A DNA stretch of 64,000 nucleotides from Prosthecobacter algae (GCF_039542385.1 NZ_BAABIA010000002.1:744001-808000), one strand, 5' to 3'; counted from the stretch's first letter, positions 1-64,000 are shown. Notes: a model not told the origin generated them from the letters alone. A program made the numbers and translations.

Positions 1-3000
1 GCCGCCGATCAGCAGGCCCGCATCGCCAGAGAGGTGGCACGACTGAAACCCATCTGCGAAGCCGCAGCACCCCTGGGCTGCCAGGTCGCACTCTACAATC
101 ACGGCAACTGGTACGGCGAGCCTGAAAACGCCATCGCCATCGTCGAGGCGCTCAAGGCCCAGGGTCTCAGCAACGCGGGGATGGTTTACAACCTACATCA
201 CGGTCACGGCCACCTGGACCGACTGGAAAAAGTGCTGCCCCAGATGCTGCCGCACCTGCTCTGCCTGAACCTCAATGGCATGGATGTGGCGGGCGATGCG
301 AAGGGCCGCAAGATCCTGCCCCTGGGCATTGGCACCGAAGACGTGCGCGTTCTGAAGATCATCGCCGCCAGTGGTTACAAGGGTGTCATTGGCATCCTCA
401 ATCACACCAACGAAGATGCTGAAGGCCGCCTGCTGGATAACCTGGATGGCCTCGCCTGGCTGCTGCCTCAGATCGAAGGCAAAGCAGCGGGTGAAAAGCC
501 CAAGTATCGCACCTGGAAAATGACTGCCGCGAAGGCCCCGGAGATCCAGACCAAGTTCGTGATGATGGGCCAGAGTGTACCTTCGCTAAGCCCTGAATTT
601 GGCCAAGCATTGAAAGGCAGCCTGCGCATCGAAGGCCAGGAAGCCTACCGCACCCTACCCCTCAGCATTGAGTGCCGGGCCAAGTTGAACAGCGCCAAGA
701 GCTTCAACATCCTCGTTGCCTCTGACCCCAAGAGCTCCGCCACCCACTGGGAAATCTACAGCTACAAGGACAGCGGCGTTTTCAGCCTGTATCTGCCAGG
801 ACGCGGCGGCGAATATCAAACGAAGGTCAACATCTGCGATGGCCAATGGCATGACCTCATTGCCAGCATAGGGACGGATAAAGTGATGCTGTATGTGGAC
901 GGCAAACTGGTGCTGGAGAAAGACGTGCCACCGCTCCAGGGCAGTTCTAAGCCGGGAGACTTGTCCTTTGGCGATCTCGTTGAAGGTGGTGTCGGTTGTG
1001 CTGGTGTGCTGGACGATGCCCGACTTTCCCGTGGCCCCATGAAACCGCGTAAGGGTGACCACCCGCGCCAGCGCATGGACAACACCCTCGGTCTCTGGAG
1101 CTTCGATGATCTAGATAGCCTCCTAGCAGGCATCGCCATGGCCCCGGCTCCTGCCGAATTCAAACCTGACCGCAAACCCCTGCGCGAAGACGACTACGCC
1201 CATTGGCAGGCCGAAGTAAACCGCGAGCGTGTTTTCGATTATTACGCCAAGCAGGCCGTGCAGTTCATGGGCAAACCGCTGCCAGATCTCCTGCCCGGCT
1301 TCCCTGGCCTGGATGGCGGCCAGCAGGGCCACTGGGGGAATCAAAACGATGCCGTCACCTGGAAGGATGGCCGCTTTGCCACCTCAGATCTGGGCTCCGT
1401 CTTCAGCACCGTTTTCAAGGGCGCGGGTGTCACCGTGAACAAAGGCGTCTGCGTGCGGCTGGGAGACAAATCGGCGGTCTTTGATCCAGAAACGCTCTCA
1501 TTCCCCGTGGTCTGGAGCGGGGGTTTCATCAAGCTCAGTGATGCCCGCCATGGCTTCATGGGCGGCGGTGTGATGGATGGGAAAGCAATCACCAAAAATG
1601 CCGAGCGCTCCAAACCCGCCAACCAAAAGTATCGCGGATTTTATCGCCATGGCCCGCAGGTGGTTTTTGTGGCGGAACAAACAGGCGACAAGAAGAAGTC
1701 CTATTTCACCCTGGGCCAGGAAGGCGTGGGCCAACCTAACGACAAGCTGGTTCAGAATTGTCTGAAGGGCGGTCCAGCCCAGTGGCCGCAATGGATCGAA
1801 ACCAAGGGCGTCATCGGTCAAGGTGAACCCTTCACCACGGACACTCTCACAATCCCTTTTGATAATCCCTATGGCACCCTCTTCTTCATCAGTGGCCATG
1901 ACTTTTTCAAAGACGGCACAGCAGCGATCAGTACGATGACGGGTGAGGTCTGGCTGGTGCGCGGCATTGATGAGAAGCTGGAAAAGCTGCGCTGGAAACG
2001 CTACGCCACCGGCCTGCACCAGCCCCTGGGAGTGAAGATCGTCAATGACAAACTTTATGTGTTAGGCCGTGACCAGATCACCCGCCTGCATGACCTCAAT
2101 GGCGATGATGAGGCCGATTTTTATGAGTGCATGACGAATGCCCAGGAGACTTCTCCCGGCGGTCATGATTACATCACCGGGCTGGAAACCGATGCCGAAG
2201 GTCGTTTCATCACCGCCTCGGGCAATCAGGGCATCATTCGCATGGCCGATGCGGAGGTGAACGTGCTGGCGACGGGCTTCCGCAACCCCAATGGCATCGG
2301 ACTTTCAACCGATGGTCGTTTCATCACCACCAGTGTGCAGGAGGGGGACTGGACTCCCGCTTCTTCCATCTGCCAGGTGGAGTTGGGCAAGAATGAAGGT
2401 GCCCATTTCGGCGCTGGAGGGCCTAAAAATGGCCAGCCTCCGGAGCCGCCTTTGATGTATCTGCCGCGTGGGGAGGACAACTCCTCCGGCGGCCAGTGTT
2501 TCATCACGGGGCAGCCTTGGTCGGCGCTCAAGGGAGAAGGCAACTTTGCCCACTTTTCCCCGGGCACAGGCACCGGCTGGCTGGTCATGCGCCAGCAGGT
2601 TCAGGGCCGCTGGCAGGGGGCTGCCGTCCGCATCGCCGGCAGCTTTGATTCCGGCTCCCAGACCGGGCGTTTCCGTTCCCAGGACGGCCAGCTTTACGTC
2701 ACGGGCATGCAGGGCTGGGGTAGCTACACACCGAAGGACGGTTGTTTCCAAAGAGTACGTTATACCGGTGGCAAGGTTGCGGTGCCGATTGGCTTTGAAG
2801 CCCGCGACAATGGGGTGCTGATTCGCTTTGACCGGGCGGTGGATGCCACCGCCGCAGCGAAGGCCAGCAATCACTTTGCTCAATGCTGGAACTACAATTA
2901 CAGCGCCGCTTATGGCTCGCCCGAGATGTCCGTTCGTTATGCCGACACGGTGGGGCATGATCCCCTGGAAGTGCGCAGCGCCCAGGTGCTGGAAGGCGGC

Positions 3001-3600
3001 AAGACCTTGTTCCTTGAGATCCCCCAGCTCGTCCCCGCCAGCATGGTACATCTGCGCGTCGGCGTTAGTGGCGAACGTGCTCACGATGTCTTCCTCACTG
3101 CCCATGCCCTGGCCCCCGCCTTCACTAATTTTTCGGGCTATCAAAAGATCGCCAAGACCTGGACAACTCCGGTGAAAGGCACTGCGAAAACCAAAGCCAA
3201 ACTCAACCCCTGGGCCAAAGGCGAACCGGGCCGCGAAATCATCGTGGATGCCGCTCTAGGTCTGCAATACGTGCAAAAGCAGCTCACCGCCAAAGCCGGT
3301 GAAAAGCTCACCCTCACCTTCAAAAATCCCGATGTGGTTCCGCACAACTGGTTGCTCGCCAAACCTGGCTCTTTGCAAAAGCTGGGCGATCAGGTGAACC
3401 TCATGATCACCGACCCCAAGGGCCTCGCCAAACACTACGTGCCCGACTCTCAGGACGTCCTCGTCTATACCGACATGACGAACCCGAAAGAGCAGTTCAC
3501 CATCCATTTCGAAGCCCCCAAAGAAAAAGGCGATTACCCCTACCTCTGCACCTTCCCCGGCCACTGGATGGTCATGAACGGCGTGCTGAAGGTGGAGTGA
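1..3600 (+). CDS. Multidomain isomerase-like / LamG / beta-propeller / cupredoxin protein (5' truncated)
   Basis: The frame is open from base 1, so the gene begins before the window; about 1,199 residues are visible. Domains in order: the C-terminal part of a sugar-phosphate isomerase/epimerase TIM barrel (first ~125 residues, with the His-rich YNLHHGHGH stretch); a LamG/concanavalin-like region (~150-345); a PVC-type region like DUF6797 (~390-640); a sorbosone-dehydrogenase-like six-bladed propeller (~650-950); and a C-terminal blue-copper (azurin/plastocyanin-like) domain. The last domain shows all expected ligands: the His of VVPHNW, then Cys, His and Met in YLCTFPGHWMVM. Such proteins are exported in Planctomycetes and Verrucomicrobia and are inferred to act in sugar oxidation with electron transfer through the copper domain. 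The signal peptide would lie upstream of the window. The substrate cannot be told from sequence. Confidence 0.85.
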   Translation, partial: AADQQARIAREVARLKPICEAAAPLGCQVALYNHGNWYGEPENAIAIVEALKAQGLSNAGMVYNLHHGHGHLDRLEKVLPQMLPHLLCLNLNGMDVAGDAKGRKILPLGIGTEDVRVLKIIAASGYKGVIGILNHTNEDAEGRLLDNLDGLAWLLPQIEGKAAGEKPKYRTWKMTAAKAPEIQTKFVMMGQSVPSLSPEFGQALKGSLRIEGQEAYRTLPLSIECRAKLNSAKSFNILVASDPKSSATHWEIYSYKDSGVFSLYLPGRGGEYQTKVNICDGQWHDLIASIGTDKVMLYVDGKLVLEKDVPPLQGSSKPGDLSFGDLVEGGVGCAGVLDDARLSRGPMKPRKGDHPRQRMDNTLGLWSFDDLDSLLAGIAMAPAPAEFKPDRKPLREDDYAHWQAEVNRERVFDYYAKQAVQFMGKPLPDLLPGFPGLDGGQQGHWGNQNDAVTWKDGRFATSDLGSVFSTVFKGAGVTVNKGVCVRLGDKSAVFDPETLSFPVVWSGGFIKLSDARHGFMGGGVMDGKAITKNAERSKPANQKYRGFYRHGPQVVFVAEQTGDKKKSYFTLGQEGVGQPNDKLVQNCLKGGPAQWPQWIETKGVIGQGEPFTTDTLTIPFDNPYGTLFFISGHDFFKDGTAAISTMTGEVWLVRGIDEKLEKLRWKRYATGLHQPLGVKIVNDKLYVLGRDQITRLHDLNGDDEADFYECMTNAQETSPGGHDYITGLETDAEGRFITASGNQGIIRMADAEVNVLATGFRNPNGIGLSTDGRFITTSVQEGDWTPASSICQVELGKNEGAHFGAGGPKNGQPPEPPLMYLPRGEDNSSGGQCFITGQPWSALKGEGNFAHFSPGTGTGWLVMRQQVQGRWQGAAVRIAGSFDSGSQTGRFRSQDGQLYVTGMQGWGSYTPKDGCFQRVRYTGGKVAVPIGFEARDNGVLIRFDRAVDATAAAKASNHFAQCWNYNYSAAYGSPEMSVRYADTVGHDPLEVRSAQVLEGGKTLFLEIPQLVPASMVHLRVGVSGERAHDVFLTAHALAPAFTNFSGYQKIAKTWTTPVKGTAKTKAKLNPWAKGEPGREIIVDAALGLQYVQKQLTAKAGEKLTLTFKNPDVVPHNWLLAKPGSLQKLGDQVNLMITDPKGLAKHYVPDSQDVLVYTDMTNPKEQFTIHFEAPKEKGDYPYLCTFPGHWMVMNGVLKVE

Positions 3601-3612
3601 GACGCCTCCATT

Positions 3613-4052
3613 TTATTCTCGCAGATAAGCCAAGGCTTCTACGCATGGATAGCGGGCCGCTTTGACCAGTGCACGGCGCAATAGCAACCGGTCGCTACCA
3701 TTGAGATCAAGCAATTGAAGCGTTGCCTCGCCAATTTCGGTGAGCGGGATGATTTGTGCCCCATTCAAACGAAAATGCTCGGACCAATGGTCCTGCCGTG
3801 GATGATACAGACGCACTAGCTGACGTGGACGACCGCAAACGCTCCAACATCTGTACCCTTGGCAACATTACAGCGAAGACAGGCGAGTGAGAGATTCGAC
3901 GCAGTGGAGGGACCTCGGTGTTTTCCACTGATGATATGGTCTAACTGAAAGGAAAAATGAGCGTCGTCTTGATGGATCAGACAGTATTCGCAAAGTCCAG
4001 AAGCACGCTCTACGACAAGACGACGCAGCCGGGCCGAGATGTCATGGCTCAT
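3613..4052 (-). pseudogene. HNH endonuclease, interrupted by a frameshift
   Basis: Reading from 4052, the first frame gives an HNH core: CEYC zinc knuckle, LDHI, then SNLSLACLRCNVAKGTD (about residues 20-70), and ends at a TAG after 78 residues. The following frame (from 3816) continues as the family normally does, with QLVRLYHPRQDHWSEHF and an Arg-rich tail. The two halves join if one base is gained or lost near 3825-3840. So this is either a broken gene or a sequencing error. The intact product would be about 145-165 residues, usual for this small HNH family. It overlaps the upstream small gene by ATGA, so the pair is translationally coupled. HNH proteins of this type are nucleases of mostly unknown role. 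Confidence 0.7.
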
Positions 4053-4288
4053 GAAACGGAGAGACGACCACGAACTTTCGCACGTGCTTTGGCCAGGCTC
4101 ATGACATGATCAAGTTGCACAAACGTTTGAAGTTCGTCGCGCTCTTTCGGGCGAAGAGTGCCCTCCTTTTGTTTAGCCAGCAGGATAGCGACGCGCTTTT
4201 CAGATGCGGCAGAGGGGCGGAAGGCATTCAGCTTATCCGCACCTACAGCCTCAGCGATGAATTTCACGATTTCCTCAAACGGCTTCAT
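4049..4288 (-). CDS. Small protein paired with HNH endonuclease
   Basis: The protein has 79 residues counting from the Met of MKPFEEIVKF; an in-frame start 15 codons upstream (4333) is possible but gives a non-conserved-looking extension. It is largely helical and charged, with no membrane segment, and ends in Lys/Arg-rich KARAKVRGR. Its stop overlaps the HNH start (ATGA). Small helical proteins of this kind often sit directly before this HNH family in cyanobacteria, Planctomycetes and Verrucomicrobia, so it is probably a partner or antitoxin-like protein; that role is inferred from position only. Confidence 0.6.
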   Translation of the reverse strand: MKPFEEIVKFIAEAVGADKLNAFRPSAASEKRVAILLAKQKEGTLRPKERDELQTFVQLDHVMSLAKARAKVRGRLSVS

Positions 4289-4363
4289 TGTTGAATTTAA
4301 GTGGCTCGCAGCGTTTTTCCACCAGATATCCATGCAGGATTTGACCTGACACTTGGGTCCCCC

Positions 4364-6109
4364 TCACTCCCACTGGCTGCCCTTGCTGCCCACGTAGGTC
4401 ATGCTGAGGCCGATGACGACGTGGGCGAGGAGCACGAAAGCGGCGAGTTCAGGGGAGACGAGGGAGGTATCGGTGACCTTTTTCACCGCGTCGTAAAAGG
4501 CGGTGTCGCTCATGCTGCGCAGGCTGCCGGACCAAGCCCAGAAAGCAGCGATGAAGGGGTTTACAGCCCCCTCCAGCCAATCGGGCAGCGTCAACACCGC
4601 CCCGGAAAGGGGCAGTTGGAAACCGACGAGATAGATGCTGAGGATGGTGGCCTTTTCTGGAGTCCGGCTCAGGGCACTGATGCCCAGGCAGATGCTCGTC
4701 ATCGCCGCAGATGCCAGCACCAGGAGCATGAGCTTCACCATCAGATCTCCGGGCAGCCCGCCTACCACCATGTCCACAAACACCCCCATCCACACACTCT
4801 GCGCGAGGACAAAGACGCCGAGGAAAAGCACCTTGCTGATGAGGTAGGCCAGGGTGCTGAGGCCGCCTAACTTCTCGCGTTCCAAAATGAGCCGTTCACC
4901 CGCAATTTCTCGCGCGGCATTGTTGCTAGCCATGAGCGTGACCAGTACGACCTGCAGCATGATGAGCCCGCTAACGATGCCGCCGGCCTGCAATTGATCG
5001 AACTGATGCTGCGCCTGCCGCTGCATCTCATAGACGATGTCTGTCTCCTGGCGCTGGTTGAGCTGCTTCAGCGGCTTGATACCATCCAGCGCAAAGATGA
5101 CCACCAGCAGCGGAAAGCCGATGAGCATGGCCAGATGCAGGCCCACTTGACCCCGGTCGCGGCGAAAGATGGTCCAGCGCCGATGCAGCAGGGTGAAGAC
5201 CTGGCTCATCATGCTGGGCAGCTCTTCCGGTGCCAGAGGGTGCGGGGCATCGGGGTCGGTCTCTGCCTGCGCAGCCTCTTCAGCCGCCGGTTTTGACTCA
5301 AACAGCATCGCCTCGTAGTAGCTGCGCTTCTTGGTCCAGGACTCGTGCCATTCCTGAGCATCCCGCTGCGTGAGGCGAAGATAGACCTCTTCGGCATGCT
5401 CGACAGTGAAGTAGTGTGTCAGCAGCTTGGGAGCTCCGTGATATACCAACCGTCCCTGATACATGACGAGCACGCTGTCGAAGGCCTCCAGACTGGCGAG
5501 ACTGTGGGTGACATTGATGACCACCCGGCGCTTGTTTTCCCGGGCCAGCACCCGCAGCAGTTCGGTGATCTCCGTCTCGGACTTCGGGTCCAGGCCACTG
5601 GTCACTTCATCACACAGCAGCAGGCAGGGATTGGTCACTAATTCCAGTGCCAATCCGAGTCGGCGCTTTTGCCCGCCCGACAGCACCTTCACTCGGCGCT
5701 CGGCCAGATCAGCCAGACCGGTGACGTTGAGGATGTGGTCCAGCTTGGGTTCGAAGTCGTCGGTGCCAGGCAGTTGCGTGCGCAGGGCCATGCTGCTGGC
5801 GATGCATTCCTCCACAGTCAGCAAATCATGCGCCACGCTGAACTGGGGCACGTAGCCCAGCTCGCCGGGGTGCAGATCCTCCTCTTCCTTCAGATCGCGA
5901 TCCTCCCACTTGAGGTCCCCTTCCGTCTGTTCCTGGATGCCCGCGATGACTTTCAGCAGCGTGGTCTTGCCGCAGCCCGAAGGGCCCACGATGGCCATCA
6001 GATGGCCCTGGGGGACGCGCAGGCTCACTTCCCGCAGCAGGTGCACACTCTCCTGCTCCGAGCCGGGAGGCGCGTCCACTTCAAGACCGACATTGAAAGC
6101 TTCGAGCAT
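4364..6109 (-). CDS. ABC transporter, fused ATPase-permease (ABCG/White-type half transporter)
   Basis: 581 residues. The N-terminal ATPase carries Walker A GPSGCGKTT (42-50), the ABC signature LSGGQ (143-147) and Walker B LLLCDE (163-168), followed by the ABCG-typical TSGLD. A hydrophilic linker (~250-300) leads to an ABC-2 type membrane domain with about six helices (310-580). ATPase before membrane domain on one chain is the ABCG layout, which works as a dimer in the inner membrane. The substrate is unknown: lipid, drug and polysaccharide are all possible. The start at 6109 follows no strong Shine-Dalgarno. The gene is divergent from the AsmA-like gene across 105 bp. Confidence 0.85.
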   Translation of the reverse strand: MLEAFNVGLEVDAPPGSEQESVHLLREVSLRVPQGHLMAIVGPSGCGKTTLLKVIAGIQEQTEGDLKWEDRDLKEEEDLHPGELGYVPQFSVAHDLLTVEECIASSMALRTQLPGTDDFEPKLDHILNVTGLADLAERRVKVLSGGQKRRLGLALELVTNPCLLLCDEVTSGLDPKSETEITELLRVLARENKRRVVINVTHSLASLEAFDSVLVMYQGRLVYHGAPKLLTHYFTVEHAEEVYLRLTQRDAQEWHESWTKKRSYYEAMLFESKPAAEEAAQAETDPDAPHPLAPEELPSMMSQVFTLLHRRWTIFRRDRGQVGLHLAMLIGFPLLVVIFALDGIKPLKQLNQRQETDIVYEMQRQAQHQFDQLQAGGIVSGLIMLQVVLVTLMASNNAAREIAGERLILEREKLGGLSTLAYLISKVLFLGVFVLAQSVWMGVFVDMVVGGLPGDLMVKLMLLVLASAAMTSICLGISALSRTPEKATILSIYLVGFQLPLSGAVLTLPDWLEGAVNPFIAAFWAWSGSLRSMSDTAFYDAVKKVTDTSLVSPELAAFVLLAHVVIGLSMTYVGSKGSQWE

Positions 6110-6110
6110 A

Positions 6111-6128
6111 AACGGTTGTTATACCGTT
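6111..6128. promoter_or_regulatory. Inverted repeat in divergent promoter region
   Basis: AACGGT and ACCGTT half-sites with a 6-bp spacer sit directly upstream of the ABC transporter start, between divergent genes. This could be an operator or a chance palindrome; no regulator is linked to it here. Confidence 0.3.
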
Positions 6129-6214
6129 AAAGCGGATCGGCATGGCAAGATAAAGCGCAGTGCCCTACGCATTTTTTTGCGTTCTTTGTTCGCCTTGCCA
6201 GTTATGCTGGACCT

Positions 6215-7744
6215 ATGAGCACCCGTTCCCGTCGTCGTTCCGGCAAAAGTCCGCGCTGGCTGCTGGCCCTGGCCGCCGTGGCCATCGCCGTCATCGTCCT
6301 GGTGCTGCTGATGCCCATGCTAGTGATGAACTGGGTGCGCGGTTACCTGCAGGAGGAGGCCTTTCGCGGCCAGATGGAGCAACTTTTCGGCACTCAGATG
6401 CAGGGGCAGGCCACCCTCGCCCCGCTGCGCTGGACTGGTGATGAGGTGACCAGTGCCGAAGCAGCCGCCAGCACCGCCAATGGCTGGCAGGCACGGCTGG
6501 ACGGCCTGCACCTGACGCTTGACTGGAATGCCTTCCGCCAGGGCCGATGGCGCACCGTCGGCGCAGGAGTGGACAGCATCACCCTGGAACGCACGGCCCA
6601 GCCCATCCCACCCCTGGCCGACTCTCAAGAAGCGACGCCGCCAACGCCCCTCTCCGCAGGTCCTGCCATTCCCACTTGGCTGCGCCGCTACCTGCCGGAC
6701 AAAACGGAGGTGGACGGTCTGCAAGTCGCGCGTTTTTCCTGCCTGCACCCCGGGCCGTGGAATCTGAAGGACAGCCGCGTGCGCATCGCCACTTGGCAAC
6801 AGGGAGAAACCTCCCTCCAGGCGGTGGTGGAGGGAGGCTTCGTCGAAACCCCCATCCTGCTGCCTGCCCAACTGGTGCCGATGACGCTGAACCTGACGCG
6901 TGCCTCCGTCCGTCTCAGCCGCGAGGACCTGCACCTGAAAGAAGCCACCCTGAAGTGGCTAGATGCGGGCGAAATCACCGCCCGTGGTCATCTGCAGCCC
7001 CGGCAGGGCACCTGGGAGCTGTCCACCCATCTCCAGGGCATCCCATTGAACGAATGCCTAAATGAGGACTGGCGCGTCCGCCTCAGCGGCCGTCTGGAGG
7101 GGGATCTTACCGCCACCGGCAGCCGCACCGCTGCGCCATTGGTCAAGGGCCGTCTGCATCTGCGCGACGGGGTGCTGACCGCCCTGCCCGTGCTCGACCA
7201 GCTCGCCAGCTACACGGGGGTGGAGCGCTTCAAACGCCTGGTGCTGGATGTCGCCAGTTCCGACATCACCGTCGAAGGCGAACGCCGCATCTTTGAAAAG
7301 ATCATCGTCCAGTCCAATGGACTGCTGCACCTGGACGGCCGCCTGACCGTGCAGGGCGGGCAAATCGAGGGTAACTTCTTGTTAGGCGTGACCCCGGAAA
7401 CCCTCAAGTGGATCCCCGGTGCCCAGCAGCATGTTTTCACCGCCACCCACCCCACCGGCCCGGCGGGCATGCTGTGGACGACCCTGCGCATCACTGGCAC
7501 GATGCAGGCCCCACGTGAGGACCTGAGCGCACGCCTGGCAGCAGGCGCGGGCAAGGTGCTGCTGGATGCCCCCGGCCAGGTCGTCAACCAAGGCAGCCAA
7601 CTGCTACTGACACCCGTGCTGGGCAAGGATGCCGGGGCACTGCCCAACGAAGTGATCCGCGGGGCCACCGACGCGACCGGCAAGGCCGTGGAAACCGGGG
7701 TCAAGCTGCTGGAGGGAATCGGCGGCGGACTGCTGGGCAAGTAA
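6215..7744 (+). CDS. AsmA-like membrane-anchored protein
   Basis: 509 residues. A basic N-terminus (RSRRRSGKSPR) and one hydrophobic helix (~16-37) anchor the protein, with the rest outside the cytoplasm. The long beta-rich body and a late segment with RDGVLTALPVLDQLASYTG followed by DVASSDITVEG resemble the AsmA/DUF3971 C-terminal region found in envelope proteins that bridge or assemble the outer membrane (lipid transport is the current view for the AsmA group). There are no catalytic motifs. It converges on the ROK gene with 7 bp between the stops and no visible terminator. The family call is from pattern, not from an alignment. Confidence 0.6.
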   Translation: MSTRSRRRSGKSPRWLLALAAVAIAVIVLVLLMPMLVMNWVRGYLQEEAFRGQMEQLFGTQMQGQATLAPLRWTGDEVTSAEAAASTANGWQARLDGLHLTLDWNAFRQGRWRTVGAGVDSITLERTAQPIPPLADSQEATPPTPLSAGPAIPTWLRRYLPDKTEVDGLQVARFSCLHPGPWNLKDSRVRIATWQQGETSLQAVVEGGFVETPILLPAQLVPMTLNLTRASVRLSREDLHLKEATLKWLDAGEITARGHLQPRQGTWELSTHLQGIPLNECLNEDWRVRLSGRLEGDLTATGSRTAAPLVKGRLHLRDGVLTALPVLDQLASYTGVERFKRLVLDVASSDITVEGERRIFEKIIVQSNGLLHLDGRLTVQGGQIEGNFLLGVTPETLKWIPGAQQHVFTATHPTGPAGMLWTTLRITGTMQAPREDLSARLAAGAGKVLLDAPGQVVNQGSQLLLTPVLGKDAGALPNEVIRGATDATGKAVETGVKLLEGIGGGLLGK

Positions 7745-7751
7745 GCCGACC

Positions 7752-8885
7752 TCAGAGGGCTGGCAGCCATGTCTCCATCGCCTGGCTGGCCGCCCCGAGC
7801 GCACCGGCATCATCCCCCAGGCGTGAGCACACCAGCTTCAGCGGCACATCTCGCAAAGCCGGGGCCACATGGAGCGACGCCTCCATCACCGCTTCGCAAA
7901 AGCGGTCACCCAGGGCCGTCATCGGGCCATGCAGCAGGCAGATCTTGGGATCCAGCAGCAGTTGCACACAGCCCAGCACCCGGGCGTAGTCTGCCACCAC
8001 CACATCCCATTGGGTGCTTGGGTCGTGGGCCAGGCTGGCCATGGCCGTGTGCAAGTCTTCAGGCACCGGGGCCGTTTCTCCCAGTCCCGCCAGCCGCCGG
8101 TAGCTCATCGGCGCACTCAGCCAGTGGTGCAGCTCCCGGCGGGGACCTTCCCCTCCGAGGGGCCAGGGCCATAAGCCGATCTCCCCGGAGGCATGGTGAG
8201 CCCCTTGCACTAGCTCCCCGGCCTGCACGCTGGCGATGGCAAAGCCGCTGCGCGGCCCCACAATGACATAGTCTGTCTCGTCCCGATGTTCGCCAAACCA
8301 CCGTTCGGCCAGGGCAATGGAGCGCAGGTTGTTTTCCACATGGACGGGCACCTTGAACCGGTCCTCCAGCAGACGCTTCAGCGGCACATTTTCCCAGCCA
8401 CGCACAAAGGCATAGCGGAGGGAGATGCCCTCGGCTGAATTCACCAAGCCTGGAGCCCCGACGCCAATGCCCAGCAAAGGCGTGGACTGCTGCCGCTGCA
8501 ACTCGCCCAAAGCCAGGAGGATGATCGCCTCCACTTCGGCGGCAGAAGGGTTGGCCTGCAAGTGGACCCTTTCCCCTAAAAGGATCTGGCCGGAAAAATC
8601 CAGGCCGGTGACCTGCACGCGGTTTGCGTTGAACTCCACCCCGGCAAACCAACCAGTGTCTCGCCGGACCATCAGCCGCCGCTTTGGCCGACCCATGGAA
8701 CCATGCTCCAGCCCGGACTCACTGAGATGACCGGTAGAAATAAGCTGATCCACATACAGCCCGACGGTGGAGGCGGAGAGCCCCAGCGTGCGGGCCAATG
8801 TGGTGCGCGAGGTGGCACTCCCGCGACGAACACTCAGGACAGTGGATGCAAAGAGCTGACGAAGGTCCGATGTTTTTTGACGCAT
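7752..8885 (-). CDS. ROK family transcriptional regulator
   Basis: 377 residues from MRQKTSDLRQL; an upstream in-frame start at 8978 would add a tail with no domain. Residues ~10-70 form a winged HTH (SRTTLARTLGLSASTVGLYV), then a ROK kinase-like fold with GVGAPGLVNSAEG and VENNLRSIALAERWFGE. ROK repressors normally bind sugars and control sugar genes. Oddly, after the GEIG motif the usual zinc-binding CxCGxxGCxE loop is absent (GLWPWPLGGEGPRREL instead), so the structural zinc and perhaps sugar binding are changed. No sugar gene is adjacent, so its target is unclear. Confidence 0.85.
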   Translation of the reverse strand: MRQKTSDLRQLFASTVLSVRRGSATSRTTLARTLGLSASTVGLYVDQLISTGHLSESGLEHGSMGRPKRRLMVRRDTGWFAGVEFNANRVQVTGLDFSGQILLGERVHLQANPSAAEVEAIILLALGELQRQQSTPLLGIGVGAPGLVNSAEGISLRYAFVRGWENVPLKRLLEDRFKVPVHVENNLRSIALAERWFGEHRDETDYVIVGPRSGFAIASVQAGELVQGAHHASGEIGLWPWPLGGEGPRRELHHWLSAPMSYRRLAGLGETAPVPEDLHTAMASLAHDPSTQWDVVVADYARVLGCVQLLLDPKICLLHGPMTALGDRFCEAVMEASLHVAPALRDVPLKLVCSRLGDDAGALGAASQAMETWLPAL

Positions 8886-8987
8886 GACTGACAGGTGGGG
8901 GGATGTATCCAGAAAAGCTTTAGATTCGCCGTTTGGAAATACAAAACCGCATTCACGTTCATTTACTGAGCAAGGCAAGGATTCAGA

Positions 8988-9419
8988 TCAAGCCAACCAC
9001 TCCGACTCCAGTATGTCCGCATCCGCATCATCCTCATGGATGGAGCGGTGGATGACTCTGGCCGTAATGTCGTCCAGATAGTTTTTCAAGACGGAGCTGA
9101 GCTCCAGGAATTCCGGCCATAGCGTTTCATCCACAAAGGTGGGCGGCACCCTCACCATCACGGTGGTGCGCCTTTGGCGCGCGTAGCGGTACGGCTTCAG
9201 GGAGTAACGGCGCAGCAGGGCGATGAAGAGCTTCTTCGACCAGTCGTCCGTGAGGGTGAATTTGTACTCGATGGCCGCCTCCTTGCGGCTGGCCTCGCGC
9301 AAGCGTCTGCGGATGCGCTCCATGGCATCCGCAGCAGCCTCCTTTTCACCAGCCGTGGCGGCACCCGAGTGCAGGCGCTCGATCTTCTGAAGCTTTTCGA
9401 GCAGCTCTTTTTCGGACAT
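8988..9419 (-). CDS. Hypothetical protein, helical N-terminus
   Basis: 143 residues, soluble. The first ~45 residues (EKLQKIERLHSGAATAGEKE and AMERIRRRL) look like the helical, Ala/Glu-rich start of DUF2786-type proteins, which is only a resemblance. The centre has FTLTDDWSKKLFIALLRRY and RQRRTTVMVRVP; the C-terminus is acidic (HEDDADADILESE). It lies 27 bp after the kup stop on the same strand, so it may be co-transcribed with kup. Function unknown. Confidence 0.6.
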   Translation of the reverse strand: MSEKELLEKLQKIERLHSGAATAGEKEAAADAMERIRRRLREASRKEAAIEYKFTLTDDWSKKLFIALLRRYSLKPYRYARQRRTTVMVRVPPTFVDETLWPEFLELSSVLKNYLDDITARVIHRSIHEDDADADILESEWLA

Positions 9420-9446
9420 ATCAGACGGGGGGAAAGAGAGCTGCTG

Positions 9447-11330
9447 TTACACTTCGAGCTGGATACCCAGTTCGCAGACCTGGCGTGGCGGAAGGTCAAA
9501 GTAACCCGTCGCTGGGCGTGACAAGCGGCTGAGGGTGACAAAGAGGCGCTTCCGCCAGCGGGCCATTTTGCCCGGCCCGTTGGTCAGCAGGATCTCGCGG
9601 CTCTGGTAAAAGGTGATGCCTGCGCGCTTCAGTTTGGTCTTCTCGCTGAGGGCCTGGCAGAGGTCATCAAACACCTGCGGTGACTCGGCAAAGCCATAGC
9701 GCAGCACCACGCGGTAAAACTCGTCGCAATGCTGCTCAATCTGGTGCCGGGTCTGGTCGCGAATGTGTGGCACATCTTCAAATTTAACGGTCAGGAGCAC
9801 CACCTGTTTATGCAGTGCCTTGTTATGCTTGAGATGGTGCAGCAGGGCAAGCGGCAGGCCATCTGCACTGGCGGACATGAAGACAGCGGTACCGGGAACG
9901 CGGATGATGCGGTCCTTTTGAATCTCATCCACCAGGTGCTGGACGGGCAGCCGCCCGCGCTGCATGGCCTGGAAAAGCACGGCTCGGCCATCCATCCAAG
10001 TCTTCATGATGATCCAGATGCCCGCCGCAACGACGAGCGGGAACCAAGCTCCCTGCATGAACTTCACGAGGCTTCCGGCAACATAACCAAACTCAATGAT
10101 CATGAAAATGAGCACCGGAATGAAGGCCTTCAAGAAGGGCCAGTCCCAGATGCGCCTTGCCACAAAGTAGAACAGGATGCTCGTCAGCAGCATTCCCAGG
10201 GAAACAGAAAGGCCGTAAGCCGAGGCCAGCGCACTGGAGGTCTTGAATCCGATGACCAGGGCGATGCAGGCCACCATGAGGAGGAAATTCACCTGCGGCA
10301 TGTAAATCTGGCCGCGCACATCCGGGTTGGTGTGGACGATCTTCAGGCGCGGCAGGTAACCGAGCTGCACAGCCTGCTGGGTGAGGGAAAACACCCCGGT
10401 GATCATAGCCTGGGAGGCAATGATGGTGGCGGCAGTGGCCAGGATAATCATCGGCACCAGCAGGCTCTCGGGCACCAGATTGAAAAAGGGATGTTCCATT
10501 GCAGCGGGATTACTGACGACTAAGGCCCCTTGTCCCAGATAATTCAAAGTCAGCGCTGGCCACACCAAAATAAACCAGGATTGCTGAAGTGGCTTGTGAC
10601 CAAAGTGACCGATATCGGCATACAGAGCTTCACAGCCCGTCACTGCCAGCAGCACCATACCCATAATGACAATACCGTGGTAGCCATGGTGGACGAGGTA
10701 CATCACACCCCAGTGAGGAGACAGTGCCTGGATCACATCTGGATGTTCAAGAAACCGATAGAGGCCCAGGCCTCCTAATGCGATGAACCAGACAATCATG
10801 ATAGGTCCGAAAGCCACGCCGATCTTGTCGGTGCCGTGCTTCTGAACGACAAAAAGGCCCATCAAAATGGTGACGGCGATAGGAACAACCCAATGCACAA
10901 ACCCGGGATTGATCTGCTTCAAACCTTCCACAGCAGAGAGCACTGAGATGGCCGGAGTGATCATGCCGTCACCGTAAAGCAGCGAAGCCCCGAAAAGCAC
11001 GACCATGAGCACGACCACCGCGCTTTTGGGTGACAGTGCCTCTTTCTTTGACCGGAGCAGCGATAGCAGGGCGAACACCCCTCCTTCTCCCTGGGCCGTT
11101 GCATAACTCAGCATGCTCAGATACTTCACCGCCACCATGATGGTGAGGGACCAGAACATGAGCGAGATCGGTCCATAGACCATCTCTACACCATGCACCG
11201 TAGGGTCGTAACCTGCATGGTCCAGACACTCCCTCAACGCATAGAGCGGGCTGGTGCCAATATCCCCGTACACGACTCCCAGGGCCACGAGGGCCAGAGA
11301 CCAATTGTTTGACGTTTTATGTTCGGACAT
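9447..11330 (-). CDS. kup: Low-affinity potassium transporter Kup
   Basis: 627 residues from MSEHKTSNNW; the in-frame start at 11414 would add 28 residues that do not look like the family. It shows the Kup hallmarks: LGVVYGDIGTSPLYALREC near the N-terminus, GEGGVFAL, LLYGDGMITPAISVLSAVEG, about 12 membrane helices to residue ~450, and a cytoplasmic C-terminal domain including VPGTAVFMSASADGLP. The protein imports K+ with H+ across the inner membrane. Length matches the family (~620-630). No ligand riboswitch is evident upstream. Confidence 0.95.
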   Translation of the reverse strand: MSEHKTSNNWSLALVALGVVYGDIGTSPLYALRECLDHAGYDPTVHGVEMVYGPISLMFWSLTIMVAVKYLSMLSYATAQGEGGVFALLSLLRSKKEALSPKSAVVVLMVVLFGASLLYGDGMITPAISVLSAVEGLKQINPGFVHWVVPIAVTILMGLFVVQKHGTDKIGVAFGPIMIVWFIALGGLGLYRFLEHPDVIQALSPHWGVMYLVHHGYHGIVIMGMVLLAVTGCEALYADIGHFGHKPLQQSWFILVWPALTLNYLGQGALVVSNPAAMEHPFFNLVPESLLVPMIILATAATIIASQAMITGVFSLTQQAVQLGYLPRLKIVHTNPDVRGQIYMPQVNFLLMVACIALVIGFKTSSALASAYGLSVSLGMLLTSILFYFVARRIWDWPFLKAFIPVLIFMIIEFGYVAGSLVKFMQGAWFPLVVAAGIWIIMKTWMDGRAVLFQAMQRGRLPVQHLVDEIQKDRIIRVPGTAVFMSASADGLPLALLHHLKHNKALHKQVVLLTVKFEDVPHIRDQTRHQIEQHCDEFYRVVLRYGFAESPQVFDDLCQALSEKTKLKRAGITFYQSREILLTNGPGKMARWRKRLFVTLSRLSRPATGYFDLPPRQVCELGIQLEV

Positions 11331-11589
11331 TGGATTCTCCGGAGCGGCCGGAGACCTGATGATGAAAGCCCCAAGTGGCCAACTAGCCGGGAACAGAAGG
11401 GGGAAATGTTCCAAAGAGCTTCATTCAGTCAGGCAAGATTGATGACGAGGAACAGGGAGATCACAGGCAGACAATCCGGTGATCCCAATGTCAGTCTCAT
11501 GCATCTTCAATACTAGACACAGAGAATCGGGTTCATCAACTCAAGTCCGCAACTCTTCATGAGAAGAGGTCCTGTCCGGGACGGTGGGG

Positions 11590-11625
11590 CATAAAAAACG
11601 GGTGAGGTCTTGCGACCTCACCCGT
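11590..11625 (-). terminator. Intrinsic terminator of tgt-yajC-secDF
   Basis: A perfect 12-bp stem (ACGGGTGAGGTC / GACCTCACCCGT, 11598-11625) with a 4-nt loop is followed on the minus strand by TTTTTTAT. It lies 20 bp after the secDF stop and closes the operon. Confidence 0.9.
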
Positions 11626-11644
11626 GGAAGGATTCTCCGGCAGA

Positions 11645-14020
11645 TTAAGCCTGGGCCTTGGCTGCGGCGATGGCGGCCTGGGCTTTTTCAGCTTCGATCT
11701 GCGCGTCCAGAACCTGGCGCTTGAGGCTGGTGCCAGTCTTTTTCGCATACCACAGCACAAGCGGGCTAGCGATGAAGATGGAGGAGTAGGTACCGAGAAG
11801 CACACCGATGGTGATCGGCACGGCGAACTCGAGCATGGCTGGATTGCCCAGGAACAGGAGGACGACCATCGGAGCCAAGGCGGTCGGACCCGTGAGGAGG
11901 GTACGGCTGAGGGTCTTGCAGATGGCGTCGTTCATCAGCTCGCGGGTGCTGCCGCCGACACCCTTCTGGATGTTTTCACGGATACGGTCGAAGACCACGA
12001 TGGTGTCGTTGATGGAGTAACCGGCGATGGTCAGCATGGCACCCACGTGGATGAGGCTGAGTTCCTGGCCGAAGAGGACACAAAGGCCGGGTACCATGAG
12101 CACGTCATGCGCCAGGGCCACGATGGCACCCAGGGCGAAGGCGAACTCAAAGCGGAACATCAGGTAAACGAAGATGGCGATAAGCGCGACGATCAGCGCG
12201 ATGATGGAAGTCTTGGCGGCTTCATCCCCGATGACGGCACCCACGCGGCTGCCCTGGGTGCCTTCCACCTGGTCGGCAAACTTGGCCTTCACGGCCTGTT
12301 CAATGACGGGACCGGCCTCGAATTCACTGCGGATGGCGATGACATCACCACCCGTGGCGTTGCCCTTGCGCTGGATGTAGTAGCTGCCGATGTCTTTGCC
12401 ATCGGGCAGCTTCAGGTCTTTGAGGACGGTGCTCAGCTCGCTGTCGGTGATGGCTTTGCCGGCCTTCAGTTCGACGTGGGTGAGACCACCGCCACGGAAA
12501 TCAATGCCCAGGCTGGCCTTGCCCTTCACAGCCAGGGTAGCGAAGGAGATGGCCGTGACCACCAGGGAAGCGATGATGAAACCCTTGGCCTTGGCCAGGA
12601 TGTCGAAGACGCCATCTGGGAAAAGCTTCACGGTGGAGATGCTCTTGAGCAGGCCTTTATCGATGACCCACATGAAGATCACGCGGGTGACGATGAGGGC
12701 ACCGACCATAGAGGAAAGGAGACCGATCATCAGGGTGACCGCGAAGCCCTTCACCAGACCGCCGGCGATGACGAACAGGATGATCGCAGAGATCAGCGTG
12801 GTGATGTTGGAGTCAGCAATGGCGGAGAAGGCTTTCTCATAAGCGGACTCCAGAGCACCCGAGATGGTCTTGCCTGCCTCGCGTTCCTCACGGAGACGTT
12901 CGTAGATCAGCACGTTGGCATCCACGGCCATGCCGATGGTGAGGACGATACCAGCGATGCCGGGCATGGTGAGTGTGAACCCGAAGAGGGACATGCCACC
13001 GAAGAGGATGGCCAAGTTGATCACCAGACCGACGATGGCGATCAGGCCGGCCATGCGATAAACGAAGAGCATGAACAGCGTGGTGATGCCCAGGCCGGCG
13101 ATGCCGACCCACTTGCCCTGATTGATGGAGGACTGGCCGTAAGAAGCGGAGACGGCGCTTTCAGACAGGATCGTCATCGGGTTTTCCAGGGGGTTTTCCA
13201 GCAGGCTGGCCAGCGTGCGGGCTTCCTGCTCCTTGAAACGGCCGCTAATGACAGCGGTGCCGCCAAAGCGGTCGGTCTGAAGGGTCGGGGCTGAGATGAT
13301 TTCTTTATCCACGATGATGGCCAACTGGCGGCCACGGTTCACGGCAGCGACTTCGTCGAAGAGCTTGGCACCGGTGCTGTCGAAGTTCAGGATGACCTTC
13401 CAGCCTTCAGCGTCATACGTTGCGAAAGCTTCCTTCACATACTTGCCTTCCATGTCGGCGCGGTTGCCCACGGTCTCGGTGCCACGTTCTGGGAGCTCTT
13501 TGCCCTGCTCGTCCTTCTGGACTTTGTACTTCAGGTCCTCGGTGCCGGGAGTGCGTGGCTGGCCGGGGGCGTTTTGGGGCTTGACGATGCGGAACTCCAG
13601 AAAGGCGACCTGCTGGATCTTCTGACGCACGTCGGCAAATTCTTCGGCCTTCACCCCGGGCATCTGGATGAGGATGCGGTCATCCCCCTGTGGCTGCATG
13701 GTGAGGTCTTTGTTGCCTTCGGAGTTGAGGCGTTTTTCCAGGATGGCGATGGCCTGCTGGACGGAACTCTGGGTGACGGGCTTGGGGCTGCCGTCGTCCG
13801 ACTTGCCGGGCTCCAGGCGCACGACGAATTCACTGCCGCCCTGAAGGTCAATGCCTAGCTTGATGCCCATGCTGTTGACCGTCCACAAGGCAAAGGCCGT
13901 GGCGAGCAGGATCAGCACGGAGCCATACCTGCGCTTGCGGTCGTGCATCGTCGTGCCGACGTAAAAAAGGAGCAGCAGGAGGATGGAGGCTCCGACGAGG
14001 AAGGTTGAGATGGCGGCCAT
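11645..14020 (-). CDS. secDF: Fused protein translocase subunit SecDF
   Basis: 791 residues combining SecD and SecF. The SecD half has the N-terminal helix, KLGIDLQGGSEFVVRLEPG, a large periplasmic region (~60-330), and GIVLTIGMAVDANVLIYERLREE in its membrane part. The SecF half begins near residue 520 with GIDFRGGGLTHVEL and ends with GYSINDTIVVFDRIREN and several helices, twelve in all. The C-terminus is Ala/Lys-rich. SecDF uses the proton gradient to pull exported proteins through SecYEG. Fusion is normal in Verrucomicrobia and many Gram-positives. It lies 72 bp after yajC in the tgt-yajC-secDF order typical of bacteria. Confidence 0.95.
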   Translation of the reverse strand: MAAISTFLVGASILLLLLFYVGTTMHDRKRRYGSVLILLATAFALWTVNSMGIKLGIDLQGGSEFVVRLEPGKSDDGSPKPVTQSSVQQAIAILEKRLNSEGNKDLTMQPQGDDRILIQMPGVKAEEFADVRQKIQQVAFLEFRIVKPQNAPGQPRTPGTEDLKYKVQKDEQGKELPERGTETVGNRADMEGKYVKEAFATYDAEGWKVILNFDSTGAKLFDEVAAVNRGRQLAIIVDKEIISAPTLQTDRFGGTAVISGRFKEQEARTLASLLENPLENPMTILSESAVSASYGQSSINQGKWVGIAGLGITTLFMLFVYRMAGLIAIVGLVINLAILFGGMSLFGFTLTMPGIAGIVLTIGMAVDANVLIYERLREEREAGKTISGALESAYEKAFSAIADSNITTLISAIILFVIAGGLVKGFAVTLMIGLLSSMVGALIVTRVIFMWVIDKGLLKSISTVKLFPDGVFDILAKAKGFIIASLVVTAISFATLAVKGKASLGIDFRGGGLTHVELKAGKAITDSELSTVLKDLKLPDGKDIGSYYIQRKGNATGGDVIAIRSEFEAGPVIEQAVKAKFADQVEGTQGSRVGAVIGDEAAKTSIIALIVALIAIFVYLMFRFEFAFALGAIVALAHDVLMVPGLCVLFGQELSLIHVGAMLTIAGYSINDTIVVFDRIRENIQKGVGGSTRELMNDAICKTLSRTLLTGPTALAPMVVLLFLGNPAMLEFAVPITIGVLLGTYSSIFIASPLVLWYAKKTGTSLKRQVLDAQIEAEKAQAAIAAAKAQA

Positions 14021-14092
14021 GGTGGATTGATTGGAGAGAGGGAAAGGGGCTCAGTGCCCAGAGGGGCACGGCGGGAAGCTGGGCGGAACGGA

Positions 14093-14428
14093 TCAGGCGG
14101 TGGTGGCTTCGACCACGTCGGATTTTTTGCTGACGGAGGCAATCGCGCCACGGTCGTATTCGATCTTCACATTGTCGGCCACCTTGATCATCACGGTGCG
14201 ATCCTTGACGCTGGTAATGATGCCGTGTTCGCCGCCATTGAGGACGACATGGTCGCCGACCTTGACATTGCTGATGAGCTTTTCGTGCTCCTTCTGCTTC
14301 ATGCGCTGAGGGCGGATGAGCACGAAGTACATCATCACGAACATCAACGCCATCATGATGAAGGTCGTGGAGCTGTTCTGGGCCGGCGGTGCCGCCTGAG
14401 CGAGGAGAGGGAGGAAAATGGGGGTCAT
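14093..14428 (-). CDS. yajC: Preprotein translocase subunit YajC
   Basis: 111 residues. One N-terminal membrane helix (~20-42, MMALMFVMMYFVLIRPQRMK) ends in the family's RPQ-K motif; the cytoplasmic part has KVGDHVVLNGGEHGIITSV and a Val-rich tail. YajC associates with SecDF in the inner membrane. Its start overlaps the tgt stop by ATGA. Confidence 0.95.
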   Translation of the reverse strand: MTPIFLPLLAQAAPPAQNSSTTFIMMALMFVMMYFVLIRPQRMKQKEHEKLISNVKVGDHVVLNGGEHGIITSVKDRTVMIKVADNVKIEYDRGAIASVSKKSDVVEATTA

Positions 14429-15564
14429 GGATCGGTGGTTTCGGGACGGGTTTGGTAACGGGCGACGACTTCCTCGCGGAAGTCAGCAAAGCAACCTTGT
14501 TCGATGGCTGAGCGTGCCCTGGCGGCAAGGGACAGGTAGAAATGCAGATTGTGCAGGGAAATCAACCGCAAACCCAAGACCTCCTGGGTATTGATGAGAT
14601 GGCGGATGTAGGCCCTGGAAAAGCCCTGGCAGAGGGGGTGGGTGTCCTCAGCGAGAGGACGGAAGTCTTTGGCAAATTTGTTGTTCCGCAGGTTCAGCGT
14701 GCCTTCATGAGTGAAAGCGGTGCCATTTCGGGCGAGCCGGGTGGGCAGCACGCAGTCGAACATGTCAATGCCACGGGCGATCAGCTCCACCATCTGCGGC
14801 GGGGTGCCAAGGCCCATGGCGTAACGGGCTTGGTTTTGCGGCAGCAGCGGGCAAGTCCACTCGGCGATGCGCATCATGTCCTCTTCCGGCTCACCCACGC
14901 TGAGGCCGCCGATGGCGTATCCGCTAAAGCCCATGGCCACCATTTCCCGGGCACAACGCTCGCGCAGATCCTGGAAGGTGCTGCCCTGAACGATGCCAAA
15001 ATGCAACTGCGCGCCACCGCCGGTCTGCGGCTGGTGCTGGTCAATCCAATCGCGGCAGCGGCGTGCCCAGCGCAGGGTCAGCTCCATGCTGCTGCGGGCA
15101 TCCTCAGGCTTGCAGGGCCAGGGCGTGCATTCATCAAAAAGCATAGCGATGTCGCTGCCCAGGGTGGCCTGGATTTCCATGGCGACTTCCGGCCCTAGAA
15201 ACATAGGGCTACCATCCACGTGATTATTAAAGTAGCAGCCTTCTTCCTTGAGCTTGCGCAGCTTGGCGAGGGAGAAGACCTGGAAACCGCCGCTGTCCGT
15301 GAGGATGGGGCGGTCCCAGTTCATGAATTTGTGCAGACCACCCGCTGCGCCGATGATCTCCGTCCCAGGCCGTACCCACAGGTGGTAGGTATTGCCCAGG
15401 ATGATTTGGGCATTCAGGGAGCGCAGCTCTTCTGGATGCACGGCCTTCACCGTGGCCTGGGTGCCGACAGGCATGAAAATGGGCGTCTCGATCACGCCAT
15501 GAGGCGTCGTCAACCGTCCGCGCCGGGCGGAAGAGTTGGGATCGGTGGCCAGAAGTTCAAACAT
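14425..15564 (-). CDS. tgt: tRNA-guanine transglycosylase (queuosine pathway)
   Basis: 379 residues from MFELLATDPNSS; the longer frame from 15615 lacks family sequence. Tgt swaps G34 for preQ1 in GUN-anticodon tRNAs. Visible motifs: TPIFMPVGTQATVKAV, ILTDSGGFQVFSL (catalytic-base Asp), the GYAIGGLSVGEP pocket, and DMFDCVLPTRLARNG with the nucleophile Asp. The zinc site is unusual: where the family has CxCxxC, this protein reads EDTHPLCQGFSRAY, so only the last Cys is kept, with Asp and His at the two other places, while the later zinc His (SLHNL) is present. It is first in the operon with yajC and secDF. Confidence 0.93.
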   Translation of the reverse strand: MFELLATDPNSSARRGRLTTPHGVIETPIFMPVGTQATVKAVHPEELRSLNAQIILGNTYHLWVRPGTEIIGAAGGLHKFMNWDRPILTDSGGFQVFSLAKLRKLKEEGCYFNNHVDGSPMFLGPEVAMEIQATLGSDIAMLFDECTPWPCKPEDARSSMELTLRWARRCRDWIDQHQPQTGGGAQLHFGIVQGSTFQDLRERCAREMVAMGFSGYAIGGLSVGEPEEDMMRIAEWTCPLLPQNQARYAMGLGTPPQMVELIARGIDMFDCVLPTRLARNGTAFTHEGTLNLRNNKFAKDFRPLAEDTHPLCQGFSRAYIRHLINTQEVLGLRLISLHNLHFYLSLAARARSAIEQGCFADFREEVVARYQTRPETTDP

Positions 15565-15984
15565 GCAAGTAGGTAAAAGGGCGCGGAGTGTGGCGGACAA
15601 AGCGCCGGGTGTCAAAGGGGGAGCGCGGGGGAGCGGGATTTAAGGGAGAGGTAGGCAGCCCTGAAGGAGGCACCCTGGTTTGTGTGGTTGCTGCTCTTTT
15701 TAAAAGAGGAGCGGGGATGGGGAAAAGGATTCGAAATCTCCCCACCTGGGGATTTTTGGCGATAACACACTGATTATCAATCCCTTACCGATGGGGATAC
15801 AATCCCCATGGCATCCCCATCCGGGGAAATTTGGGGAGAAAGCCTGGGGATGAGAGGTGAGACCGCCGGACGCAGCACGCGCAGGCGAAGGCGGGAAAAG
15901 GGAGCGCAAGCAGAACCGAACATTTTCAAACATTATTTAACATCCGCCCAGGAGGGACATCTGGCAAGCGAGGAATGGGGCCGT
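15565..15984. other. Intergenic region with short inverted repeats
   Basis: 420 bp between the tgt start and the stop of the PrsW-like gene, with no convincing gene. It holds TCTCCCCACCTGGGGATTTTT near 15737-15760 (a hairpin followed by T's on the plus strand) and, at 15791-15820, one ATGGGGAT followed by two ATCCCCAT. These may be terminator or operator sites for the tgt promoter; neither is certain. Confidence 0.35.
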
Positions 15985-17589
15985 TCAAACCCCCAGTCTT
16001 CGCCAATAAATGAAGGCGATGGGGAACATGGCGACGCACTCGGTAGCCGCTGCGGCCAGGAGCTGACGGTCCGGGGTGCGGATGGAGATGGTGAGGAAGA
16101 TGGCGGCCAGGAGCAGGGCGGTGCCGATGATGAAGATGGCGGCGGGGGAGATCCATTGGCGGCTGCGCGGGCACTCCTGATCCACCAGGTCCAGGAAATG
16201 CCAAGCCATGTAGGCGAGGAGGACCGTGGAAAGGATGTAAATGCCCTGCGCGAAGGTGACGGTGCTGGCATAGTTGTAACAGCCATGGACGAGAACAACG
16301 GCCATGAAGGTGACGAGAAAGCGGTCCGCCGTATTGAAGCGGGAACGCAGAAGCACGTAGAGAGCGTGCGTGGAGGTGCCGGTGAGGGCGGCATGGAGGA
16401 AATTGGCCGTAAACAGGCGTGCCAGGGCGACACCGCCTTCATACTGGAGGTAGTAGTTGATATTTTCCTCCAAGGCGAAGCCGAGGCCCACGAAAGCACC
16501 CACCATGAGGGCACCGCCCGGAGGCCGACGATGCAGCAACCACGGCATGAAAAGGGAGGCGAGCAGCAGTTTGCTGAGTTCCTCCCGCATGCCGACGCCG
16601 CCAATCTGGTACCAGAGGTCGTAAGGGAAAGGGGCGTCCTTCCGGATGCCCAGGGCGACCTCCTGCCAGGAGGAGATGAGCATCACCGGCCAGACACTGA
16701 GGATACCCGCCAGCAAGGGCAACAAGGGCGACACCCAGCGCCAGCGCCCCTGCACGCCATGGAGCACCAGGATGATATACCAGATGGAGGCTGCCAGGAG
16801 AGCGACGGCCAGCGTGCCCCAGGGGGCGCTGAACAGGAAACGGTACTTCAGCAGGGCTTCCCATTGCAGACGATAGTCGCCCATGATGGCGGCGGCGTGC
16901 TGACGTGCCTCTGGCTCGATGGAATACCACCAGTCCGGCTGCGCGGCGATCTGGCGGAGGACGGGCACGTCTTTGAGAACGATGGCGAGATGAAAGGCGG
17001 AATCGCGCACTAGCCCGGGCTGGGGAAAGAAACTGGCCTCCCGCATGAGGGCGGCCAGGGAGGCGGAAGGGTCGCGCTCCTGCATCTGATAGGCCTGGAT
17101 GAGATTGGCTGTGATGAGGGGCGAGGGCTGCGCGGCCTTTTCACTCAGGGCCTGGGTAAGGGCGACCTCGTGACTGAGGGCGGCCTGGATGAAATCCCGC
17201 CAGAGCTGCTGGACGGCGGGATCGGCAGAGTGCCGGACCAGCAAGGGCTGGATGTCATAACCGGCGAGCTGACCCTCGCGCCCGAAGTCCTCCAGAGTGG
17301 TGGTTTTGACCTCGAGCACTTCGGCAATGTGATGGATCTGGGCCGTCACCTGATGCAGCCAACTGACCAGTTCATGCGGGGTGGGCTTTTCCGCCCGCTG
17401 GAGTTCCTGCCACTGCTGGCGAATCTTTTGCTCCACCGGATCCACCGTGATGTGGCGCCCTGTGTCCGGACTGACGGCGATGATGAGCAAGGCCACAATG
17501 AAACTGCCGCCGGCGATGGCCAGGGCCAGACGCTTGAGGAAGCCACTGTTGCGGCTCAGGGAATGGATGGATGCGCGCCAGCCGGTCAT
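15985..17589 (-). CDS. PrsW-family intramembrane metalloprotease-like protein
   Basis: 534 residues. One membrane helix (~18-40) is followed by a long helical, soluble region (45-250) and then at least seven helices. The membrane part carries the PrsW/CAAX-like residues: REELSK (335-340), GFALEENINYY (371-380), a His in NFLHAALTG (399) and a His in VLVHGCYNY (435). PrsW-type enzymes cleave membrane anti-sigma factors or related proteins; no anti-sigma gene is seen nearby. The long N-terminal helical domain is larger than in classical PrsW (~220 residues total). It overlaps the mtnA stop by ATGA, so the two are co-translated. Confidence 0.8.
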   Translation of the reverse strand: MTGWRASIHSLSRNSGFLKRLALAIAGGSFIVALLIIAVSPDTGRHITVDPVEQKIRQQWQELQRAEKPTPHELVSWLHQVTAQIHHIAEVLEVKTTTLEDFGREGQLAGYDIQPLLVRHSADPAVQQLWRDFIQAALSHEVALTQALSEKAAQPSPLITANLIQAYQMQERDPSASLAALMREASFFPQPGLVRDSAFHLAIVLKDVPVLRQIAAQPDWWYSIEPEARQHAAAIMGDYRLQWEALLKYRFLFSAPWGTLAVALLAASIWYIILVLHGVQGRWRWVSPLLPLLAGILSVWPVMLISSWQEVALGIRKDAPFPYDLWYQIGGVGMREELSKLLLASLFMPWLLHRRPPGGALMVGAFVGLGFALEENINYYLQYEGGVALARLFTANFLHAALTGTSTHALYVLLRSRFNTADRFLVTFMAVVLVHGCYNYASTVTFAQGIYILSTVLLAYMAWHFLDLVDQECPRSRQWISPAAIFIIGTALLLAAIFLTISIRTPDRQLLAAAATECVAMFPIAFIYWRRLGV

Positions 17590-18692
17590 GAGAGGGAGGG
17601 AATGGAGCCGGATGCCTGCGGGTGCAAGGCGCAGATGGCGGTCTCAGTGGTAGGGCAGAGGCCACGCTCTGTGATGAGGCCAGTGACAAGACGGGCAGGG
17701 GTGACATCGAAGGCGTAATTGGCGGCCGGTGAGCCAGGGGAGACGATGCGCAAGGTCTCGACCGACCCGCTTTCGGCGATGCCTTCCAGGTGGGTCACTT
17801 CCTCGGCCCCGCGCTGCTCAATGGGGATGCCCTGCACGCCATCGCGGAGCGTCCAGTCAAAGGTGGAACTGGGCAGGGCGACATAAAAAGGAACGCCATT
17901 GTCCTGGGCGGCCAGGGCTTTGAGATAGGTGCCAATTTTGTTGGCCACATCGCCGCTGCGGGTGACACGGTCTGCCCCGGTGATGACGAGATCCACCTGG
18001 CCATGCTGCATGAGGTGGCCGCCGGTGTTGTCGGCAATGACGGTGTGTGGCACGCCCTGCTGGGCGAGTTCCCAGGCAGTGAGGCGCGCGCCCTGATTGC
18101 GCGGGCGGGTTTCATCCACCCAGACGTGGACGGGGATGCCTGCGGCGTGGGCGGCATAGATGGGGGCGGTGGCGGAGCCGTGATCCACAAAGGCCAGCCA
18201 GCCGGCATTGCAATGGGTGAGGACATGGACGACCTGGCCGGGCTTTCGGGAAGCGATGGCGCGGATGATTTCCAAACCGTGACCACCGATGGCGGCACAG
18301 GCGGCGGCGTCTTCATCGGCGATGGTTTCGGCGGTGAGGCGGGCGGTGGCGACCCGGTTTTCAAACCCGGCGGCCTGGATGGCGGTGAGCTGGCGATTCA
18401 CTGCCCAGCTCAAATTCACGGCGGTGGGGCGGGTGATGATGAGGCTGTCTGCCAGGGAGCGGAGTTGATCCGGTGTAGCGGCTTCGCGGGCGGCCAACCA
18501 CATGCCGTAAGCTGCGGTGGCACCGATGAGGCCAGCGCCGCGCACGGCCATGTCGCGAATGGCCACGGCCACGTCCGCCACAGTGTGGAGATCGAGCAGG
18601 TCAAAGGACCAGGGGAGGCGGCGTTGATCAATGATGCGGACGCTTTCCTCCTGAAGCCAGACGGTGCGATACGGGGTGCCGGAAACGAGCAT
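17586..18692 (-). CDS. mtnA: S-methyl-5-thioribose-1-phosphate isomerase
   Basis: 368 residues from MLVSGTPYRTVW. MtnA turns methylthioribose-1-phosphate into methylthioribulose-1-phosphate in methionine salvage. It keeps RDMAVRGAGLIG near the N-terminus, the catalytic Cys in LTHCNAGWLA, and the catalytic Asp in ITGADRVTRSGDVANKIGTY, all eIF2B-alpha-like fold signatures. No other salvage gene is next to it. It is divergent from the FAD oxidase across 93 bp. Confidence 0.93.
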   Translation of the reverse strand: MLVSGTPYRTVWLQEESVRIIDQRRLPWSFDLLDLHTVADVAVAIRDMAVRGAGLIGATAAYGMWLAAREAATPDQLRSLADSLIITRPTAVNLSWAVNRQLTAIQAAGFENRVATARLTAETIADEDAAACAAIGGHGLEIIRAIASRKPGQVVHVLTHCNAGWLAFVDHGSATAPIYAAHAAGIPVHVWVDETRPRNQGARLTAWELAQQGVPHTVIADNTGGHLMQHGQVDLVITGADRVTRSGDVANKIGTYLKALAAQDNGVPFYVALPSSTFDWTLRDGVQGIPIEQRGAEEVTHLEGIAESGSVETLRIVSPGSPAANYAFDVTPARLVTGLITERGLCPTTETAICALHPQASGSIPSLS

Positions 18693-18785
18693 GCGCTGAC
18701 TGAGGGGAGCGGCAGCCAGTGCGCAAGAGCGATGTGGGCCGCGCAGAAATCTTGCGTGCGCGGCGCACCCCATGCACGGTGGCTG

Positions 18786-20159
18786 ATGGCCTCCCTGGCA
18801 GACGATCTCATTTCCCTCATCGGCGCAGCGCGCGTATCCTCAACCGTGGAGGACCTTGCGGCCCACAGCACGGACAAGTGGTTTGCCTCCAACCCGCCCG
18901 AAGTGGTGGTGCATGCGGAGTCCACGGAGGATGTCTCGAAGGTGCTGAAATATGCGAATGAGCACGGCGTGCCGGTGACACCACAGGGCTCGCGCGTGGG
19001 CTATGTGGGCGGGGCGGTGCCGCTGCGCGGGGGCATCGCGCTATCGCTGGCGCGGATGAACAAGATCCTAGAAATCAACATCGCCGATGGCGTGGCCGTG
19101 GTGGAGCCCGGAGTCATCACGGGCGAGCTGCAGGCAGCGGTGCGGGAGCTGGGCTGGTTTTACCCGCCTGACCCGGCCAGCCTGAAGGAGTGCAGCCTGG
19201 GCGGTAATGTGGCCACGAATGCCGGCGGGCCGCGCTGCCTGAAGTATGGTGTGACGCGACACTATGTGTTAGGCCTGGAAGCGGTGCTGGCCGATGGATC
19301 CGTGGTGAAGGCCGGGGGCCGCTGCCACAAGAACAAGACGGGCTTTGACCTGGTGGGCCTGATGGTAGGCAGCGAAGGTCTGCTGGGCGTGGTGACGCAG
19401 GCGACGCTGCGCCTGATCCCGCACCCGCCGATGCGGGCGATGCTTTCGGCCGGCTTTGGCACCTTTGCCGAAGCGGCGAATGCGGTGCAGCGCATCTTGA
19501 ATGCGGGCTTTCTGCCGAGTGCTCTGGAGATCGCAGACAAGTTCACCCTGCGTGCCGCGCGCGAGTATCTGGGCGAATCGGTGACGCCGCAGGGCGATGC
19601 GCATCTGCTGGTGGAAATCGACGGCCAGGAAGAGTCCGTCAAAGGGGAGCTGGTGCTGCTGGCCAAACTGGTGCGTGAGCTGGGCTGCATCTCCCTGGAA
19701 GAAGCCCTGGGCGAAACAGCCTGCGAACGATTCTGGAAGCTGCGCCGGGAGTTCAGCTACAGCCTGCGCAATACGGGCCTGATCAAGCTGAATGAGGACA
19801 TCGTGGTGCCGCGCAGTCGGCTGGTGGACCTGGTGGAATTTGCCGAAGCGTTGCAGGCGGAATGCGGGTTCCCCATCGCCAGCTTTGGCCATGCAGGGGA
19901 TGGCAACATCCACGTGAACATCATGGTGCAGAGCATGAAGGATCCCGAACAGCGGGAGCGCGCCGAAGCCGCGCTGGACCAGCTTTTCCGGAAGGTCATC
20001 GCCTGGAACGGGGCCATCACCGGCGAGCACGGTGTGGGCATCGCCAAAGGACGCTGGTTCCCGGAGGCGCTGTCGGCCGAAGCACGGGACGTCCACTCGC
20101 GACTGAAGAAGGCGCTGGATCCGAACGGGATTCTGAATCCTGGGAAGTTTGTGGCGTGA
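18786..20159 (+). CDS. FAD-binding oxidase, glycolate oxidase GlcD-like
   Basis: 457 residues from MASLADDLIS. The open frame extends about 1 kb further upstream, but that part is the reverse strand of mtnA and is rejected. The PCMH-type FAD domain shows TPQGSRVGYVGGAVPLRGG and PDPASLKECSLGGNVATNAGG; the FAD-oxidase C-terminal domain has SFGHAGDGNIHVNI and GEHGVGIAKGRWF. Members oxidise glycolate, D-lactate or similar 2-hydroxy acids. The partner subunits GlcE and GlcF are not adjacent, so it may be a stand-alone D-2-hydroxyacid dehydrogenase; the substrate is not decided by sequence. Confidence 0.88.
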   Translation: MASLADDLISLIGAARVSSTVEDLAAHSTDKWFASNPPEVVVHAESTEDVSKVLKYANEHGVPVTPQGSRVGYVGGAVPLRGGIALSLARMNKILEINIADGVAVVEPGVITGELQAAVRELGWFYPPDPASLKECSLGGNVATNAGGPRCLKYGVTRHYVLGLEAVLADGSVVKAGGRCHKNKTGFDLVGLMVGSEGLLGVVTQATLRLIPHPPMRAMLSAGFGTFAEAANAVQRILNAGFLPSALEIADKFTLRAAREYLGESVTPQGDAHLLVEIDGQEESVKGELVLLAKLVRELGCISLEEALGETACERFWKLRREFSYSLRNTGLIKLNEDIVVPRSRLVDLVEFAEALQAECGFPIASFGHAGDGNIHVNIMVQSMKDPEQRERAEAALDQLFRKVIAWNGAITGEHGVGIAKGRWFPEALSAEARDVHSRLKKALDPNGILNPGKFVA

Positions 20160-20173
20160 GGGGAGGAAGTGGG

Positions 20174-20270
20174 GCGGGCACTCATGCCTGCCTGCATTGG
20201 CCTAACCAAAAGAGAAACACGCGCTGCGAGAGCTATCGACGGATTTCAGAAAGCAGGCAGGAGTGCCCGC
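20174..20270. repeat. Imperfect inverted repeat (REP/MITE-like)
   Basis: GCGGGCACTC followed by GCCTGCCTGC at the left pairs with GCAGGCAGGAGTGCCCGC at the right, about 57 bp apart, between converging genes. It could end transcription from both sides or be a dispersed repeat; only one copy is in the window. Confidence 0.5.
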
Positions 20271-20271
20271 T

Positions 20272-21399
20272 TCACTGGCCTGCGGCATCCCGATAGAGGC
20301 GGCGGTAGCAGTCGGCCATGGCTTCCATGGAGTAGCGTTTCAGCACGGTTTCGCGTGCCCCTGCACCGCAGCGGGCGAGGAGGGCGGAATCCTTCAATGG
20401 AGACTCGATGCAGGCTGCGAGGGTATTGGCATCATGGATGTCTGACAAAAAACCCGTTAGGCCATCTTCAATGACTTCGGCATTGCCGCAGGCGGAATGC
20501 GCCAGCACGGGGACAGCGCAGGCCATGGCCTCCAGCACGGCATTGGACAGGCCCTCGATCTCGGAAGGCGCGGCCAGGAGATCCATGGCGCGGTAGTATT
20601 TGGGCAGGTCATTTTGATGCCCGGCCCAGAGGATGCGGTCCGCGTAGGGATGCGCCTTCATCAGGCCGATAATGTGGTCACGATCCGCCCCACCATCACC
20701 CACCACCAGCAGGCGCAGGCGGGGCCATTGAGGGGCCAGTTTTTCAAAGGCGGCGAAGAGCATCTCGTGCCGCTTCAGCGCGACGAGTCGGCCCACGATG
20801 CCGACCACGATGGCATCGGCCGGAAGGCCCAGTTCCTGTTTGGCCACGGCGCGATCTGGAGCGGGGGAAAAGCGTTCGCTGTCCACACCGTTGGGAGTGA
20901 CGACGATCTTCTTTTGCGGATCCAAACCCAGTTCCTGTAGGTTGTCCCACACGCTGCTGCTGACGACGTGGACGCTTTGGCAGAGCCTGAAAAACCAGCG
21001 GCGCTGGGCGAGGCGTTTGGGTGTGAGATCCTGCTTTTGCACCTGGCCGTGTTCCCCATGCACGATGGGGTGCGTGAGGCCGCCCAGGGTGGCGAGGGCG
21101 GCATAGATGAGCGTGCCCAAATTGTGCGAATGGATGACCTCCGCCCGGGTCTTGCGGATGTGTTTGCGCAGGGCCAGGACGGCCTTCAGGGAGAAGCCGC
21201 CGGTCTTGCCCATGACCACTACTTTGTCAGGCTCAGGCATGCGCTCGGCGAAGTCACCACGGAAGCGCAGGCAGGCGGAATGGATGTCGAATCCCTGGCC
21301 ATTCAGCCGCTGGGCCACATTGACCACGCCATTCTCCAGCCCGCCTGGGGCCAGAGAATCCAGGACGTGAAGGACGCGGACGGTGGGGGTGGTGCTCAT
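20272..21399 (-). CDS. Glycosyltransferase family 4 (PEP-CTERM/EpsH-type sugar transferase-like)
   Basis: 375 residues, GT-B fold. The N-terminal half has VLHVLDSLAPGGLENGVVN and IHSHNLGTLIYAALA; the C-terminal half has VVTPNGVDSERFSP, VGIVGRLVALKRHEML and the donor-site EGLSNAVLEAMACAVPV with its Glu pair. The opening resembles TIGR03088-type transferases of exopolysaccharide clusters. It is last of three same-strand genes (GT, methyltransferase, GT) with gaps of 3 and 6 bp, so one operon building or decorating a surface glycan. Donor and acceptor are unknown. Confidence 0.85.
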   Translation of the reverse strand: MSTTPTVRVLHVLDSLAPGGLENGVVNVAQRLNGQGFDIHSACLRFRGDFAERMPEPDKVVVMGKTGGFSLKAVLALRKHIRKTRAEVIHSHNLGTLIYAALATLGGLTHPIVHGEHGQVQKQDLTPKRLAQRRWFFRLCQSVHVVSSSVWDNLQELGLDPQKKIVVTPNGVDSERFSPAPDRAVAKQELGLPADAIVVGIVGRLVALKRHEMLFAAFEKLAPQWPRLRLLVVGDGGADRDHIIGLMKAHPYADRILWAGHQNDLPKYYRAMDLLAAPSEIEGLSNAVLEAMACAVPVLAHSACGNAEVIEDGLTGFLSDIHDANTLAACIESPLKDSALLARCGAGARETVLKRYSMEAMADCYRRLYRDAAGQ

Positions 21400-21402
21400 G
21401 CT

Positions 21403-22227
21403 TCAGTCAGCCACGGCCACCAAACCCACGGATGGAAAGAGACGCTGGCAGAGCTTGCGCCGCAGCTTGTGGGGCAGCGGACTCATCAGCAGCTCCGCGG
21501 TGTCCACTAGGGCATTGACGAAAGCGCTGCGCTGGGGTTTGCCAAAACGGAAGACCCAGGTGGTGGAGAAGCCGTGTTTTTTCAGCAGCTTGCGCATCTC
21601 CCGGTGCGTCCATTCCTGGAAGTGAAAGCACTCGAGCTTGTCCGTGAAGTAAGCGGAGATGTCATGCGGCCCCGTGTAGCGGTGCGGCGTGTCATAGACA
21701 TAAACGCCACCCGGCTTCAGCACCCGGCGGGCGATCTGGAAATGCGGGGAGATGTCGTCGGGATGCAGGTGCTCCAAGAACTGGTAGCTGAAGCAGATGT
21801 CCACAGACTGCGGGGCGACATCGAGCGAGTAGCCATCATAGACGACCAACTCAAGGTTAGGCGGTGACTCTTCCGTAGCGGAGCGTTGGTCTGAGATGTC
21901 CACGCCGATGACTTTTTTCACCTTCGCGGCGGCAGCGGCGGCCAGGCGGCAATCGCCAGGGGCGAACTCCAGCAGCACGCTGTCCGGTTTCAAAAACGGG
22001 GCGAGCAGACGCATCTGGGAGGCCACCTTGCGTTTGCTATCCTCCGGCGTATCCCGGCGGGTGAGGCGTGGGTGGTCCGGCACACGGTCGAAAAGCTCGC
22101 CGTAGAGAGTGGCGAAAAGGGTGGTGCGCTCTTCCTTGGTGGACTTCCTCAGGCGGGCGGCCAGTTCGCGCTCCACCTCGTAGTGATGACGCAGGCGGTC
22201 CAGGGTGCGGGATGATTCAGAGGCCAT
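21403..22227 (-). CDS. Class I SAM-dependent methyltransferase
   Basis: 274 residues. Methyltransf_11-like core: motif I region LLEFAPGDCRLAAAAAAKV (Gly-poor, EFAPGD in place of ExGxGxG), motif II VIGVDIS, then ICFSYQFLEHLHPDD and LKPGGVYVYDTPHRYTG. The N-terminus (1-75) is helical and charged. It sits between two glycosyltransferases in an operon and is probably a glycan or polyprenyl-sugar methyltransferase; that role is by context. Confidence 0.8.
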   Translation of the reverse strand: MASESSRTLDRLRHHYEVERELAARLRKSTKEERTTLFATLYGELFDRVPDHPRLTRRDTPEDSKRKVASQMRLLAPFLKPDSVLLEFAPGDCRLAAAAAAKVKKVIGVDISDQRSATEESPPNLELVVYDGYSLDVAPQSVDICFSYQFLEHLHPDDISPHFQIARRVLKPGGVYVYDTPHRYTGPHDISAYFTDKLECFHFQEWTHREMRKLLKKHGFSTTWVFRFGKPQRSAFVNALVDTAELLMSPLPHKLRRKLCQRLFPSVGLVAVAD

Positions 22228-22233
22228 AAGGTG

Positions 22234-23442
22234 TTATCGTTGCGTGCAGGCGGCGCACAGGTCCAGGAAGATGCCCGTGGCTGCGGTCCATGAATAGTGG
22301 TTCTCCACATTCATGCGAGCCTGTTTTGCCACTTTATCCGCCAGGGAAGGATCGGCAGCAAGACGGAGGATCTCACGGGCAAACTCGCCCGCTTCATCAG
22401 CCAGCAGGATGTCGCTGTCATGCACCACCGGCAGGCCCTCGGCCCCAATGCGGGTGGAGATCACTGGCACACCCATGGCCATGGCTTCGTAGATCTTGAT
22501 GCGGGTACCACCGCCGGCGCGCAGCGGCACGATGATGGCGTGGCAGCTCTGCACATGCGGACGCACATCGTCCACGGTGCCTGTGATGTGGATGCGGTCG
22601 CTGGCGCGGTCGCGCAGGCTGGCAGGCGGGTTTCGCCCGATGATCTTGAGATGGCAATCGGGCCGCTGGGCATGCACCAGAGGCAGGATGTCATCCAGGA
22701 AAAACTGGCAGGCATCGATGTTCGGCATCCAGTCCATAGAGCCTAGGAAGCCTAACATAAAGGGTGGTGATGGAGCCGGGCCTGGTTTGAAAAACGTCAC
22801 ATCCACGCCCGTGGGCACATCGCCCAGCACATTCGTCAGACCGTAGAGCTCGCGGGCTAGGCGGCTGTCATCGGGAGAGACGGTGATGACGCCGTCAAAG
22901 AGCCGCGAGAGCTTGTCCTCCCAGCGATGCATGCGCCGGTATTGCAGGTGCAAGTAGCGGCGTTTGATGGGCGAGGCCTCCGCCTCCGCGAGTCGCTTCC
23001 AGATTTGGGATTCGATATTGTGCTGAAACAGCACCGTCGGGCAGGCAAAGTCCACGCCGAGGAAGTTCAGCGCAGGCGCCAGGAAATCACAGATCACCAG
23101 ATCGAATTCCTTCCTCGTCGCCATCTCTTGCAGCCGTGCCCGCAACTTCGGCTCCTCATAACGCTGCACCGCGTAGGGGCGGCTGGTCAGCACCGTGCTG
23201 CGCGCAAGATCCACCCAGAAGCGGGGCGAACTCTTCGGCACCTGCTTGGAGGTGATCCAGATCTTTCGCTGCGCGTAAGGATCGGCCTCTTCTTCAGCGG
23301 AGACCTGCGTCCCCTCTGGTAGCAGGGCTAGATAGGTCACCTCATGCTGGCGGCTGATCTCCGTCAGCATCGCATGCGTGCGGCGTTTGCCCCCCGTATC
23401 GAGCGGATGAAGCGGCCCCGTTTTAACCCAAAGAATGCGCAT
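22234..23442 (-). CDS. Glycosyltransferase family 4
   Basis: 402 residues, GT-B fold. N-terminal MRILWVKTGPLHPLDTGGKR; middle ITVSPDDSRLAREL and VLGDVPTGVDVTFFKP; C-terminal LGFLGSMDWMPNIDACQFFL and GGGTRIKIYEAMAMGVPV, the donor-binding motif of sugar transferases with PEP-CTERM/EPS clusters. First gene of the three-gene glycan operon. Its start at 23442 lies 123 bp from tRNA-Thr, which runs the other way. Confidence 0.85.
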   Translation of the reverse strand: MRILWVKTGPLHPLDTGGKRRTHAMLTEISRQHEVTYLALLPEGTQVSAEEEADPYAQRKIWITSKQVPKSSPRFWVDLARSTVLTSRPYAVQRYEEPKLRARLQEMATRKEFDLVICDFLAPALNFLGVDFACPTVLFQHNIESQIWKRLAEAEASPIKRRYLHLQYRRMHRWEDKLSRLFDGVITVSPDDSRLARELYGLTNVLGDVPTGVDVTFFKPGPAPSPPFMLGFLGSMDWMPNIDACQFFLDDILPLVHAQRPDCHLKIIGRNPPASLRDRASDRIHITGTVDDVRPHVQSCHAIIVPLRAGGGTRIKIYEAMAMGVPVISTRIGAEGLPVVHDSDILLADEAGEFAREILRLAADPSLADKVAKQARMNVENHYSWTAATGIFLDLCAACTQR

Positions 23443-23565
23443 GCGCTCCGCCGATAAAACAGGCTGGTGCGTCTGTCACGCAGGAAGCAAATGCATTTCA
23501 GGACGGAAATCTGGTTGCCGAGAGCCTGACTGCGATTAATCTCATTTCCCGCCAAACAGGCGAAC

Positions 23566-23639
<74 letters not shown>

Positions 23640-23952
23640 CTTGAAAATCAACGAATTACGTTGTTTTTCAGCATCAAAATTTTCTCACACTGTGCAGAAT
23701 CTGTGCACTTTGACGGGGCATGTGCCCCCTCCCTGAACGTAGCCTGCGCGTGTCTCCCAAAGCGGGAACTTTCAAAACATGTCGAGAATTTGGCCTTCCG
23801 ACATTTGAGGGTAAGGGTTATCGCGCTGACCGAACTACGAACTACCAAGATCCGCATGAATCTTCCAGATCATGATATTGACCCAGTCCGCGAGGGTACG
23901 TAGTGAGCAGCCAGGGGCGCGACCACTGTGTACAAGGGGGTAATTTTTTTCT
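23640..23952. other. Island left end, non-coding
   Basis: 313 bp with no supported gene. It contains a GGGGCA-TG-TGCCCC hairpin (23715-23728). This is the place for recombinase arm-binding sites, but none can be named from sequence. Confidence 0.3.
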
Positions 23953-24174
23953 TCAAATTAACTCCTTCAGATTGATTTTCAAACCATCGCAGATTTTCAA
24001 AACCACCCAGAGCGTGGGTCGGGCTTCATTTCTCTCCAGATTGGGAATGGTGTTTCGGCTGATATTGATTTCCTTTGCGAGTTGGGCCGCTGAAATTCCC
24101 TGTCGTTCTCTTTCGGCCTTCAATGCCAGGACAATAGCGCGTTCACGGGGATCAATTTGAGATGGGTTTTCCAT
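23953..24174 (-). CDS. XRE-family transcriptional regulator
   Basis: 73 residues from MENPSQIDPRER (an in-frame start at 24204 is also possible). Residues ~15-70 form a Cro/CI HTH: LKAERERQGISAAQLAKEIN then ISRNTIPNLERNEARPTLWV. A single-domain DNA binder at the left end of the island, divergent from the GYF-domain gene; it may control that gene or element functions. Confidence 0.85.
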   Translation of the reverse strand: MENPSQIDPRERAIVLALKAERERQGISAAQLAKEINISRNTIPNLERNEARPTLWVVLKICDGLKINLKELI

Positions 24175-24253
24175 CTCCTCACAAATCCCGCGTTGACGAT
24201 ACAAGCACGCCCATTAAAATGGGCAAAATCCATCTGAGGCAGAATTAAAAATT

Positions 24254-25582
24254 ATGATGCAATACCACATCTTCAAGGACGGTCAGCAGGTAGGACCATT
24301 TGCTGAAAATGAAGTCACCGCAGGCGTACACTCAGGTCGCTTCGATCCAAACGATTTAGTATGGACAGAAGGGTTTGCTGATTGGCAGAAGCTTAGTGCT
24401 GTCTTTCCATCTTTGCAGGTCGTCAGGAATAATATTCCTCCTATTCCACCATCAGTAATGCCTGCGATTGAATCCAAGACAGAGGAAAAGTTCGGTTGTA
24501 CGCATATTTTCGGACTAGTATTAGTAGTAATTTTCGGACTAGTGATCCTGGGGGCTATGTTTGGAGATTCTGACTCTTCAAATACTAAAGCTCCTTTGAC
24601 AGAAGAACAAAAAGCAAATGAAGCCAAGAGGCAGGCGAATGACGGGAATGCCATTATTGCTAATGCATCTGAAGGGACCACCCTTCAAAAGGAACAGTAT
24701 GAGCGTGAGCATCTAGGCAAGAGGTACCTTTTCAAAGGGAATGTGACGGATGTGAAATCAAGCCGAACAATCACCGTCATGTTAGACACCTGGAACCATG
24801 CAAACGTCACATTTCAGTCAGAAGATGTCAGTTCGTTTCATGAAAATAAAGTGGTGTACTTCTCGGCAGTAATTGAAGAATTTGGAACAGGGATGCTTGT
24901 CAGGCATGATCTTGGGGAAGCAAGAATGGAAAATATAGACACTCCCGAGCAGGCATCTATAAAGGTAAAAGCACAAGAACCTGTGAACCCAAATATCAAG
25001 GGGCCGAAGATTATGGATATTCAACTTGGTGATCACATCTTCGAAATCCGCGATGCCTTCAATAATAAATATAGATCTGAATTACAGGGCGAAGAAATGG
25101 AGATGAGGAGAGCTCCCGACAATTCTGCCATCATATGCACCACGGCACAAGGTTTGAAGGCGCTTCAGAAAATGGGTGTGCTTCATGGTTTTCAGAATGC
25201 AGTACAGAATTCAAAAGACAAATCAGCGGCCCTTTTGTTTGGAGCACTAGCTGGCGATGACGGATTCATTGGAGGTACTATCGAACTAAAAACTTTAAAG
25301 GCTCCCATCATCTATGCTGACAAGGATGGGATCATTAACAAAGTCTTGATCAGTCCTATGGCGGCACAGGTTTTCTTTGGAGCAGGATCTATGTCCAATA
25401 AGGAATTTGCCAGTTTTATGCATTCCAAGTATGATCTGCCTGATTTGGAAGGTGAGCTTGTCGAGATCAGGGACGGGTTTACTCGCCAGACAAATTTTGA
25501 GACAAAATACTTTGGGTATTCCCACGGTTATTCAGTCAGTATTGACGAAACGAAAATGTTTGTCATTGAATCAATAAAGTAG
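24254..25582 (+). CDS. GYF-domain membrane protein with OB-like (tRNA_anti-like) domain
   Basis: 442 residues. Residues 1-55 are a GYF_2 domain (QYHIFKDGQQVGPFAENEV and FDPNDLVWTEGFADWQKLSA). One membrane helix follows at ~76-98. Residues ~105-205 (GTTLQKEQYEREHLGKRYLF then GNVTDVKSSRTITVMLD) resemble the tRNA_anti-like OB domain of bacterial membrane proteins. The rest (220-442) is of no recognised family. GYF_2 domains bind proline-rich peptides. Visibly AT-richer than the chromosome. Function unknown; island cargo. Confidence 0.7.
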   Translation: MMQYHIFKDGQQVGPFAENEVTAGVHSGRFDPNDLVWTEGFADWQKLSAVFPSLQVVRNNIPPIPPSVMPAIESKTEEKFGCTHIFGLVLVVIFGLVILGAMFGDSDSSNTKAPLTEEQKANEAKRQANDGNAIIANASEGTTLQKEQYEREHLGKRYLFKGNVTDVKSSRTITVMLDTWNHANVTFQSEDVSSFHENKVVYFSAVIEEFGTGMLVRHDLGEARMENIDTPEQASIKVKAQEPVNPNIKGPKIMDIQLGDHIFEIRDAFNNKYRSELQGEEMEMRRAPDNSAIICTTAQGLKALQKMGVLHGFQNAVQNSKDKSAALLFGALAGDDGFIGGTIELKTLKAPIIYADKDGIINKVLISPMAAQVFFGAGSMSNKEFASFMHSKYDLPDLEGELVEIRDGFTRQTNFETKYFGYSHGYSVSIDETKMFVIESIK

Positions 25583-25646
25583 GGGCTTCTAAAGATTGCG
25601 ACAGTCTGCATGTCAATCACACAGATTATCTGGATCGATTATCCCT

Positions 25647-26759
25647 TCACTCCGAGGAAATGTCAGATAGGGACTGACACATTACATATGAAGTTGTCAC
25701 GGATGATTCCAAACCCCCACCAGTCTGAAGAGTAACGTCCGTGTCGATCAGCACATTTAAGGGACCGAGATTCCTGAGCTTGCCACAGCCGCTTAAATCG
25801 AGCCGCTTTAGCCCTTCATGGGCCGCTAGAGGCGAGATATCTGTGACCATGTCACAATGCATCAGGTTCACGCTGTGCAAGCGTTGAAGGCGAGCGAGCG
25901 GACAGAGATCTCTTAGAACCATGGCTCCTGAAAGATCAAGTACGCGGAGTGATTTCATATCACCGATCTCAGTAATGTCAGTGAGAGTTGTTGCCCCCTG
26001 AAGTTTAAGATCCTCAATTTTTAGAAGTTTGCCCAAGACTTTGACATTTCGCAGTGACTTGCACTGCATTATATGGAGGACCTTAAGATTGCTCAGGTGA
26101 CGAAAGGAATTCAGACCCTCAACACCAACTGGCAGACTGACCGCGAGATGTGTCAATGACAGTGGAAACATAGTCACGGAAAGTTCCTCCGCAGAGGTTG
26201 CCACAAATTCTAAATATTGAAGGTCTGACAAATGTGAAACAGCTTCCAACACCATGGCTGTCAATGGCTTCAGAGCCTGGATCTGAAGCCGTTTAATACG
26301 AGATGTGGGCACGAACCCCTCAAGGCCTCTGTAGGCGCACCAGGACACTGCTATAGGCCCGTCACCGGGTGGTAGAGGGCCGGGCGGACAAACATCGGAA
26401 CCGAGGACCGCGACGGGAATAGAATTGACCGCTAAAGTATCCCAGCCGCCATATTTTAGAAATTCAAATGTCCATACGGAATCCCGTTCCCTGACTTCCG
26501 ATGGCAATGGGCAGCGAATGCCAAATGCCTGCACCTGAGAGGGGACATCTTCAGGCTTATTCAGAATCAGGGTATCGCCGATTAACTGAGCATCGTCAGC
26601 AATGTCTAATAAGAAGCCAATGTCTCGACTTCCATGACCAACCATCGTCCAGAATAAGGCAGCAGAAAATTGGAAGTCAGAAAATGGACAGCGATCAGAA
26701 TCTTTGAGAAACAGCTGTACATTGACAGTGATGGACCGTGGAAATGTCTGAGACATCAA
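25647..26759 (-). CDS. Leucine-rich-repeat protein
   Basis: 370 residues. After a non-repeat N-terminus (1-170) come at least six LRR units of ~23 residues: LSDLQYLEFVATSAEELSV, LSNLKVLHIMQCKSLRNVKV, LLKIEDLKLQGATTLTDITE, MKSLRVLDLSGAMVLRDLCP, LQRLHSVNLMHCDMVTDISP, HEGLKRLDLSGCGKLRNLGP. There is no signal peptide or membrane segment, so it is probably cytoplasmic and protein-binding. It faces the GYF gene tail to tail. No partner can be named. Confidence 0.7.
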   Translation of the reverse strand: MMSQTFPRSITVNVQLFLKDSDRCPFSDFQFSAALFWTMVGHGSRDIGFLLDIADDAQLIGDTLILNKPEDVPSQVQAFGIRCPLPSEVRERDSVWTFEFLKYGGWDTLAVNSIPVAVLGSDVCPPGPLPPGDGPIAVSWCAYRGLEGFVPTSRIKRLQIQALKPLTAMVLEAVSHLSDLQYLEFVATSAEELSVTMFPLSLTHLAVSLPVGVEGLNSFRHLSNLKVLHIMQCKSLRNVKVLGKLLKIEDLKLQGATTLTDITEIGDMKSLRVLDLSGAMVLRDLCPLARLQRLHSVNLMHCDMVTDISPLAAHEGLKRLDLSGCGKLRNLGPLNVLIDTDVTLQTGGGLESSVTTSYVMCQSLSDISSE

Positions 26760-27319
26760 ATATGTAAAAAGAGACTGGAAATTCCCTACAGCATAGAAAT
26801 TTTAAGACACACCAACCTTAGTAACTAAATCAAAATCGAAAAAGTTGAAGGAACCCCTCTAAATTGAGGATTTTAGGGGTATATTTTGTAACGAAATTGG
26901 GTACTTCTGGGCCAAATAATATGGGAGGAGAGGCACTGATCAATCCATTTATAATATTCTCTTTATTTCCGTAATATTGAATAATATTTGCAATGTATAG
27001 ATGACATGTACAATTTGGATATATCCTATAATTCTCAAATTGAATATATAGGATCCATTTTATTTTTGCTTTTTTTCGCCCCGGAGGCCTTTAACTTACC
27101 ACCTCAATTTGCCATTGTCAATAGCAATTAGTTAGCGAATAGACGACAATAGTTTATTCAGAATGAAAATTTCGTCCACCGCTGAACGCCGGCGCTTCAA
27201 TGAATTGCTGAATAAGTTTATCGGCATAAAGATTCTTGTTTGAAATAGTTTGTCATTCCATGCGGCATTTAACTTTTTTGATAAATTTGCTTGCATGTCA
27301 TACTGCGTTAGTATAGATT
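26760..27319. other. AT-rich non-coding stretch
   Basis: 560 bp, strongly AT-rich, no supported gene. It contains an inverted repeat ATCCTATA / TATAGGAT (27023-27054). A short minus-strand frame (27132-27350) has no recognisable features. Confidence 0.35.
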
Positions 27320-27598
27320 GTGTCTGTGAATCGAAAAACCAAAACTCCAAACAACCAAGATCGACTAGATAGTAATCTCGCTAAACTTAAAACGGCCATA
27401 GCAAAGCTGAGTTCAGACCACCCTTTGCTGAAGGGGCCCGATGGAGTCCTGACAGGACGCAAGGGGGCGCTTTACCATCCCACATCAGGATTGTTCATTA
27501 CCTCCGATGGACAGGTAAAGGACTTGGACAAAATGTCCTTTGAAAGAGGAGTTCAAATGTTGACCTCGAGGCTGCGAGCTTGCATGTGGCGACATTAA
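27320..27598 (+). CDS. Small hypothetical protein
   Basis: 92 residues with a GTG start (a second GTG lies two codons on). The N-terminus is basic and hydrophilic; GRKGALYHPTSGLFITSDG suggests a small beta hairpin. No family recognised. It stands alone in AT-rich DNA. Confidence 0.4.
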   Translation: MSVNRKTKTPNNQDRLDSNLAKLKTAIAKLSSDHPLLKGPDGVLTGRKGALYHPTSGLFITSDGQVKDLDKMSFERGVQMLTSRLRACMWRH

Positions 27599-27819
27599 TT
27601 TGATTAAATAATTGCCGTAGCATCAACGCGTGTGCCATGCGGAGTAGTTATCTCCATTTGGCTTGAGACCAAGGTGGGGCATGTCAGAACCTAGCATTGC
27701 CTTCCCCGCTAAACCGATGGTTAAAAGTCTCCTGCGCTGCCTTCTGCCATCTATTGGCTGATCGTACTTTCGGCAATTACCCAGCATTCTCTTTTTTCGG
27801 CGCGCAGCTTCTTATCAGC

Positions 27820-28200
27820 GGCCTCCATCCTGCGCTTCCCTGCCAATGCTATGCTTTCACAGGTGAACTCGTCGCAAATGGGCAGCCATTTGAGCCCCCC
27901 CCGGGGTGGTAAAGACCAAGTCGTAGCACCACACCTCGTTGATCTGCGTGGCACGCTGGCGCTGGCTGCCTGCCTATGTGCTGCCCAGACGGCGTTTTTT
28001 GTGCTTCTTGCGCTGCACCGCAGGCCTTCCTGCCTCCAGAGCCTCAGCAAGCGATTGAGATTGGCTTGCCTCCCTGCCGCCATTGCTTGTGCGCCATGCG
28101 CTAGCCCGCACGCGAATACATGGTGGCAAACCGGCGCAGTTCTCCCGCCAGGACTACGTCCTTACCGCTCTGGCGGCAGACGTAGCGCTGGGTGGAGCAC
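27820..28200 (-). pseudogene. IS3-family transposase (OrfB) remnant
   Basis: In different frames of the minus strand one reads ELRRFATMYSRAGYRMAHKQ (stop inside), LNRLLRLWRQEGLR, INEVWCYDLVFT (matching NHVWSYDFV with the first catalytic Asp) and ICDEFTCESIALA (matching DEFTRECLAI). The frames change at least twice, once at a run of C/G near 27893-27904. The second Asp and the Glu region are missing. No terminal inverted repeats were found. Confidence 0.7.
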
Positions 28201-28607
28201 GGCTGTCCATTTTGGGCGACTTGACCAAAGTATATGGTTCCAGAGCTTCCATTCTTGGCTCTCCTTCCAGGTCACTCACGACGGCGCGTGGCTTGTCATT
28301 GGCGTATTGGTCGCTCTGGCTGCGTGTCAAAGTGCTGATGTCCGCGCCGCCGCTCTTTCGACATAGGTGACGTTCCAGGATCTCCTCGGCAATAGGAGCA
28401 TCTTGACGAACTTGCTTTTGGGTGTCTAGGCGCGTCGAGTCTGAGTAAAGGAGTGGCCTGCGGTGTCAATGCAGGTGATCATGTACTTGTCCCCTGCTTG
28501 ACCGATAGTGTTAAAAGCATGAGGTACCCCCTCCTGGGAATGCATGCACAAGGTCAGTAGAGCGGGGCTTCAGGATGGCCAAGTAGGGGACGGCACCTTC
28601 ATCGCAG
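28201..28607. other. Non-coding or decayed DNA beside IS remnant
   Basis: 407 bp with no supportable gene. A minus-strand frame near 28435-28560 reads HAFNTIGQAGDKYMITCIDT and looks protein-like, but it ends at a stop in TRRA and matches no family I can name. Probably a decayed gene. Confidence 0.3.
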
Positions 28608-28733
28608 TTTATTCGGAATGATTTATTCGGAATGATTTATTCGGAATGATTTATTCGGAATGATTTATTCGGAATGATTTATTCGGAATGATTTATTCGG
28701 AATGATTTATTCGGAATGATTTATTCGGAATGA
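28608..28733. repeat. Nine exact 14-bp tandem repeats (iteron-like)
   Basis: TTTATTCGGAATGA repeated nine times without a mismatch, 126 bp. Uniform spacing near one and a half helical turns, AT-rich flanks and a replication-like gene 550 bp downstream suggest iterons, but phase-variable or neutral expansion is possible. It is not CRISPR: there are no spacers. Confidence 0.9.
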
Positions 28734-29286
28734 TTTGTTTGTTACCAACAAGGATAAAATTTCTTGCGCTTGTCAAGTGTATCTTGTATATTGAAAAGTA
28801 CGGTTAGCGATTGTTTGCCCTGAAGTCACTCACAACGAGAGGACTTGATTGCCAGCCTTTATAGGGCGGCGGTGGTCAAATGAAAAGTGGCATGATGGTA
28901 TTCATCTCGATCAGGAGATCAATGCTTGCCCCGCCGAGTTATTCGAACGCATGGCGGGCCACCCCCTATTCCTTCCACGCTTCTGTCATCTCTGACAACA
29001 CTTCTGCCAGTGCTAGATGGCTGCCAGAATTATACGCACTAATTTGCGCAGCTATTGCGGCACTTATTTTACGCGGGTGGTAGGATGTTTACCTTCATTA
29101 GGATATAGACCAATGAGGAGGGAGGGAGGGAGGGAGGGGAGGAAGGGGGGGAAAAAGGGAGAATAGTTTAATACAGCCTGGCAACTCAATAGATAATAAA
29201 ATATATAACCAAACTACCCGGCCCCCCACCTGCGTCACATCGACACACAGCGTAAGCTCGTTTGTATTATTACTTCAAAGAGCACC
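28734..29286. other. Non-coding stretch with G-quadruplex-type tract
   Basis: 553 bp between the 14-bp repeats and the replication-like gene. At 29120-29151 five runs of 3-4 G separated by single A, then a run of seven G, meet the G-quadruplex pattern. AT-rich DNA follows (TAATAAAATATATAACC). One frame at 28888-28990 (DGIHLDQEINACPAELFERM) looks coding but stops at once. Confidence 0.5.
29120..29151 (+). other. G-quadruplex motif
   Basis: GGG-A-GGG-A-GGG-A-GGG-A-GGGG, then GG and a run of seven G. Single-base loops give the most stable G4 type. It lies 136 bp before the replication-like gene. Confidence 0.6.
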
Positions 29287-29646
29287 ATGTTAAATATAAA
29301 ATTTATGGATAAAAGTAAAACATCACAACTCGCACATATGCGTCTAATCAAATCTCCGGAGTCAATGCGCATTTCAGTTCCGTCGAAGCTACCAGATGCA
29401 GTGGAGCACATACCAATTGAATTCTTAAAGGCGATTAATAAAGACATTACTATAGCTAAAGAATTGTGTCTTTATTTCGCCTCATTACTCAACCCCACCT
29501 ATTTTAGCGACGATATAACCAAAGTTGGGTTACACAGTGACAACTTGATGAAATATTTAAATGCAAGTATCCTCGCATCATTGAAGCCCTACGAATCGGT
29601 ACACCCAAAAAAGGTCCGATCATTGAATGCGATGACGATTTTGTAG
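29287..29646 (+). CDS. N-terminal part of split replication-like protein
   Basis: 119 residues, AT-rich. Charged, no signal or membrane segment. Its last ~30 residues are probably read in the wrong frame in the functional product: the other frame, open from 29541, reads KYPRIIEALRIGTPKKGPII and ECDDDFVVGEKPKCYW and continues straight into the next gene. One added A in GCAAGT (29563-29570) would join the two smoothly. The stop overlaps the next start (TAGTG). Confidence 0.5.
   Translation: MLNIKFMDKSKTSQLAHMRLIKSPESMRISVPSKLPDAVEHIPIEFLKAINKDITIAKELCLYFASLLNPTYFSDDITKVGLHSDNLMKYLNASILASLKPYESVHPKKVRSLNAMTIL
29607..29613 (+). other. A AAA AAG slippery heptamer
   Basis: In the frame of the upstream part the bases fall as xxA AAA AAG, the dnaX-type -1 slippery site. 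A -1 slip here would join the upstream frame to the downstream frame. The flanking stimulators are weak: no clear upstream Shine-Dalgarno, and only a short GGGT/ACCC hairpin ~35 nt downstream. Confidence 0.35.
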
Positions 29647-31058
29647 TGGGTGAAAAACCCAAATGCTATTGGTATGCAGATACTTATAGTGCCAAGCGGT
29701 GTGGCCAATATCTTGTCAGCTCTAAACTTGAGACCAAACATGTGCTTTCGATATGTATTGAACACAGGCACAGAAGGATGAAGAGGAGCCAGGGAAATAT
29801 TATCATTAATAATCTGTTAAATGTTTATCCCATGGTTGGACTACCTGATGTGGCAGATTTAAAAACTCTTGGCAGAAAGCTTGCAGATGAAGGAAAAACG
29901 AGCAAAAAGGGAAAAATATATAAAATATGTCATCGCAATAAAAGCCGATATTCAAAAGAACAATTAAACGAATTTTCATTTATCGAAGATGGCATAAAGA
30001 GATTTCGACATCTTACCCAGAATGGTTACATGATCCCGTCGACGCAAGGGATAAGGGGAGGGTATCGCGTCACCGACACCTTTAATTTATTAAACTCGTG
30101 GATCAGAAGCCAAGTTACCATCAATGGACGAATAGCAGTGGAATGTGATTTCACTTGTGCCCATCCGAACATCGCCATCGGTGTCTATGACGGAGACATT
30201 AAATACATAACTCATAAGCGGCTCGCAGAATACTGTGACATTGACATAACGAATGAGGTGGAGTTGAAAAAATTCAAAACTCTGCACTTAACCTTTTTCA
30301 ATAAACACCCGAATGACATGAAATATTCCAAGAAATTGAACAAAATTTATGAGTTCTATGCTACCCATGCACCAGAAATGCTGAATCGAATCCTGAAAGA
30401 AAAGTCGGCTAAGGGCTATAAGATCACTTGTCAGAGGCTGTTCGCCAAAGAAGTCGAAATCATGACACAATGTATTAAAAAGTTGAATGCAAAGGGGATT
30501 TACGTTTTGTATATCTATGATGCCCTGTTATGTGATCCTCTACACAAGTCAGAAGTCGAGCAGGTGATGAATAAAACGGTATTGGAATGCGGGGTTTATA
30601 CAGCCACCTTTGACAAAAACTACACCGGTGATGTGGAATCATCCGAACAATTGGAATTACCAGAGCATGTAACAGAATCGGAACAATTTCATGTTACAGC
30701 AAAGGGGGGGGCTGAAAAGGAAACCATTGAACAACAATCAATAGAACGAGCTGCAACTCAATCTGTCCGTGCCACCTCAATGGAGAGATTGCAACAACTC
30801 CTCAAGGACCAACGGCAGTCTGTGCCTGACACAACATCGTTGAGTCAACTTAAAGACGATTTAGTGCAAAATCGCAAGAACCAAGTGAGATTACGCAATG
30901 GACTGGTCGATCCAAAGTATGCAGCTAAAAGGGACAAAATTAACGATAAATTACGCGCATTACAAAAGAGTGAACAATGGTTGCTCCAAATTATTGACCT
31001 TGAAGAACTAATATCTGAATCACCAGAATATGACTTGTCTCCTGCGCTTTCAGCATAA
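29646..31058 (+). CDS. Putative replication protein with polymerase-palm-like motifs
   Basis: 470 residues from a GTG; probably the main part of a ~585-residue protein split by a frameshift. Three motifs stand in palm-polymerase order: VECDFTCAHPNIA (165-177, like motif A Dxx..H), LKKFKTLHLTFFNKHP (207-222, like the basic helix of motif B) and VLYIYDALLCDP (287-298, in the place of motif C HD). Plasmid and island proteins with this pattern are thought to be replication-associated; the His of motif C is Tyr here. The C-terminal third is a Gln/Glu-rich coiled coil (MERLQQLLKDQRQ onward). Context of iterons and a G4 tract supports a replication role, which is inferred. Confidence 0.5.
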   Translation: MGEKPKCYWYADTYSAKRCGQYLVSSKLETKHVLSICIEHRHRRMKRSQGNIIINNLLNVYPMVGLPDVADLKTLGRKLADEGKTSKKGKIYKICHRNKSRYSKEQLNEFSFIEDGIKRFRHLTQNGYMIPSTQGIRGGYRVTDTFNLLNSWIRSQVTINGRIAVECDFTCAHPNIAIGVYDGDIKYITHKRLAEYCDIDITNEVELKKFKTLHLTFFNKHPNDMKYSKKLNKIYEFYATHAPEMLNRILKEKSAKGYKITCQRLFAKEVEIMTQCIKKLNAKGIYVLYIYDALLCDPLHKSEVEQVMNKTVLECGVYTATFDKNYTGDVESSEQLELPEHVTESEQFHVTAKGGAEKETIEQQSIERAATQSVRATSMERLQQLLKDQRQSVPDTTSLSQLKDDLVQNRKNQVRLRNGLVDPKYAAKRDKINDKLRALQKSEQWLLQIIDLEELISESPEYDLSPALSA

Positions 31059-31312
31059 CTTATTCGCTTATTTAGGTTCTCCTTAATCATCAATATGAAT
31101 CTGGATGTCCGGGCCGTTAAGGCACTGATATAAACTTGGTCGTCATATAAAGTCAGACCCTCACAAATTTTTTCATTATGTATTCCATTATCTCGTGTCG
31201 AACAGGGAAGATCATTTGTAATTATTCTAGTTCAATGAGAATGCAATTTCTTCATTAACTAGCAAATACATCTTGAACGGCAATGGCTGTTGAGTTAACT
31301 TAATTAGTTAGC

Positions 31313-31525
31313 ATGAGTTCAAATAAACTTAACAATAAAAATCAAAATGTCATAGAGTCGCTCTTATTATCTAGAAAAGACGTTTCCCGTATTATGTGTG
31401 TATCAAATATGACGGTAAAGCGACTACAGGGGCGAGGTTTGTTGACCCCAATTTATCTCGGCCCAAGACTTATCCGCTATCGCTCAGAGGACGTTGCTGA
31501 TTTAATCAGCAAATCCGCTGCTTAA
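31313..31525 (+). CDS. Excisionase-like HTH protein (AlpA/HTH_17 type)
   Basis: 70 residues. LLSRKDVSRIMCVSNMTVKR then GLLTPIYLGPRLIRYRSEDV is the MerR-like wHTH of excisionases and AlpA regulators. It lies 254 bp after the replication-like gene in the same direction. Expected to direct excision by the island recombinase or regulate it. Confidence 0.8.
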   Translation: MSSNKLNNKNQNVIESLLLSRKDVSRIMCVSNMTVKRLQGRGLLTPIYLGPRLIRYRSEDVADLISKSAA

Positions 31526-31641
31526 CGCTTGTCACAAGTTTGATAATGAGCATTCACTAAGGTTGTCAATGACGCGACTACAGCTGTTGCTGGTGTGACG
31601 GACAACAAGACAACTGGCGGCCTGGCCATTGATAGAGCCGC

Positions 31642-32028
31642 TCAATGCCTGTCACCGTTCTTTTCCATCGCCTTCATGAATTGAGCGCCATCTTCAGGTG
31701 CCATCAGGGAACTGATTTCCTGATGATGGAGGTACTTTTCTTTTCTCGTGCGGGTGGGTTTGCTGCTTAATGGACTGCCGTTGCCATGGAACTGGAGTTC
31801 GATCTGTTTGATACGCTCCACCTGCTCGTCGTTGATGTGATAGGTGTTCTTCCATTTCAGCACTGTCTTTGAAATGGACGCAGTTTGATCGTGAATGGCG
31901 CGGCGATGTATGAAGAACGCAGGGACACCAAAAAGCAGGAGTATAAAGCCAATAAAAAAGGCCTTTTCACTTAGTGTGAACTTGGCGGAGGGTGCGAGGT
32001 CTTTCTTGTTGTTGGGGCGTTTGCTCAT
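31642..32028 (-). CDS. Small membrane protein at end of metal block
   Basis: 128 residues from MSKRPNNKKDL. One helix (~20-40) and an outer domain with NDEQVERIKQIELQFHG and LHHQEISSLMAPEDGAQFMK, which recalls the helical Spy/CnrX-type heavy-metal sensors but lacks a clear metal motif. It starts 5 bp from the P-type ATPase stop, so the two are cotranscribed. Confidence 0.6.
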   Translation of the reverse strand: MSKRPNNKKDLAPSAKFTLSEKAFFIGFILLLFGVPAFFIHRRAIHDQTASISKTVLKWKNTYHINDEQVERIKQIELQFHGNGSPLSSKPTRTRKEKYLHHQEISSLMAPEDGAQFMKAMEKNGDRH

Positions 32029-32032
32029 GTAC

Positions 32033-34003
32033 TTACGACTTGGTAGTTCTTGCAGCGCCAAGAAGCCGGAGGGCATTCATGATGACGAGCAATGTCGCGC
32101 CAGTATCTGCCAGGATAGCAAGCCACAGGCTGGTGTGACCGGTGAAGGCGAGGATGAGAAAGATGGCCTTTACGACAAGGGCGAAGGTGACGTTGAACTG
32201 AATGATGCTCAGGGTCCGGCGGCCTAGTGCGATGGCTTCGGCCACGCGGGTAAGGTCGTCTTTCATGAGGGCCATGTCGGCGGTTTCGATTGCTGTGTCG
32301 CTGCCGATGGCTCCCATGGCGATGCCGACGCTTGCAAGGGCCAGCGCGGGAGCGTCATTCACTCCGTCGCCAATCATGCCGACGTAGTGATGCTCGGTCA
32401 TGAGGCGGCGTATGTGCTCGATCTTTTGCTCAGGCATGAGGTCGCCATAGGCTTCGTCAATGCCTGCAAGACGTGCGATGGCATCGACGGTGCGCTGATT
32501 GTCGCCGCTGAGCATGACAACTTTTTCGATGCCCGCTCCATGTAGCAGGGCGAGGGCATTGGCGGCTTCTGGCCGGATGGTGTCACCTATGCTGAGAATA
32601 CCCAGCACTTTGCCATTACAGCCTTCATGCGGAGCGTGGCCGAGGATGGCTAGCGACTGGCCTTTGTTTTCGATCTCAGTTAGGCGGGCCTCGATCTCTG
32701 GACTGCATAGCCCCAGCTCATGCGCCATTTTGTGATTGCCTATGAAGTGTGGGTGACCGTCAATAATGGCGGTGGCTCCTCGACCCGTAACGGATTTATA
32801 CTGAGAAGACTCGATCCAGGTGATACCCTTGGCCTGTGCAGCAACGACGACGGCTTTCGCCAGCGGGTGCTCGGAATGAACATCAATGGCAGCGGCACGA
32901 CGCAGTACATCTTCCTCTGCTATATCGCCAATGGGAATGACGCGGGTGATCTGGGGGCGGCCTTGCGTGATGGTGCCGGTCTTGTCCACGGCGAGAGCAC
33001 GCAACTTGCCCACGGCTTCCAAATAAGCACCGCCTTTGATGAGAACGCCACGTCGTGCGAGCGCGGTGAGACCGGATACAATCGACACCGGTGTGGCGAT
33101 GACGAGAGCGCAGGGACATGCAATGACGAGCAGCACGAGTGCACGGTAAGTCCACTCGGACCAAGCGCCACCCATGAACAATGGCGGCAGCAGGGCCACT
33201 AACAAGGCCACTATAAAAGTCGCGGGTGTATAGATGGCAGCAAACTTGTCCACAAAGCGCTGTGTGGGTGCCTTTTGTTCTTCGGCTTCCTCCACGAGCT
33301 TGATGATGCGGGCGAGAGTGCTGTCGCTTGCCGCTTTGGTGACACGCACGGTGAGGGAGCCTTCGCCGTTGATGGTGCCCGCAAACACAGGATCACCGGG
33401 CTTTTTTTCCACTGGCACGGACTCGCCAGTGATGGGCGCTTGATTCACGGCAGACTCACCGGTGATGACCTCGCCATCTAAAGGAACACTGCTGCCGCTA
33501 CGCACGCTGATCTCCGCTCCCACGACGACTTCTGCCACGGGCATTTCTTGGGTAACACCATCGGCATCGCGCACGAGCGTGGTCTGCGGCGTGAGTTTCA
33601 GCAGGGAGGCGATGGCACGTCGCGCACGACCCACACTCCAGGACTCGAGCAATTCAGACAGAGCAAAGAGAAAGACCACAGCCGCTCCTTCAGCCCCTTC
33701 TCCCACGAGCCATGCGCCCGTCACGGCCACAGTCATGAGCACGTTCATATCGAGCCGTATTTTTTTCAGCGCTTTGAAGGCGGCAGGAAAGACAAGCAGA
33801 CCCCCAGCCAGTGTGGCGAATGCAAAGCAGCTCGTATGCAGCAGCATGGGGCCTAGCTTCAGCCATTGCAACAGCATCCCACTCCCGAGCAGCGCCCCCG
33901 ATGCGATGACGAGTGCATTGCGGGGCAGATGAGTGTCATCATGCCCATGTTCGCAGGAGCCGTGAGATTTGGATTCAGGGGAGTGTGTGTCTTCTTTGCT
34001 CAT
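32033..34003 (-). CDS. P1B-type heavy-metal ATPase (Zn/Cd/Pb class)
   Basis: 656 residues. It exports divalent metal using ATP in the inner membrane. CPC metal site (296-298), phosphorylation motif DKTGT (Asp 340), SEHPLA with the P1B His-Pro, GDGVNDAP, TGES. After the hinge, VVKAIFLI...LADTGATLLVIMNALRLL keeps the Lys and Asp that mark the ZntA-like P1B-2 group. The usual N-terminal HMA domain is missing; instead the first 27 residues are His/Cys-rich (SHGSCEHGHDDTH). Divergent from the His-rich gene, sharing a 110-bp promoter region. Confidence 0.93.
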   Translation of the reverse strand: MSKEDTHSPESKSHGSCEHGHDDTHLPRNALVIASGALLGSGMLLQWLKLGPMLLHTSCFAFATLAGGLLVFPAAFKALKKIRLDMNVLMTVAVTGAWLVGEGAEGAAVVFLFALSELLESWSVGRARRAIASLLKLTPQTTLVRDADGVTQEMPVAEVVVGAEISVRSGSSVPLDGEVITGESAVNQAPITGESVPVEKKPGDPVFAGTINGEGSLTVRVTKAASDSTLARIIKLVEEAEEQKAPTQRFVDKFAAIYTPATFIVALLVALLPPLFMGGAWSEWTYRALVLLVIACPCALVIATPVSIVSGLTALARRGVLIKGGAYLEAVGKLRALAVDKTGTITQGRPQITRVIPIGDIAEEDVLRRAAAIDVHSEHPLAKAVVVAAQAKGITWIESSQYKSVTGRGATAIIDGHPHFIGNHKMAHELGLCSPEIEARLTEIENKGQSLAILGHAPHEGCNGKVLGILSIGDTIRPEAANALALLHGAGIEKVVMLSGDNQRTVDAIARLAGIDEAYGDLMPEQKIEHIRRLMTEHHYVGMIGDGVNDAPALALASVGIAMGAIGSDTAIETADMALMKDDLTRVAEAIALGRRTLSIIQFNVTFALVVKAIFLILAFTGHTSLWLAILADTGATLLVIMNALRLLGAARTTKS

Positions 34004-34113
34004 AAATTAAATGGTTAAAAAATGGTATGCCGCTGAATAGCCTCACTGGCGCTGCGTCCGACTGATGTGCCGCGTTTTTGGCGGCAACGACTCAAATCAA
34101 AAAACAACGCACC

Positions 34114-34482
34114 ATGAAAAAGCTCATTACCCTTTTGGCAGTCACTGCCAGCTTTGCTGTCTTCACCTCTGCCGCTGTGCAGGCGGGAGATCATCATTCC
34201 AGCCGTTCCGGCCATGGGAGCGGACACGGTTCCAGTCATGGCTCCAGCCGCGGCGGGCACAGTTCCGGCCACGGTGGCAGCTCCAGTCATCACGGCTCCG
34301 GGCATGGCAGTAGCCACAACTCCCGGCACGGTAGCTACCAGCCTCACAGGCCGAGTTCCAGTCATGGCGGTGGACACAGCTCTGGTCATGGTGGCTCCAG
34401 CCATCACGGCAGCAGCAACCGGGGACACATCAGCGTTCCAGGATTTCATTTTGACTTTGGCGGTCATGGTGGTCGCCACTAG
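34114..34482 (+). CDS. Secreted His/Gly/Ser-rich protein
   Basis: 122 residues from MKKLITLLAVTASF. A clear signal peptide ends at AAVQA-GD. Most of the mature part is built from H, G and S in GHGSGHGSSHGSS-like repeats, then VPGFHFDFGGHGG. With so many His it should bind metal ions; its place divergent from a metal ATPase supports a periplasmic or extracellular metal buffer. No known family beyond low-complexity His-rich proteins. Confidence 0.75.
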   Translation: MKKLITLLAVTASFAVFTSAAVQAGDHHSSRSGHGSGHGSSHGSSRGGHSSGHGGSSSHHGSGHGSSHNSRHGSYQPHRPSSSHGGGHSSGHGGSSHHGSSNRGHISVPGFHFDFGGHGGRH

Positions 34483-34518
34483 CAAGGAGTGTTGAGGACT
34501 TGGTGAACTCATCAGCAC

Positions 34519-34553
34519 AGCCCATCGGAGCGGGATCTCCGATGGGCTTTTTG
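34519..34553 (+). terminator. Intrinsic terminator after His-rich gene
   Basis: Perfect 12-bp stem AGCCCATCGGAG / CTCCGATGGGCT (34519-34548) with a 6-nt loop, followed by TTTTTGTT. Confidence 0.92.
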
Positions 34554-34592
34554 TTGGTTGCTGGATGCGTGTTGTTTTCACATTTGGTGGAA

Positions 34593-34856
34593 TCAAGACT
34601 TGGGCACAAAAGAAGCAGGCCGCTTCTCGAACTCGCAGCGGCAGCTTTCGCCACAGAACCAGTAGGTGCGGCCCGCGTGTTGAGTGTGCGGTGTGCTGGG
34701 GACAGCGGGCACGCTTAGGCAGGAGAAGTCGCGCTTATGACGGCAGACGAGGCACTGCTGCACGGGCGCGTCTGCGGGCGGGATGGGCGGCAAGGGCGCA
34801 CACCCTAAGATCAGGATGTGCGCCGCAGCGAGGATCATGAAGGATGCTCGGCTCAT
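34593..34856 (-). CDS. Cys-rich lipoprotein, YHS/TRASH-like
   Basis: 87 residues. Lipobox LILGC at 16-20. The mature part has QQCLVCRHKRDF and YWFCGESCRCEFEKRPASF, close to the YHS/TRASH metal-binding pattern (YxFCxxxCxxxFxxxP). It lies 3 bp after the porin-like gene stop. Likely binds heavy metal at the membrane surface. Confidence 0.7.
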   Translation of the reverse strand: MSRASFMILAAAHILILGCAPLPPIPPADAPVQQCLVCRHKRDFSCLSVPAVPSTPHTQHAGRTYWFCGESCRCEFEKRPASFVPKS

Positions 34857-34859
34857 GCT

Positions 34860-35780
34860 TCAGAAGGCGATGGAGACGCCAGTGATGAGACGGAACTGTG
34901 TCTCGACCTGACGGCCATTGAGGTCTTGCAGCACCGGGAGCTGAATACCGATGCTCCCGGCGATCTTCTCTGTGAAGGATACTTTTACGCCGGGTGAAAG
35001 GAACAATACGGTGCCGCCCGTGTTGGCATCCTTCTCACCTTCTTCCTCGCTCTTGGCGATATGGCGCAATGTGGCCTCAGCCACGAGACTGACCTGGGGG
35101 AAGGTCTTGGCATCACCACACACGCGCCAGGCAAGCGAGGTGCCGAGGTCGAGACGATCACCAAGCCGGTAGTCGTAGCGCTCACCACGGAAGGTGTAGA
35201 GCGCACTGGCATCCAGCGTGAGTGCCGCGCTGAGCGGCACGGTGTAAGCCAGTCCTGCGAGGCCATCCCAGGCACCGGTGCCAGCAGTGGCGGAGGGCTC
35301 CACGCGCTCGCCTTCGGTGTTGGTGAGGCTTGAATCACCCGTGGGTGCTTTCACTCCTCCGATGAGTGCGAGCTGCCCCGCTGGGCCTTGGTAGAAGCGA
35401 TACTTGCCCGTGAGCCAGAGGTCGGTGAAGCCATCGGGATCAAAGGTCACGATGTCACCACCTTCCAGCTCGCGGTTCCCCTCGGCGGCATAGTAGCCGT
35501 AGGTGAGGCCGAGCTGAAAGTTCTCCGCCACGCCATAAGCGATGTTTAACGTGGTGAGAAACGAGCGGTCGAGTAGATCGACGCCCTCGATGTCCCCGCC
35601 GAGTCCATCGAACTCCGTCCAGTCGAACTGGAAGGAGCTGGAGAACTGGCCGGGCTTCAAGGTTTCAGCCGTGAGCGTGGTGAAGCCGCTGCCGGAGGTG
35701 CCGGGGCCGTGGTCGGCGCGGGCGGTGGTAGCGGTGAAGATGGTGGCAATGATTGAGAGAGAAAAAAGACTGTGTTTCAT
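34860..35780 (-). CDS. Outer-membrane beta-barrel protein (porin/transporter-like)
   Basis: 306 residues from MKHSLFSLSIIATIF; the in-frame start at 35891 is rejected for lack of a signal. Signal peptide ends near TARA-DH. Alternating beta strands (SSSFQFDWTEF, NFQLGLTYGYYAA, GQLALIGGVKAPTGDSSLTN, SAALTLDASALYTFRGE) and a final Phe in RLITGVSIAF mark a barrel of the MetA-pathway/phenol-degradation type. Members in metal clusters are probably outer-membrane channels; substrate unknown. Confidence 0.75.
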   Translation of the reverse strand: MKHSLFSLSIIATIFTATTARADHGPGTSGSGFTTLTAETLKPGQFSSSFQFDWTEFDGLGGDIEGVDLLDRSFLTTLNIAYGVAENFQLGLTYGYYAAEGNRELEGGDIVTFDPDGFTDLWLTGKYRFYQGPAGQLALIGGVKAPTGDSSLTNTEGERVEPSATAGTGAWDGLAGLAYTVPLSAALTLDASALYTFRGERYDYRLGDRLDLGTSLAWRVCGDAKTFPQVSLVAEATLRHIAKSEEEGEKDANTGGTVLFLSPGVKVSFTEKIAGSIGIQLPVLQDLNGRQVETQFRLITGVSIAF

Positions 35781-35894
35781 GAATGAATAAGAAAGGTCGC
35801 CGCACCGACGGCCCGGTGAGCGGATGGAAATAAAAACGGCCCGCAGCGGACAAGCGCGGAGCCAGCCCCCGACCGTGGGGGGCACATTCAAAGG

Positions 35895-36305
35895 TCAAGA
35901 GAGGCGATGATCGTATCGAGGCGGCGGCACAGGTGGACGTTCCCTTGCCAGTGAGGCCCGTCTAGGCTCATCAGGAAATGCGGCGATCTCTGCTGGTGGC
36001 TTCACAGAGAAGAGCGGTTGCTCCCAAATGGAAGCAACGAGAAGTTTGAGTTCCGATTTGGACTCCGGGCGGCTTTGAGGATCGTCCTCTGAAAGCGGTC
36101 CGTGGTTCTGAACCAGTTTGCACAGGTCGCACGGATGCTTTCCGTCGAAAGTCATTTCCAGCGCGTCTGCGACAGGGCGTGTGCGGGAAAACTCCACCGC
36201 CATGCCCACCCAGCCCACCACCTGTACAGCGCTCCAGTGCAGCCCGACTGATAAGCAGGCAAGCAGCACGGTAAGAAAGCGGAGATGGCGGGTGAGTCGT
36301 AGCAT
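35895..36305 (-). CDS. Membrane-anchored protein with CDLC motif
   Basis: 136 residues. One N-terminal helix (~9-28), then DGKHPCDLCKLVQNHG and a Pro-rich tail. Small proteins with a conserved CxxC of this sort sit in metal-efflux clusters of Verrucomicrobia and relatives. Its start overlaps the upstream stop by one base (TGATG). Possibly holds Cu or another thiophilic metal. Confidence 0.6.
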   Translation of the reverse strand: MLRLTRHLRFLTVLLACLSVGLHWSAVQVVGWVGMAVEFSRTRPVADALEMTFDGKHPCDLCKLVQNHGPLSEDDPQSRPESKSELKLLVASIWEQPLFSVKPPAEIAAFPDEPRRASLARERPPVPPPRYDHRLS

Positions 36306-36829
36306 CAGCGATCACGGTTCATGAGGGTCTTGAGCGCGGGCAGGCTGTAGACCTCGCCCACGAGGCGGTCAGCACTGTAAACCTGCACGGCCCATCCGTG
36401 GTAGCGCTTGCCGACGGCATCGACGCGCTTGTATCTGGCGCGGTTACCCGTGCCGGACTGCTCGGAATGTTCAGGCGTGAAACTAAAGGTCACGACAGGT
36501 GACTTCAGGGGAGTGCTCTTGCCTGCAACTAAGGTGGCCCTGAGGTTATCTAGCTTCATGGCGGTGATCTTTTTGGTGGCCAGATCATCCGAGAAAAAAG
36601 TGCAGGTGATTTTAACCTCACCCTGAACTGCGGCGCTGCCGTACACTTCGATTTCGAGGTTTTTCTTCACCACCTCGGTAATGCTTCCCTTGGGATCGTC
36701 ATGCTCCGTTTTCAAGGTGGCGGAAACTCGAACGGAACTTGTGTTTTGAGCCTGAAGAGTGGTGGTGATGCCGAACAATGCTGCAACCAGAGCAAGCGAG
36801 ATGTTTTTGATGAAGCGAAAATGGTTCAT
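36305..36829 (-). CDS. Secreted hypothetical protein of metal cluster
   Basis: 174 residues from MNHFRFIKNISLALV. Signal peptide ends at LQA-QN. Beta-rich mature part (VRVSATLKTEHDDPKGSITE and VKITCTFFSDD) suggests an immunoglobulin-like fold. No known family. Linked to its neighbours by ATGA and TGATG overlaps. Confidence 0.6.
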   Translation of the reverse strand: MNHFRFIKNISLALVAALFGITTTLQAQNTSSVRVSATLKTEHDDPKGSITEVVKKNLEIEVYGSAAVQGEVKITCTFFSDDLATKKITAMKLDNLRATLVAGKSTPLKSPVVTFSFTPEHSEQSGTGNRARYKRVDAVGKRYHGWAVQVYSADRLVGEVYSLPALKTLMNRDR

Positions 36830-37176
36830 GACAAGAATGGGTTGAGGTGAAAAGCAGCGGTGCCGCGCCATGCGCTGAGGCAGATCAGCACGATAAAGAT
36901 CAGGATGCACACCATGACCAAGACGGCGCTCCACACTGGCCCTGAGGGGCGGCGGAGCACGGCGGCGAATCCCGCCAGCCATGCGCTTAAGACAAGCAGC
37001 GGGCTGAGGATGCGGCAGAGCACGAGGGCGATAAAGTCTCCTGTCTCCTCGCCGGGACGGTGCGAGCCGATGCCGCCCGTTATCAGTCCGGCGAGGAACA
37101 CGACCAGTGCTGCTCCGGCAAGATAGATCGCTGCTTTGGATAGCGGCGTGAGCTTGGATGGTGGTTCGTCGTTCAT
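36826..37176 (-). CDS. Small multi-helix membrane protein
   Basis: 116 residues with three hydrophobic helices (~14-35, 49-70, 80-102). No motif. It overlaps the next gene by ATGA. Confidence 0.55.
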   Translation of the reverse strand: MNDEPPSKLTPLSKAAIYLAGAALVVFLAGLITGGIGSHRPGEETGDFIALVLCRILSPLLVLSAWLAGFAAVLRRPSGPVWSAVLVMVCILIFIVLICLSAWRGTAAFHLNPFLS

Positions 37177-37188
37177 GACAAAGGAGAG

Positions 37189-37518
37189 TCACTTTTGCAG
37201 TGCCGCTAGCAGCACGATCTGCGTGGCGTAGTCCGGGCCGAAAAGAGGGTTGTGTAGATTGAGTTGGACGTTCATGCCGGGATTCAGAGAAGAAGGTAAT
37301 GAGTCCGACGTGCCATGCCAAAACCTGGCGAGTTTCCCATAAACGAATCGTCTGGATGCGCCATCAGCGCGGGCAAAAGTGATCCAGCGGGAGGCATGAT
37401 CGACGCTCTGGACAACGCCAGTCATCGTGCTGCCTCGCGGGTGTCTGGCTTCGGCGGTCGAAGGAAGCCAGAAGCTCACAAGGAGAGCGACAAAGAGAAA
37501 GAGAATCGAGTGTTGCAT
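37189..37518 (-). CDS. Small secreted protein
   Basis: 109 residues. Signal peptide ends at TAEA-RH. The mature part TGVVQSVDHASRWITFARAD has the OB-like beta pattern of small periplasmic metal-cluster proteins (CusF-like size), but the CusF metal ligands are not obvious. Gap of 12 bp to the next gene. Confidence 0.55.
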   Translation of the reverse strand: MQHSILFLFVALLVSFWLPSTAEARHPRGSTMTGVVQSVDHASRWITFARADGASRRFVYGKLARFWHGTSDSLPSSLNPGMNVQLNLHNPLFGPDYATQIVLLAALQK

Positions 37519-37593
37519 GACTGTGTGTGCCCCCAGCCAGCAGCGCCGCCCTCACGGTGGGACGGCGCTGTGGCATGACGCAGGCGTGTGAGG

Positions 37594-38064
37594 TTACTTT
37601 TTCTCCTCTTCACCGTGCGCACAGGTGCAGGCGTATTCCTTGTTCTTGCAGGTGGGGCAGTCGTTGAGGTTCAGATTGAACTTCTCAGTCACGGCCTTCT
37701 CACCAGCCTTGGCTTTGATCTGCACCACTGTTGGAAGGTCGCTGCCCTCGGGGATGGCCTTGTCAGAGATCAACTTGTCTCCATCCTTAGCAAAGGTAAG
37801 TTTGGTAGGAGAGTTGCGATCACCGAGGGTGACACTGATGACCTGTTCGCCTGGGGCGACGACTTTCATGTCATCATCAATGAAACGAATTTCGACCTTC
37901 TTGTCTTTGTTCACAAAGAACTCAACATGTGGTTCGACTTCCGTGATGAGCTTGCCACCGGTTGGGCCAGCTTTGCCTTCATGTTCGTGGTCATGTTTAT
38001 CAGCGGCATTGACTGAGAAGGCGAGAGCCAGGGTAAGCAAGGCTGTGAATAATTTGGTTTTCAT
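37594..38064 (-). CDS. Periplasmic metal-cluster protein, His-rich start and Cys-rich end
   Basis: 156 residues. Signal peptide ends at VNA-AD. The mature start DKHDHEHEGK is His-rich, the body GGKLITEVEPHVEFFVNKDK is conserved with the truncated copy at 44398-44655, and the end CPTCKNKEYACTCAHG has four Cys. It lies 78 bp after the RND pump gene and probably delivers metal to the pump or binds it in the periplasm. Confidence 0.65.
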   Translation of the reverse strand: MKTKLFTALLTLALAFSVNAADKHDHEHEGKAGPTGGKLITEVEPHVEFFVNKDKKVEIRFIDDDMKVVAPGEQVISVTLGDRNSPTKLTFAKDGDKLISDKAIPEGSDLPTVVQIKAKAGEKAVTEKFNLNLNDCPTCKNKEYACTCAHGEEEKK

Positions 38065-38142
38065 GGGTTCGATTGTCTTTCGTTTGGTTCGTTTTGCCTC
38101 GGCAGCGTGAAGCCCTGAAGCTCCCTCTGCGTTGGAAATGGT

Positions 38143-41100
38143 TTAGTGAGAGGCAGCGGCGTCTAGCTCGATGGCTTTGGCCGCGGCTTTGCGGCCGAGC
38201 AGCCAAAACATCGCAGGCGTGATTGCCATATCGAGGAAGGTTGATGAGATGAGGCCGCCGACAATGACGACAGCCACCGGGTGCAAAATTTCTTTGCCCG
38301 GTTGATCGGCCGCCAATACCAGTGGGATCAGTCCAATACCCGCACTGAGCGCAGTCATGAGCACAGGAACGAGTCGTTCCAAGGTCCCTCGGATAACCAT
38401 CTTTTTGGTAAAGCCTTCCCCCTCATGCTGCATGAGATGCAGGTAATGAGAGATCATCATGATGCCATTGCGGGCGGCGACCCCACCGACTGCAATAAAG
38501 CCGACGAGCGTGGCAATGCTGATGTTGTTCAACTTCAGATAGGTGAAGGCCAATCCGCCCATGAGCGCGAGCGGTATGTTCACCAGAACCTGAAGGGCCA
38601 GGGACGCACTACGGAAGTAACCGAATAGCATCAAAAAGACGGCCACAAAGACAACCGAGGAGAAAACAACGATACGTTGTGTGGCCTCCTCCTGCGCCTG
38701 GAACTCACCTTCAAAGGTGATGAAGTAGCCTTCTGGCAGCTTGACCTTTTCAGCCACCTCCTTCTTCAATCGCACTACGAGGTTCGAGACATCGCGCACA
38801 CTCGGCTTGATGCCTAAAGCAAAACGACGCTGGCTATTTTCCCGGAAGATAACGTTAGGCCCTTTGGCTTCTCGCACATCAGCCACAAGCGACAGGGGAA
38901 TCCGCTGCCCTTCACCCGTTTCGACTGGAAGTTCGGCAATCTTTTCCGGCGAATCACGCCACTCGATGGGAAGGCGCATGACGAGATTCACGGCGCGTTG
39001 ACCGTCACGCAGCTCAGCAACCTCCTTGCCGCCAATGAGAGCAGACAGTTGTTCGTTAAGCTTTCCTGGTGCGATGCCATAAGCCTGAGCTCTGTCACGA
39101 TCGGCTTCGATTCTCAGCTGAGGAATGTAGGATGTCTGATCAAGCTTAGTATCCTCAAAACCGGGAATGCTCTTTGAGACGGTTTGAATCTCAATGCCGA
39201 TTTGACGGAGTTTTTCGAGGTCAGGGCCAAAAACTTTCACAGCCACAGGTGCGGAGACACCGCTTAGCATGTGACCGATGCGGTCCGCAAGCGGGCCACT
39301 GACCACAGCAAAGACGCCAGGGACGGTTTTGATCTTTTTTGTGATGTCATCCAGGATCGCTTTTCGGCCGCGACCTTCGCCCTTGGCCGCGCCCTCTGCT
39401 TCACGGAAATCGACATCGAACTCGGCTGTAGAGACCGGCACCACATGGTCCCCACGTTCAGCACGACCCAGACGACGACCGACCTTCCGCACTTCTGGCA
39501 CGGATAGGATTTGCTGCTCGATCACGTCCGAGATTTTGTTCATCTCATCCAGCGACGTGCCAGGAGCTGTCGTGGCCGCAACAAGAGCGGTCTCTTCCTG
39601 GAATTTAGGCAGGAAGTCCTTATTCATCTTCGGATACAAAGAGAACGCACCCACAAGCAAAACCATGGCAATGGCGAGGACAATCACCGGTTGGCTCAGA
39701 GCGAAACGCAACAGGGTTCGCTCCAACAGCCACTTCAGATTTCGGGTGATGAAACCGTCCTTGTGCTCGTGACCTTCTTTGGGATTCAGCAGAAACGAGC
39801 ACAGCACCGGAATGGCGGTTAGTGAAACGATGAAAGAAGCGATCATTGAAATGATCGTGGCGATGGCAATAGGAGCGAATAGCTTGCCCTCCACGCCGTT
39901 CAAGCCAAGCAAAGGCAGGAAGACGAGGATGATGAGCACCGTCGCGTAAAGGATCGAATTTCGAACTTCGCCGGAGGCTTTGGCGATCACTTTCAGACGC
40001 GGGTGAGGTGTTGGCAGAGCGGCGTTCTCGCGCAACCGGCGGAACACGTTTTCCACATCCACAATCGCGTCATCCACAACCATGCCGATAGCCACGGCTA
40101 GTCCGCCTAGGGTCATTGAATTGACGCTGATGCCGAACCATTGGAACACCAGAAGCGTGATTCCAAACGATAGCGGCATGGCCATTAGGGTGATGAAGGT
40201 GGTGCGGAAATTTAGCAGGAATAGGAACAACACAACCGTCACCATGATCGCTCCATCGCGAATCGCCTCACTAAGGTTGCCAATGGCATGATCGATGAAG
40301 TCCTTCTGCTGAAAGAGCAAGGTCGTCTCCATTCCTTTCGGATAGGTCGATTGAAGCTCATCTAGGGCCATTTTGATCTCTTCAGTCAGCTTGCGGGTGT
40401 CAAACCCTGGAGATTTGGTGATTGACATAATGACCCCATAGGTCGGCGATTTTTCTGGAGACTGACTTACAGTTGCATCGCCACGCATCGGCTCTATCCC
40501 CCACGCTACATTGGCTACGTCCCCGATGGAAATCGGTCGGTCATTGATCTTCTTGATGATCGTGCGCGAAATGTCATTCAGCTGGACCGTCATCGCAAGA
40601 TTCCGCACCATGATCTCCGTAGGCCCGGAATTCAAAAAGCCTCCGGTAGTAGTGTTCGCAGCTTCAGTCGCGGATTGTTCCAGCTCATCAAAACTGACAT
40701 TGTTAGCCTGCATCTTGAATGGGTCGGGCTGGATCTCGATCTGCTTGACACCGCCTCCCATGTTGAGGATTTCGGCAATCCCTGAGATACTTTGAAGTCG
40801 CCGTTTAATCGTCCAGTCAGCCAGAGAACGCACCTCGCTAGGCGGGACGTATCCCGGCTCGCCTTCTTTGATAGTCGAGCGTACGCCGACGAGTAGGATT
40901 TCACCCATCAATGAAGCCACGGGCGTCATGAAAGGCTGAACGTTTTCAGGCAACTGTTCACGCACGCCTTGGAGGCGTTCCTGAACAAGCATACGTGCCT
41001 TATAGATGTCCGTATCCCAACCAAACTCGGCATAAACCAGAGAGAGGGCAACATCCGAATTAGAACGCAAGCGTGTCAGTCCAGCAACTCCCATTAGAGC

Positions 41101-41313
41101 GCTTTCCAAAGGTTGTGTGACACGCATCTCCACTTCTTCTGGCGCAAGGCCTGGTGCTTCGGTGAGGATGATGACAGTGGGCTTGGTCAAATCCGGTAAA
41201 ACTTCAACCGGCAGTTTTGAACCCGTGCGCCACCCCATGACCATAAGGACGACAGACAGACCGATGATGACCGCCCGATTGGAGAGCGACCAATGAATCA
41301 TTTTGTTCAACAT
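38143..41313 (-). CDS. HME-RND efflux pump, CzcA/CusA type
   Basis: 1,056 residues, full length for the family. Inner-membrane proton-driven exporter. N-terminal MIHWSLSNRAVIIGLSVV with KLPVEVLPDLTKPTV, 12 helices, two large periplasmic loops, and GMVVDDAIVDVENVFRRLRE in helix 4 with the proton-relay acidic residues. It joins the adaptor (2 bp gap) and the outer-membrane factor to span the envelope. Divalent (Zn, Co, Cd) or monovalent (Cu, Ag) specificity cannot be settled from these motifs. Confidence 0.92.
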   Translation of the reverse strand: MLNKMIHWSLSNRAVIIGLSVVLMVMGWRTGSKLPVEVLPDLTKPTVIILTEAPGLAPEEVEMRVTQPLESALMGVAGLTRLRSNSDVALSLVYAEFGWDTDIYKARMLVQERLQGVREQLPENVQPFMTPVASLMGEILLVGVRSTIKEGEPGYVPPSEVRSLADWTIKRRLQSISGIAEILNMGGGVKQIEIQPDPFKMQANNVSFDELEQSATEAANTTTGGFLNSGPTEIMVRNLAMTVQLNDISRTIIKKINDRPISIGDVANVAWGIEPMRGDATVSQSPEKSPTYGVIMSITKSPGFDTRKLTEEIKMALDELQSTYPKGMETTLLFQQKDFIDHAIGNLSEAIRDGAIMVTVVLFLFLLNFRTTFITLMAMPLSFGITLLVFQWFGISVNSMTLGGLAVAIGMVVDDAIVDVENVFRRLRENAALPTPHPRLKVIAKASGEVRNSILYATVLIILVFLPLLGLNGVEGKLFAPIAIATIISMIASFIVSLTAIPVLCSFLLNPKEGHEHKDGFITRNLKWLLERTLLRFALSQPVIVLAIAMVLLVGAFSLYPKMNKDFLPKFQEETALVAATTAPGTSLDEMNKISDVIEQQILSVPEVRKVGRRLGRAERGDHVVPVSTAEFDVDFREAEGAAKGEGRGRKAILDDITKKIKTVPGVFAVVSGPLADRIGHMLSGVSAPVAVKVFGPDLEKLRQIGIEIQTVSKSIPGFEDTKLDQTSYIPQLRIEADRDRAQAYGIAPGKLNEQLSALIGGKEVAELRDGQRAVNLVMRLPIEWRDSPEKIAELPVETGEGQRIPLSLVADVREAKGPNVIFRENSQRRFALGIKPSVRDVSNLVVRLKKEVAEKVKLPEGYFITFEGEFQAQEEATQRIVVFSSVVFVAVFLMLFGYFRSASLALQVLVNIPLALMGGLAFTYLKLNNISIATLVGFIAVGGVAARNGIMMISHYLHLMQHEGEGFTKKMVIRGTLERLVPVLMTALSAGIGLIPLVLAADQPGKEILHPVAVVIVGGLISSTFLDMAITPAMFWLLGRKAAAKAIELDAAASH

Positions 41314-41315
41314 GG

Positions 41316-42497
41316 CTAGTGAACCTCCTTCTTGTTAGACTTCACCGCGGTTTCTTCCTCTTCGGCAGAACCGGGGCCACTCTTTTTGGCGAAGATGGAA
41401 ATCAGAAGCAGAACCAGCAGCACGATGGATGCATACATCCACAGGGGACTGGCTCCGCCCTCGTCATGTCCGTGATTGTCACCAGCGCCAGCATTCTTGG
41501 CTGCCAATTCAGCCTTTTTCTCGGGCGTCAGTTCCCCCCCATCCGCAGCGTGCTCATGCCCGTGAGCTGCATCTAGAGCCTCCTTGAGAGACACACTGCT
41601 GGCTCCGGCAAAGGATAGAGAATATGCGCCGCGTGTCACGACCTCATCCGCAGGAAGGAGACCCTGGGTGATCTCTACAAAGCGGTCATTCATCTCACCG
41701 ACTTGCACCTGAGTTTTGACGAAGGCATTTGCAAGATCAAAGTCCTTCACATAGACAAAGCGATTGCTGGCCTCACCTTGTAAGGCGGCACGTGGGACGC
41801 TGACTACCTCACTGCGCTTACTCAGGACGATGGAAAACTCCGCACGCATGTCAGCACGCAACAGTCCGCCCGGATTGGTCAGGCGGAAGATGGCATCAAT
41901 CGTGCCGCTGGCCTTATCTGCGCTCGTGCCAAAGCGCAGCAGTTCGCCATCGAATTTCTCATTTGGCAAGGAGGCGACCTTTATATGCGCAACCGTACCT
42001 TCTTTCATGCGCCCAGCCTGGTGCTCTGGCACACGTGCTACAGCAAATACCTCGCTTAGATCAGTGATCTCAAGAAGTGAAGACTCAGGCTCCAAAGGAT
42101 CTCCCAATCGTTTTTCCACACGTGTGACCAAACCGGCTAGGGGTGCCTTCAAAGCGACAACCGGGGGTGGATCACCGGGCTGACGGCTTTCGATCTTGGC
42201 GACTTCATCGTCTTTCTTGACTATGTCCCCAGGTGCAACTTTCAACTCCACCACACGCCCTGAGATGCGACTGCTGACAGCAGCAATTTTAGCGGGAATG
42301 GCTTCAATGCGACCTAGTGAAAAAATGGTCTGCTCGAAGTCGGTTTCTTCTACTTCGACGGTTTCAATCCGAAGATTTTTCACCCCAGTTTCATCCAGCA
42401 CGACGGTGTTTGCGGTGCGCTTGGGATCTGCTGCGGAATAGGCGAGGCCAGAGACCGCCAAAAAGGAAAATAGGAATACTGACAAAGATGGTTTCAT
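41316..42497 (-). CDS. RND membrane-fusion protein (CzcB/CusB-like) with His-rich tail
   Basis: 393 residues. Signal peptide to SAAD; barrel-sandwich hybrid with SRISGRVVELKVAPGDIVKK, hairpin-free lipoyl halves (ALKAPLAGLVTRVEKRLGDP), beta barrel, membrane-proximal domain. Unusual: a His-rich segment (AHGHEHAADGG and DNHGHDEGG, ~310-345) then a C-terminal membrane helix (~350-370), which most family members lack. It connects the pump with the outer-membrane channel. Confidence 0.9.
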   Translation of the reverse strand: MKPSLSVFLFSFLAVSGLAYSAADPKRTANTVVLDETGVKNLRIETVEVEETDFEQTIFSLGRIEAIPAKIAAVSSRISGRVVELKVAPGDIVKKDDEVAKIESRQPGDPPPVVALKAPLAGLVTRVEKRLGDPLEPESSLLEITDLSEVFAVARVPEHQAGRMKEGTVAHIKVASLPNEKFDGELLRFGTSADKASGTIDAIFRLTNPGGLLRADMRAEFSIVLSKRSEVVSVPRAALQGEASNRFVYVKDFDLANAFVKTQVQVGEMNDRFVEITQGLLPADEVVTRGAYSLSFAGASSVSLKEALDAAHGHEHAADGGELTPEKKAELAAKNAGAGDNHGHDEGGASPLWMYASIVLLVLLLISIFAKKSGPGSAEEEETAVKSNKKEVH

Positions 42498-42526
42498 AAA
42501 TAAGAAAATGTGAAGTGACTGACCGA

Positions 42527-43768
42527 CTATTTGCCGGATGTTGCTGAAGCTGCGGGAGCATGCTTGCCTACCGCAGCTTCATACCGGATGCGTGCGAGGT
42601 GGAAGTCTCGGACTGAGTCCAAAGCGGCAGCTTCAAGTTGAAGACGTTGCTCACGGGCGCGAAGGATGGTGAGCAAGTCCGCCTGTCCGCTTTCATAGGC
42701 CTTTTCGAGTTTAGCGGTTTGCTCTATGACCATTGGAAGCAACCTGTCGCGGGTCTCCTTGGCCAGATCTGCATTTGCCACCATTTCCTTCCGTGCGGTA
42801 TCCGCCTCGCTAACGATCATTTGACCCAGCGCTTCACTTTCTAAACGGGCACGCTCTGCACTGGCTGTCTTTTCTGCGATCTCTCCCTGATTGCGATTCC
42901 AGAATGGCAATGGTAGAGAGATGCGAAAACCAACAAATCCGGTTCTCTCAGTCTGTCTGGAACTGACGTCCTGCTGTTCACGCGCTGCGAAAAAGCCTGC
43001 ACTGATGTCCTGATACTTGCGCGCTTTTGCAAGAGCTGTGTCAGTCTGTGCAGCAGCGATCCTCGTTTGGGCAAGCTGGTAGTCTGCCCGCTGCGTCCAG
43101 CCCGTGACGTAGCCAGGAATCGTGATGGCAAGAACGTCTCCAGATATCGTGAGGGAATCTGAGGGGGACAGCCCTAACATGGGTTTGAGGGTGCCTAGCA
43201 GACTCACACTTTCGTTTTGTAACCGCCGTGCCTCGACCAGCAACCGTTGGGCATCTACCTGAGCCTGAGCAGCATCCAAGAGCGAAAGCTCACCTGCATT
43301 AGCTCGGCTTTTGACGAACTCAGACAGCTTTGTGGCAAGCTCCGTTTGCTTCTTTCGCAGCTCTCGCTGCTGGTTCAAAGAGATCAATTGTACGACTAGG
43401 GTCTGTGCCTCAGCGATGAGCTTGCGTTCGACATCGCGCACCTCCAGTTCGGCGGCTCCGACTAGCTGGGTCGTGAGCCTTTTCTCCAAGCTCAGCCTGC
43501 GGGTGATGGGGAAGGATTGATCAATGGAAAAAGTTGTGGATCTTGGGCTGACACGACTTTCATTTTGAAACTCAACGCCCATGGAAGGATTTGAGAGTCG
43601 GCCAGCGCCTAGCCGCCGTCCACGAGCCTCCTCCACGGCCATTCGGGCGGCTTTGAGTGATGGGTGATGGCCCCGAACACGCGGGGCAACATCGTTAAAA
43701 GAGACAGTTAACGCCGATGCATTGCTGGCGTATGAGCACAGTATTAGAAGAGCTAAAGAATATTTCAT
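42527..43768 (-). CDS. Outer-membrane efflux protein (CzcC/TolC type)
   Basis: 413 residues from MKYSLALLILCS; the start at 43801 is rejected. Signal peptide ends near NASA-LT. The two OEP repeats are seen as long helices with SNPSMGVEFQNESRV, FSIDQSFPITRRLSLEKR and SLPLPFWNRNQGEIAEKTAS, typical for CzcC. It forms the trimeric exit duct of the pump. First gene of the CzcCBA-like set. Confidence 0.9.
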   Translation of the reverse strand: MKYSLALLILCSYASNASALTVSFNDVAPRVRGHHPSLKAARMAVEEARGRRLGAGRLSNPSMGVEFQNESRVSPRSTTFSIDQSFPITRRLSLEKRLTTQLVGAAELEVRDVERKLIAEAQTLVVQLISLNQQRELRKKQTELATKLSEFVKSRANAGELSLLDAAQAQVDAQRLLVEARRLQNESVSLLGTLKPMLGLSPSDSLTISGDVLAITIPGYVTGWTQRADYQLAQTRIAAAQTDTALAKARKYQDISAGFFAAREQQDVSSRQTERTGFVGFRISLPLPFWNRNQGEIAEKTASAERARLESEALGQMIVSEADTARKEMVANADLAKETRDRLLPMVIEQTAKLEKAYESGQADLLTILRAREQRLQLEAAALDSVRDFHLARIRYEAAVGKHAPAASATSGK

Positions 43769-43881
43769 TGCTGGAAAGTTTGAGGGCCAGGGCATGGACA
43801 TCCCATGCCGAATGGCGGTTAAGCGATATAAGCCCGGGTCATCAATCGTGGATGACAGGCATTAAATAGGCTCTCAAACAA

Positions 43882-44352
43882 TCAAACTCGCAGCACGATC
43901 ACACGCGATAGCACGTGCGGCCAACCATGTATGGGATCTGTTGTTTCCCAAAACGGTGGAAGGGAGGCTAACCTTGGGTCCAAAACATATGCGTCAAGGT
44001 TAAACTGCTCAAACAGCTCCATGACGGTCATCACAGGCTGAGGCACGGCCACATGCAGATTTGAGCCTGCATTGGCCTTCACATCTTCCTTATATGGAAC
44101 ATGTTCCCGAGTACCCTCACTCGAATGATCTGTCTTGCTGTGAGAAGCCGCGTTGGACACTTGATCGCGACAACCGATGCTGTGCGGGCCGTCACAGTGA
44201 TCCCAAGTTGTGACATACTGTTCACCAGTACATTCACAAACAAAACCACGTTCCAATCCGAATACCTGAGCGCAAGCCATGGCCAAGATGGCGAGGGCTG
44301 GGAAAAGGCGTTTCAGAAAGGACTTCACTTCACTAAGATATGTTGACGGCAA
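43882..44352 (-). CDS. Secreted Cys-containing protein of metal cluster
   Basis: 156 residues. Hydrophobic start (ALAILAMACAQVFG), then RGFVCECTGEQYVTTWDHCD and GCRDQ, a Cys-rich segment often seen at the head of such verrucomicrobial efflux operons. The C-terminus is hydrophobic (VLSRVIVLRV). Function unknown. 113 bp before the outer-membrane factor. Confidence 0.6.
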   Translation of the reverse strand: MPSTYLSEVKSFLKRLFPALAILAMACAQVFGLERGFVCECTGEQYVTTWDHCDGPHSIGCRDQVSNAASHSKTDHSSEGTREHVPYKEDVKANAGSNLHVAVPQPVMTVMELFEQFNLDAYVLDPRLASLPPFWETTDPIHGWPHVLSRVIVLRV

Positions 44353-44397
44353 ATTTATTCCATCGTTTTTTCACGAATGGGCACGAATAAAAATGCC

Positions 44398-44655
44398 TCA
44401 TCCAGAAATTAAATTTGAACATTTTAGATGGTGGTCGCAACCCGTAAGTTCAGTGGGGCAGCCAGGCTGGGATTTCAGCGCGGCGTCATAGACAGCAATG
44501 CTGATGGTACGGTTCTTCTCAACCAAGAATTCGGCGTGCTTATCGCCGAGTTCAAGGAGAAGGCCCTTGCGGGGATCTGCTTTGACTTTTGCATCAGCAA
44601 AAACCGCAGTGGTTGAAAGGGCGGCGATGAGGAGGATATTTAGCAGTGTTTTTAT
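44398..44655 (-). pseudogene. Truncated copy of the 37594-38064 protein
   Basis: Frame reads IKTLLNILLIAALSTTAVFA, then GLLLELGDKHAEFLVEKNRT ISIAVYDAALK, matching the periplasmic protein at 37594-38064, but the Cys-rich end is lost (stop after CDHHLKCSNLISG). There is no ATG: the first codon is ATA, overlapping the RND stop as ATAA where an ATGA coupling would be expected. So either a G-to-A mutation removed the start or a rare AUA start is used. It belongs to the decayed second pump cluster. Confidence 0.6.
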
Positions 44656-46640
44656 AGGGCGTTGATTCTGGGTTTGGTTTTTCGTTCGATCCAGTCGTAG
44701 AGCACAGGGACGACGAGCAGGGTGAGGAAAGTCGAGGTGAGGATGCCACCAATGACGACGGTGGCGATGGGCCGTTGCACTTCGGCTCCGGCTCCGGTGG
44801 CGAGCGCCATGGGCAGGAAACCGAGGCTGGCGACAAGGGCGGTTATGAGTTTGGGCCGCAGACGGGTGAGGGTTCCTTCGACCACGGCCTCGCGCAGCTC
44901 GCGACCTTCACCACGCAATTGGTTAATGAAGCTGATGAGCATGATGCCATTCAGAACGGCGATGCCGCTGAGTGCAATGAATCCCACCGCTGCGCTGATG
45001 GTGAAAGGCATTGCTCGGAGGTGCAGGGCGAAGATACCACCAGTGACGGCGAGAGGCACACACATGAAGATAAGCGTGGCCTGCCTCAATGAACCAAAGC
45101 TCAGGAAAATGAGAACATAGATCAAGGCGAGCGCGAGAGGCACGACAATCAGCAGCCGTGCTTTGGCCTTTTGCAGGTTCTTAAACTGGCCGCCAAACTC
45201 GAAGTAATAGCCATCGGGGAATGTGACCGTCTCGCGAATGAAGTTTGTGGCCTCCTCCACAAAACCCTCGGTATCGCGCCCTCTCACGCTGATCAGGATG
45301 CTGACACGGCGCTGTGTATCTTCACGGGCGATCTGAACAGGTTGGGGCACCAGCACGATCTTGGCAACCGGGCCGAGCGCCAGCATGCCGCCATCCTCGG
45401 TACGCAAAGCGAGGCGTTTCATGCCTTCGAGATCTGTTCGGCGGTCTTCAGCCAGACGGACGACGATGGAGCTACGGCGATTTCCTTCAATGAACGTACC
45501 GACCTCTTTTCCGGCGAGTGCGGTTTCCACAAGGCGGTTCAATTCGTCCGCATGGACGTTGAACTTGCACATGGCTTTGCGATCCGGCTGGATCTCAATC
45601 ATGGGGTTTTTGCCAATGCTGTCGAACTCCGTCTCGCCTCCGCCACAAATGCTGGCAATGGCAGTGCGGACTTCGCCGGCGAGACGTTCGAGTTCATCGT
45701 AACAGTCTCCAAAGACTTTGCATACAGGGTCGGCGCGGGCTCCTGCCATGATCTCATTGAAGCGCATCTGGATAGGCTGGGTAACTAGGATGTTTTGGCC
45801 GGGCACCTGATCGAGCAATGCCTTTCGCATGAGTTCACCGAGGCGTTCTTTGCTGATGATTGTGCCATTCTCTTTCCGCCACTGGTCACGCGGATTGAGC
45901 ATGAGGTAGGTATCGGCGACGTTCGGGTTCATCGGGTCCGTCGCGATCTCAGCCGTGCCGATACGGGAGAAGATTTCTTTAACTTCTGGGAATTCACGGC
46001 GAATGACGGCCTCGCTCTGTTTCTACAAATCAAGCGAAGAGGAAAGCCCGGCACTGCTGCTGCGGATAAGCTGAAAGGCGAAGTCTCCCTCATCAAGTTG
46101 CGGAATGAACTCGGAACCAAGCCGTGAGAACACCCAGAGCGAGGAACCGAACAGGACGAGCATAGGCAGCACGACAAGCAGGCGGAAGCGAAGGCCAAAG
46201 TTTAGCAACGGTGTGTAAAGCCGCTTGGTGAAAGTGACGAGCCAGTTGTCTTTTTCCTGAATCTTTCCGCCGAGCAAATACGAACACAGCACCGGCATCA
46301 AGGTCACCGCGAGCACAAGCGAACCACCGAGAGCTAACATGACAACGAGCGCCATGGGCTTGAACATTTCCCTTCAATGCCTTGCAGTGCGAGGATGGGC
46401 ACATAAACGATCGTGATGATCAGCACACCGAAGAACATTGGATTGGCAACCTTCTTGGCGGACTTGAGCACTTCTTCAGTGCGCTCGCTGACGGTGAGCC
46501 TGCGACCAAGCGCGTGCTGCCGCTCGCCTAGATGGTGGACGATGTTTTCGACCATCACCACAGCGCCATCAATGATCAGGCCAAAGTCGATGGCCCCGAG
46601 GCTCATCAAATTCCCGCTGATGGCACCAGACAACACATCG
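44652..46640 (-). pseudogene. Second HME-RND pump gene, truncated and disrupted
   Basis: Collinear CusA/CzcA sequence in three pieces: LMSLGAIDFGLIIDGAVVMV (46636 on) breaks at ALQGIEGK, where one lost A shifts the frame near 46369; the next piece MFKPMALVVMLALGGS runs to SSSLDL followed by an in-frame TAG at 46023-46025 (a Gln codon in homologs); the last 426 residues (44652-45932) are intact to the C-terminus. The first ~370 residues are missing, cut at about 46635. Not functional as a pump. Confidence 0.85.
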
Positions 46641-46698
46641 ACGCAGGCACCATGAGGGCCAGAAGGATGAGTGCGAGAATTTGCCAGAGGCGTTTCAT
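46606..46698 (-). pseudogene. N-terminal fragment of small lipoprotein-like gene
   Basis: 30 codons: MKRLWQILALILLALMVPAS then MCC, a signal-like start that runs out of frame into the truncated pump gene near 46635. This marks a deletion junction between an upstream small metal-cluster gene and the pump. Confidence 0.5.
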
Positions 46699-47187
46699 TT
46701 GAACATGCATCAAACGCATCATCGCCAAAAAGGGAAGATCAAGCAGGATGCGAAAGGTTTGCCTCGTCTTTCCGATAATTGTATGAATCGCACACTCCTT
46801 TTCAGGATGCATGGAGAACATCCGTCCATGCTGAAGGCATCCAAACCATTTGTGCCATTCATAAGTTCAAGGCGATAAAGCATGAGCGGGGCAAAAAATG
46901 GATCGGTATTTTATGTGCCTTCAATCTTTCAGTCAGAAAAGTCGTGGAAATTCTTGGTGCAGATCCGTTGGCCATAAGTGAAAAGCACGCCAGCAATGAA
47001 AATTATTCGTCTTTTAAGATTAGAGTCGCTGGCTAGAAACTTTGTCGCATTGGTTCTTCAGTCGTGGCTGGTCTAGCTCTGATGATTGTCTTCAATGGTC
47101 GCCTCGATAGTTGGCCAACTAACTTCGGACAAACAAGGGCAGCAGATCCAACATGTTGGCAGACCACCCCAGAAAAGAGGACCTAAT
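46699..47187. other. Intergenic junction between metal block and seven-gene operon
   Basis: 489 bp, no supported gene. Holds a stretch (46941-47007, GTCGTGGAAATT to AATGAAAATTATT) similar to 53226-53291 on the other side of the operon, and a 12-bp palindrome AGTTGGCCAACT (47109-47120). Confidence 0.4.
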
Positions 47188-47739
47188 TTATTTAAAATTT
47201 AGCGCCCATATATCAACCTGCGCTAGGGATTCACTTAAAGAACCAGAATTATAGATAATCACGTCAGCATTAGGACGAATAAACGAAATTAATTCAATTT
47301 CGGTGACATCAGCGTCGTATTCTTCACACTGTTCTTTAAGCCACCCACGGCTGTCAAAGAGTCGCTGGTGTCTAATGATATTATCAACATCGACATAGGC
47401 CAACTTTAGATATTTGTCCCCCACGCGATCAAGCAAAAGATCAAGAATCAGCTTGTGGCGTAGACCGTCAAGAACACCGATACTATTGGAATCTGCGCCC
47501 AACGACTCAAAGACCAAATCGCAAAAGTGTTCTGGTTCATTTTCTACCATTTTTTGACCTATAGTCTGAAGAACTCGTTTATCCTCGGTAGACATACCAA
47601 GTCTTGCAGCTTCAAAACGAACAACGTTCCCGAAGCTCGTCCACTTAAGGCCCTGCGACAAGGCGAACGGCTTGGAAATACTAGTTTTACCTGACCCAGT
47701 GTGACCAGCAAAAACGACCAAATTATTTTTTGACTTCAT
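47188..47739 (-). CDS. P-loop nucleotide kinase-like protein
   Basis: 183 residues. Walker A GHTGSGKTS (12-20) at the N-terminus, then a fold like dephospho-CoA/adenylate/thymidylate kinases: FGNVVRFEAARLGMS, VLDGLRHKLILDLLL, YVDVDNIIRHQRLFDSRGWL (lid-like), and a C-terminal IRPNADVIIYNSGSLSE. It would phosphorylate a small molecule, most likely a nucleotide. Last gene of the seven-gene operon, 12 bp after the ASCH gene. Substrate unknown. Confidence 0.7.
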   Translation of the reverse strand: MKSKNNLVVFAGHTGSGKTSISKPFALSQGLKWTSFGNVVRFEAARLGMSTEDKRVLQTIGQKMVENEPEHFCDLVFESLGADSNSIGVLDGLRHKLILDLLLDRVGDKYLKLAYVDVDNIIRHQRLFDSRGWLKEQCEEYDADVTEIELISFIRPNADVIIYNSGSLSESLAQVDIWALNFK

Positions 47740-47751
47740 GGCTTTGTTCCA

Positions 47752-48234
47752 TCATTTCAATATTACCCATCCCCTTCGATCTGATTTCTTGAATGGAATA
47801 TCTTCGAAAGATCGGAATGATGTGATCCATATAAGCGAACAATACGACGCACTCAGCCGCTCATCCCAAAAATCAGAGTTCGAAGGACAGATTCCCCTGC
47901 CAAACTGCTCCCTGATTTGATCTAATGAACCCGGCAATAAATGATAAAACCAAACTCGATCGACAACACACACACCGGCTATTCCTGCGCCAGATCTTTT
48001 CAAAAGAATGATATCCCCCTTTTCTATGCATTCAAAAGGAGCAATGCGATTCTTTGAAAACCTGGTCTCAATAGACTTTTTCCCCTCTGAAATAAATGTA
48101 AAATAGGGTTCAACAAAAACTGCCAGGTGGATTTTAATGAGTTCATCAACCGAGTCCAGAATATCCGCCCACTGCTTATCATCTGCAAGCGCAGCCTTTA
48201 GTTTGTTAAGAGCTGAATTCCGGCCTTCAATCAT
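47752..48234 (-). CDS. ASCH-domain protein (PUA-like)
   Basis: 160 residues. After a helical N-terminus, residues ~35-158 match the ASCH pattern: LAVFVEPYFTFISEGKKSIE TR, then GDIILLKRSGAGIAGVCVVD, ending in a beta strand. ASCH domains bind or modify RNA or nucleotides, and some read modified bases. It overlaps the methyltransferase gene by 8 bp. Confidence 0.65.
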   Translation of the reverse strand: MIEGRNSALNKLKAALADDKQWADILDSVDELIKIHLAVFVEPYFTFISEGKKSIETRFSKNRIAPFECIEKGDIILLKRSGAGIAGVCVVDRVWFYHLLPGSLDQIREQFGRGICPSNSDFWDERLSASYCSLIWITSFRSFEDIPFKKSDRRGWVILK

Positions 48235-49489
48235 ACATTTCCTTCAAATAGGTTGTCCGATCATTGATTTCGCTTTGTAGAACTGAATTCAATTCACGAG
48301 CGTTTCTTTCACCGCCAGCGTTGGTTGATATGTTTATTCCGCCATCACGATTCTGGCCCGCCAACAACATTTCTGCTAACAAATATGGGTCGCTGCATTC
48401 GAAAAAACGATTTCCTGAAGTCACTAAATTAGCCCTGGCCCGCCCTACAAAGTTTGTACTAACAGACGGCAGAATAGCCTCTCGCCAAACAGGAGAAAGA
48501 AACGCGCCCCCTGAACATCCTTGCTTACCGTCTTTTTTACGTCCAGAGTTCTTAACTGAAAACTTTATACCTTGGATAATGAATTCATTCCACTCAGTAG
48601 TGAATAGTCGAGGCGTATCATCATTATAGGTAAGCCGACAGTCATCGGATACTCGATTTCGGAATATAAGTACTTCGGCGCTCCGCCAGGCGGGAATACG
48701 TGCACTAAACCCTGCGGCTTTGAGGCTAGTGCTTTCAAAAAATGGAGTTTTATAATGTAGTTGAATTTTATTCGATGGATTCAATTCTAAACCGCCTTCC
48801 TTGCACCAATTTAACAGTTCTGCCAACTCTTTACTAGCACTGGATCGAGTGCCTTCTAACGGAAAACTCAATAATATCAGCCCGCCAGGTTTCACTATTG
48901 ATTGAGCCTTAACCATGAAGTGTTTTGTTAGATGGTTATACCAAGGGGGATCTACCACGGCAATATCCACCAGCGGATGCGTAGAGATGGGTTTAGTAAG
49001 ATCACACGCCATGAGGTGGGCGGAATTAATCTGAGATTTTAATAGATCGGCTCGACGATCTAGCAATGACCAGCTCCACGATGGCCTTATTTCGTCACCT
49101 GCCACCACAATGCTGGGGCAACCAAGGCACGCAACGGACGGCTGTTTGAAACCAGCAATCTCCTGAGTTAGAAAATCAAGGATATCGCGAATACTCTCTT
49201 GGGTAAACCTCCATTCATAGTCAAGGGGGTGCTCTAGAGAGTTTGGGAAGGGTTCCGGGAATATCTGCCTAGCAACACTTGCTCCGGCTATTCCCAGGAC
49301 GCCACTCTCAAGATTCAAGCGAGAGAGAGACTGCCAGACATCTAGTGGGTAGTATCCTGGAAGTCTCCTGAGAAAAGATTCCCAATTTTCATGATCCCCA
49401 GTCCAAAAACTTCGAACACATTCATCTAGACGACGGACGAATATTGGATCTGATTCACACAGGACCTGACTATCAAATCGCCACTTCAT
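48227..49489 (-). CDS. SAM-dependent methyltransferase with DPPW motif
   Basis: 420 residues. Helical N-terminal domain (1-115); Rossmann core with VACLGCPSIVVA as motif I region (119-130), VDIAVVDPPWYNHL with DPPW at 180-183 (motif IV), and KPGGLILLSFPLE. DPPW is the catalytic signature of amino-group methylases such as N6-adenine (MT-A70-like) enzymes. The last ~180 residues are unrecognised and may bind the target. It overlaps both neighbours (8 and 17 bp). Nucleic acid or nucleotide is the likely substrate, inferred. Confidence 0.65.
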   Translation of the reverse strand: MKWRFDSQVLCESDPIFVRRLDECVRSFWTGDHENWESFLRRLPGYYPLDVWQSLSRLNLESGVLGIAGASVARQIFPEPFPNSLEHPLDYEWRFTQESIRDILDFLTQEIAGFKQPSVACLGCPSIVVAGDEIRPSWSWSLLDRRADLLKSQINSAHLMACDLTKPISTHPLVDIAVVDPPWYNHLTKHFMVKAQSIVKPGGLILLSFPLEGTRSSASKELAELLNWCKEGGLELNPSNKIQLHYKTPFFESTSLKAAGFSARIPAWRSAEVLIFRNRVSDDCRLTYNDDTPRLFTTEWNEFIIQGIKFSVKNSGRKKDGKQGCSGGAFLSPVWREAILPSVSTNFVGRARANLVTSGNRFFECSDPYLLAEMLLAGQNRDGGINISTNAGGERNARELNSVLQSEINDRTTYLKEMYD

Positions 49490-50480
49490 AAATTGGGAGA
49501 TTTCGTTGATGAAGTGAAAATCGCGATTCGATCTCCAAATTCCAACATTTAATGGCTTCCTGTTGAATTTCCATCGATTTTTGATGGACCGCGTTAATTC
49601 TCATTTCGTCTTGAGCAGGTCGAAAAGCTGACACACAAAGGGGCACGACTCTTAATGGCAGCAGCGGAGAAATTGCCTGTAATCGATCTACGAACTCAGT
49701 CATTTTAGCATCAATTGCTTTATTGTCAGGGGCTGTGAAGGTTGCATATCCATAGACATCTATACCGAGGGAAACAATTCTTTTAAAGATAGAGAATTGT
49801 TGATCGAATAAAGCGGGGGCAGCACGTGTATTAAAAGAAAATGACGACGAATCGAAGCCTTTAAAACAGCCAACTTTAGCGTAATTACGGTAAGATACCA
49901 CTCGGTCAATTTCAGACGTGCTAAGCTTTGTCCAGAAAAAGTCCGTACTCAAATTGTCGTCGGACCAAAGGAATGTTTTTTCTGACAATCCACCTTTTTC
50001 CAAAGCATCCATGGTCCAAGGAATCCATTCAGGCGTAAGGTCGGGTTGTCCTCCCGAAAGGTCTATAATAGCCGGTGGATGCTCGTGCGCCCGATATCTA
50101 TCTACTAATTCATCGGCAGTCAACCAAAGGCCTTTTTGCTCATCCGCTTTGAGCAGATCGAATGGCACATAGCAATACCAGCATCGCCAGTTACATGCAG
50201 CGTTCTGAAAGACTTGAGCTAAGGCAACATCTCCTGAATCTATTCCAAGCTTATGATTGGCGGGATCAATAGGCAAAGAATTTTCAGGCCAACCGAAAGC
50301 AGTCCAACGACGAAAATGCCTGATTCGTCCGACTCCTCCACAATTGGTTGGATCGGTAATATCTGTTTCTTGACTTGTGCCGCTTAACTTTGCCACAAGC
50401 AACTCTTTAGTATCCAGCCGTATTGCCTTGGTCCTTAACTTAGACGAGTACTGTAATGTGTCTATACTGTTAAAATTCAT
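49473..50480 (-). CDS. Radical SAM enzyme
   Basis: 335 residues. The iron-sulfur motif CNWRCWYC (Cys 96, 100, 103) is followed by Y-V; GGQPDLTPE (the GGE-like SAM site) at ~135. A ~90-residue N-terminal domain precedes the barrel, unlike viperin, whose Cys motif is near the start. No SPASM Cys cluster at the C-terminus. It makes a 5'-deoxyadenosyl radical; substrate unknown. Overlaps the DUF4186-like gene by ATGA and the methyltransferase by 17 bp. Confidence 0.85.
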   Translation of the reverse strand: MNFNSIDTLQYSSKLRTKAIRLDTKELLVAKLSGTSQETDITDPTNCGGVGRIRHFRRWTAFGWPENSLPIDPANHKLGIDSGDVALAQVFQNAACNWRCWYCYVPFDLLKADEQKGLWLTADELVDRYRAHEHPPAIIDLSGGQPDLTPEWIPWTMDALEKGGLSEKTFLWSDDNLSTDFFWTKLSTSEIDRVVSYRNYAKVGCFKGFDSSSFSFNTRAAPALFDQQFSIFKRIVSLGIDVYGYATFTAPDNKAIDAKMTEFVDRLQAISPLLPLRVVPLCVSAFRPAQDEMRINAVHQKSMEIQQEAIKCWNLEIESRFSLHQRNLPIYEVAI

Positions 50481-51067
50481 AATGACAAATCCAGTTCAGA
50501 TTGAACCCGGTTTTCTTCATTGAGCAGATCTGGTAATTTAACATTTAGATATGCCCAAATCACCTTTTCAAGGTAATCCAGTTCAGCTTGCAGGAGATCC
50601 CGTTCCTCGGGGATACCATGCCAATAAAAGACACATTTCCTACAACAGGTTGCTGTTGCATGTTGTGCGTAATGAATAGGATCATCGTCTCGCAGCAAGG
50701 GAGTTTGCTGTCCTTCACGAAAGTGATGTCCTAAGCCTATGGATTTTTTAAGCCGCAAACGAACTTTTTTTTCCAGTCGCTGGCGACCTATCATGAGGGG
50801 GCGACGTTTTGATACCCACGATATGTCATTCCTCCAAAAGTATGCGCGTATGTGCTCTTTTTTCAGGCTACTAACCAGTATACTGATGTTGTTAATATCT
50901 CGTTTATGGAGTAAGTCCCACTCAATTGGAGATGCTCCACAATTCGTGCAAATGCTGGGTGAGTGGCGCCTTTCTTTCGGTGGTTTCTTGGGACTGAAGC
51001 AATGTTCGTCTTCAGCACACTTGAAGTCCGTACATTTAATATCCAGCTTTTCTCTTTTTTTAGGCAT
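50477..51067 (-). CDS. DUF4186-like zinc protein
   Basis: 196 residues. The C-terminal half has YAQHATATCCRKC then WHGIP (133-153), very close to the DUF4186 signature; the N-terminal half adds two Cys pairs (C12/C17/C23 and CTNCG at 40-44), so two or more zinc sites. DUF4186 is of unknown function. Longer than stand-alone DUF4186 proteins (~110-120). Second overlap partner of the radical SAM gene, suggesting the two work together. Confidence 0.65.
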   Translation of the reverse strand: MPKKREKLDIKCTDFKCAEDEHCFSPKKPPKERRHSPSICTNCGASPIEWDLLHKRDINNISILVSSLKKEHIRAYFWRNDISWVSKRRPLMIGRQRLEKKVRLRLKKSIGLGHHFREGQQTPLLRDDDPIHYAQHATATCCRKCVFYWHGIPEERDLLQAELDYLEKVIWAYLNVKLPDLLNEENRVQSELDLSL

Positions 51068-51082
51068 AGACGTTGCCTCCCC

Positions 51083-52504
51083 TTATTGTTTTTCTATTGC
51101 ACGAATAAACATATCACGATCAAACTCATTTAGTACGGCAAGATTTACATGAGTGAGCAAACCCTTTCTGACGATCTCATCTGGGGCTACCAGACTTTTT
51201 TGAAGATTCTCGGCCGCTCCCCACCAATTAATCTGTTGATCCGCAAGCCTCCAGGCCATGTGATTGGCAAGTACGCCTACGTCCATTTCGAAAGTATCTG
51301 CAACCTTCTCTATAGCGGCTTTCATCATCTTAACATTACCGCTGGCCGCTTTGACCACGGCTTTCTCGATTCTGCCGCTATCACCATCAAAAAGAACATC
51401 TTCTGCCCATTCATTTGCTACAGTTTCATCATCATCAGTATCCGACTCTTTTTGACCAATGGGTTCAATTTCGATCACCGCTGATGTTTCAGAGACGTGG
51501 TTGTTAACTACGTGTCCTATTTCATGAAGCAAATCAAATAACCATCGAGCAGTTTGGCTAGTGGTTTGTTTGACTACTATTACATGTCTTCCACCTATTT
51601 TCCAAACAGCTCCATGAAATGCACCGCTATAGCAAATAGGAATGACAATAATCCCGCAATTCCAAGTGTAATCCAAAACTGACTGAAGGCTTATTTTGCC
51701 AAAATCTGCTAGTATGGCATCTCTGAAACTCGACCACTCTTGCGGAATAGCGATCATCGGTACGTGTTCACAAGCTTTACACGCAAGCGCAGCGACATAA
51801 TGAGCGTAAACTGTAAATGCATCGACTTTCTCGCTGTCTGCGTTGGTGCGCAATTTATATCGAACCCTTGAGCCAAATACAAATGGAAGCGATGAGTCAG
51901 CATCGAGTAGCCGTCGAATTGGTATACCAAATACTGAGCTAAGTTCTACCAAGGCATTCCAAATGGCCTCGCCCGAACCCAAGCCAGATATTAGCGCAGT
52001 GTAAGAATTAGCTGGAAGTATTCTGGCTAGCATTGCCTTATCAAATCCACAAGCCGCCAAACGATGGAACAATCTCGGCATATCGCTTGCTGATTTCATT
52101 ACAATCAGATCGCTGGCTACCCCAACATTAAGTGCTGTAGCGACAGATTTCAGAGTTGCCAAGCTCGCCGCTTCATAGTTATCTGCCTCCCATCTTTGCA
52201 CTTGTTGCTCTTTCAAACCCAATATTGCGGCCAGTTCTTTTTGAGTCTTGCCTCTGGCGATGCGGGCTTTAATTAGCGATGAAGGAAGATCATCTAGTGA
52301 CGAAACAGAAAATACTGATATATCCCCCCTCACTAAGGCTTCATACTCTGAAATCTGGAGGCTAAGTATATCAATTTCAGATTGATGTGCAGCTCGGTGA
52401 ATCTCTGCGAAGGCATTTTCGCTAGTGCCAATTTCACTTATTCTTTCAACGAACCGATCCAACTGGCTCTTTGATATGCGGTACTGTCTTTCGTTCTTGA
52501 TCAT
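51083..52504 (-). CDS. XRE-HTH / ImmA-IrrE metallopeptidase protein
   Basis: 473 residues. HTH at ~73-130 (RIARGKTQKELAAILGLKE then QQVQRWEADNYEAAS); zinc protease of the ImmA/IrrE type with HEIGH (327-331) and the downstream Glu in ETVANEWAEDVLF (~360-372). An unusual N-terminal ~70-residue segment precedes the HTH. Such proteins repress an operon and cleave partners on stress or infection. Probably represses its own operon through the palindrome at 52963-52982. Overlaps the DUF6932-like gene by ATGA and lies 15 bp before the DUF4186-like gene. Confidence 0.85.
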   Translation of the reverse strand: MIKNERQYRISKSQLDRFVERISEIGTSENAFAEIHRAAHQSEIDILSLQISEYEALVRGDISVFSVSSLDDLPSSLIKARIARGKTQKELAAILGLKEQQVQRWEADNYEAASLATLKSVATALNVGVASDLIVMKSASDMPRLFHRLAACGFDKAMLARILPANSYTALISGLGSGEAIWNALVELSSVFGIPIRRLLDADSSLPFVFGSRVRYKLRTNADSEKVDAFTVYAHYVAALACKACEHVPMIAIPQEWSSFRDAILADFGKISLQSVLDYTWNCGIIVIPICYSGAFHGAVWKIGGRHVIVVKQTTSQTARWLFDLLHEIGHVVNNHVSETSAVIEIEPIGQKESDTDDDETVANEWAEDVLFDGDSGRIEKAVVKAASGNVKMMKAAIEKVADTFEMDVGVLANHMAWRLADQQINWWGAAENLQKSLVAPDEIVRKGLLTHVNLAVLNEFDRDMFIRAIEKQ

Positions 52505-52944
52505 TGGAGTGAAGAAAGTTTGAATGCCACTAGTCCTTTTGGAGCACCGGTATCTTTATTAATTTGAAAAAATTCGAAGAAAGTTCGTGCTGGTCCTTCG
52601 GCTTGAGCTCCACTCGGAAAAAACTCTCCCCCAAATCTTGCTTTTTGAGCTTGCCTGAAATTATTGAAGTCAAAAAACACTGGATCAAGCTTTTCAAGTT
52701 GTACCCCTAATGGGTCCCAGCAGGCGTCAAAATCTTCCGGTAATTCTTTAGTTGTTACGAAACTACCATCCAGATACACAAATCGGCAGCCTGCCAATCG
52801 GAGCAAATACGCACCTTCAATGAAGCCGTCGAAAAGTCGACGTCGTCTTGCTCCGACTGCGAATCGTTTGGCCAACTCGTTAGGGTCAGCTGTCCAGTGC
52901 AGCCCTGGGGGCAACAGTCCGAATTGATCGTGAGGCGGAATCAT
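52501..52944 (-). CDS. DUF6932-like protein (nucleotidyltransferase-like)
   Basis: 147 residues. MIPPHDQFGLLPPGLHWT and CRFVYLDGSFVTTKELPEDFDACWD match DUF6932. The GS...D-x-D arrangement resembles minimal nucleotidyltransferases. DUF6932 genes commonly sit beside an XRE-ImmA/IrrE gene, as here, in pairs thought to be toxin-antitoxin-like or defensive. First gene of the seven-gene operon; the -10 box ends only ~9 nt from its ATG and no Shine-Dalgarno is visible, so it may be translated leaderless. Confidence 0.75.
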   Translation of the reverse strand: MIPPHDQFGLLPPGLHWTADPNELAKRFAVGARRRRLFDGFIEGAYLLRLAGCRFVYLDGSFVTTKELPEDFDACWDPLGVQLEKLDPVFFDFNNFRQAQKARFGGEFFPSGAQAEGPARTFFEFFQINKDTGAPKGLVAFKLSSLQ

Positions 52945-52953
52945 TGGGCGTGC

Positions 52954-52985
52954 TTATAAGCAACACAACAAAAATGTTGTGTCAA
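52954..52985 (-). promoter_or_regulatory. Promoter and palindromic operator of the seven-gene operon
   Basis: On the minus strand TTGACA (52980-52985) is followed after 21 nt (longer than the usual 17) by TATAAG (52954-52959). A perfect 20-bp inverted repeat ACACAACA-AAAA-TGTTGTGT (52963-52982) overlaps the -35 and spacer, 18 bp before the ATG. The likely binder is the XRE protein encoded second in the operon. Confidence 0.65.
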
Positions 52986-53363
52986 GCTTTTTTGAGTGCT
53001 TTACCTAGCACTCGGGCTGTAGTGCTTATTCGCCCATGAAGAACTCACCCGAGCACGACAGATTCGCGTGAAGGCTGTCGCCAAGTTCTACAGGGTAAAG
53101 CACGTGTTGAAGCGGGCCGAGGGGAAGCGATCAAAGTACGCCAATTGCTACAAAATTGAGGGGCTTGTCCCACGCGTCTCCGCTAAAGCCATCGCTACGG
53201 TCAGGTATAAAATTTCAATGAGAGAGTCGTGGAAATTTTGTACATAAATCTGCTTCCAGTGAGAGAAGGGCCACTGGCAGTGAAAATTATTTTGTGTTTT
53301 ATAAATTGTTTTTCTCTGGGTAGGAATTTTGTCATCATTGATTTCAATTTTTCAATCAAAGCA
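52986..53363. other. Non-coding stretch between operon and integrase gene
   Basis: 378 bp. No supported gene. Carries the partner (53226-53291) of the diverged repeat at 46941-47007. A plus-strand frame (QIRVKAVAKFYRVKHVLKR) looks like decayed coding DNA. Confidence 0.35.
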
Positions 53364-54863
53364 TCAAATCCCTCGCTTACCTGACTTTCTACTCGACTTC
53401 GGCTTTTGTGATTTCAGGCGTGGCTTAGTCAAGTGTTGGTGATTGTCAGTATTGGTGGCGAGTAATGATCCGAGGCCGACCGTAACGCGTTTCTTTTGGG
53501 CCACATAGTGTTGCGCCGTGATGGCAACGTCGGCATGGCGCAAGAACCGGGAAGCATCCAACAGCCCGTCTTTTGCGGCGATCTGTGAGCCAGCTTCTTT
53601 CCTCAACGTGTGCAGAGGTGTGCGGGCCTTGACGCCGTGTTTGCGCAACCATGTGACGAGGCGTGTGAAGCTTTGATTCGCCCTGTATTTACTCCACGTA
53701 GGTTCCGCTGCCTCGGTCGTCTGTACAGGTCGCGGCACTTTGAATTTCCGTTTGGGGGGATCGGCAGCCATGACATAAATGGCGCTTGGGTCGCTCGCTC
53801 TAAGCTTCTTTAAGACCTCCGTCACTTCAGCATCTATCGGCACTTCACCCAAACTAGTTTCGGCCTTCGGCGCAAAATCGCTTTGAGATTCTACTCGGAT
53901 CAAACCTGCGTCGAGGTCCACTGATTCCCAACGAAGCTTGTCTGCTTCGTTCCGCCGCAGCCCAGCAAATAGGCCTAGCAAAAATGCCTTGAATGCTTCG
54001 GGGTCTTCAATTGCCAGCTCGTTGCGTGCAACAGAGAGGAGAGATTCGACATTCATGGTTGAGACGTAGCGCATTGACTGGCGTGGGAAGAGGTCCACTC
54101 CGTCAAAGGGGAGTGGGGAAGGCAGCACAACACGATTGGTGACCAGACGCAAAAGACGTTTTGCAAAAAGGCCCTTCCCCATGCGGATGAGCGAATTTGC
54201 ACTGTTGCGAGCAGAGCGCGCTTTGGTTTCATCTCTGCCTGCCCGGCTGCTGACGTAGCGGAGCTTCCAAGCCTCAATCCGATCAGGAGTGAGCTTTGCC
54301 AGCGCCACGGCATCCACGTTGGTGAGCCACGTGCTACGACTGTCGCCGCAGCGAGCAAAGCGGCCAGCTGTGGCTTCAATCCCTTCCACGTCGGCTACGA
54401 TGCGTCTGAATGTGGCGACATAGCTCCGCAACGTCGTTACTCTCACATTTGACAACTCCGTCACCGCTGACAACAGATCGCCCACTGTCGCCCCCTTAAC
54501 TGGTGACGCCGACGCTGGCTTGAATTTTAACAGTGCTTCCTCCCAGCCGTTGCTACGAAGCATTTGATAAATGTTCAGTGCCTTTTTGGCGGCGGCTTCC
54601 TTGATGGGGGAACCAAGCGGGAATCGATGCCGCTGTCCCTGATGGGCTATCTGAACGCTGTAATCAGGAGAATCCACCTTCCTCACTCGCTCCTGCCAAT
54701 GCCGCACATCCCCCTTGGGATAGCTGTGCATTTTCTGTGCAGTTTTTGAGATCTTACCTGTGCTGTTTTGATCCGAACTGATGTCCTTCTTTGGTCGTTT
54801 ATCCCTTGTGGATGCTTGTTTCTTCGTGCTCACCAGATAACATAAGGGATCAGGAGCAAACAT
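53364..54863 (-). CDS. Tyrosine recombinase (island integrase)
   Basis: 499 residues. Catalytic set: Arg303 (GLFAGLRRNEADKL), Lys333, His418 and Arg421 (LHTLRKEAGS), His443 (RHADVA) and Tyr453 (AITAQHYV). Residues ~45-110 form an arm-binding-like domain; ~120-250 the core-binding domain. The first 44 residues are basic and could be skipped if translation starts at Met45 (MHSYPKGDVRHW). It lies 12 bp from the right attachment site, as expected for integrases that use a tRNA gene. Confidence 0.93.
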   Translation of the reverse strand: MFAPDPLCYLVSTKKQASTRDKRPKKDISSDQNSTGKISKTAQKMHSYPKGDVRHWQERVRKVDSPDYSVQIAHQGQRHRFPLGSPIKEAAAKKALNIYQMLRSNGWEEALLKFKPASASPVKGATVGDLLSAVTELSNVRVTTLRSYVATFRRIVADVEGIEATAGRFARCGDSRSTWLTNVDAVALAKLTPDRIEAWKLRYVSSRAGRDETKARSARNSANSLIRMGKGLFAKRLLRLVTNRVVLPSPLPFDGVDLFPRQSMRYVSTMNVESLLSVARNELAIEDPEAFKAFLLGLFAGLRRNEADKLRWESVDLDAGLIRVESQSDFAPKAETSLGEVPIDAEVTEVLKKLRASDPSAIYVMAADPPKRKFKVPRPVQTTEAAEPTWSKYRANQSFTRLVTWLRKHGVKARTPLHTLRKEAGSQIAAKDGLLDASRFLRHADVAITAQHYVAQKKRVTVGLGSLLATNTDNHQHLTKPRLKSQKPKSSRKSGKRGI

Positions 54864-54874
54864 TCAATAAAACA

Positions 54875-54919
54875 ATTTGTAATCATCAGGTCGTCGGTTC
54901 AAATCCGACTCTCGGCTCC
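54875..54919. repeat. Right attachment site (att)
   Basis: Exact 45-bp copy of 23595-23639. It is the tRNA-Thr 3' end displaced by integration; chromosomal DNA follows. Just right of it, CAGGTCATCGGTTCCAAACC (54924-54943) looks like a worn second copy of the T-arm part. Confidence 0.92.
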
Positions 54920-55062
54920 AGTTCAGGTCATCGGTTCCAAACCTTGAGCTCATGAGTTGGAAAACTAGGGGTCTCCCACCAGGCATCCACTATCCAAGGC
55001 GAAATCGTACTCTTAGTGGGCGTTTTCTGCTTTAGGAATTCGCTGCTTCAGTCATTAGTCTT

Positions 55063-55533
55063 ATGAAAACCAACATCGGCATTTCAGACAAGAACCGCAA
55101 AGAGGTTTCCACCCTTCTGGCCAAGCTCCTGGCAGATGAGTTTGTACTCTACACCAAGACCCGCAACGCCCATTGGAATGTCGTGGGCCCTGACTTCCAT
55201 GCCATGCATGTCTTCTTTGAGGAGCAGTACGGCAAGCTGGAGGGTTTCATTGATGACATCGCCGAACGCATCCGTTCCTTGGCCAATCCGGCGCTGGGCT
55301 CCATGAAGGAGCTTCTGGCGGCCACCCGTCTGAAAGAGGGGAAAGGAGAGCTGAAAAGCTCGGCCGAATTCCTCAAGCTGCTGCTACAGGATCACGAACA
55401 GGTCATCCGCCAGATCCGTGAAGACGCCCCGCGATGCGAAGAACTGGGCGATGACGGCAGCAATGACTTTCTGGTCGGTCTGCTGGAGGAACACGAAAAG
55501 ATGGCCTGGATGCTTCGCTCCTGCCTTGCTTGA
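55063..55533 (+). CDS. dps: Dps-family DNA-binding ferritin
   Basis: 156 residues. Dps dodecamers oxidise and store iron with H2O2 and shield DNA. The ferroxidase site between subunits is visible: H in NAHWNVVGPDFHAMH, then D and E in DDIAERIRSL. A short N-terminus (MKTNIGISDKNRKE) has few Lys for DNA binding. It stands alone just right of the island. Confidence 0.92.
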   Translation: MKTNIGISDKNRKEVSTLLAKLLADEFVLYTKTRNAHWNVVGPDFHAMHVFFEEQYGKLEGFIDDIAERIRSLANPALGSMKELLAATRLKEGKGELKSSAEFLKLLLQDHEQVIRQIREDAPRCEELGDDGSNDFLVGLLEEHEKMAWMLRSCLA

Positions 55534-55631
55534 GGGCGCTGAGAGAGGTGGGTCGAGTCTTTCCAGATTCGCCTAAAGGCAATACACCAGCAGAGCTTGC
55601 GGGACATTGGGGTGCGCTCGAAAGCGGCGTC

Positions 55632-55653
55632 GCCGAAGCCTCACGGCTCCGGC
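55632..55653. repeat. Strong hairpin after dps
   Basis: GCCGAAGCC-TCAC-GGCTCCGGC, 8 of 9 pairs, in a GC-rich stretch (55605-55690) without a gene. Terminator-like or a dispersed palindrome; no T run follows. Confidence 0.45.
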
Positions 55654-55786
55654 TTCTCTGCCGCCGCACTCCGGGACGCTTCGCAACATCGGGGCTTAGT
55701 GGCCCAACAAAATCACCGACTTGTAAAAAACTTTGTCCGGTTTTCCGGGCTGGTGCGGTATATCCGTCCCTGCCTGATTTCCGATC

Positions 55787-58700
55787 ATGAAGTCCACCCT
55801 TCTTACCTTTGTATTCATCGCCTCCACCGCGCTCGGCGCGGATTGGCTGCATCTGCCGGCCAAGCCGGGAACCGCGAATGGCAAAAAGATTGTCCTGGTT
55901 GCCGGGGATGAAGAGTATCGCACGGAGGAGACTTGCCCCATGCTGGCGAAGATCCTCAGTCAGAAGCACGGCTTTGACTGCACGGTGCTGTTTTCGATCA
56001 ATCCGGACGGGGGCTACATTGACCCGAACTTCCAGAAAAACCTGCCTGGCACAGAGGCCCTGGCTTCGGCGGATTTGCTGATCATCGGCACTCGCTTTCG
56101 TCAGTTGCCAGATGACCAACTCGCGCCTTTTGAGGCTTTCCTGAATTCGGGCAAGCCGGTGATCGGCTTCCGGACAGCGACGCATGCTTTCACCGGCAGT
56201 GCGAAGACGGGTGACTTTAAATGGGGCGAATTTGGCCTGAAGATCCTCGGGGAAAAGTGGGTCAATCATCACGGCAAACACAAGGTCGAAGGCACCCGTG
56301 GCATCGTGGAGGCCGCGAACAGCTCGAATGAAGTGCTGCGCGGCGTGGGTGAAATCTTTGCGACGACGGATGTGTATGGCATTGCCAATCTGGATGAAAA
56401 GGCCGCGAAGATCCTGCTGCGTGGCGCGGTGACGGAGACGATGGAGCCGACCTCGAAGGCGATCTCTGGGCCAAAAAACAGCCCCATGATGCCGCTGGCC
56501 TGGCTTCGCGAGTACACGGCACCGAATGGCACGGCCAAGGGGCAGGCCTTCTGCACCACGCTGGGGGCCTCCGTGGATTTCGCCGATGAAGATCTGCGCC
56601 GTCTGGTGGTGAATGCGGCCTATCATCTGGTGGGTGCCAAGGTGCCTGAAAAGGCGGATGTGGCCTACGTGGATGCCTTTGAGCCGACTTTTTATGGCAA
56701 CAACAGCGGTGACCATTACAAGAAGCTGAACCGCAAGCCTGCCGACTATGCGCTGGGCAAGAGTCCCGCCACGGGCCTGGCCAAAGCACAGCCGAAGAAG
56801 AAGGAAGAGAAAAAACCTGCGGCTGCAGCCGAAATTCCTCCCCATGCGCCTTCGGCAGAGCCAGTAGCAGCCACCGCTGCCCGAGCGCAAAAGGTGGCCC
56901 CACCAGCCCAGGGTGAGCGCATCGTGCTCATCGGCAATGGTCTAGCCGAGCGCGATGTCTATTACAGCCGGATCGAGACTGAGCTGCACCTGCGCTACCC
57001 CAGCGAGGAGCTGTTTTTCCGCAACATGGGCCATGTGGGGGATACCCCAGGCTTCCGCCCACATCCTTCCCGCGTTTCACAGTGGGCTTTCCCTGGGGCT
57101 GAAAAGTTCCACCCAGACAAGCAGGTGCATCATGGCAAAGGTTTCTTCTCCACACCGGACCAGTGGCTGACTCATTTGCAGGCGGATACCATCGTGGCCT
57201 TCTTTGGCTACAATGAATCCTTCGACGGCCCGAGCAAGGTGGGCAACTTCGAAGCTGAACTCGATGCCTGGGTGAAGCACACCCTGAGCAAGGCCTACAA
57301 TGGCAAGGCCGCCCCGCGCGTGGTGCTGGTCTCCCCCATCGCTTTTGAAAACCAGTCCGCCACTCGTGATTTGCCGAATGGCGAAAAGGAGAACGCCAAT
57401 CTGATCCTCTATTCGGCAGCGGTGGAAACCGTGGCGAAGAAGAATGGCCTCACCTTCATTGATCTTTTCTCTCCAACCAAAGCCCTGTATGCGAAGGCGA
57501 AGGTGCCCTTCAACACGGGTGGTTTTGTACCCACGGATGCAGGTTACCAGCAGATCGCCGAGATTCTAGCCACGGGTCTTTACGGGCAGCAGTCCCGCGT
57601 TTCCAAAGCCGATCCGGCGCTGGTGCATGAGGCCGTGAAGCAGAAAGATTGGTTTTGGAACAATGACTACAACCTGGTCAACGGCGTGCATACGCATGGC
57701 CAGCGTTACAATCCCTTCGGTCCGCAGAACTACCCGGACGAAGTGAAAAAGACCCGTGAGATGGCTGCCCTGCGGGATACTCTGATCCATGAAGTGGCAG
57801 CGGCGAAAAAAGCCGATCTGGCCGTAGATGACAGCAAGACCCACAAGCTGCCCGAGGTGCCGACGAACTACCAGCCGAGCGTGAAAAACGGCAGCACGAA
57901 GTATCTGTATGGCGAAGAGGCGGTGAAGTCCCTGACCGTGCCGGAAGGTTACAAGGTGGAGCTTTTTGCCAGCGAGAAGGAGTTCCCAAATCTGGCGAAC
58001 CCGATGCAGCTTTCCTTTGATGACAAAGGTCGTCTCTGGGTGGCCACGATGCCCACCTACCCGCACTATCGCCCCGGCGATGCGCTGCCAGATGACAAGA
58101 TCCTCATCTATGAAGACACCAATGGCGATGGCAAAGCCGACAAGGAAACCGTGTTCGCCGATAAGCTGCACCTGCCCATCGGTTTTGAATTTGCGCCGGA
58201 AGGTGTCTATGTCTCGCAGGAGCCTAACCTGGTATTGATTCGCGACACGAATGGCGATGACAAGGCCGACAGCACGGAGATCATCCTGGGCGGCTTTGAC
58301 ACGCATGATACGCACCACGCCATCAGCGCGTACACGGCGGATCCCAGCGGTGCTTTCATCCTGTGCGAGGGCGTCTTCCTGCACTCCAATGTGGAGACTC
58401 CTTATGGCCCCGTCCGCTGTGTGGATGGCGGCTTCTTCCGCTACAGCCCGCAGCGTGGTCACCTGGAGCGTACCGCGCAGCTCAGCATCCCGAATCCCTG
58501 GGGCGCGGTGTTTGATGCCTGGGGCCAGGATTTCTTCCTGCACACCTCCGGCACCAGCATGAACTGGATGCTGCCCGTCTCGGTGAAACCCACCTTTGGC
58601 AGCAAGACGCCCTCCACTCCGGACCTGGTGCCTGAAGGGCAAAAAGTGCGCCCCACCTCCGGTCTGGAAGTCGTCTCTTCCCGCCATTTCCCCGATGAAG

Positions 58701-59971
58701 TGCAGGGAGACCTCATCCTTTGCAACGCCATCGGCTTCCTGGGCATCAAGCAGCATCAAATCGTGGATGACAGCACAGGTTGGAAGACCACCTTCCGCCA
58801 TGACCTGCTGAAGAGCACGGATGGCAATTTCCGCCCCGTGGATCTCGAGTTCGCTCCAGATGGTTCTTTGTATGTCATCGACTGGCACAATGTCCTCGTC
58901 GGCCACATGCAGCACAATGCCCGTGATCCCCTGCGCGACCACGTGCATGGCCGCATCTACCGCATCACTTATCCTAGCCGTCCGCTGGTGAAGCCCGTGC
59001 CGGTGGAAGGTGCCAGCGTGACCGCCCTGCTCAATAACCTGAAAGAGCCTGAGCTGCGCACCCGCTACCGCACCCGTCGTGAGCTGCGTAACCATCCGAC
59101 CAGTGAAGTGCTGCCGGCTGTGAAAACCTGGGTGGCTGCTTTGGATAAAAACGATGCCCAGTATGAGCACCATGTGCTGGAGGCTCTGTGGACCACCTGG
59201 GGAATGAACGAAGCGGATGAAAGTCTGCTTCGCCAGCTTTTGAATGCCAAAGACTTCCACGCCCGCGCTGCTGCGGTGCGTGTGCTCCGGTACAATCACC
59301 ACCGCATTGCCGATCACGCCGCGCTGCTGGAAAAAGCAGCCGCAGATGAGCATGGTCGTGTGCGCCTGGAGGCCATCGTGGCCGCCTCGTGGCTGCCAGA
59401 CATCGCAGCGGCGAAAAAGATCGTCGCCATCGGTGCGGCCAAGCCCCTGGATGTGTGGAGCCAAAACGCCGCCAAAACCGCGACCGACCGCCTCGCTGGC
59501 GTGGCGGAAAAAGAAGTGGCCGATCATCCTGAACTGGCTGCCCCTGCGCACCTCAGTGCCGAAGGTAAAGCCCAGTATCTGGCGGGCCAGAAAGTGTACT
59601 TCCGCGAAGGCCACTGCGTGACCTGCCACCAGCCCAGCGGTAAAGGACTAGACCCCGCATTCCCCTCCCTGGAGAAAAGCCCCTGGGTGACAGGCGACTC
59701 GGATCGCCTCATCAAACTGGCCATGTATGGCCTCATGGGCCCGCTTGAAATCAATGGTAAAAAGTACGATGGCCAGGTGCCGATGACTCCCTTTGCCGGG
59801 ATGCTGAAGGACGATGAAATGGCTGCCGTGCTCACCTTTGTGCGCAACAGCTTCGGCAATAAAGCCGACCCTATCCAGCCCGCCCAGGTCAAAGCCATCC
59901 GCGATGCCAATGTGGGCCGCGTGCAGTTCTACACGACCGAAGAGCTGCTGAAGCAGCATCCGATGAAGTAG
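55787..59971 (+). CDS. ThuA / SGNH / beta-propeller / HEAT / cytochrome c secreted protein
   Basis: 1,394 residues with signal peptide (STALGA-DW). Order: ThuA-like domain (~25-280, KKIVLVAGDEEYRTEETCPM), an Ala/Pro linker (~325-375), an SGNH-hydrolase-like domain (~380-610, GERIVLIGNGLAERDVYYSR, FFRNMGHVGDTP), a PVC-type propeller (~710-1065, GYKVELFASEKEFPNLANPM), HEAT repeats (~1070-1240), and a cytochrome c with CVTCH (1277-1281). Such proteins are numerous in Planctomycetes and Verrucomicrobia; they are thought to oxidise or deacylate polysaccharide parts in the periplasm and pass electrons through the heme. The substrate is unknown. Confidence 0.9.
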   Translation: MKSTLLTFVFIASTALGADWLHLPAKPGTANGKKIVLVAGDEEYRTEETCPMLAKILSQKHGFDCTVLFSINPDGGYIDPNFQKNLPGTEALASADLLIIGTRFRQLPDDQLAPFEAFLNSGKPVIGFRTATHAFTGSAKTGDFKWGEFGLKILGEKWVNHHGKHKVEGTRGIVEAANSSNEVLRGVGEIFATTDVYGIANLDEKAAKILLRGAVTETMEPTSKAISGPKNSPMMPLAWLREYTAPNGTAKGQAFCTTLGASVDFADEDLRRLVVNAAYHLVGAKVPEKADVAYVDAFEPTFYGNNSGDHYKKLNRKPADYALGKSPATGLAKAQPKKKEEKKPAAAAEIPPHAPSAEPVAATAARAQKVAPPAQGERIVLIGNGLAERDVYYSRIETELHLRYPSEELFFRNMGHVGDTPGFRPHPSRVSQWAFPGAEKFHPDKQVHHGKGFFSTPDQWLTHLQADTIVAFFGYNESFDGPSKVGNFEAELDAWVKHTLSKAYNGKAAPRVVLVSPIAFENQSATRDLPNGEKENANLILYSAAVETVAKKNGLTFIDLFSPTKALYAKAKVPFNTGGFVPTDAGYQQIAEILATGLYGQQSRVSKADPALVHEAVKQKDWFWNNDYNLVNGVHTHGQRYNPFGPQNYPDEVKKTREMAALRDTLIHEVAAAKKADLAVDDSKTHKLPEVPTNYQPSVKNGSTKYLYGEEAVKSLTVPEGYKVELFASEKEFPNLANPMQLSFDDKGRLWVATMPTYPHYRPGDALPDDKILIYEDTNGDGKADKETVFADKLHLPIGFEFAPEGVYVSQEPNLVLIRDTNGDDKADSTEIILGGFDTHDTHHAISAYTADPSGAFILCEGVFLHSNVETPYGPVRCVDGGFFRYSPQRGHLERTAQLSIPNPWGAVFDAWGQDFFLHTSGTSMNWMLPVSVKPTFGSKTPSTPDLVPEGQKVRPTSGLEVVSSRHFPDEVQGDLILCNAIGFLGIKQHQIVDDSTGWKTTFRHDLLKSTDGNFRPVDLEFAPDGSLYVIDWHNVLVGHMQHNARDPLRDHVHGRIYRITYPSRPLVKPVPVEGASVTALLNNLKEPELRTRYRTRRELRNHPTSEVLPAVKTWVAALDKNDAQYEHHVLEALWTTWGMNEADESLLRQLLNAKDFHARAAAVRVLRYNHHRIADHAALLEKAAADEHGRVRLEAIVAASWLPDIAAAKKIVAIGAAKPLDVWSQNAAKTATDRLAGVAEKEVADHPELAAPAHLSAEGKAQYLAGQKVYFREGHCVTCHQPSGKGLDPAFPSLEKSPWVTGDSDRLIKLAMYGLMGPLEINGKKYDGQVPMTPFAGMLKDDEMAAVLTFVRNSFGNKADPIQPAQVKAIRDANVGRVQFYTTEELLKQHPMK

Positions 59972-59993
59972 GTCTAACATCTTAGACCTGATT

Positions 59994-60033
59994 AAAACCC
60001 CTGGAAGGCACTGCGTCCTTCCAGGGGTTTTTA
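59994..60033 (+). terminator. Intrinsic terminator
   Basis: Perfect 15-bp stem AAAACCCCTGGAAGG / CCTTCCAGGGGTTTT with an 8-nt loop, with flanking A and T runs, so it can act in both directions. A smaller hairpin (AGGTCTAA/TTAGACCT, 59970-59989) precedes it. Confidence 0.92.
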
Positions 60034-60105
60034 GTGAGTGGAAGCAAGAGAGTGCGGCTAATTTTTCCATTCGCCCGTTGGGCCATTTAGGCTTATTATT
60101 TGGTC

Positions 60106-60291
60106 ATGGCGAAAGCAATCAGCCCCATTGCAGATAGCAGCACGAATATCTCAATCGTGGTGCAGGATGAGCGCAAAGCGCTTCAGGCGGCTTTCAATGA
60201 TGCGTCGAAATCCAAAAAAACAGCTAAAGCTTTTTTGGTCAGCGCAGGCATTTTGACGAAGAAAGGCAAGCTAGCCAAATCCTATCGCTGA
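60106..60291 (+). CDS. Small protein, candidate antitoxin
   Basis: 61 residues from MAKAISPIADSS. N-terminal part acidic, C-terminal part strongly basic (DASKSKKTAKAFLVSAGILT then KKGKLAKSYR). It ends 9 bp before the next start. Its size and order fit an antitoxin or regulator for that gene; this is inferred. Confidence 0.55.
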   Translation: MAKAISPIADSSTNISIVVQDERKALQAAFNDASKSKKTAKAFLVSAGILTKKGKLAKSYR

Positions 60292-60300
60292 TATTGGGCA

Positions 60301-60873
60301 ATGCCGTGGAGCCGCTACATCCTTGGGTATCACGGTTGCGATGCCGAAACCGCGGGCAAAATTGCCGCTGGTAAAGACGAGCTTAGGCCGAGCCAAAACG
60401 ATTATGATTGGCTAGGCCACGGTTTATATTTTTGGGAAGATGGTTACGAAAGAGCCCTTCGTTGGGCCACGGAACAATCCAAATCAAAGCGTCCACAAAA
60501 TCGAATCAAAAATCCCGGTGTCCTAGGTGCTGTGATTGACCTGGGCCATTGCCTAGATCTCATCCAAGTTGAATACCTTGATTTGGTTAAAGATGCCCAT
60601 GATCGAATGCTTCAATTGTTTGCTGAAATCGAAAAAGATCCTCCGATCAATGCAGGCAGAGAGATGAGCCTGAGGAAGCTGGACTGTGCAGTTTTCGAAT
60701 CTCTGCACCAGTTCAGTGACAATGAGAGTCAGCCTCGTTTTAACACCGTGCGCGCTTTCTTTACCGAAGGAGAGGCACTTTATCCGACAGCAGGTATCCG
60801 CAGGCTGGATCACATCCAAATTTGTGTGCGTGATAAGGCCAGCATCACCGGCTACTTTCTTCCGCGTCAATAA
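60301..60873 (+). CDS. Candidate ADP-ribosyltransferase-like toxin
   Basis: 190 residues. YILGYHGCDAETAGKIAAGK followed by DYDWLGHGLYFWEDGYERAL looks like the PARP/DUF3990 arrangement of H-G (NAD His) and G-x-G-x-Y-F (Tyr), with AVFESLHQFSD as a possible Glu region. Then PGVLGAVIDLGHCLDL. It is soluble with no signal. An upstream small partner suggests a toxin-antitoxin pair. The fold is inferred from motifs only. Confidence 0.55.
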   Translation: MPWSRYILGYHGCDAETAGKIAAGKDELRPSQNDYDWLGHGLYFWEDGYERALRWATEQSKSKRPQNRIKNPGVLGAVIDLGHCLDLIQVEYLDLVKDAHDRMLQLFAEIEKDPPINAGREMSLRKLDCAVFESLHQFSDNESQPRFNTVRAFFTEGEALYPTAGIRRLDHIQICVRDKASITGYFLPRQ

Positions 60874-61065
60874 GACGCTCCTCGGGGAGAGGGCGTGTAA
60901 GCGGCCCAATACCTTGCGGAGCACTGTCTCAAAGATGTCGGCCTGGAACATGAAGCCGAGGGCAGTAGCGGGCATATTCAGCGTGCAGCTCACGTTGCAA
61001 ATTCACGACACGCAAAGAATAACGCCCATCGCCCCTGCGGCTAGCGCCCATCTTCCAGGCTCCTA

Positions 61066-61359
61066 CTAGGCGGCCTCCCAACTGAATTCTGCAGTCCCCG
61101 CCAGAGATTCCAGGACGAGTTTTCCTCCGCCGACGAAAGACGCGCGATGCCCTGCCTGAAGAACGTGGTCCGTCGGGTCGCCTTCCAGAGTCAGCCAGAG
61201 GGCACCACGGCTCAGGGTCACCTCAATGACCTCACCGGGGGCGAGGTCGCGGGCGAAGAGCTGCCCCTCGGCCAGCCGCAGACGTCGGCTGGCGAGGCGG
61301 TCGGGGACAGATCTCATGACGGTGTAGCCCAGGGGAGCTGGGAAAGTTTTGGCATTCAT
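61066..61359 (-). CDS. DUF2917-like small protein
   Basis: 97 residues from MNAKTFPAPLGYTV. Beta-rich cupin-like: LAEGQLFARDLAPGEVIEVT, RGALWLTLEGDPTDHVLQAG. DUF2917 proteins have no known role. Its start overlaps the LysR stop (ATGA), so it is coupled to it and probably belongs to the same response. Confidence 0.65.
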   Translation of the reverse strand: MNAKTFPAPLGYTVMRSVPDRLASRRLRLAEGQLFARDLAPGEVIEVTLSRGALWLTLEGDPTDHVLQAGHRASFVGGGKLVLESLAGTAEFSWEAA

Positions 61360-62294
61360 CCGGTGATCCTCCGGGATGGCAGGGAGATGCCGCTGCGCGT
61401 GCCGGTGACGGGCAGCTCCTTGTTCCAGGCGCGCAGCACGGCATCCCGCACGGCGATGATGGTGGGGTCGTTTTCCCGCTCGGTGAGGTAGGCGATGTTC
61501 AGAGTCACCACGGCGCGGAAATGCGGCAGGGCGAGTATCCGGCCTTTGAAAGGTGGCACGTTGATCAGATGCTTGGCCGTGAGGGTCATGCCCAGGCCTT
61601 CCGCCACCAGATTCAGCACGGTCACGCACTCGTTCACTCGGAAACGGGGAGTGATGTCCAGCCCCTGCTGCTCGCAGATGTTCTGGATAGCGCGGAAGTA
61701 ACTGCACATCGGCGAGGCAAAGATCCACGGTTTCTTTTGCAGGAGGTTCCAGTCCGGCGAGGCCAACTCCTCCGCCCAGGCCTGCGGGCAGGCGAGGCAC
61801 AGCTCAATGACATCCAGAGGATGAACGGTAAGCTTGGGAGTCTCATGCTGGCCTTCGAAAAAGCCGATGGCCACCGTGCCCTCCTCCAGCCCCTGGAGGA
61901 TGACGCCGCTGCTGCCATCCACCAGCTCATACCGCAGGTCTGGGTGGGCCTCCGTGAGGTCTTTCAGCACATCCATCAGGCGCAGAAACTCGGGCCGGTT
62001 GTTGATGCCCAGCACCATTTCCCCCGTCACCGTGCCGCGCAGGTGTTCCGCACTATGCTTGAAATCCCGGGCGGCATCCACGATGAGCCGGGCCTGGTCG
62101 CGCAGAGCCTCACCTCCCTGGGTGAGCCGCATGCCCTTGGGACTGCGGTCAAAAAGTCGGATGCCCAGCTCGCCCTCCAGCGCCCGCACCTGGGCGGTGA
62201 CGGCCGGCTGGCTGGTGAACATCTTTTCCGCCGCACGGGTGAGGTTTCCTTCATCGGCGACGGCAAGAAAGGTGCGGAGTTGATAAAGTTCCAT
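61356..62294 (-). CDS. LysR-family transcriptional regulator
   Basis: 312 residues from MELYQLRTFLAVADEGN; the in-frame start at 62393 is rejected. HTH at ~15-60 (LTRAAEKMFTSQPAVTAQVR), then the LysR effector-binding domain (~90-290) of CysB/CbbR type. The target and inducer are unknown; divergent from the acyltransferase gene across 315 bp. Confidence 0.93.
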   Translation of the reverse strand: MELYQLRTFLAVADEGNLTRAAEKMFTSQPAVTAQVRALEGELGIRLFDRSPKGMRLTQGGEALRDQARLIVDAARDFKHSAEHLRGTVTGEMVLGINNRPEFLRLMDVLKDLTEAHPDLRYELVDGSSGVILQGLEEGTVAIGFFEGQHETPKLTVHPLDVIELCLACPQAWAEELASPDWNLLQKKPWIFASPMCSYFRAIQNICEQQGLDITPRFRVNECVTVLNLVAEGLGMTLTAKHLINVPPFKGRILALPHFRAVVTLNIAYLTERENDPTIIAVRDAVLRAWNKELPVTGTRSGISLPSRRITG

Positions 62295-62609
62295 GGCGGT
62301 AGAAGAGTGGGATGAAAGGGTGTCTGGCAGGGACAGCAGGCAGGCCGGTTGGGACCCGCCACCACTCATCCACGATTCCACGCATCCGGCCAATCGTCAT
62401 GGCGAATGGCGTTCATCAGAAAATCCGATTCCCGCCTTTTCCGGGCGGCGCATGACCCGCCGAAAAGATTTTCACCATGGAGGGTTACCGCAGTTCCCCC
62501 AGGACAGCCGGGAAAGTCCGCTCTCACGGCAGCTCGCCCACGAATGAATGGGACGATTGACCTGTGCGAGCCGCACGGTTACAGCCACTGTGGCCTCGGT
62601 CGCCTCATA
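62295..62609. other. Divergent intergenic region of lysR and acyltransferase
   Basis: 315 bp. The acyltransferase frame is open through it, but no family sequence appears before 62610. LysR regulators usually bind T-N11-A sites here; none can be chosen with confidence. Confidence 0.35.
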
Positions 62610-63530
62610 ATGGAACATTTTCTCTACCTCCTCGCTCGCACCTTCCTGGCCTTCATTCAGGCCTTGCCGATCCGCTGGGTGGCGCGCATGGGCCGCTGTG
62701 GGGGCGCGCTGGCTTTCTGGCTGGATGCACGCCATCGCCGGGTGGCGTTGAAGAATCTGACGATGTGCTTTGGCCACGAAAAGTCCCCGACGGAAATTCG
62801 CGCCATCGCCAAAGAAAATTTCCGCAGGCTCGGCGAAGTCTATGGCTGCGCGATGAAAAGCATGGTCATGAACGATGCCGAATTGCTCAAAGTCTTTTCC
62901 GTCAAAGGTGCCGAAGCGGTACGAGCTGTGGACGCGGAGGGGCGGCTGGTGAACCGCGTATTCACTGGCGGCCACTTCGGCAATTTCGAGCTGGCCAACC
63001 GAATGTCCGCGTTGATTCCCGGGTATCAGGCAGTGGCCACGTATCGCGGTATCCGCCCGCCGAAGCTGGATCAGCTTGTTTACCGGATGCGCACCGTCTC
63101 GGGTAACATTCTGGTGGATCGCCGCACCGGTGCAGATGATCTGAAGCGCGCGATGGCGGAGGGGGGCAAGCTACTCATTTTGGCCAGTGATCAGGCGGAT
63201 CGCAGCGGCGGTATTGAGCTGCCGTTCCTCGGTTACTACGCGTGGACCACACGCGCGCCCGTCATCCTCGCGATGCGCTACAAGTGCGTCATCTTTGTGC
63301 CGATCTGTTACCGCGTCGGCCTGGGCCAGTGGGTTTTGGAAGTTGGCGAGCCCCTTCGCATGGAGGAAAACGGCAAGCGGCGAGGCGTCGAAGATCTGAT
63401 GCGCGACATCAACGCCGCGTTGGAAGCGGGCGTGCGCCGCGATCCTGCCAACTGGTTCTGGGTGCATGACCGCTGGAAAACCAAAAACCGCCAACCACCA
63501 CGCGCGGTGGAGGAATCAACGGCGGTGTGA
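62610..63530 (+). CDS. LpxL/HtrB-like lysophospholipid or lipid A acyltransferase
   Basis: 306 residues from MEHFLYLLARTFLAF; the longer frame (62349) is unsupported. N-terminal membrane anchor; HxxxxE active-site motif in FTGGHFGNFELANR, then ILVDRRTGADDL and GGKLLILASDQADRSGG. Places a fatty acyl chain on a lipid A precursor or related lipid at the inner face of the inner membrane. Confidence 0.85.
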   Translation: MEHFLYLLARTFLAFIQALPIRWVARMGRCGGALAFWLDARHRRVALKNLTMCFGHEKSPTEIRAIAKENFRRLGEVYGCAMKSMVMNDAELLKVFSVKGAEAVRAVDAEGRLVNRVFTGGHFGNFELANRMSALIPGYQAVATYRGIRPPKLDQLVYRMRTVSGNILVDRRTGADDLKRAMAEGGKLLILASDQADRSGGIELPFLGYYAWTTRAPVILAMRYKCVIFVPICYRVGLGQWVLEVGEPLRMEENGKRRGVEDLMRDINAALEAGVRRDPANWFWVHDRWKTKNRQPPRAVEESTAV

Positions 63531-63552
63531 AGAACATCCTCCGGACATTCGG

Positions 63553-64000
63553 TTACCCCAGCTCCGGGTCATTCAGAGCCACCATCTTCTGCTGTTTCAC
63601 ATCCCAGACCTTCAGACGCAGACAGCGGTAGATCTCGAGGGGGTTCAGCGTCGTGACTTTTGGATTCCGCAGTTCGGGGATGGCCTGGAGCACCTCAGGG
63701 AGACGGTAAAAGGGAATGCGCGCATTCAGATGATGAATGTGGTGATAGCCGATGTTTGCCGAGAACCACGCCATCACCGGCCCCATCTTCAGGTAGCTGC
63801 TGGACTCCAGCGCCGCGCGGTCATAAGTCCAGCCAGACTTGTCGTAGAAGGCCACGTCCGGGAAATTATGCTGTGCATAAAAGAAGTATGAGCCGATGGC
63901 GCTGGCGATGAAGTGCGGGAGGATCTGCGTGAGCAACCAAGCCTGCCAGCCCGCAAAACGGATCAGGAAGCCAGCGATGCACGCATGGACCAAAAGGGAG
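63553..64000 (-). CDS. Fatty acid desaturase (N-terminus beyond window)
   Basis: Partial; the frame stays open to the window end. Visible: hydrophobic helices, a YAQHNF His box, GYHHIHHLN (HxxHH box), then the C-terminal VWDVKQQKMVALND. Di-iron membrane desaturase of the FADS type. It converges on the acyltransferase. Confidence 0.85.
   Translation of the reverse strand, partial: SLLVHACIAGFLIRFAGWQAWLLTQILPHFIASAIGSYFFYAQHNFPDVAFYDKSGWTYDRAALESSSYLKMGPVMAWFSANIGYHHIHHLNARIPFYRLPEVLQAIPELRNPKVTTLNPLEIYRCLRLKVWDVKQQKMVALNDPELG

Follow-up and report, generated by a model that had tools for sequence, protein, structure and literature searches.

A mobile, self-regulated seven-gene operon with a probable role in defence

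Results

In a stretch of 64,000 nucleotides of the Prosthecobacter algae genome (GCF_039542385.1, NZ_BAABIA010000002.1:744001-808000; the window hereafter) we describe a real, mobile and self-regulated seven-gene system whose function, as judged from its genes and their surroundings, is probably defensive. The explanation that we prefer is that of a mobile, self-regulated and induced anti-phage operon, of which a five-protein arm makes or handles a modified nucleotide, and we give this reading a probability of about 0.5. The nucleotide chemistry of the arm is what we infer.

The operon spans positions 47188-52944 as seven open reading frames on the minus strand, the overlaps (4, 4, 17 and 8 bp) and gaps (15 and 12 bp) being all as claimed in an earlier note on this DNA, and the domain names given there to the seven products were borne out by Pfam or profile matches, some of which are weak in the window proteins. 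It starts with a DUF6932 protein of 147 aa (52501..52944; PF22014, 2.8e-29), the gene of which overlaps by 4 bp that of a 473-aa XRE-ImmA/IrrE fusion (51083..52504; HTH_3, 2.5e-10, and Peptidase_M78, 0.0017), followed after a 15-bp gap by a DUF4186 protein of the YneG family (50477..51067; PF13811, 4.3e-19). The next gene, for a radical SAM (rSAM) enzyme (49473..50480; Radical_SAM, 3.4e-6), overlaps the DUF4186 gene by 4 bp and shares 17 bp with the gene of a SAM-dependent methyltransferase (48227..49489; PF10237, 0.0018), which in turn overlaps by 8 bp that of an ASCH-domain protein (47752..48234; ASCH, 0.0054). A P-loop NMP-kinase-like protein with an adenylate-kinase-like profile (47188..47739) comes last, after a 12-bp gap. 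On the same strand a palindrome with perfect 7-bp arms, ACACAAC-N6-GTTGTGT (52963..52982), precedes the DUF6932 gene, and no RNA families were found within the operon locus.

Relatives of the rSAM enzyme were observed in 88 species when 84,980 species were scanned with the rSAM alignment, a figure that is a lower bound with two peptides as search seeds, and in seven plasmid records in addition. The co-occurrence beyond this strain that the earlier note had put forward as a check was found, as the set recurs in distant genomes and strain-specificity is ruled out. In most untruncated loci among the 87 examined, the order DUF6932-XRE-DUF4186-rSAM-methyltransferase-ASCH-kinase and the orientation are kept, exactly this seven-gene order being present in 32 of the 87. 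The remaining loci show contig ends, extra XRE or kinase matches nearby, absence of DUF6932 (notably in several Bacteroidota), an undetected methylase, in which case rSAM is followed directly by ASCH or the kinase, and, for a few, a rearranged order. Among the 64 loci with enough flank, the kinase is present in 63, ASCH in 61, XRE and DUF4186 in 59 each, the methyltransferase in 57 and DUF6932 in 49. In two Rhizobium loci (L018:11336-12598 and L079:8894-10168) a DUF763-annotated gene overlaps the end of the kinase gene and is a possible eighth member, and in a Nostoc locus (L021) a dGTPase gene adjoins the cassette. Furthermore, the gene distance matrices correlate in 21 of 21 pairs (r 0.57-0.87, to which shared species history contributes), a comparison of the window with its close relative G405 indicates purifying selection on each of the seven genes (dN/dS 0.02-0.27), and catalytic motifs are conserved in all the operon's proteins across relatives. 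The recurrence of gene order together with the operator in dozens of distant genomes is far beyond chance and agrees with the single regulated unit claimed earlier; from these comparisons it is established that the seven genes travel as one unit.

Regarding regulation, the earlier note had proposed a promoter with a palindromic operator. The palindrome is real and its arms are perfect, but a sigma-70 promoter is not clear: a consensus scan at the palindrome found no sigma-70 site, TTGACA overlaps the first arm, and TTATAA, the closest hexamer of the -10 type, lies at a distance of 20 bp. The operator lies so near the DUF6932 start (window 52944-52985) that the transcript may be almost leaderless, with no canonical -10 at normal spacing. 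The exact palindrome is found in a single copy in the 6.1-Mb genome of the window, i.e. that of the operon. Across the 61 DUF6932-headed loci, the 20-bp operator with at most 2 mismatches is present upstream of DUF6932 in 49, and in 58 with a wider window allowing for over-extended ORF starts, compared to shuffled upstream regions in which the best match never fell below 5 mismatches. In the three DUF6932-headed loci that lack the operator, one of Paenibacillus (L095) and two of Methylobacterium (L104 and L105), the recognition helix of XRE differs from that of the remaining ones, which is K[EP]QQ[IVL]Q[RK][YW]E or close to it. Where DUF6932 is missing, the helix is another, of the TPQTISRIE type, and the operator is absent. 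Because operator and recognition helix covary across loci, XRE is the likely binder of ACACAAC-N6-GTTGTGT. The operator is conserved across phyla, and the proposal of the earlier note that XRE-ImmA and DUF6932 form the switch is supported. The HExxH of the peptidase half is conserved (H327, E328 and H331 in 97-100% of members). As for DUF6932, a GS-x8-D-x-D motif invariant in 62 members suggests a nucleotidyltransferase-like protein, which is the candidate partner or antitoxin of the switch.

The rSAM tree comprises about 14 phylum-level groups, intermingled and patchy in their distribution, one member being a Nitrososphaerota MAG contig that may be a contaminant. Copies of the operon are found on plasmids, mostly conjugative, on islands and on chromosomes, and in Tolypothrix PCC 7712 (L017) its genes lie inside the 18.4-kb insertion by which that strain differs from PCC 7601 (PMC9679502). 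In the window, the operon's neighbour is the integrase of an island 31.3 kb long that has a 44-bp tRNA-Thr att repeat at either end, and the claim that it lies beside an island integrase was confirmed by identification of both elements: a tyrosine integrase (53364..54863, minus strand; Phage_integrase, 2e-9) and, on the plus strand, attL (23596..23639), which is the 3' end of the tRNA-Thr(TGT) gene at 23566-23639, and attR (54876..54919), its exact copy. Translations of the same island, judged by eye, show at 38143-43801 a set of metal efflux genes of the CusABC type that is intact, and at 44652-46636 another RND gene, broken into three frames. An 80-bp dispersed REP-like repeat can be seen at window 55607-55697; it has several copies in the window's genome, recurs in many others of the genus, and is found on both strands.

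Beside the same att core, G405 carries an integrase and cassette 95.5% identical to those of the window over 8.3 kb. Because dS between the two is 0.39 for the integrase and only 0.04-0.12 for the cassette genes, the exchange of the cassette seems to be more recent than that of the integrase. A sister genome (G200, C5:398000-437000, L119-L120) has at this tRNA-Thr att a related integrase, of 69% DNA identity, with BREX as its cargo (BrxA, BrxB, BrxC, PglX, PglZ and BrxL), while G188 displays neither such integrase nor the cassette at that tRNA. The att is a hot spot at which defence cargo integrates, and genome comparison establishes the mobility of the operon. With respect to a phage origin, neither rSAM nor DUF6932 had a match among 50,697 phage records, and rSAM had none in IMG/VR; operator matches in 15 viral contigs were attributed to chance, with no DUF6932 adjoining.

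The flanks of the cassette contain 116 PADLOC families in 144 proteins compared to 26 in 122 control proteins, a rough enrichment given that families and not genes are compared and that the control proteins come from stretches drawn at random from the phylum of the window. Among the families of the flanks are CBASS-type phospholipase, Hhe, AbiE, AbiD and type IIG R-M. The nearness to defence genes and integrases expected from the earlier note is hence observed, and the enrichment supports a defence role, short of proof. Dispersal and defence-island company are compatible with another cargo role too, and the operon could, carried by mobile elements and with no action on phages, serve fitness in DNA damage or in metabolism (through repair, nucleotide salvage or a small natural product). 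In favour of such a cargo are the ability of XRE/ImmA-type switches, e.g. DdrO/IrrE, to answer DNA damage and the metal-efflux genes of the island. We nevertheless consider it quite improbable, as the operon has no transporter or precursor gene, and the PADLOC-rich flanks, BREX at the same att and a head common to PD-lambda-2-type loci together lend support to a role in defence.

Turning to the five-protein arm, the kinase has a full-length profile match to the AdkA-like structures 3lw7/3h0k (1.5e-8). The profile alignment displays the Walker A and two NMP-binding Arg motifs of the NMP-kinase fold, SFGxxxR and DGxRH aligning with SxGDLLR and DGYPR of adenylate kinase, and G17, K18, R94 and R126 are invariant among relatives; it is predicted to be a nucleotide kinase, in agreement with the earlier note. 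In the rSAM enzyme the cysteines of the CxxxCxxC cluster are invariant in 87 relatives and C47 and C205 are also conserved. Its structure is predicted with confidence (pLDDT 95.8), and searches gave no close family match and no close fold match, the top PDB entries being SuiB, SkfB and lipoyl synthase. It is an orphan enzyme. The viperin analogy drawn earlier fails as homology: the enzyme reaches 19.1 bits against a cut-off of 180 for pVip (NCBIfam NF038283), viperins appear from rank 28 in the PDB fold search with a TM of about 0.3-0.5, and 48 of 65 rSAM relatives match viperin only weakly (best E 2e-5). Membership of QueE or the 7-deazaguanine (Dpd) pathway was likewise rejected, with 15.4 bits for the rSAM against a cut-off of 260.1 and no other Dpd/Que gene in the operon.

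The DUF4186 protein exhibits an N-terminal Cys/His (zinc-ribbon-like) motif and a QHAxAxCCRxCxxxWH core, both found in 79 members, and its model (pLDDT 89.9) has no fold relative in the PDB. The only viral structure clearly matching this model is a Pithovirus LCPAC001 protein (UniProt A0A481Z275, E 4.4e-6). No PDB sequence relatives were found for rSAM, DUF4186 or DUF6932. The methyltransferase carries a DPPWY motif, which suggests an N6-adenine-methyltransferase-like enzyme, and a conserved C-terminal VSRRD..R..VWTSGN region; PF10237 matches 16 of 33 members (best 1.9e-8), the window protein weakly. Similarly, the ASCH domain is found in 18 of 28 members (best 3.9e-6), the match of the window protein being weak, and the motif of this protein is GxKxxESRFS.

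The DPPWY methylase of N6A type, the ASCH domain and the Cys/His ribbon of DUF4186 could also belong to a nucleic-acid modification system, in which rSAM, methylase and DUF4186 would modify tRNA, rRNA or DNA, either of the host, for protection from nucleases of the invader or from drugs, or of the invader, with kinase and ASCH serving them. Phage pathways of DNA hypermodification do combine genes for rSAM, kinases and transferases. However, the operon has no nuclease partner, its kinase resembles small-molecule NMP kinases and no DNA-modification pathway family scored above cut-off among the proteins, which makes this reading unlikely.

The DUF6932/XRE head is found in front of other genes as well. 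In G265 and in Alphaproteobacterial plasmids it precedes a peptidase matching PD-lambda-2_B (1e-77 to 1e-93), and these loci also carry a beta protein, for which the match to PD-lambda-2_C, as tested in L141, was 1e-41; PD-lambda-2_C is annotated or matched in L140, L141, L143, L144 and L149. The operator at these heads has the ACAC form in G265 and is TTACAAC-N6-GTTGTAA in the plasmids. The N-terminal 137 aa of the window XRE-ImmA protein show 43% identity to the PD-lambda-2_B-type protein of L140, and no relation between the peptidase halves of these two proteins was detectable by BLASTP. On an Acinetobacter plasmid (L146:4959-6679) TnsE of a Tn7-like element is followed immediately by a DUF6932 and PD-lambda-2_B-type pair, this pair being a short distance upstream of an NDM-1 gene, and the cyanobacterial plasmids L145, L147 and L148 have a reduced form of the head, i.e. 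DUF6932 and a short XRE without peptidase.

PD-lambda-2 itself is a proven anti-phage system of abortive type, active against lambda-vir (PMC9519451; Vassallo et al. 2022), in which component B, an XRE-peptidase, is toxic by itself and neutralised by A, and in which defence requires C (PMC9519451). The operon might be a toxin-antitoxin system of the same kind, with DUF6932 as the A-like antitoxin, the XRE-peptidase as toxic B and the five proteins in place of C, where they would support or trigger abortive infection and not make an antiviral molecule. The behaviour of the three PD-lambda-2 components and the same head order with PD-lambda-2_B and PD-lambda-2_C homologues in other loci are in favour of this, but we regard it as doubtful in view of a peptidase half with no detectable relation to PD-lambda-2_B and of an A component that is HigB-like where the operon has DUF6932; moreover, five conserved proteins exceed what an accessory would need. 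By analogy with PD-lambda-2, toxicity may reside in the XRE-peptidase of the operon.

None of the window proteins matched PD-lambda-2_B up to an E of 1, no PD-lambda-2_C (beta family) gene was found in the operon, and the seven proteins gave no match to core genes of BREX (BrxC, PglX, PglZ), DISARM (DrmABC) or R-M (REase). The claim that the combination matches no named defence system held for BREX, DISARM, R-M, viperin and PD-lambda-2. No paper describing the seven-gene combination was found in a search with preprints, subscription papers and DefenseFinder models outside its range, and the literature searched gave nothing on defence for DUF4186 and nothing on DUF6932. As far as these libraries and papers go, the head is of a known candidate type and the enzyme arm matches nothing named.

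Discussion

According to the anti-phage reading that we prefer, XRE with DUF6932 would repress its own promoter in the quiet state. Infection or a DNA-damage signal would trigger the peptidase half, repression would end, and the five downstream proteins would be made and act on nucleotides. A precedent for induction by way of a repressor and an IrrE-type peptidase is DdrO/IrrE of Deinococcus. The adenylate-kinase-like protein would phosphorylate a nucleoside monophosphate, perhaps a modified one, rSAM and the N6A-type methylase would introduce or elaborate the modification, and the product or its nucleic acid would be bound by ASCH and by DUF4186 with its Cys/His ribbon, the outcome being harm to DNA or RNA synthesis of the invader or a mark on nucleic acid. 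Once freed from its partner the XRE-peptidase may, like that of PD-lambda-2, be toxic, and the defence may then include shutting down the host. Only tentatively, and with the odds against it, do we go further and propose an inducible chemical immunity in which a methylated nucleotide modified by rSAM and charged by the NMP kinase would serve as an antiviral chain terminator or signal, under a swappable head shared with PD-lambda-2-type systems. Against the preferred explanation weigh the orphan state of the rSAM enzyme, to which no substrate could be assigned, some relatives that have no methylase, the weak ASCH and methylase matches in the window proteins, and the related candidate PDC-M63AB, for which the one test found showed no protection (PMC12409345).

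If the defence reading is true, the operon would be an undescribed immune system with a chemistry arm in about 14 phyla, and would offer the first functional frame for YneG/DUF4186 proteins, which are present even in E. coli. The covariation of operator and helix is a testable handle on how the XRE-peptidase switch is triggered. Furthermore, since the same switch drives quite different effectors, operator searches could reveal further systems.

Compared to known systems, the operon displays partial likenesses. E. coli YneG, a protein of unknown function, has the DUF4186 core too, and the operon protein differs from it by the extra N-terminal Cys/His ribbon and by its operon context. As in pVip, a radical SAM enzyme and a nucleotide-kinase-like protein are found in one operon, and viperins are among the distant matches; unlike pVip, there are five further genes. 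The DUF6932 protein matches PDC-M63A of PADLOC (1.7e-8), whereas the XRE protein, like the other window proteins, has no match to PDC-M63B and five extra genes are present. DdrO/IrrE and CapH/CapP combine, as does the operon's switch, an XRE-type repressor with an ImmA/IrrE-type peptidase, but here both are on one chain and DUF6932 is the partner. PD-lambda-2 resembles the operon in that a fused XRE-peptidase comes after a small A gene, and its DUF6932-headed relatives share with the operon the operator core ACAAC-N6-GTTGT and the N-terminal 137 aa of the XRE protein, within which the recognition helix lies; where PD-lambda-2 has its beta protein, the operon has the five-protein arm.
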